A stretch of 23,143 bases of DNA from a virus: IMG/VR virus record IMGVR_UViG_3300047309_000205, positions 1-23,143 of that record. One strand, given 5' to 3'. Positions 1-23,143 of this stretch are shown here, piece after piece (the first letter of the stretch is position 1; every line of letters starts with the position of its first letter). A model generated the notes under the pieces. That model made no database searches. It was not told where the DNA came from and saw nothing but the letters and a program-made list of their open reading frames with translations. Made by a program: the position numbers and the translations under genes.

Positions 1-2
1 AC

Positions 3-854
3 AATAATCGCGCCAGTATCAATATCATGACTCTTAATTATAGCTTACGCTGTTTAGAGTTAATGAGCCAAAGTTTTAATCGTGTGTTTTTTATTCCTGG
101 CAACCACGATCTCTATTATAGAGATAAACGCGACATTCAAAGTGTTGAGTGGGCTAGACATATTGACAATATCACTATCGTAAATGACTTCTTTAAGGAA
201 GGCGACGTCAGTATTGTACCTTGGCTAGTGGGCGATGACCACAAACGACTGCAGAAGATTAATGCTCAGTATATGTTTGGTCACTTTGAGCTGCCACACT
301 TTTACATGAATGCAATGGTACAGATGCCAGAGCATGGTGAAATACGCCGTGAACACCTTGGGCATATAGGGCACGTATTCAGCGGGCATTTCCATAAACG
401 ACAATCAGAACGCAACATTACGTATATTGGTAATTGCTTCCCACATAATTACGCCGATGCAGGCGATGCTGAACGTGGTGTCATGATACTGCCCTGGGGC
501 GAAGATCCAGTATTTCATAGTTGGCCCGATCAACCCACTTATTTGGTGGCTAAACTCAGTGATATCGTAGCTGGTCCCAGTGCGATACTCAAACCACGTC
601 AGCATGTGCGTATCAATTTAGACGTTGATCTCAGCTATGAAGAAGCTAACTATCTCAAAGAAACATTTGTGGATCAGTTTCAACTGCGTGAGATTACATT
701 AATCCCGCCCAAGAAAACAGAATTATCAGACATGACTGGCGCTGCCGAGATCACGTTTGAAAGTGTGGATCAAATTGTTACAAATCAAATTACTAGTATT
801 GAAAGCGAACACTTTGATAAAAAGATACTGCTAGATATCTATAGGAACCTATAA
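3..854 (+). CDS. 47: Recombination endonuclease subunit gp47 (Mre11-like), 5'-partial
   Basis: Nuclease subunit of the T4 gp46/gp47 (Rad50/Mre11-type) complex, which resects DNA ends for recombination-dependent replication. The frame is open to the left window edge (reading N-N-R-A-S-I-N-I before the first ATG at 27), so the true start lies outside. Visible calcineurin-type phosphoesterase motifs are GNHDLYY near the start, GHFELPHFY in the middle and SGHFHKRQ, which supply metal-binding Asn, His and Asp residues. The first phosphoesterase motifs (DxH, GD) are not in the window. The stop codon TAA shares its last A with the ATG of gp46 (TAATG), so the two are probably translationally coupled and made in matched amounts. 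Family assignment is firm from motifs plus the gp46 neighbour. Confidence 0.93.
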   Translation, partial: NNRASINIMTLNYSLRCLELMSQSFNRVFFIPGNHDLYYRDKRDIQSVEWARHIDNITIVNDFFKEGDVSIVPWLVGDDHKRLQKINAQYMFGHFELPHFYMNAMVQMPEHGEIRREHLGHIGHVFSGHFHKRQSERNITYIGNCFPHNYADAGDAERGVMILPWGEDPVFHSWPDQPTYLVAKLSDIVAGPSAILKPRQHVRINLDVDLSYEEANYLKETFVDQFQLREITLIPPKKTELSDMTGAAEITFESVDQIVTNQITSIESEHFDKKILLDIYRNL

Positions 855-2644
855 TGTTCAAAGTTAAAAATCTCACTGTAAAGAACTTCCTAAGTGTGGG
901 TAATGTCACACAAGCTATTGACTTCAATCGCCAGGACCTAACACTGGTGCTGGGAGAAAACTTGGATCTAGGCGGTGATGATGCTGGTGCTCGCAATGGC
1001 ACCGGCAAAACTACTATCGCTAATGCTCTTAGCTATGGGTTATTTGGCAATGCACTAACCAATATCAAAAAAGACAATCTCATTAATAAGACCAACGGCA
1101 AAAACATGCTGGTCACAGTGGATTTTGAGCATGGCGGCAACCACTATCGCATTGAGCGCGGTCGTAAACCCACACTGCTGAAGTTTTATGTAAATGACGT
1201 TGAGCGAGTAGATGCTGCAAATAACGAAGCTGACGAAAGTCAGGGCGACAGCCGTGAAACACAACAGGAAATAGAACGTATATTAAGTATCAGCCCTGAT
1301 ATGTTTAAGCATATCGTGGCGCTAAACACTTATACTGAGCCGTTCCTAAGTCTTAGAGCAGCTGACCAGCGCAGTATCATTGAGCAACTGCTGGGTATTA
1401 CACTGCTAAGTGAAAAAGCTGATCATCTCAAAGAGCAAATCAAAGATACCAAAGATCTCATTACACAGGAACAATACAAGATTAAGGCCACAGAAGAAGC
1501 CAATGCGAGAATCAAGGAACAAATTGAATCACTAGAGCGTAGACAGCGGCTGTGGCAGAATAAACACGAAGAAGACAAAGCCAAACTGTCTAGATCCATA
1601 GGCGATCTAGTAAACATAGACATTGAGCAAGAATTACAACTGCATCGTGACCTCGATGCTTACAACACGCGCAAGAAGCAAATTGATGAATGCAAAAAGC
1701 TGATTAAACAGTATGCAGATGATAAGGCTAAGTTGGAAAAAGCTCAGGAAAAGCTGCGCAAAGAAATTGCATCACTGGATAATCACGAATGCTATGCTTG
1801 TGGACAAACTATACATGATGGCAAGCAGGAAGAAATCCGCAGAGACAAACAAGAGTCACTGACGGAAGCAGAAGCACAGTGGAACCGGTCTGATGCAGAG
1901 GAAAAAGAGCATAACGCATCACTAAAACAGCTAGGCGCCCTGGGCGCCATGCCCAAAGTGTTTTATGATACGCTGGCGGATGCACTGGATCATAAAAACC
2001 GGTTGGATGGACTAGTTAGGGATCTTGAAAACAAGGAAACTGAAACTGATCCCTACGTCGAGCAAATCGACGAGATGCAGAACAAAGCCGTAATTGAGAT
2101 TAACTATGAAACCATCAATCAACTGGAAATGTTGCGTGAGCATCAGGAATTTTTGCTTAAATTGTTAACGAACAAAGACAGCTTTGTACGTAAACGCATT
2201 ATTGATCAAAACTTAGGCTATTTGAATACACGTCTAAGCCAGTATTTGGAACGTATTGGGTTACCACATACTGTAACCTTTATGAATGACCTCACAGTTG
2301 AGATCACAGAACTGGGACGTGAGCTGGACTTTGATAATTTATCGAGGGGCGAAAGAACACGACTGATACTGAGCCTCAGCTGGGCATTTCGTGATGTTTG
2401 GGAAAGTTTATATCAGCCCATTAATCTCATGTTTATTGACGAGCTAATTGACAGCGGTCTGGATAGTAGCGGCGTAGATAATGCACTAGGTATGCTTAAA
2501 CGCATGAGTCGTGAGCTCAATAAAAGTGTTTGGTTAGTAAGTCACAAGGATGAATTAGCAGGTAGGGTAAACAATATACTACGAGTCATCAAAGAAAATG
2601 GCTTTACCACGTATGAAACCAGTACGGAAATAGCAAATATTTAG
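854..2644 (+). CDS. 46: Recombination endonuclease subunit gp46 (Rad50/SMC-like ATPase)
   Basis: ATPase partner of gp47. The 596-aa protein has the full SMC/Rad50 layout: Walker A GARNGTGKT at about 45-53, a long charged coiled coil from about 185 to 435, a zinc-hook CYAC at 313-316 inside the coil, ABC signature LSRGERTR at 496-503, Walker B LMFIDE at 525-530 and an H-loop SH at 563-564. Length is close to T4 gp46 (560 aa). The zinc hook is what dimerises Rad50 proteins. Translation starts at the ATG that overlaps the gp47 stop by one base. No internal anomaly was seen. Confidence 0.96.
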   Translation: MFKVKNLTVKNFLSVGNVTQAIDFNRQDLTLVLGENLDLGGDDAGARNGTGKTTIANALSYGLFGNALTNIKKDNLINKTNGKNMLVTVDFEHGGNHYRIERGRKPTLLKFYVNDVERVDAANNEADESQGDSRETQQEIERILSISPDMFKHIVALNTYTEPFLSLRAADQRSIIEQLLGITLLSEKADHLKEQIKDTKDLITQEQYKIKATEEANARIKEQIESLERRQRLWQNKHEEDKAKLSRSIGDLVNIDIEQELQLHRDLDAYNTRKKQIDECKKLIKQYADDKAKLEKAQEKLRKEIASLDNHECYACGQTIHDGKQEEIRRDKQESLTEAEAQWNRSDAEEKEHNASLKQLGALGAMPKVFYDTLADALDHKNRLDGLVRDLENKETETDPYVEQIDEMQNKAVIEINYETINQLEMLREHQEFLLKLLTNKDSFVRKRIIDQNLGYLNTRLSQYLERIGLPHTVTFMNDLTVEITELGRELDFDNLSRGERTRLILSLSWAFRDVWESLYQPINLMFIDELIDSGLDSSGVDNALGMLKRMSRELNKSVWLVSHKDELAGRVNNILRVIKENGFTTYETSTEIANI

Positions 2645-2696
2645 AAATATTACAGGTCAAATTGGTAGCACTAATTAAGATTACAAGGAGATAGCA

Positions 2697-2882
2697 ATGA
2701 CAACACATGAACAGATTTTAGCAGCCGTTGATGCATACAAAAAGGAACAGGATAGTTTTGAGATCAAGGGCGTTAAAGCCGCTGCTGGTCGTGCCCGTAA
2801 AGCACTCAGCGAGCTTGCAAAACTAACTAAAGTTCGTCGTGGTGAGATCCAGGACAAGAAAAACGCTATGTCAGCTAAGTAA
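2697..2882 (+). CDS. Small basic histone H1/Hc1-like protein
   Basis: A 61-aa Lys/Arg/Ala-rich helical protein. The stretch VKAAAGRARKALSELAKL (about 26-43) followed by TKVRRGEIQDKK resembles the chlamydial histone H1-like protein Hc1 family (N-K-A-A-A-x-R-x-R pattern), and similar small proteins occur in T4-like phages. Such proteins are thought to bind DNA, but a role here is inference. A good ribosome binding site, AAGGAGA at 2685-2691, precedes the ATG. The next gene starts 2 nt after the stop. It sits between gp46 and a nuclease gene, so a role in DNA handling is plausible. The family call rests on remembered sequence similarity, not a search. Confidence 0.6.
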   Translation: MTTHEQILAAVDAYKKEQDSFEIKGVKAAAGRARKALSELAKLTKVRRGEIQDKKNAMSAK

Positions 2883-2884
2883 GT

Positions 2885-3388
2885 ATGGCAAAACGAGTTA
2901 ACGGCAAAAGTAAGGGTAATAGCTTTGAGCGTAAGATCGCTAACTTATTGAGTGAGCGTTTTGCGCAGCATTTAGGCATTGCCCAAGCTTTCCGCAGAAA
3001 TCCAGATTCAGGAAGTTTTTTTGGAGGTAGCAATACCGCCAGAACTGCAACCCACAGTATGGACTATGCGGTGTTCGGTGATTTGATCTGTCCGCGTAAT
3101 TTTCGTTATAGTATTGAATGTAAGCATTACAAAACTGCACCAAGCTTTCAAAGCATTGTGGAGCACTCAGTGAAACAATGGGACGAATGGTTGGAGCAAG
3201 CAGAACAAGACAGCAAAAACTCAGGCAAATCACTGGCTCTTATTATTAAATACAACAACGTACCCGAAATAGTATTCACCACGGCAAACTTAACTGATCT
3301 CAAACTTGGCCTCAAATATAAAGATTACCATTTGTATCAACTCAAAGACTTCTTAGGCCTCATAGACTCCCACTTTTTTGTTTCTTAG
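2885..3388 (+). CDS. PD-(D/E)XK-type nuclease, possibly Holliday-junction resolvase-like
   Basis: A 167-aa protein with the signature order of restriction-endonuclease-fold nucleases: Glu15 in GNSFERKIANLL, then a basic loop FRRNPDSGSFFGG (about 37-48), Asp66 in FGDLICP, and E78-C-K80 in SIECKHYKT. The spacing D-x11-E-x-K matches PD-(D/E)XK enzymes, and the short N-terminal G-x-x-F-E-R-x-x-A helix recalls archaeal Hjc-type resolvases. Metal-dependent phosphodiester cleavage is therefore likely, while the substrate (junction, branched DNA or other) is inference. It is in the same transcription unit as gp47/gp46, 2 nt after the H1-like gene, consistent with a recombination or DNA-repair function. 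Last plus-strand gene before the convergent region. Confidence 0.65.
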   Translation: MAKRVNGKSKGNSFERKIANLLSERFAQHLGIAQAFRRNPDSGSFFGGSNTARTATHSMDYAVFGDLICPRNFRYSIECKHYKTAPSFQSIVEHSVKQWDEWLEQAEQDSKNSGKSLALIIKYNNVPEIVFTTANLTDLKLGLKYKDYHLYQLKDFLGLIDSHFFVS

Positions 3389-3421
3389 GCAATACATAGC
3401 AACTGCGTTTGGTCTAGGCTG

Positions 3422-3691
3422 CTAGACCCCTGTCGAGACTGCCAGTAAGCTGATGCCGTCGGATTTCAGGTGTTGCAAGGCAAGAACTAACTTAGGCTCC
3501 AAAGGATCTTGGGCTCTGTGAAACAGGCACAACCCATAACTTACATTACGCCGCTGATCCGTGTAATGTAGGTCCCGTTGATAACAAGCAATGCTAGAGT
3601 AGGGCGTACCGATCAACCGCGTCCGTGCAAATAAATTTGTAATCTCTTTAGATCAGTGACTGTAACGACTCGGATGAAGCGTTTCTTTCAT
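3422..3691 (-). pseudogene. Small minus-strand reading frame interrupted by TGA (unknown)
   Basis: Reading leftward from the ATG at 3691-3689, the frame gives 12 residues (MKETLHPSRYSH), then TGA at 3655-3653, then 76 further open codons to a TAG at 3424-3422. The open part contains TNLFARTRLIGTPYSSIACY and ends SLLAVSTGV. Its composition looks protein-like, but I recognise no family. It is co-directional with and downstream of the hub genes. TGA serves as a normal terminal stop elsewhere in the window (for example at 7998-8000), so genome-wide TGA recoding is unlikely. A nonsense-mutated gene, a shorter gene starting at the TTG at 3616, or a chance ORF over a structured RNA are all possible. 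Confidence 0.3.
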
Positions 3692-3716
3692 AATATGTCT
3701 GTCAAGGCATATTATG
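3689..3716. other. Strong hairpin over the start of the minus-strand reading frame
   Basis: CATAATATGTC at 3689-3699 pairs with GGCATATTATG at 3706-3716 (11 bp, one G-T wobble, 6-nt loop). On the minus strand, the ATG of the interrupted reading frame lies in the 3' arm, so it would be hidden in the RNA. It is nearly symmetric and could equally fold in a plus-strand RNA. Confidence 0.55.
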
Positions 3717-3808
3717 ACTGATTGATCTGGATGAATACCACAGTCAAAAGCATACAGTCTTAAAAGCAATTAAGGTATCAACAAAATGCATGAGCGTAAG
3801 CGAAATGC

Positions 3809-3828
3809 AGATGTGCGTCAGCACATCT
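3809..3828. terminator. Hairpin, possible bidirectional terminator
   Basis: AGATGTGC / GCACATCT with loop GTCA is a perfect 8-bp stem, followed on the plus strand by only TTTAAAG and on the minus strand by GCATTT. It lies between convergent transcription units, where a terminator is expected, but the U tract is too short for a textbook rho-independent site. A second small stem-loop with a GTAA tetraloop (3787-3809, TGCAT...ATGCA) abuts it. Confidence 0.4.
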
Positions 3829-3874
3829 TTAAAGAATACTTAAAATAAAATAATTGTGTGTATAACTATGGCTT

Positions 3875-4093
3875 CTAAAAGAAGGGTAACCCTGACTTTT
3901 TAGTAGTTTCTATATTGTCTTCTACAATTTTAGCTACGATTTCACGTTCTGCCTTGCTTAGGTCCATGGCTTCGGTGTAGGTAAGACCGCCTCGCATATA
4001 CCAACAAAACTTTAACGCTTCTGTTTTTAAGGCCTTTGATTCTTTATCATAGCCATCAAGCATTGCTATGATAGCGTCGTTATCTAATGTCAA
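3875..4093 (-). CDS. Small helical protein downstream of the hub gene (gp51-like or tail-chaperone extension)
   Basis: A 72-aa reading frame, mostly helical, with the core FCWYMRGGLTYTEAMDLS followed by KAEREIVAKIVEDNIE and the end TTKKSGLPFF. It lies in the -1 frame relative to the upstream hub gene and overlaps its stop by 4 bases (TTGA). Its own start would be a TTG with no convincing ribosome binding site, but the -1 frame is open all the way back to the slippery heptamer at 4105-4111. It may therefore be made mainly as the C-terminal part of a 351-aa frameshift product (275 hub residues + R-R-R-L + this 72-aa part). By position (T4 order 26-51) it could be the counterpart of the hub assembly catalyst gp51; the homology is unproven. 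Confidence 0.7.
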   Translation of the reverse strand: MTLDNDAIIAMLDGYDKESKALKTEALKFCWYMRGGLTYTEAMDLSKAEREIVAKIVEDNIETTKKSGLPFF

Positions 4094-4929
4094 AAGCCTA
4101 CGCCGAAAAAACTTGAATAATTAAACTCAATGGCCATTTCGTAATTTTCGCCACATTCATTGCATTTTACCGCGTATGGTTTTATATTAGCTTCTTTTGC
4201 CAAATCTTCAACTTTGTCCTGCAGTTTCTTAATTATAGTAGACTGGGCATTTTGATAAAATTCCTTTATGTGCTCTGTGTTATCGACTTTAGTCCCATCT
4301 TCTGCTACAATGTAAGCCGTGCTTTTTGTTAATATGTCTGTTGTTATATCTGCCAAACGTTTCATCCTCTGGGCCAACGCAGCTACCTTTTCTTCGGTCG
4401 CTAAATCAGACTCATTTATAGACATAACCATACGTTGTTCTTCAAAACCCAGTGTATTAGATTCATTTGCCTGTTGATAAGGCTGCGGTTTCAGCATGAT
4501 TTTCAAATTATCCACATCTAATGGCTGTGTATAATCTGGGCATTTGACAGAATCAAGTGCCAATCTCAAGTCAATGCTATAGGTATTAGACTTTTGGCAA
4601 TGCGGGCAGTCAGAATCAAAGTCCATGTCATGTCCATAACTAGCGATTCTTATAGCTATTAGCAGGGCATCAATGTCAACATTGGGTGCTACCCATGCAT
4701 TTTTAACATTTGGGCAGCAACTTTGTATGGTCTCAACTAATCCAGCACCATTCATTAGGGCATCTGGGGTACGAAGCACAATCTCATCCTTAGTGGTCAT
4801 AGGGTAAACTGGTAATTCTCCAGTTATTGGTAAATCTAAGCTGCCTTCTGGCCAAAATTTACCCAGGCTGGGCAATTTAATATAGATTGATGGCTGTCTA
4901 AAATGTTTTGCAAGCGGGTTTGAACTCAT
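4090..4929 (-). CDS. 26: T4-type baseplate hub protein (gp26-like)
   Basis: A 279-aa protein whose N-terminus (IKLPSLGKFWPEGS, then ELPVYPMTTKDEIVLRTPDA) is characteristic of the T4 baseplate protein family seen in cyanophage gp26 homologues. It has a split zinc-ribbon-like pair: CPHC at 108-111 and CNEC at 256-259. A charged helical segment lies between about 165 and 250. It should act in tail hub assembly in the cytoplasm. The ATG is preceded by AGGAA and, about 30 nt upstream, by a minus-strand late promoter. It is divergent from the tape measure gene. The gene ends with a slippery T-TTT-TTC five codons before the stop. T4 gp26 is 208 aa, and distinguishing gp26 from gp51 type needs a profile search. 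Confidence 0.78.
   Translation of the reverse strand: MSSNPLAKHFRQPSIYIKLPSLGKFWPEGSLDLPITGELPVYPMTTKDEIVLRTPDALMNGAGLVETIQSCCPNVKNAWVAPNVDIDALLIAIRIASYGHDMDFDSDCPHCQKSNTYSIDLRLALDSVKCPDYTQPLDVDNLKIMLKPQPYQQANESNTLGFEEQRMVMSINESDLATEEKVAALAQRMKRLADITTDILTKSTAYIVAEDGTKVDNTEHIKEFYQNAQSTIIKKLQDKVEDLAKEANIKPYAVKCNECGENYEMAIEFNYSSFFGVGF
4105..4111 (-). promoter_or_regulatory. Candidate -1 ribosomal frameshift site T-TTT-TTC
   Basis: On the minus strand the heptamer TTTTTTC sits exactly in the X-XXY-YYZ register of the hub gene (codons TTT-TTC are F274-F275). After a -1 slip the ribosome reads CGG-CGT-AGG-CTT and then enters the downstream ORF without meeting a stop. An 8-bp hairpin (ATCATAGC/GCTATGAT, 4046-4072) follows after 32 nt, farther than the usual 5-9 nt stimulator distance. 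Confidence 0.65.
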
Positions 4930-4940
4930 GGAATTATTCC

Positions 4941-4948
4941 TATAAATA
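4941..4948 (+). promoter_or_regulatory. T4-type late promoter for the tape measure gene
   Basis: A perfect TATAAATA octamer. With transcription starting about 7 nt after the box, the leader to the ATG at 4982 is about 27 nt. It forms one arm of an inverted repeat (4942-4950 with 4957-4965) shared with the opposing minus-strand promoter. Confidence 0.8.
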
Positions 4949-4958
4949 ATTGATATAT

Positions 4959-4966
4959 TATTTATG
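4959..4966 (-). promoter_or_regulatory. T4-type late promoter for the minus-strand hub genes
   Basis: Reads CATAAATA on the minus strand, 29 nt before the hub gene start at 4929. It faces the plus-strand box at 4941-4948, and the two predicted start points fall within a few bases of each other (about 4952-4955), so occupancy is probably mutually exclusive. Confidence 0.7.
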
Positions 4967-4981
4967 ACTTGAAATCAACCC

Positions 4982-7528
4982 ATGGATCAAACTGAACTAA
5001 ACAAATTACTTGAAGAGCTAGGAAAAGCGGCCAAAAATTTTGGTACCGAATCGGAAGCATACCAAAAGTCTTTGAAGCGGTTGAACACTGCCACGCAGCA
5101 GATAATTAAAGATTTTGATGCTGCAAAAAAACTATCTGCGGATTACAATAAAGCTGTTCAAAATGCCAAGGCTGGATTAATCAGCAGCGAAGAAAAAAAT
5201 AGAACTTGGTCCAACCGGTTAAAGGAATCGATTAAGGTACTAAACGATAATATAGATGCATTGGAAGAAGAACGCCAGTCTTTGTTAAAAACTGGTAATC
5301 TTAGAGAGGCAACAGAAAAACTCAAACAAATTGAAGAGAAAAAATCTCTTGCTGCAGAGCAGGCCAAAAAAGCTGCGGTAGAAGAGTCAACAGCTGAACT
5401 TAAAAACTTTGGTAAGACCATTACTAATATAACTGTTGGAGCTGTTGGTGGGTTAGCTAGAAATTTAACTAGTAATGCAGGTGCAATAGAAACCGGTGGC
5501 GCTATAATGAACGCGGCAATAGATGGTGCCGCTGCCGCGGGTAGTTCTGCTGGAAAATCAATAGGTGCATTTGGTCAAGCAGCTATGCAGGGCGGCGGCA
5601 AATTGCGTACTGTTGGTATTGCCGCCACATTAGCTGGTGGCGCACTAGAAAGTCTTGCCGATAATGGTGCAAAAGCTGCTAAGTTTGCCGTTGAAATTTT
5701 AGGCAAACAACTTGGTCAATTAAGAGACGGGTTCCAAGCATTAAGTAAATCCGGTGCTGTTTTTGCTGATGGTATGACCGGTATGAAAAATGCGGCCGGT
5801 GAAGCAGGTTTAACGGTTCAGCAGTTTGGCAAAGTAGTTTCAGAAAATGCTAAAAGTTTGGGTGCAAGTGGCATGGGTATGACTGCCGCGGCAGAACGTA
5901 TGGCCAGAATTAAAGGAGACATAGACAAATCTGGTGTAGGAGTTCGTTTGCAAAACTTAGGTTATAGTTTTGAAGAACAAGCTGGTTTAGTTTCTGAAGT
6001 AATGGGAAATTTAAATCGCTTTGGTAAAGGTCGCAGCTTAAGTGATAAAGAAATAATGCAGGAGACAGAGAAGTATGCAAAAGACTTACGTTTACTAAGT
6101 GCGGTAAGCGGTGAAGAAGCCAAATCAAAAATGCAACAAGCACGTGATGCCGCAAACAATTTGGCATTCCAAAATAAACTAGCAGAGATGCCGGCAAAGC
6201 AAGCAGAAGAAATTCAGAGAGCGATGGCAGCCATGAGTCCAATGCAACAAAAAGCTTTTATGGAAATGCAGCTTTTTGGAACGGCGATAAGCAAAGAAAG
6301 TGCCATAATGATGTCAACTAATCGTGGATTTTCACAAAGCGTAAGTGAATTCAGCGATAAAGCCAACAAGGGTATACTAACACAGGAAGAAACTCTTAAG
6401 ATACAAGCAAACACTAAAGAATTAACACTCAAAGATAGAAAAAAGACAACAGAAATAGGATTAGCCGCCTCTGCTGGCAAGGGAGGGTTGGAAGGCTTAG
6501 CTGCTGGTATGAATCAAACTTTTGCAGAAGCCGCAAAGAATTTAGATCCTGAACAACTGGCAAAACAATTAGCAACATTAGGTAAAGCAGCGGAAACGCA
6601 GGATGATCTAACTAAAAAATTCTTGGCCACAGAAAAGGCATATCAAGATAACATGGTAGGCATGCAGCAAATGGCGATAAAACACATGGATACATATGTT
6701 TCGGCACTTAAAGGAATTAACGAAGCAATATCCAAACAATTGAATGATTCAGGTTCCATTACAAATTCGCTAATGAGTGGCATTGGTGAGGTAATAACAA
6801 CAGTTGTTGGAGCCATGATTCCAGGACTGTTGTCTAAAATACCCAGTATCTTTAATAAATCTGGACAAGGTGGGCAAGAGAGTTTAGGTCCAAGTGGTGG
6901 CGGGTCTAGTCCAGCGGGCAATGGAGGATCTGGTGGGCTGCGTCAAAATAATAAAGGTCAATGGATTACAGACAAAGGCAAATTCGCATCAAAAGCGCAG
7001 ATTGCAGAACACATGGCACAGTCCGGCGGAGGTAAAGGTCTTGCAGGAAGAATTGGTGGATTTTTAGGAAATTTAGGAAGTAGGGCTGCTGGATTAGCAG
7101 GGGGACTTGGAGCGACACTGGGAACCAGCGTAGGTGCAGTGGGAGCAGGTACATTGGCTAGCAGTGCATTAGCTGCAGGTGCAGCAGGATATGGTGCCGG
7201 AACCCTATTAAATGAATATACCCCAATACAAGATTGGCTAGCTTCAGGAATTGACAAAATTACAGGGATAGAAAGTAAAGGAAAATCCTTAACCGAACCC
7301 ACATTGGCACCAGCAACAAGTCTAAGTTCGAAAGCAACCGGTTTAGCACTAGCTGCGGGAAGTGATACATCTTCCGGAACCGTGCAAAAAACTTCCGAAA
7401 CAACAGCAAAACTGGCACAGGATCAACTGGACAGTGTACGTAGCGGCGTAGATTTAAACGCCCAAATACTAGCAGAGATAAAAAATAGTAATAGTATTAT
7501 GAAGCAAATGGCTGCTAATATGGCATAA
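4982..7528 (+). CDS. Tail tape-measure protein (gp29 counterpart)
   Basis: An 848-aa protein with the look of a tape measure. It has N-terminal heptad-rich coiled coils (about 1-140), a long Ala/Gly/Lys helical middle, a hydrophobic segment around 590-625 (ITNSLMSGIGEVITTVVGAM then IPGLL), a Gly/Ser-rich linker near 630-660, and a glycine/alanine-rich hydrophobic stretch at about 685-745 (GLAGGLGATLGTSVGAVGAG). Such proteins fill the tail tube, set its length and leave with the DNA. It is longer than T4 gp29 (590 aa). It begins a late transcript from the TATAAATA at 4941 and is divergent from the gp26-like hub gene, the position expected for a tape measure and its chaperones. The assignment is by composition and context, not catalytic motifs. 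Confidence 0.72.
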   Translation: MDQTELNKLLEELGKAAKNFGTESEAYQKSLKRLNTATQQIIKDFDAAKKLSADYNKAVQNAKAGLISSEEKNRTWSNRLKESIKVLNDNIDALEEERQSLLKTGNLREATEKLKQIEEKKSLAAEQAKKAAVEESTAELKNFGKTITNITVGAVGGLARNLTSNAGAIETGGAIMNAAIDGAAAAGSSAGKSIGAFGQAAMQGGGKLRTVGIAATLAGGALESLADNGAKAAKFAVEILGKQLGQLRDGFQALSKSGAVFADGMTGMKNAAGEAGLTVQQFGKVVSENAKSLGASGMGMTAAAERMARIKGDIDKSGVGVRLQNLGYSFEEQAGLVSEVMGNLNRFGKGRSLSDKEIMQETEKYAKDLRLLSAVSGEEAKSKMQQARDAANNLAFQNKLAEMPAKQAEEIQRAMAAMSPMQQKAFMEMQLFGTAISKESAIMMSTNRGFSQSVSEFSDKANKGILTQEETLKIQANTKELTLKDRKKTTEIGLAASAGKGGLEGLAAGMNQTFAEAAKNLDPEQLAKQLATLGKAAETQDDLTKKFLATEKAYQDNMVGMQQMAIKHMDTYVSALKGINEAISKQLNDSGSITNSLMSGIGEVITTVVGAMIPGLLSKIPSIFNKSGQGGQESLGPSGGGSSPAGNGGSGGLRQNNKGQWITDKGKFASKAQIAEHMAQSGGGKGLAGRIGGFLGNLGSRAAGLAGGLGATLGTSVGAVGAGTLASSALAAGAAGYGAGTLLNEYTPIQDWLASGIDKITGIESKGKSLTEPTLAPATSLSSKATGLALAAGSDTSSGTVQKTSETTAKLAQDQLDSVRSGVDLNAQILAEIKNSNSIMKQMAANMA

Positions 7529-7531
7529 ATA
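7524..7531 (+). promoter_or_regulatory. Late promoter CATAAATA
   Basis: The octamer overlaps the tape measure stop codon (GCA-TAA-ATA) and would start transcripts about 10 nt before the ATG at 7548. The same stop-codon overlap recurs at 10941. Confidence 0.6.
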
Positions 7532-7547
7532 TTGCTGGAAATATATT

Positions 7548-8000
7548 ATGAAAACTAAAGACATTGTAAGATTGGACGAACTTTGGCCCTTTGGCAACAA
7601 ACAAGATAAAGCTGCGGCTGCAGAACAGAAAAAAGGGCAAGATTGGTTGTATAAATTAATCAGCCAAACTTATAGTGCTTGGAATCAACGCCTAGGAACA
7701 AATAGATATACACCAGATGCTACTGGTTTTAACAAATTTAAAACAGAATTTCTAACCCCATTGAAAAACTGGCCACCAGATCCTGAATCTTTTGACAATC
7801 AATCAATATACAAATATATTGAAGCTTATCACAAACAATTAGCAGCTGAGGAAAGTACAGCGTCTCAAACCACACAACCCCCACAAACCTCACAAACGGC
7901 ACAAACAATCCAAAACGTTATTAAGGCAATACGATCTTTGTCTGTAGAAGAAGCTGGTGAATTGATTGATGAACTTAGAGCAGATGGATATAAAATATGA
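7548..8000 (+). CDS. Unknown protein with capsid-targeting-like N-terminus
   Basis: 150 aa, not recognised. It begins MKTKDIVRLDELWPFG: a short basic lead ending in L-D-E at 9-11, which fits the (L/I)-x-E cleavage rule of T4-type prohead proteases. A charged helical segment follows (about 20-105), then a Gln/Thr/Pro-rich linker (STASQTTQPPQTSQTAQ) and a C-terminal amphipathic helix (VIKAIRSLSVEEAGELIDEL). Its stop overlaps the next ATG by 4 bases (ATGA), so the pair is probably co-translated. Only a weak GGAA precedes the start. Its position between tape measure and portal leaves tail or head-internal roles open. Confidence 0.7.
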   Translation: MKTKDIVRLDELWPFGNKQDKAAAAEQKKGQDWLYKLISQTYSAWNQRLGTNRYTPDATGFNKFKTEFLTPLKNWPPDPESFDNQSIYKYIEAYHKQLAAEESTASQTTQPPQTSQTAQTIQNVIKAIRSLSVEEAGELIDELRADGYKI

Positions 8001-9154
8001 AAAACAACAAACGTTCGATCAAAGAAGGACCACTTGATTTTCTACGTGGACTAGCCGGAAAAGCAAAGAAACGACTGTCGCCAGCTACACAAACAAGCCC
8101 TGCAATAACTGATTTTGGAACGGTGGGTGCTAAACGAGCAATGGCTAGATCTACACAACCTAATGCAGCACCGGCGCCAGCCACTCCTTCTGTACCCACT
8201 GCAACAACCGTCACCGAACCTATTCAAAGAGTAGTTACTGCACCAAACCCAGCACAGAAAACAAATGCCGAATGGGCGCACTCTGCAGGATTCGCAAGTG
8301 TGGCTGATTGGTACAACGATATCAATAAAAAAGCAATGTCACCGGACCCAAAAGTTGCAGCTCAAGCGCAGGTAGATTTGAGAAACTACAAGAAGAATGC
8401 CGAAGAAGATAGAGCAGAACTAGAGGCGCAAAAAGCCGCAGCACAACCAGCACAGACAGCTCAACCAACACAAGCGGCTGCGGTACAGGCTCCTAAACTG
8501 TCAGTAAGCGAGATTAAAGAAGCAATGCTCAAATTATCTCAAGCGGAGTTTCAACAGGCTGTTCGAGCGTTACAATATGTGGTAAGCAAAAAGACCAAAC
8601 CCACACAAACACAACCGAAGAATCAGCAGGAGCCAATTAGCATTGGTGGGCAAAAGTTAGATCCAAATAACCCCAAAGACGCCAAATTGATTGCGCAGAT
8701 TTCGGCACAGCCTAATGCACCAACAGCAGCAACCACTGCTCCTACCATGGCACCTCCCACAGCGCCAATGTCAACAAAAGGCACAGCTTCAATGGCGGCA
8801 CCTGCGACGGCGGCACAAATAACTCCTACTAAGGTTAAGGCGACGGTAAATGCAACCCCAACGGCTCGTTCACCGGCCGAAATGTCCCAAGCTGATTATG
8901 TGAGACAATTCCAACAACGACAATCGGCCGGAGAATCTCGTGTTACCCACGCAGCGAAAAATGCAATTAGTATGTTTGAAAGCTTTGTAGCTAATCCAAA
9001 AACAACAAAGCCAAAAGTCGACCTCAAACAACTAACCGAAAGTCGATTGGTTAAAAAGTCCAAGCCGCAACCAAAAGTAGTTAAAAAGTCAAGGATTGTG
9101 GAATCAAAAACATCCAATGACATTTTGGCACTTTGGAAAAAGATGGACAGCTAA
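7997..9154 (+). CDS. Pro/Ala/Gln/Thr-rich unknown virion protein candidate
   Basis: 385 aa, low complexity. The N-terminus MKNNKRSIKEGPLDFLRG has I-K-E at 8-10. Short ordered-looking segments are separated by long Ala/Pro/Thr/Gln linkers: about 90-145 (WAHSAGFASVADWYNDINKK), about 168-198 (LSVSEIKEAMLKLSQAEFQQ) and a very basic C-terminal third with repeated KPKV/VKKS patterns. The middle helix resembles the C-terminal helix of the preceding protein (I-K-x-A...L-S-x-x-E), so the two may share a module. The start overlaps the previous stop (ATGA). A flexible basic protein of this kind could be packaged with DNA or bridge tail parts; no function can be assigned. Confidence 0.68.
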   Translation: MKNNKRSIKEGPLDFLRGLAGKAKKRLSPATQTSPAITDFGTVGAKRAMARSTQPNAAPAPATPSVPTATTVTEPIQRVVTAPNPAQKTNAEWAHSAGFASVADWYNDINKKAMSPDPKVAAQAQVDLRNYKKNAEEDRAELEAQKAAAQPAQTAQPTQAAAVQAPKLSVSEIKEAMLKLSQAEFQQAVRALQYVVSKKTKPTQTQPKNQQEPISIGGQKLDPNNPKDAKLIAQISAQPNAPTAATTAPTMAPPTAPMSTKGTASMAAPATAAQITPTKVKATVNATPTARSPAEMSQADYVRQFQQRQSAGESRVTHAAKNAISMFESFVANPKTTKPKVDLKQLTESRLVKKSKPQPKVVKKSRIVESKTSNDILALWKKMDS

Positions 9155-9169
9155 GAGTTGTTTGGCTAC

Positions 9170-9214
9170 CACGATGAGTCTATAAATAGCTAATATATTG
9201 AAGGATTCATCGTG
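9170..9214 (+). promoter_or_regulatory. RNA hairpin burying the gp20 start codon
   Basis: CACGATGAGTC (9170-9180) pairs with GATTCATCGTG (9204-9214): 11 bp with one G-T wobble. The 3' arm contains the GTG start and the end of the AAGGA ribosome binding site. The 23-nt loop begins exactly with the late promoter TATAAATA. Read-through transcripts would hide the start, while transcripts begun in the loop would lack the 5' arm. Confidence 0.7.
9181..9188 (+). promoter_or_regulatory. T4-type late promoter for gp20
   Basis: Perfect TATAAATA. The expected start is near 9195, leaving a leader of about 17 nt that keeps AAGGA (9201-9205) 6 nt before the GTG but removes the left arm of the occluding hairpin. 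Confidence 0.85.
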
Positions 9215-10945
9215 AGCTGGAAAAAACACTTTAAGGTTGTAGAGATCAACAACGTAAGCCCACTATCCAACGCTGGGCAAAACGTTAACGATTTTGCGTA
9301 TAGAAACTACCAATACCAATTACCAGAAGTCTATATCGGACATCCTAATAGATTAGATCGTTACAATCAATACGAACAAATGGATTGTGACAGCGAGGTC
9401 AATGCAGCACTGGACGTGTTGGCTGAATTCTGTACACAATCTAACAAAGAAACACATACTCCATTTGATCTTAAATTCAAAGAGCGACCCACTGATCGTG
9501 AAATCAATATACTTAAAGAACAACTACAAACTTGGTGTAACCTAAACAAACTAAACAAGCGTATCTTCAAACTATTTAGAAATACTTTGAAGTATGGAGA
9601 CCAAGTTTTTTTACGTGATCCGGAAACTTTTGAACTTTATTGGGTAGAAATGAGTAAAGTTACTAAAGTTATTGTGAATGAAAGCAAGGGTAAAGAACCA
9701 GAGCAATATGTAGTTAAAGAAATAAACCCTAACTTTCAAAACTTAACAGTCACACAGGTCAGTACCAGCGATACATTTGTCAATCATCCACAGGTAGGTG
9801 GCCCCAGTGGTGCTTATGTGCAACCCAAGACGCCTTACAGTGGCGGCACACGGTTTAGTCATGCACAAAACGAATCCTGCATCAATGCAGAACACGTGGT
9901 ACATTTTAGCTTAACTGAAGGCCTGGATGTGAACTGGCCATTTGGTAACAGTATATTAGAACAGATTTTCAAAGTATTCAAACAAAAAGAGTTGCTGGAA
10001 GACAGCATCATCATTTACCGCGTACAACGTGCCCCTGAGCGTAGAGTATTTAAGATTGACGTGGGTAATATGCCCAGCCACATGGCCATGGCATTTGTTG
10101 AACGGGTAAAAAATGAAATTTGGCAGCGCCGCATACCTACACAAGCCGGTGGCGGCAGCAATATGATGGATGCTACATACAATCCATTATCTATAAATGA
10201 AGATTATTTCTTTCCAGTGGGCGAGGGCGGTCGTGGCAGTGATGTGACCACCCTTGCTGGTGGTCAAAATTTAGGTGAGATTGACGACCTGCGTTTCTTC
10301 ACAAACAAATTATTCCGTGGCTTGCGTATACCCAGTAGCTATTTGCCCACTGGTCCCGAAGATGGCTCACAAGCATTTACCGATGGCAAAGTAGGAACAG
10401 CACTGATACAGGAATGGCGGTTCAACCAATATTGTAAACGACTGCAGAACATGTTGTCTGAAAAGCTGGATAAAGAGTTTAAAATGTATTGCCGTTGGCG
10501 CGGTGTGAATATTGATGGTAGTATTTTTGAACTAGCATTTTGTGAACCACAAAACTTTAGCACATATAAACAAGCCGAAGTAGATTCAGCCAAGGTACAA
10601 ACATTTACCAGCTTGGAACAAGTGCCCTACTTAAGCAAGCGTTTCTTGCTGAAGCGGTATTTGGGCTTGACTGAAGAAGAAATGGCGGAAAATGATGACT
10701 TGTGGCAGGAAGAAAAAGGTGATGCATCAGAGTCCACACCGGGCGATGTTGGTTTACGTGGTGTGGGTGTGACACCGGGCGGTATTGAAACAGACATGAC
10801 CATGGCAGATAGTTTAACACCGCCAGAAGAGGGTGGTATGTTGGGTGCAGAGCCTGCGCCTGGTGCAGCAGGTATAGCACCAGTACCGGGCGCAGCACCG
10901 GCAGCAGCTGGGCCACCGGGCATGGCAGGCGCACCTACAGCATAA
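9212..10945 (+). CDS. 20: Portal vertex protein gp20
   Basis: 577-aa portal that forms the dodecameric ring at the special head vertex, nucleates prohead assembly and passes DNA. Recognisable T4-type features include EMDSDP-like text replaced by EQMDCDSEVNAALDVLAEF near 55, KYGDQVFLRD near 130, YRVQRAPERRVFKIDVGNM at about 268-286, and the NPLSINEDYFFPVGEGGRGS segment after it. T4 gp20 is 524 aa, and the excess is a disordered Gly/Ala/Pro tail from about 500 (ending GPPGMAGAPTA). The start is GTG at 9212, supported by AAGGA. It is followed by the gp67-like gene as in T4. Confidence 0.96.
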   Translation: MSWKKHFKVVEINNVSPLSNAGQNVNDFAYRNYQYQLPEVYIGHPNRLDRYNQYEQMDCDSEVNAALDVLAEFCTQSNKETHTPFDLKFKERPTDREINILKEQLQTWCNLNKLNKRIFKLFRNTLKYGDQVFLRDPETFELYWVEMSKVTKVIVNESKGKEPEQYVVKEINPNFQNLTVTQVSTSDTFVNHPQVGGPSGAYVQPKTPYSGGTRFSHAQNESCINAEHVVHFSLTEGLDVNWPFGNSILEQIFKVFKQKELLEDSIIIYRVQRAPERRVFKIDVGNMPSHMAMAFVERVKNEIWQRRIPTQAGGGSNMMDATYNPLSINEDYFFPVGEGGRGSDVTTLAGGQNLGEIDDLRFFTNKLFRGLRIPSSYLPTGPEDGSQAFTDGKVGTALIQEWRFNQYCKRLQNMLSEKLDKEFKMYCRWRGVNIDGSIFELAFCEPQNFSTYKQAEVDSAKVQTFTSLEQVPYLSKRFLLKRYLGLTEEEMAENDDLWQEEKGDASESTPGDVGLRGVGVTPGGIETDMTMADSLTPPEEGGMLGAEPAPGAAGIAPVPGAAPAAAGPPGMAGAPTA

Positions 10946-10948
10946 ATA
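10941..10948 (+). promoter_or_regulatory. Late promoter CATAAATA before gp67
   Basis: The octamer overlaps the gp20 stop (GCA-TAA-ATA). The predicted start near 10955 is almost at the ATG at 10956, implying either a leaderless message or use of the ATG at 10971. Confidence 0.55.
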
Positions 10949-10955
10949 ATTGATC

Positions 10956-11219
10956 ATGTTTATAGTTGAAATGTTCCCAGCCACTAGCCGCGATGCTGAC
11001 GATGCAGATACAAGTCGTAAGGATACTGACTACAGGTTCAGTCCTGGCGAGGACAATACCAAGCTAAAGATATCAAACACTAGAAAAACTCGTCTAACTC
11101 TTGGTCATATTCAAAAATTGCGTTTAATGAATGAATTGCGAGCTATTGAAAAGCAGCAGGATATTAAACGAGTACGTAAACAATATGCTGCACCTGCACA
11201 GCCAGGCCCAGGACTTTAG
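10956..11219 (+). CDS. 67: Prohead core protein gp67-like
   Basis: An 87-aa charged protein directly after gp20, the place of the T4 prohead core protein gp67. The segment NTRKTRLTLGHIQKLRLMNE followed by LRAIEKQQDIKRVRKQY resembles the short gp67 homologues of cyanophages. Unlike T4 gp67 it is not strongly acidic and is basic in its second half. The start is uncertain: TTG 10950, ATG 10956 or ATG 10971, none with a clear ribosome binding site. I chose 10956. Its last residues APAQPGPGL are repeated, with different codons, at the end of the following homing endonuclease gene, which suggests that element inserted at the gp67 3' end. L/I-x-E near the N-terminus (I-V-E) could be a protease site. 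Confidence 0.7.
   Translation: MFIVEMFPATSRDADDADTSRKDTDYRFSPGEDNTKLKISNTRKTRLTLGHIQKLRLMNELRAIEKQQDIKRVRKQYAAPAQPGPGL
11181..11219 (+). repeat. Recoded tail repeat, copy 1 (end of gp67)
   Basis: Encodes Q-Y-A-A-P-A-Q-P-G-P-G-L-stop. It matches copy 2 at 11907-11945 in 29 of 39 bases and 10 of 12 residues, with most base differences silent. Confidence 0.8.
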
Positions 11220-11224
11220 ATTTG

Positions 11225-11268
11225 GATAAATAAAAAGTGCAGTTCACGGGACTGGAATCCCCAACTGC
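11225..11268 (+). promoter_or_regulatory. Late promoter GATAAATA plus hairpin before the homing endonuclease
   Basis: GATAAATA at 11225-11232 is followed by a nested stem: GCAGTT (11239-11244) with AACTGC (11263-11268), enclosing GGGA (11248-11251) with TCCC (11258-11261). AAGGAG (11281-11286) and the ATG (11295) follow. The hairpin would lie in the leader of the late transcript. T4 homing endonuclease genes are also late-transcribed and structure-controlled, so this is a plausible control element. Confidence 0.55.
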
Positions 11269-11294
11269 TCTAACACTGTAAAGGAGTGCCAGCA

Positions 11295-11945
11295 ATGAAT
11301 ATTTATTATGTTTATGCATATCTAAGAAGTAAAGATTCTGCAACCGCCAAAGCAGGAACACCCTATTATATAGGTAAAGGGGTCAAAAATCGAGGTCAAT
11401 TGCAACATCGCAATATAAAATCCAAAAAAGGCGTTTGGACACCAAGTGAAAAATCTAGGATTGTTATATGTGCATCTGGATTGACTGAGCTTGGTGCCTT
11501 TGCTTTGGAACGTAGATTGATACGATGGTATGGAAGAAAAGACCTAAATACCGGTATTTTATGCAATAGAACTAATGGTGGCGATGGCGCAACAGGTATA
11601 ATTATATCAGAACGACAAAAAGATAGAATACGTGAAGGTAATGCAAGAAGAAAAGAGCGTGGCGAATATGGCCATTCGGAACAAGCAAGAAGAAACATAT
11701 CCCAGGCTAAAAAAGGCAAGAAGCTTGGTCCTATGTCAGAGCAACAAGCCAAGGCAATTAGTTTGGCTAGAAAAGGAAAACCACTAAGTGAATCACACAA
11801 ACAAAGTTTGCGTGGTCTTAATCGTAAACGTCGTGGACCGCACACACAGGCTACCAAGGACAAAATCAAGGCTACGAAACTTCGCCGGAAATTGTATTTG
11901 CTGGCACAAATAGCCGTACCAGCGCAGCCAGGCCCTGGATTATAG
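11295..11945 (+). CDS. GIY-YIG homing endonuclease with NUMOD3-like repeats
   Basis: 216 aa. The N-terminal GIY-YIG nuclease domain shows VYAYL (about 6-10), YYIGKG at 24-29, the catalytic-type Arg33 and Glu72 in FALERRLIRWYG, and NRTNGGDG at 91-98. It is followed by basic NUMOD3-type DNA-binding repeats (HSEQARRNISQAKKGKK, then MSEQQAKAISLARKGKP and LSESHKQSLRGLN). Start at ATG 11295, 8 nt after AAGGAG, rather than the GTG at 11286. The last 11 residues (IAVPAQPGPGL) copy the C-terminus of gp67, so this nuclease is fused in frame to a captured gp67 tail. It is free-standing, AT-richer than its neighbours, sits inside the head cluster and ends with a strong terminator: a mobile gene. Confidence 0.92.
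   Translation: MNIYYVYAYLRSKDSATAKAGTPYYIGKGVKNRGQLQHRNIKSKKGVWTPSEKSRIVICASGLTELGAFALERRLIRWYGRKDLNTGILCNRTNGGDGATGIIISERQKDRIREGNARRKERGEYGHSEQARRNISQAKKGKKLGPMSEQQAKAISLARKGKPLSESHKQSLRGLNRKRRGPHTQATKDKIKATKLRRKLYLLAQIAVPAQPGPGL
11907..11945 (+). repeat. Recoded tail repeat, copy 2 (end of the homing endonuclease)
   Basis: Encodes Q-I-A-V-P-A-Q-P-G-P-G-L-stop, the counterpart of the gp67 end at 11181-11219. Together the copies bracket the inserted gene. Confidence 0.8.
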
Positions 11946-11970
11946 ATAATTTTTGCAAGAAAACCCCCAA

Positions 11971-11997
11971 AAACCGCTTATATCAAGCGGTTTTTTT
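11971..11997 (+). terminator. Rho-independent terminator after the homing endonuclease
   Basis: AAACCGCTT / AAGCGGTTT stem (9 bp) with loop ATATC, then a run of T to 11997. It separates gp20-gp67-endonuclease transcription from gp68 onward. Confidence 0.9.
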
Positions 11998-12005
11998 ATG
12001 TATGT

Positions 12006-12013
12006 AGTAAATA
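12006..12013 (+). promoter_or_regulatory. Possible late promoter AGTAAATA for gp68
   Basis: One or two mismatches to NATAAATA, placed just after the terminator and 37 nt before the gp68 start. A promoter is needed here for the gp68-gp21-gp22-gp23 unit, which raises the prior, but the match is imperfect. Confidence 0.35.
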
Positions 12014-12049
12014 TCCATGTAGATATGCTAACCCTAAAAGGAGTCTTAT

Positions 12050-13114
12050 ATGAGCAAAAGAACATCTAACCAGTATGAGCAGCTGATTGAGTACATCCTA
12101 AACGATGAGACCGACAAAGCTCGTGCGGTATTTCATGATATCGTAGTTAATCGCAGCCGTCAAATTTACGAAAGTGTACTTGACGAAACCGATTTAGAAG
12201 AAGTAGCAATGGATCCTGTTTTGGCCGATGAAGGCATGAGCGATATGCAGGGCGAAGTTGAAGAAGATTTGGTCAGCGAAGAAGATGACGAAATGGCCAT
12301 GGATATGCCCAGTGACGATCAAGCACAGGACATGGCTGGCGAATTAAGTGACGAGCCAGCAGGTGATGACATGGGCGATGAAATGGATGCCGATGACATG
12401 GGTGCCGATGACATGGGCGACGAAGAAGAACTTGAAGATCGCGTTTTGGATCTAGAAGATGCGCTGGAAGAATTAAAGCGTGAATTTGACGATCTGATGG
12501 CCGATGAAAAGAACGAGCCAGAGCATAACGATGGCATTGAAGACCCAGACTTTGGTGGTGAAGACGACAGCGAAGAAGACATGGGCGATGAAGAAGACAT
12601 GGGCGACGAAGAAGAAGCCGGCGAAGAGGACGAAGAGTCCCTAGACGAAGCTTCTGAGGAAGAAACCGTAGAAGAAGCAGCTGAAGAAGAGGAAGAAGAA
12701 TCCTTGGAAGAGTCTGCCGAAGAAGACGAGGAAGAAGAGGAAGAAGAAAAAGTGGAAGAAAGCAAACAATTTCGTACAAAAAGCGTAGCAGAACTAATGC
12801 GCGAGTATGTTGAAAAGGTTTCTACACCTGAGAACACCGAAGGTAAAGGTGTTGGTAACGCAGGTAAGGTAGCTACGGTTTACACAAAAAATCCCGTTGC
12901 AGGAAAGAATGACATGGGCGGTACTACAAAAAATATCGCACGTGGCAGCAGCGAAGCAAATCCAGATGGCAAGGGCGCACCTAGCGCAGAGAAGCCAAAA
13001 GATTTGATTGGTAAAGTGCAAAATACTGCTGGTGGTAGCAAGAAGTTGGAAGCTGCAAAGAAGCCAACTACTGGCCAAGCTAGTGGTGTAAACAAAACAA
13101 GCGTGATTGATTAA
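12050..13114 (+). CDS. 68: Acidic prohead core protein (gp68-like)
   Basis: 354 aa. The N-terminus (about 1-45: YEQLIEYILNDETDKARAVF, then HDIVVNRSRQIYESVLDE) has the helical layout of T4-type gp68. Residues about 45-240 are an extremely acidic Asp/Glu/Met/Gly region with tandem DDMGA/EEDMGD repeats, containing one charged helical stretch around 125-160 (EELEDRVLDLEDALEELKRE). The C-terminal third is Lys/Gly/Thr-rich and neutral to basic. T4 gp68 is 141 aa, so this is much longer and carries the acidic character that gp67 has in T4. AAAGGAG precedes the ATG. Position between gp67 and gp21 supports a core role. The low-complexity middle evolves fast, so homology rests on the N-terminus and order. 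Confidence 0.72.
   Translation: MSKRTSNQYEQLIEYILNDETDKARAVFHDIVVNRSRQIYESVLDETDLEEVAMDPVLADEGMSDMQGEVEEDLVSEEDDEMAMDMPSDDQAQDMAGELSDEPAGDDMGDEMDADDMGADDMGDEEELEDRVLDLEDALEELKREFDDLMADEKNEPEHNDGIEDPDFGGEDDSEEDMGDEEDMGDEEEAGEEDEESLDEASEEETVEEAAEEEEEESLEESAEEDEEEEEEEKVEESKQFRTKSVAELMREYVEKVSTPENTEGKGVGNAGKVATVYTKNPVAGKNDMGGTTKNIARGSSEANPDGKGAPSAEKPKDLIGKVQNTAGGSKKLEAAKKPTTGQASGVNKTSVID
12389..12418 (+). repeat. 15-bp tandem repeat in the acidic region
   Basis: Two copies of GCCGATGACATGGGY (12389-12403, 12404-12418), encoding A-D-D-M-G, with a third partial GATGACATGGGC at 12364-12375. Confidence 0.75.
12572..12607 (+). repeat. 18-bp tandem repeat in the acidic region
   Basis: Two copies of GAAGAAGACATGGGCGAY (12572-12589, 12590-12607), encoding E-E-D-M-G-D. 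In-frame units allow length change without frameshift. Confidence 0.75.
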
Positions 13115-13128
13115 GTAATAAGACCAGC

Positions 13129-13764
13129 ATGTCTACAACATTACTTAGAGAACAACTTTCGTTCGACCAGGCAAACTTAGTACTAGAGACTGAGGGCACT
13201 GGCGAACGAAAGGATCTTTTTCTCAAAGGTATCTTTATTCAGGCAGCGGTTGAGAATCAAAATAAACGCATCTATCCAGTTGAAGAAATTAGCAAGGCAG
13301 TAGATTCTATTAACGAACAAATTGCTAAAGGACACAGCGTATTGGGCGAGGTAGATCACCCAGCTGACCTAAAAATTAACTTAGACCGTGTTAGTCACGT
13401 AATTACTAAAATGTGGATGGATGGTCCTAATGGTTTTGGAAAAATGAGAATTATTCCAACACCCATGGGCAACATAGTTAAAACCATGTTGGATTGTGGT
13501 GTAAAACTAGGTGTCAGTTCACGTGGCAGTGGTGAAGTTGATGACGGCACGGGCAAGGTACGTAACTTTGAAATAGTAACAGTTGATATCGTGGCACAAC
13601 CCAGTGCCCCAAATGCTTATCCTAAACCTGTATTTGAAGGGTTGATGAATATGCAGGGTGGACATAGGGTGATCGAAGCATCTAAGGATGTTAGTGCCGA
13701 TCTAAGAGTACAAAAGTATTTGAGAGAATCAGTGTTGAAACTCATCAAAGACTTGAAATTATAA
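13129..13764 (+). CDS. 21: Prohead core protease gp21
   Basis: 211-aa serine protease of the T4 prohead (family S77, related in fold to herpesvirus assemblins). It matures the head by cutting core, shell and internal proteins after (L/I)-x-E. Catalytic features are His77 in GEVDHPADLK and Ser130/131 in GVSSRGSGEV, with the conserved block VDIVAQPSAPNAYP at about 152-165. Length matches T4 gp21 (212 aa). Its own N-terminus contains L-V-L-E-T-E, a possible self-processing region. Starts 14 nt after gp68. It is the expected processing enzyme for the targeting-peptide proteins listed here. Confidence 0.95.
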   Translation: MSTTLLREQLSFDQANLVLETEGTGERKDLFLKGIFIQAAVENQNKRIYPVEEISKAVDSINEQIAKGHSVLGEVDHPADLKINLDRVSHVITKMWMDGPNGFGKMRIIPTPMGNIVKTMLDCGVKLGVSSRGSGEVDDGTGKVRNFEIVTVDIVAQPSAPNAYPKPVFEGLMNMQGGHRVIEASKDVSADLRVQKYLRESVLKLIKDLKL

Positions 13765-13774
13765 GGAGAACCAA

Positions 13775-14878
13775 ATGCTAGAAGCTATCAAACCTCTGAT
13801 CGATAGTGGATTGGTGAACGAAGATACTAAGCAAGCTATTAGCGAAGCTTGGGAATCAAAGTTGGCAGAGACCCGTGAACAGGTCCGCGCTGAGCTACGT
13901 GAAGAATTCGCCAGAAACTACGAGCATGATAAGTCGGTTATGGTTGAAGCTTTAGACAAAATGGTGACCGAAAGTCTGAAACAAGAGTTGCAGGAATTTG
14001 CAGAAGACAAGCGCAAGTTGATGGAAGACCGCGTTGCATTTAAGAATCACGCAATGGAAACTGGTCGTAAATTCAACAAGTTCTTGACTGGTAAACTTGC
14101 TGAAGAAATTCAGGAACTACGTGCAGATCGCAAAACTCAAAACGAAGCAATCGCTCGTCTAGAGAAATTTGTGATCAAGCAACTAGCTGAAGAGATTCAG
14201 GAGTTCACCATCGACAAGCGTGATTTGGCTGAAACCAAAGTTCGCTTGATGTCCAACGCAAAAGCTCAATTGGAATCACTAGAAAAGAAATTTGTGACCC
14301 AAAGCGCAGCTATTGTTAAGGAATCAGTGGCCAAGAATCTAAGAGCTGAACTAACACAGTTCAAGAAAGACATCAAAGAAGCTCGCGAAAATATGTTTGG
14401 TCGCCGCATTTTTGAAGCCTTTGCAAGTGAATTTACAGTTACTCACCTAAATGAAAACACAGAGATCAGTAAGCTTAATAAACTTATTGCTGGTCAGGAA
14501 GCTATCATTGCGGAAAGTAAAAAAGTAATCGCTGCTAAGACTAAGTTGGTGGAAAGCAAAGAGTCAGAAATCCGCGTTCAGAAAGATTTAATGGAACGTA
14601 AGGAAACTATGAACGAATTGCTGGGTACACTAACCAAAGATAAGGCACGTGTAATGAGCGAGTTGTTGGAATCAGTGCAGACTCCTAAGCTAAAGTCCGC
14701 ATTTGACAAGTATCTACCAGCAGTTCTTACTAACGGTAAACCTGCAGAAGTACAGGCTAATAAGCAAGTACTGGCAGAAAGCCGTAAAGAAGTGACTGGT
14801 GACAAAGCTGTTAAGACGGTTGCAGAGAATACCGACAGTAACGTCGTAGAACTCAAGCGTCTAGCAGGGCTAAAGTAG
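13775..14878 (+). CDS. 22: Prohead scaffolding core protein gp22
   Basis: 367 aa, almost entirely helical and charged, located between gp21 and gp23 as in T4 (gp22 there is 269 aa). It builds the core around which the gp23 shell forms and is then digested by gp21; many L-x-E and I-x-E tripeptides fit this. At least three internal repeats are visible: LKQELQEFAEDKRKL (about 69), LAEEIQELRADRK (about 109) and LAEEIQEFTIDKRDLAETKV (about 137), with a fourth, weaker copy LRAELTQFKKDIKEAREN (about 190). The C-terminus ends VVELKRLAGLK. AAGGAGA overlaps the gp21 stop region, 10 nt before the ATG. Confident by position and composition. Confidence 0.92.
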   Translation: MLEAIKPLIDSGLVNEDTKQAISEAWESKLAETREQVRAELREEFARNYEHDKSVMVEALDKMVTESLKQELQEFAEDKRKLMEDRVAFKNHAMETGRKFNKFLTGKLAEEIQELRADRKTQNEAIARLEKFVIKQLAEEIQEFTIDKRDLAETKVRLMSNAKAQLESLEKKFVTQSAAIVKESVAKNLRAELTQFKKDIKEARENMFGRRIFEAFASEFTVTHLNENTEISKLNKLIAGQEAIIAESKKVIAAKTKLVESKESEIRVQKDLMERKETMNELLGTLTKDKARVMSELLESVQTPKLKSAFDKYLPAVLTNGKPAEVQANKQVLAESRKEVTGDKAVKTVAENTDSNVVELKRLAGLK

Positions 14879-14899
14879 TACAATTAAGGAGAAAGAAAA

Positions 14900-16078
14900 A
14901 TGACAAAAGCATTACTAGAAAGTCGTTGGGGTGAAACAAAAGAAGCCCTGTTAGAAGGTCTTCAAGGTTCACGCCGTACGAGTATGGCAGTTGTGTTGGA
15001 AAACACACGCAAACACTTGATGGAAACTGCGACCACCGGCGCAACAGCAGTAGGTAACGTTGCTACCCTAAATCGCGTGATCCTTCCAGTGATCCGTCGT
15101 GTTATGCCAACCGTGATTGCGAACGAAATCGTTGGCGTTCAGCCAATGACTGGTCCAATCGCACAGATCCACACTCTGCGTGTTCGTTATGCAGAGACAA
15201 TGAATGATACCAGCAGCCTTAACACCGATACAACAGCCGGTGACGAAGCACTGAGCCCATTCAAAATTGCAGTTGCTTACAGCGGTGACGCTGCTACAGC
15301 TCGTGCAACAGCTACAAGCGCTCTTGAAGGTTCACCTGGTCGTAAGATCAACGTGCAAATCCTCAAGCAGACAGTTGAAGCTCGTACACGTAAGTTGAGC
15401 GCTCGCTGGACGTTTGAAGCTGCACAAGATGCACAAGCTATGCACGGCCTTGATGTTGAAGCAGAAATCATGGCAGCATTGGCCCAGGAAATTACGGTTG
15501 AAATCGACCAAGAAGTCCTGAACAGCTTGCGCAGCCTTGCAGCAACTGAAGAAACATTTAACCAAGCCGCAGTTAGCGGTACCGCAACTTTCGTTGGTGA
15601 TGAACACGCTGCACTTGCTGTTCTTATTAACCGCGTTGCAAACAAGATCGCTGCACGTACACGTCGTGGCGCTGGTAACTGGTGCGTAGTTAGCCCAACA
15701 GCCCTAACCGTGCTACAAAGCGCAACTACTTCAGCTTTTGCACGTACAACTGAAGGCACCTTTGAAGCCCCAACTAACACTAAGTTCGTTGGTACACTGA
15801 ACGGCGCTATGAAAGTTTACGTCGATAGCTACGCAAGTGATAGCACCGCAGTACTTGTTGGTTACAAAGGTAGCAGCGAAGCAGATGCAGCAGCATTCTA
15901 CTGCCCATACATTCCATTGATGAGCAGCGGCGTTGTGCTGGATCCAAATACCTTCGAACCAGTCGTTGGCTTTATGACCCGGTACGGATACATCGAGCTC
16001 ACGAACACCGCATCGAGTCTGGGGAATGCCGGAGACTACTTGGGCGAGATTTCCGTTTCTAATCTCACATTTAGCTAA
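14900..16078 (+). CDS. 23: Major capsid protein gp23
   Basis: 392-aa T4-type shell protein. The conserved region VIANEIVGVQPMTGP followed by AQIHTLRVRYAE near 75-100 matches the gp23 block around T4 residue 100. The C-terminal FEPVVGFMTRYGYIELTN is also typical. It is much shorter than T4 gp23 (521 aa) and seems to lack the insertion domain. The N-terminal delta region is short: L40-M41-E42 just before TATTGATAVGN is the best gp21 cleavage site, against E65 in T4. It has a strong ribosome binding site AAGGAGA (14886-14892), highly biased codons typical of a very abundant protein, and a strong terminator after it. No gp24 vertex paralogue follows. Confidence 0.96.
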   Translation: MTKALLESRWGETKEALLEGLQGSRRTSMAVVLENTRKHLMETATTGATAVGNVATLNRVILPVIRRVMPTVIANEIVGVQPMTGPIAQIHTLRVRYAETMNDTSSLNTDTTAGDEALSPFKIAVAYSGDAATARATATSALEGSPGRKINVQILKQTVEARTRKLSARWTFEAAQDAQAMHGLDVEAEIMAALAQEITVEIDQEVLNSLRSLAATEETFNQAAVSGTATFVGDEHAALAVLINRVANKIAARTRRGAGNWCVVSPTALTVLQSATTSAFARTTEGTFEAPTNTKFVGTLNGAMKVYVDSYASDSTAVLVGYKGSSEADAAAFYCPYIPLMSSGVVLDPNTFEPVVGFMTRYGYIELTNTASSLGNAGDYLGEISVSNLTFS

Positions 16079-16115
16079 TCCTAGATACCAAGTAATTGTA
16101 ACAAGTAAAAACAAG

Positions 16116-16138
16116 AAACCCACTTCGGTGGGTTTTTT
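16116..16138 (+). terminator. Rho-independent terminator after gp23
   Basis: AAACCCAC / GTGGGTTT stem with a stable TTCG tetraloop and a T run, ending the major late head transcript. Confidence 0.95.
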
Positions 16139-16170
16139 GTTGACTAAAAATTAGTAATGCGCGTGACTAT

Positions 16171-16178
16171 GCTAAATA
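16171..16178 (+). promoter_or_regulatory. Possible late-promoter variant GCTAAATA
   Basis: The identical octamer occurs at 17304-17311, and in both cases the ATG follows 5 nt after the box. Transcription from here would start at or just past the ATG at 16184, so either the message is leaderless or this is not the functional promoter. Confidence 0.3.
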
Positions 16179-16183
16179 AAGTT

Positions 16184-16978
16184 ATGAAACACTTTATATA
16201 TAAAACTACGCACAAGAATGGCAAATACTATATTGGTCGTCATAGTACCGATGATATTGATGATGGATACATAGGTTCAGGTAAATGGCCTAGATCTATC
16301 AAAGATAAAACTACATTAACTCGCACGATACTTGAGTATGCAGAAGATGAAGTTACCCTAAAAGAACTTGAGCGCAAATATTTGTCAGAACATTATGGCA
16401 AAGTAAACTGTATGAATATGACTACTGATCCGATTGGGTTCAGCGCAACAAATAACCCTATGAAGGATCCTAAAATAGTTGACAAAATTGCAGGAGAAAA
16501 TCATTGGTTAAAAAAGAACCCTGCAAGGACCGAAGAAATTAAACAAAGACAATTGGAACTAGTTCGAAAAGGAAAACATAATCTACAAGGGGATAGAAAC
16601 CCAAACAAAGACGGTTCAATATCTCGCAAAACGGCAGCAGATGGACACAATGTTTTTCAAACCAACAATCCCAGCGTTTGGCGAAGTGAGCAGGGCATAC
16701 ACCACTGGCAAAATGGTAAAGCCCCTAATGCAAATGGAGAATTGAACAAAAAGCTGATTGCGGAGGGTAGGCACAATTTTGTGGGTCCAGAACATAATAG
16801 GCGTATGATTGCCGAAGGCAAAAATCCCTGGGTCGGTGATGCTATGAATAAACGACTTTTAGCGGAAGGTCGTCATCCCAGTCAGCAGAAAAAGGTTTGT
16901 GAGCATTGCGGCAAACAAGCAAGTATAGGCATGTTCAAGAGATGGCACGGAGACCGTTGTAAAAATTTCAGTGGGTAA
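16184..16978 (+). CDS. GIY-YIG homing endonuclease, Seg-like, with zinc finger
   Basis: 264 aa from the ATG chosen because MKHFIYKTTHKNGKYYIGRH is the usual start of this family (in-frame ATGs also at 16157 and 16169). FIYKTT and YYIGRH (about 4-20) form the GIY-YIG signature, with Arg19 and Glu63 (LKELERKYL) as catalytic-type residues. Several NUMOD3-like segments follow (NNPMKDPKIVDKIAGENHW, GDRNPNKDGSISRK, repeated L-x-A-E-G-R/K-H/N-P). The C-terminus is a zinc finger, CEHCGKQASIGMFKRWHGDR then C. It lies immediately after the gp23 terminator, a frequent site for free-standing homing nucleases that attack neighbouring gene sequences in related phages. No intron structure was recognised. 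Confidence 0.92.
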   Translation: MKHFIYKTTHKNGKYYIGRHSTDDIDDGYIGSGKWPRSIKDKTTLTRTILEYAEDEVTLKELERKYLSEHYGKVNCMNMTTDPIGFSATNNPMKDPKIVDKIAGENHWLKKNPARTEEIKQRQLELVRKGKHNLQGDRNPNKDGSISRKTAADGHNVFQTNNPSVWRSEQGIHHWQNGKAPNANGELNKKLIAEGRHNFVGPEHNRRMIAEGKNPWVGDAMNKRLLAEGRHPSQQKKVCEHCGKQASIGMFKRWHGDRCKNFSG

Positions 16979-16986
16979 TAGTAGCG

Positions 16987-16994
16987 ATTAAATA
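16987..16994 (+). promoter_or_regulatory. Possible late promoter ATTAAATA
   Basis: An imperfect octamer 44 nt before the ATG of the 75-aa gene, which has its own strong ribosome binding site. Plausible but weak. Confidence 0.3.
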
Positions 16995-17038
16995 CTATGC
17001 TCGTGTAGCATACACACATCACACAGAAAGGAGGCATC

Positions 17039-17266
17039 ATGAGCAAAACACCCTACGAAATAAGGTTAGATCTATTAAAATTGGCCAACGAGATTTTAAC
17101 GACACCAATTTTCCAAAAGCGTGAAGCATTACGTGAACAGTATCAAATTGAGGTGGGCAGGAACCCCGGCAGTATGGCACCGTATCCGGACTTACCTGAT
17201 TTTCCCGATGCTGATGCAGTAATAGCCCAAGCTAACAAGCTCAATGAGTTTGTAAGCAAGAGCTAA
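17039..17266 (+). CDS. Small conserved phage protein of unknown function
   Basis: 75 aa. MSKTPYEIRLDLLKLANEIL opens with an amphipathic helix, then a polar helix, a Pro/Asp-rich loop (YPDLPDFPDADAVIAQ) and a final helix ending in K-L-N-E-F-V-S-K-S. Similar short proteins with the E-I-R-L-x-L-L-K-x-A and A-x-x-L-N-E-F-V/I-S-K ends are common in T4-like aquatic phages, without known function. It has the strongest ribosome binding site in the window (AAAGGAGG, 17027-17034) and its own downstream hairpin, suggesting independent, possibly high expression. Confidence 0.8.
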   Translation: MSKTPYEIRLDLLKLANEILTTPIFQKREALREQYQIEVGRNPGSMAPYPDLPDFPDADAVIAQANKLNEFVSKS

Positions 17267-17274
17267 GTAAAACT

Positions 17275-17307
17275 GGCCCCGAAAGGGGCCTTGTAGCTTT
17301 AGAGCTA
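17275..17307 (+). terminator. Tandem hairpins after the small gene
   Basis: GGCCCC-GAAA-GGGGCC (17275-17290, perfect 6-bp GC stem with a GNRA loop) is followed at once by TAGCT-TTAG-AGCTA (17294-17307). No long U run follows, so this may be a weak terminator or an RNA-stabilising 3' structure. Confidence 0.55.
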
Positions 17308-17316
17308 AATATACGC

Positions 17317-18705
17317 ATGCGAGCTCATGAAATCTTAGCGGAGTACGACTTAAACCGAACAGCACAGAATTATGGTGCCAAGCTTATAGCGGCTTTTCAT
17401 CGTAATGAAGGTACTTTAAATTTGCCAGCAGGTTTGGATGGAGCCTGGACCATAGTTGATATGGCAGCTAACCCTGAACGTTATCACGATAATACAATAC
17501 GTTTTGATGTGTTGGGATCCTTTACTTCAGTCAACAAAACTACTGCTCCAGAGATACTGGAAAAAATCAAACCAGAGTTAGTTATAGCTATAATTCGAAC
17601 ATTGGAAAATGCTGACCCCACACCACATAAAGAATATGTTCAGTGGATAGTCAAGACTTACAGTAACGGCCGCGTAAAGATTGAAGATGTATTAAGTACG
17701 GTAAAAGAAAACTTATACAAGCTCAGCGTATTGAAAAGACGACGTTTAATTAAGCCACCGCTAAATGACATAAATCGATATCCGTCATTCAAAGAATTCA
17801 TGGGTACTATGGATCAATTTGAAATTCCCCAGGAGGATGTACAGGATCGTGGCACAGCTCAAGTGGTATTGGATACGGATCAAGTACGGATCATTATGCC
17901 GGAAGATCAAGCTGCGGCCTGTTATTATGGACGTGGCACACGTTGGTGTACCGCAGCTACACGTGGGCAAAACTATTTCAATCATTACAGTCATGATGGT
18001 CCACTGTTTATAATGTTGCCCAAGAAACCCCAACATCCTGGTGAAAAGTATCAAGTTCATCTACAAAGTGAACAGTTTATGGATGCGCAGGATGAGCCAG
18101 TTAGCCCATTGTATTTGATACGTGATAGATTTGGTGATCTTACTGAGTTTTTCTTTCAAGTGGATCCATCATTACGTAACAGTATATTCTTTGCGCCAGA
18201 TACAGTGTTAGCACCCTTGCTAAAATCAGCATATCGTGCCATTAGTGAATATTTAGATGAAAAGATCAATGAGATTGAGACCGAGGATGATGAATGGTAC
18301 AAACATTTGCGGCAAAATTACGCATATCCCCAGGGGCATCCTGAAGAGGGAGATGTTGATTGGGACGCAGTTTCTAGATCTCGCGAGAATTATTTGGACT
18401 TTAGGCCAGAGGTATCGCAACATCGCTACGAAATATTAGAAGCTATTCCAGTTACCCCTGACCAGTTAATAGATTTTGCCGACGAAGCCTATGGCCAAAA
18501 CCTAGAGATGGGAATAAAGAACTTGGATACCATAATAGCTGGTGCTATAGATATTGTGGCCCAGCTGGATAATATGTTTAAGGTTAAAGACTTTATAGAG
18601 GAACATTTGTATTTTGAGCAGCGAGCGGATGGTACTTGGGAGGCTGGTACAGTCTATCACACTAAGACAGCCAACGGCACCAAGACGAGAAAGACACCAT
18701 ATTAA
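17317..18705 (+). CDS. WCTAA-motif phage protein with capsid-targeting-like N-terminus
   Basis: 462 aa, function unknown. The N-terminus MRAHEILAEYDLN has L-A-E at 7-9, matching a T4 prohead-protease cut. A helical segment (about 103-165: WIVKTYSNGRVKIEDVL, KRRRLIKPPLNDINRYPS) precedes a conserved core at about 198-262: ACYYGRGTRWCTAA, NYFNHYSHDGPLFIMLPK, KYQVHLQSEQFMDAQDEP. This G-x-G-T-R/K-W-C-T-A pattern recurs in many phage and some bacterial proteins of unknown activity (I recall PcfJ-like annotations, not certain). The C-terminal 200 residues are acidic and helical. By T4 analogy it could be a head-internal protein delivered with DNA, as Alt is, but no ADP-ribosyltransferase motif was seen. 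It has no ribosome binding site. Confidence 0.75.
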   Translation: MRAHEILAEYDLNRTAQNYGAKLIAAFHRNEGTLNLPAGLDGAWTIVDMAANPERYHDNTIRFDVLGSFTSVNKTTAPEILEKIKPELVIAIIRTLENADPTPHKEYVQWIVKTYSNGRVKIEDVLSTVKENLYKLSVLKRRRLIKPPLNDINRYPSFKEFMGTMDQFEIPQEDVQDRGTAQVVLDTDQVRIIMPEDQAAACYYGRGTRWCTAATRGQNYFNHYSHDGPLFIMLPKKPQHPGEKYQVHLQSEQFMDAQDEPVSPLYLIRDRFGDLTEFFFQVDPSLRNSIFFAPDTVLAPLLKSAYRAISEYLDEKINEIETEDDEWYKHLRQNYAYPQGHPEEGDVDWDAVSRSRENYLDFRPEVSQHRYEILEAIPVTPDQLIDFADEAYGQNLEMGIKNLDTIIAGAIDIVAQLDNMFKVKDFIEEHLYFEQRADGTWEAGTVYHTKTANGTKTRKTPY

Positions 18706-18713
18706 CATAAATA
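18706..18713 (+). promoter_or_regulatory. Late promoter CATAAATA
   Basis: Sits directly after the preceding stop codon, 22 nt before the ATG at 18736. It probably drives the 18736-22899 set, whose genes are spaced by 3-6 nt. Confidence 0.65.
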
Positions 18714-18735
18714 CTAGGATACTGGGAAAACGGTT

Positions 18736-19035
18736 ATGAAAATTAATGAAATCATATGTGAAGCAGAAGCATGGCAAACTAAAGCTGGTAAAAGTCCCAG
18801 TGGTGGATTGAATAAACGAGGTGTGGCCAGCTATCGTCGCAGTCATCCTGGCAGTAAGTTACAGACCGCGGTTACAACTAAACCCAGTAAGTTAAAACGA
18901 GGATCTAAAGCGGCCAATCGTCGCAAAAGTTTCTGTGCTCGTATGAGCGGCATGAAGAAAAAGCGCACTAGTGCTAAAACAGCGCGTGATCCCAACAGCA
19001 GAATTAATAAGTCGCTGCGCAAATGGAATTGCTAG
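18736..19035 (+). CDS. Small basic DUF6321-like protein with capsid-targeting-like N-terminus
   Basis: 99 aa and strongly basic. MKINEIICEAEAW has I-C-E at 7-9, a potential gp21 cut leaving AEAWQTKAGKSPSGGLNKRG, the usual beginning of DUF6321-type phage proteins. The conserved block RRKSFCARMSGMKKKRTSAK and the end DPNSRINKSLRKWNC follow. Function is unknown for the family. The high Lys/Arg content suggests nucleic acid binding, and a cleaved leader would make it comparable to T4 internal proteins IPI-III packed with DNA. It has a late promoter of its own and begins a compact gene row. Confidence 0.75.
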   Translation: MKINEIICEAEAWQTKAGKSPSGGLNKRGVASYRRSHPGSKLQTAVTTKPSKLKRGSKAANRRKSFCARMSGMKKKRTSAKTARDPNSRINKSLRKWNC

Positions 19036-19038
19036 CGC

Positions 19039-20046
19039 ATGACTACGCCACAAGAAAATCACGTTAACCCTTGGTATTTGCGTAATGTTAATCAAGCATT
19101 AGCTTTGGATGAAGCCACGGGTAATGTTTATATCAGAACTAATACCAGTATAGTAGGTAATGTAAGTATAGGTAATGTTGCCATAGGTAGTTTGGGCAAT
19201 GTTAATATAAGTGGCAACACCATGCCCGTATCTGGTAATGTAACGGCATTTCAGGGTACTGACCCCTGGACGGTTGATGGCAATGTTAGTATAACAAATC
19301 CTGCAACTGATATTACAATAGCTGACAGTACATATGAAATGAATGTTGCTCGTGGTTTAGTGGATAACCACAGTGCGGTACTTAGATCAGCTTATTTGCC
19401 GGATAGTACACAAAACATTGAAACCAGTATATGGGTAGAAGGTGGAATTTATCCTTTCGCAACTTGGAGTAGTGCACAAAAGTTATATGTAATTTCTACC
19501 AGTGTATCAGATACCGGTCAATCAATTTACATTGAGGGTTTAGATTCAAACTATGATTATCAAACCGAAACCATAACCACAAGCGGTACCAGTGCTGTAG
19601 CTACAACTAAAAACTTCCTTAGAATTTGGACCGCAACTATAACCAGCAGTAGTAGTGGGGCGGCAAATGCTGGTGAAATTACATTCAGACTAACAAGTGG
19701 TGCAGGTACTGTAGTTGCGCATATTGGTGCAGGTTTAGGTGTCACTAAATTAAGTCAATTCACTGTGCCAAGAAACTACAGTGCTTATGTGTTGTATGGT
19801 GATTGCACAACTTATCATGCTGGTGCGGGTAATGTTGGTACTTTGTTAAAAATGATGGTGAGACCGTTTGGTGGTAGTTTCGTAACTGCTTTTATCGCTG
19901 AAGTTGCTGGTGGTAATCCTTATCGTAATGACTTTGCGGTGCCCATGAAGCTTACGCAAAAAACAGATGTGGATGTTAGAGTAACAGTAGATACCAGTAA
20001 TACAAAAGCAACCGCCAATTGGCAAATAATTTTGATACCTAACTAA
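19039..20046 (+). CDS. Beta-rich virion structural protein with GN-repeat region
   Basis: 335 aa. It starts MTTPQENHVNPWYLRNVNQA, an N-terminus shared by structural proteins of aquatic T4-like phages. Residues about 38-85 are short repeats of the type G-N-V-x-I (GNVSIGNVAIGSLGNVNISG), as in beta-helix or fibre proteins. The rest is Ser/Thr/Gly/Val-rich beta sequence with no catalytic motif. It begins 3 nt after the basic protein and ends 3 nt before the next gene, without a clear ribosome binding site, so it is probably coupled. A tail fibre or head decoration part is likely; which one cannot be told. Confidence 0.7.
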   Translation: MTTPQENHVNPWYLRNVNQALALDEATGNVYIRTNTSIVGNVSIGNVAIGSLGNVNISGNTMPVSGNVTAFQGTDPWTVDGNVSITNPATDITIADSTYEMNVARGLVDNHSAVLRSAYLPDSTQNIETSIWVEGGIYPFATWSSAQKLYVISTSVSDTGQSIYIEGLDSNYDYQTETITTSGTSAVATTKNFLRIWTATITSSSSGAANAGEITFRLTSGAGTVVAHIGAGLGVTKLSQFTVPRNYSAYVLYGDCTTYHAGAGNVGTLLKMMVRPFGGSFVTAFIAEVAGGNPYRNDFAVPMKLTQKTDVDVRVTVDTSNTKATANWQIILIPN

Positions 20047-20049
20047 AAT

Positions 20050-21270
20050 ATGTCACTAAACGGGATCAGTACACTAGCAACCAAACAGTTGCGCCAAATA
20101 GGTAAATTAGATTTGGCCGCTAGTGATCGAGCCGCGGATGGCAATCCTAGGGCTTTTTACGATATTACTCAATTGCCAACGCAGTATTCTGGCAATGACA
20201 TATTAGACAATTCTAATACAGGTGGATTAATAGAGGGCAGACCTTGGATCGCAGTTAGTTACAGTATTGGAACCATACCTAGTAGTATAAACGAGGGTGT
20301 GGCAGGAACTATCAATGTAACAACTGTGGGCGTATCAGACGGCACAACGCTATATTGGACTATTAATAACGTAACAACAAGTGACGGTGACTTCACAGCT
20401 ACATCAGGATCATTTACAATTACTAGTAATGCGGGGTCATTTACCATCACACCAACTGCAGATGTCACGACAGAAGGTGCAGAAACATTTACGGTACAGA
20501 TTCGTACAGGATCTACGTCAGGTACAGTAGTAGCAACTACAAGCTCAATTACAGTTAACGATACCAGTATAACATCACCATTCGTGCAGTCCAGTTTGGT
20601 ATTTAACTTATTAACTGCTCCTAGTTCAGGCAGTGTTTGGACTGAGGATACCAATAATGGATACAATGGTACTGTATATAAAACTGGCACAGGATCGGCC
20701 ACTTATACTTCTAGCAATGGCGGGGGTTTAACACTGGGCCCAAGCAATGCGACCAACATGGCTATTATAGGCACCACATATACTTTACCAACCACTAACT
20801 GGTCAGTTGAAATGGTTGTTGATACGCAGCCAACCGGTTATTGGGCTGCACTATTTGGTAGCGACAGCTACATTGCTGGTCGAGGACATCTAGCCTATTG
20901 GGGAGCGGCAACAGGAACCAATGCGTTCACTGTTGGAAGTCCTACTAAGACAAACTTATATAATACAACTAACATACCAGCCACAGGATTAAAGCATATC
21001 GTAGTAACAGTGGCATCTAATACATTAAAATTGTATGTCAACGGAACACTAATCACTCCGACAACAACAAACTACAACGCTTCGCCGGCAAGCACGGGAT
21101 CAGCACTACAGTTTGGTTCTAGACATCCCAATGCTGGAACAGCCAATACTCCGTTTGATGCAACACCTGGTACATACTATCAGATGAGGGTATATAGCAA
21201 AGCTCTTAGCCAAGCAGAAGTGACAACTAACTATACTGCATCTAAAACATATACATCTGGATTACCTTAA
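20050..21270 (+). CDS. Virion adhesin-like protein with Calx-beta and LamG-like domains
   Basis: 406 aa. A short N-terminal virion-binding-like segment (about 1-65) leads to a Calx-beta type domain at about 70-175 (INEGVAGTINVTTVGVSDGT ... TTEGAETFTVQIRTGSTSG), then a concanavalin/laminin-G-like domain at about 185-400 with NWSVEMVVDTQPTGYWAALF, KHIVVTVASNTLKLYVNGT and the closing YQMRVYSKALSQAEVTTNY typical of LamG_3 folds. These domains bind calcium, carbohydrate or surfaces in other proteins, so a role in adsorption or in head decoration that holds the virion to surfaces is plausible. No ribosome binding site; 3 nt after the previous gene. Confidence 0.78.
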   Translation: MSLNGISTLATKQLRQIGKLDLAASDRAADGNPRAFYDITQLPTQYSGNDILDNSNTGGLIEGRPWIAVSYSIGTIPSSINEGVAGTINVTTVGVSDGTTLYWTINNVTTSDGDFTATSGSFTITSNAGSFTITPTADVTTEGAETFTVQIRTGSTSGTVVATTSSITVNDTSITSPFVQSSLVFNLLTAPSSGSVWTEDTNNGYNGTVYKTGTGSATYTSSNGGGLTLGPSNATNMAIIGTTYTLPTTNWSVEMVVDTQPTGYWAALFGSDSYIAGRGHLAYWGAATGTNAFTVGSPTKTNLYNTTNIPATGLKHIVVTVASNTLKLYVNGTLITPTTTNYNASPASTGSALQFGSRHPNAGTANTPFDATPGTYYQMRVYSKALSQAEVTTNYTASKTYTSGLP

Positions 21271-21276
21271 TAAATT

Positions 21277-22899
21277 ATGTTACTTTGCGAATTATTTGAT
21301 AGACCTTATACCTTTACCTGGGACGAACGTTGGTCACCACAGGAAATATCCGCACGAGCGCAAACACAAGCAGGAGCTCTGAAAGTGGCATTCTTGAGAT
21401 TCTACAGTGAAGATGTTATCACTGTAGAATTCAGCCTGGGCGATGGATTTGAACTTACTGGTCGTGGTGATGAGATCGCCATATTCGCCACGGTAAAACA
21501 GGCCATTGCGGAATATTTGAAACGATATGGTAGACCACGATTCCTGTTGTTCACCAGCAAGGGCGAGAAACGCACCAGGACCTACGGTCAGCTCATACGA
21601 CGATACGCAGCCGGCATGGGATATAAGACCACTACAGCCCACGCTTTGCCTGAAATAGTGCAAAAGAATTTAGGCGATTTCATGCCGCATGATGATTATT
21701 TTGTGTTGCAAGATACCCACAGCGTCGACGAAAATGAGCCTGTAACGGAATTATTTGAACCACGCACCGCATATAGGCTCACATGGGACGAACGTTATGC
21801 TCCCACAGAAATAGAAGCCCGGGCTCAAATTTCGCAGGGCCGAAAAATGAATATCACATTCCACAGATTGCTACGTGCCGAACCACGCGTCTTGGATATT
21901 TACTTTGACGTGGATCATAGTTTTAATGTGACCGGGCGTGGTGATCAATTCCGTATATTCAATACAGTGATTGCGGCGATCCGGCATTATGTGGAGCATT
22001 ATGATAGGCCGCAGATAATCACATTCCTCAGCAAAGGCGCCAGCCGTATCAAGTTATATCAACGCTTGATCCGTGAGATCGCCCCGGCCCTGGGATATAA
22101 AATCATGGATCCCAAGCTGTTGCCGGGACATGTTAAAGATGCTCTGGGCCAGGAAATGACCAGAGCTGATCATTTGTTCGCGCTGATGGACACCCATGCC
22201 GAACTAGATGAAGGCTGGCGTGAAAAAACTGCGGCAGCGATGGCGGCGGCCACGCTGGGCTATGGTGCGCTGGACCAAGCAAAAACACCCGCACCACAGG
22301 CTCCACAAGCTCAAATAGTTCAGCCACAAAAAGCTACTCCACAGACACAAAAATCTGCTCCACAGGCCAGTATAGATGACAAAATAGAAGCCAGCGTTCC
22401 GGAACAGCATCGCGAAGTAGTAAGTCAAGCCCGCGCTGCTGGAATACATGGTGATGAATTAGCACATTTTATGTCACAGGTAAAAAAAGAAGTGGGTGGG
22501 ACTTGGAGCCTAACAGAATTACCACCACCGGACAGCAAAAATCCTCGAGCATACTTTATGCGCAAGTATGATTTTAAAAAGACACTGGGCAATACAAAAA
22601 AAGGTGATGGTTGGTTATTTAGGGGCGGTGGTTACTTGCATTTGACTGGTCGTGACAACTATACAAGATGTAGCAAAGCCTTATATGGTGATGATAGACT
22701 GGTCGTAAATCCTGATATAGTGAGAACAGATCAGGATGCAGCTATTAAAACAGCGATTTGGTATTGGCAAAATCGAGTGGCAACACATGTGTCGGACTTT
22801 AGTAAGGCTTCGGTGGGGCAAGTTACTAAAAGAGTTAACAAGGGCCAAAAGGGTCTTAAACAGCGACAAGCCTATTACCAGCAACTAGCGCAACGTTAG
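21277..22899 (+). CDS. Two-repeat N-terminal region fused to GH19 peptidoglycan hydrolase
   Basis: 540 aa. The start MLLCELFDRP resembles the T4 Alt leader (MELITELFDED) with L-C-E at 3-5. Two homologous domains follow, about 11-150 and 165-310. Each has F/L-T-W-D-E-R, T-G-R-G-D-x-x-x-I-F, a helix with A-I-x-x-Y-x-x-x-Y-x-R-P, L-x-S-K-G and L-I-R-x-x-A-x-x-x-G-Y-K. A Gln/Pro/Thr-rich linker (about 330-365) leads to a GH19 chitinase/lysozyme-like domain (about 370-540): FMSQVKKEVGG with Glu405, Glu414 as second acidic residue, GDGWLFRGGGYLHLTGRDNY, and VTKRVNKGQKGLKQRQAYY. It should cleave cell-wall glycan. No holin lies nearby, so a virion-borne enzyme used at entry is as likely as lysis. It ends one base before a convergent gene. 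Confidence 0.85.
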   Translation: MLLCELFDRPYTFTWDERWSPQEISARAQTQAGALKVAFLRFYSEDVITVEFSLGDGFELTGRGDEIAIFATVKQAIAEYLKRYGRPRFLLFTSKGEKRTRTYGQLIRRYAAGMGYKTTTAHALPEIVQKNLGDFMPHDDYFVLQDTHSVDENEPVTELFEPRTAYRLTWDERYAPTEIEARAQISQGRKMNITFHRLLRAEPRVLDIYFDVDHSFNVTGRGDQFRIFNTVIAAIRHYVEHYDRPQIITFLSKGASRIKLYQRLIREIAPALGYKIMDPKLLPGHVKDALGQEMTRADHLFALMDTHAELDEGWREKTAAAMAAATLGYGALDQAKTPAPQAPQAQIVQPQKATPQTQKSAPQASIDDKIEASVPEQHREVVSQARAAGIHGDELAHFMSQVKKEVGGTWSLTELPPPDSKNPRAYFMRKYDFKKTLGNTKKGDGWLFRGGGYLHLTGRDNYTRCSKALYGDDRLVVNPDIVRTDQDAAIKTAIWYWQNRVATHVSDFSKASVGQVTKRVNKGQKGLKQRQAYYQQLAQR

Positions 22900-23142
22900 T
22901 TAACGAGAACGATACACGCGACGTACATATCGCGGATGTTCTGTCCTAAGATATTCCAGAAACTGTTGCCCTAATTTGGAATTCATGGCATGATAAAAAA
23001 TCTCATGACTCAGGATGTCATGGTAGACTTTGCTAAACTTTACCCCATGTTGTTCTGGTCCCAGTGCATGAGCCAGCTCATGAGCCAGTACATATAAATT
23101 TCTACCCTGTGGTGCCAATTCAATTACCTGTCCAGCAGCAGT
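22900..23142 (-). CDS. Zinc metallopeptidase-like protein, 5'-partial
   Basis: The last 80 residues of a minus-strand gene that runs out of the right window edge. VLAHELAHALGPEQHG carries the HExxH zincin motif with a following His (H-E-L-A-H...E-Q-H-G), and the tail HEIFYHAMNSKLGQQFLEYL is helical. The reading frame is open upstream of the first TTG (23118) to the edge, so that TTG is not the start. It may be a SprT-like or cell-wall-related metallopeptidase, but the family is not settled from this fragment. It is tail-to-tail with the GH19 gene with no intergenic base, and no terminator separates them. Confidence 0.72.
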   Translation of the reverse strand, partial: TAAGQVIELAPQGRNLYVLAHELAHALGPEQHGVKFSKVYHDILSHEIFYHAMNSKLGQQFLEYLRTEHPRYVRRVYRSR

Positions 23143-23143
23143 A

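Follow-up and report, generated by a model that had tools for sequence, protein, structure and literature searches.

The window analysed here, that is, the whole stretch of 23,143 nucleotides of viral DNA (IMG/VR record IMGVR_UViG_3300047309_000205), carries on its minus strand a gp26-like gene of T4-like type followed by a small open reading frame (ORF), and the question raised by this locus is whether the two are translated as one fused protein by programmed -1 ribosomal frameshifting. Judged from comparative sequence analysis, the locus very probably makes a short tail assembly chaperone of 279 aa and a frameshifted long one of 351 aa, in the manner of lambda gpG and gpGT. The features concerned are the following.

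4090-4929, minus strand: gp26-like gene (PF12322, phrog_150), predicted short tail assembly chaperone (TAC-N), 279 aa, assigned from family matches
4105-4111, minus strand: slippery heptamer T TTT TTC in X-XXY-YYZ register, assigned from sequence and conservation
3875-4111, minus strand: -1 frame after the slip, a C-terminal domain of 78 codons from the heptamer plus stop, predicted to be all-helical

The 279-aa protein matches family PF12322 (T4_baseplate) with 59.2 bits against a curated cut-off of 24.5, and also phrog_150, annotated as 'baseplate hub'. The 3' end of its gene reads, in frame, ...TCA AGT TTT TTC GGC GTA GGC TTT TGA, and the sequence agrees with the initial sequence-only reading that T-TTT-TTC at 4111-4105 (minus strand) lies in exact X-XXY-YYZ register, an arrangement far beyond chance in the light of the comparison given below. 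The further claims of that reading, that the -1 frame is open from the heptamer into a 72-aa ORF and that the fusion product has 351 aa, were reproduced as well: the open frame comprises 78 codons (4111-3878) with the stop at 3877-3875, and the predicted fusion consists of 275 residues up to the FF pair plus 76, as read on locus L001, whose DNA equals that of the window over the heptamer and the 100 nt after it. When 22 genes of the window were counted in all frames, the heptamer at 4111-4105 was the sole TTTTTTC. In-register X-XXY-YYZ heptamers of all kinds number 40 among the 7138 codon positions of these 22 genes; the presence of a heptamer by itself is therefore weak evidence, and proof of a signal rests on its conservation in relatives.

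Relatives were taken from eight IMG/VR loci, from the best 80 of 590 in a further search and from seven named phages (Phosso, PA5oct, Atu_ph07, Hallingskeid, RaK2, 121Q and pEa_SNUABM_47; seven of the 62 phage records matched). The 92 non-identical genes scanned comprised 87 of the window gene's own family and five more distant ones, from S-SCSM1, Bakedbeans, phiAS4, Cygsa01 and AM101; the gene of Vibrio phage Bakedbeans, used as a query, found no relatives. An alignment of homologues had been proposed as a check on the sequence-only reading, and its outcome was clear: among the matches listed, TTTTTTC stands in register in all 87 family genes, 1 to 11 codons before the stop, so that the 0-frame tail after FF varies in these relatives over 1 to 11 codons, and the -1 product is complete, with 71-79 aa, in 83 of the 87. 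The four exceptions are L004, where the frame stops at 54, and L040, L057 and L059, which run off the contig. Conservation of the -1-frame protein starts at the heptamer itself, with the motif FFRxRLL. In the database records of PA5oct (L010) and RaK2 (L013) the -1 domain is unannotated downstream of the hub gene, and in those of 121Q and Phosso it appears as a hypothetical gene of its own, lying in the -1 frame.

The FF pair is invariant in the protein alignment, and the heptamer could thus follow from conservation of the two phenylalanines, with the -1 ORF open by coincidence. This explanation is exceedingly improbable on codon choice. NNT TTT TTC was found in 72/72 representatives (roughly under 80% identity) as compared with 6.6% per gene expected from the phenylalanine and third-base usage of the same genes; since the sequences are related, such counts give no probability, yet the excess is still very large. 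The codon preceding FF varies among representatives (AGT, AAT, CAT, CGT, GCT) and T is always its last base. Elsewhere in these genes FF occurs 21 times, with each of the four codon combinations represented and a single instance of T TTT TTC; moreover, the -1 frame that is complete in 83/87 genes carries a conserved domain. The heptamer signal is thus conserved beyond the constraint on the protein in divergent relatives, as concluded from the 72/72 against 6.6% and from the stem tests described below.

The run of six T, present in 87/87 relatives, would also suit slippage of the RNA polymerase, by which mRNAs of altered length would be formed. Transcriptional slippage needs neither register, nor a fixed C, nor a downstream stem, and it usually takes a longer run; in contrast, exactly six T followed by C are seen in 71/71 representatives and the register for a tandem slip is kept in 87/87, so that this origin of the long product is very unlikely.

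A more substantial alternative is that the 72-aa ORF is translated on its own, by reinitiation after the stop codon of the gp26-like gene, and that no fusion is formed. As the sequence-only reading had pointed out, the ORF has only a TTG start; this TTG (4093-4091) overlaps the TGA, and only 3 nt separate it from the end of the closest AGG upstream. In 45/87 relatives the earliest possible start downstream of the heptamer is likewise a TTG at this codon, the Phosso and 121Q records give the small ORF a gene of its own, and in phage Cygsa01, where TTTTTTC is absent, there is a TAATG overlap. However, this TTG is one spelling of the second leucine of FFRxRLL (45/87), and in 33/87 relatives no ATG, GTG or TTG occurs in the -1 frame from the upstream stop through the ninth codon past the first codon of the heptamer. 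In 17 of the 86 relatives long enough there is no start even through codon 25, although the conserved residues begin at the heptamer, and a Shine-Dalgarno-like AGGA, GGAG or GAGG precedes any such start in only 7/87. A separate start would furthermore leave unexplained both the NNT-TTT-TTC of 72/72 representatives and the stem 3-7 nt downstream in 81/84 sequences, and the TTG of the window sits inside that stem. Because 33/87 relatives lack a possible start codon at this place, a separate start is, on the sequences compared, not the general mode, and reinitiation in place of fusion is accordingly unlikely for the window gene.

In the RNA downstream of the heptamer, folding and covariation located the following elements.

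4090-4099, minus strand: 5' arm of stem S1 (AGGCTTTTGA), 5 nt after the heptamer, assigned from folding and covariation
4030-4039, minus strand: 3' arm of stem S1 (TCAAAGGCCT), assigned from folding and covariation
4045-4073, minus strand: inner hairpin S2 (pairing of 4073-4065 with 4053-4045) inside the loop of S1, only weakly conserved

Over the last 300 nt of the gene the mean folding energy of 60-nt windows, averaged over 86 sequences, is about -6 to -9 kcal/mol, and it drops to -11.2 directly after the heptamer; this drop is due to stem S1 (4099-4090 with 4039-4030). RNAalifold, run on all 84 aligned sequences, predicted no pair, probably because part of the rows depart from the common register; the named structure was then counted on the alignment and each sequence was tested singly. 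In the 12 column pairs of S1, 78.3% of the cells of the 84 aligned sequences are standard-paired, against 24.0-56.9% when the arms are slid. The cells changed on both sides number 87 (shuffled mean 33.1) and the covariation score is 0.263 (shuffled 0.143), values as high being reached by 0/500 shuffles in either case; counted by pairs instead of cells, two-sided changes are only mildly raised, with 9 against 7.0, a value reached by 38/500 shuffles. Columns 21/80, for example, hold G-C in 48 and A-U in 23 sequences, and columns 18/83 hold U-A in 47 and C-G in 20.

The coding constraint was controlled for by synonymous-codon shuffles of the -1 frame, in which the score was that of the best helix to begin 3-10 nt downstream of the heptamer. 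Its median over the 84 sequences was -17.4 kcal/mol as compared with -8.9 kcal/mol in the shuffles, and the best 5% of the shuffles was reached by 65/84 sequences, by 32/44 of those under 60% identity and by 13/16 of those under 50%. The stem starts 3-7 nt after U-UUU-UUC in 81/84 sequences, has 8 bp or more in 67/84 and encloses a loop of about 40-58 nt in 70/84. A stem of 9-11 bp persists despite a moved 3' arm in L062, L072 and L086 (28-nt loop), in L008 (32-nt loop) and in PA5oct (L010; 11-nt loop). In the window itself, the 95 nt after the heptamer fold with -23.8 kcal/mol (z -3.17), and 0/200 shuffles were as good. The remaining 19/84 sequences miss the best 5%, among them the group of 121Q, RaK2 and Erwinia phages (L012-L015), which is without a good stem, and in L012, L035 and L083 the stem is worse than in half of their own shuffles. 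A search of positions 3700-5200 against Rfam returned no match at the gathering score.

The 8-bp hairpin that the sequence-only reading had placed 32 nt downstream of the heptamer does exist, within 4073-4045, but it is nested in the loop of S1 and is not the likely stimulator: 52.5% of S2 is paired, sliding its arms still gives up to 47.5%, and there is no gain in pair types. The likely stimulator is the outer stem S1, 5 nt downstream of the heptamer, which that reading had missed. Comparison of the relatives demonstrates that heptamer, register, -1 ORF and stem have been kept together at the sequence level, and from this we infer the slippage, its rate and the chaperone function. With conservation, codon choice and a covarying stem all pointing the same way, the frameshift reading and its analogy with G/GT, as first put forward from the sequence, are strongly supported.

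Structural models of both parts of the predicted fusion were confident. The AlphaFold2 model of the short form had a pLDDT of 86.9 and a pTM of 0.79, and that of the -1 domain, which is helical, a pLDDT of 88.3 and a pTM of 0.64. The top match of the short-form model among predicted viral proteins was a T4-like baseplate hub assembly protein (E 3.5e-25, TM 0.91). Foldseek on the PDB gave nothing at E <= 0.001 for the short form or the -1 domain, and the profile of the short form found no relative by sequence among solved structures, its best match (E 0.05) being a design construct. The HK97 chaperone 2ob9 aligned over 99 of 107 residues with Z 5.7, at rank 49 among tied unrelated rows. The label 'hub protein', adopted in the sequence-only reading, is probably the wrong name for what would be an assembly chaperone. 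A review of the T4 tail lists gp26 and gp51, in the part consulted, as hub assembly chaperones, and also cites there genetic work placing gp26 in the hub (PMC3004832).

The gp26-like gene adjoins the probable gene of the tape measure protein, which lies on the opposite strand.

4982-7528, plus strand: neighbouring divergent gene, probable tape measure protein, 848 aa, assigned from PHROG matches of relatives

Tape-measure PHROGs 4070, 4200 and 167 were matched by some of six relatives (best E 2.7e-06), and the 848-aa protein of the window itself gave no match to these three. A note in the RaK2 record and the product name in that of pEa_SNUABM_47 label the neighbour as tape measure. The divergent 848-aa neighbour is thus likely, by the sequences of its relatives, to be the tape measure protein. 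On the other side of the locus, the region of about 470 bases between the small ORF and a nuclease-like gene (3400-3870) contains one ORF of at least 60 aa (3422-3616, minus strand, TTG start) and an inverted repeat at 3688-3717 with 13-nt arms, and no tRNA. Elsewhere in the window, a homing-endonuclease-like gene at 11286-11945 sits between the portal and prohead protease genes; its protein matches the homing-endonuclease PHROG 314 (E 4.2e-07), with a NUMOD3 motif below cut-off.

The events at this locus can be pictured as follows. The gp26-like gene would be a tail assembly chaperone gene on which most ribosomes stop at the TGA, giving the short form of 279 aa. Some ribosomes, held up at U-UUU-UUC by the RNA stem 5 nt ahead, would slip back by one base and read on in the -1 frame, giving the 351-aa form with its extra helical domain. 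Both forms would have the tape measure protein as their target, as is the case for gpG and gpGT in lambda: by this analogy the short form would cover that protein, the product of the adjacent gene, and the scarcer long form would use its additional domain to bring in tail tube subunits.

The sequence-only reading had stated that T4 is not known to frameshift, and genes 26 and 51 indeed lack TTTTTTC; T4 is, however, not simply without the pair, since gp26 and gp51 both belong to PF12322. Among 13 named phages searched, T4, phiAS4 and AM101 have two PF12322 genes each, with no in-register TTTTTT heptamer in their gp26. The 10 others have one PF12322 gene each, and the heptamer is present in 9/10, the exception being Cygsa01 with one PF12322 gene and no TTTTTTC. 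The window record, a 23-kb fragment, contains one PF12322 copy. In Pseudomonas phage Cygsa01 (L101 2795-2982) the TAATG overlap joins the PF12322 gene to a small ORF, and reinitiation may have replaced frameshifting in this lineage.

The predicted fusion aligned end to end with gp51 (single-comparison P 3.3e-4, probability 38%), and the -1 domain gave a weak match to the gp51 C-terminus (single-comparison P 5.3e-4, probability 31%). HMMER with the window-type -1 domain did not list gp51 among the T4 ORFs; with the -1 domains of the cyanophage-like relatives of S-SCSM1 type, gp51 was the top of 1408 T4 ORFs (E 5e-05), and with a joint profile it was again the top one (E 0.014). The link between the -1 domains of window type and S-SCSM1 type is weak, with a best E of 0.0014 in a small database. 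In the S-SCSM1-type set, among the matches listed, an in-register T6 is found near the end in 79/79 genes and an open -1 frame of at least 40 aa in 74/79. A second, smaller set including Cygsa01 has T6 in 16/18 and T6 together with an open -1 frame in 15/18. Folding after the heptamer reaches the best 5% of synonymous shuffles in 35/86 sequences of both sets. By eye, several S-SCSM1-type relatives (among L135-L230) show a short hairpin, e.g. GATCCATATGGATC, about 10 nt after the heptamer. Synechococcus phage S-SCSM1 itself (L098 3175-3374) has TTTTTTC and a small gp51-like ORF in the +1 frame, which would reflect an indel, an error in the record or another kind of recoding; because 74/79 genes of its set have the ORF in -1, it was treated as an exception or record error.

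From these results, T4 gp26 and gp51 look like separate genes for the short and the long form. We lean slightly towards the view that the long-range covarying stem is a conserved, previously undescribed stimulator setting the short-to-long ratio in jumbo T4-like phages, and that T4 came to do without it by dividing the chaperone between genes 26 and 51.

As regards other T4-like phages, Vladimirov, Gautam and Davidson (2022, Virology 566:9-15) reportedly identified the tail assembly chaperone genes of this group and reportedly found that frameshifting is kept in several T4-like groups and that T4 uses genes 26 and 51. As far as passages citing that study go, its chaperones (Vladimirov et al. 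2022) resemble the window locus in occurring in a short and a long form and in having poly-T shift signals. The corresponding passages describe poly-T sequences as known shift signals in T4-like chaperone genes (PMC12846349) and, for some T4-like phages, a short gene plus a fused long gene instead of frameshifting (PMC10885494); no downstream RNA stem is mentioned in the passages on Vladimirov et al. 2022 in either paper. The covarying stem was not found in print in the literature searched, and may be described in Vladimirov et al. 2022. For the chaperone locus of Vandenendeviridae and Andersonviridae, a conserved poly-T motif with an open -1 frame is proposed by comparison in the part of the source consulted, the motif being GTTTTT as against TTTTTTC in the window (PMC12846349). 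Frameshifted chaperones of T4-like phages are thus already known and the window locus is a further, unannotated case, in which only the covarying stem may be new. It would provide a concrete recoding signal for jumbo and environmental T4-like phages whose records miss or split off the -1 domain.

In lambda, gpG and gpGT arise from a low-level -1 shift near the 3' end of the chaperone gene and both forms act on the tape measure protein, according to the relevant section of a 2016 review, which describes G-T frameshifting as widely conserved except in T4 (PMC5009743). The window locus resembles this system in having a putative -1 shift site near the 3' end of a predicted chaperone gene, with a predicted short and extended form. 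The lambda heptamer is GGGAAAG; unlike lambda, the window has TTTTTTC, a divergent tape measure gene and a long conserved stem after the heptamer. The likeness to T4 lies in gp26 and gp51, both of PF12322, and in the end-to-end alignment of gp51 with the predicted fusion, whereas genes 26 and 51 are separate and divergent, with TTTTTTC in neither. The comparison lends support to the idea that genes 26 and 51 of T4 together correspond, in split form, to a single frameshifted gene, an idea that bears on how the control of tail length in T4 relates to that in lambda.
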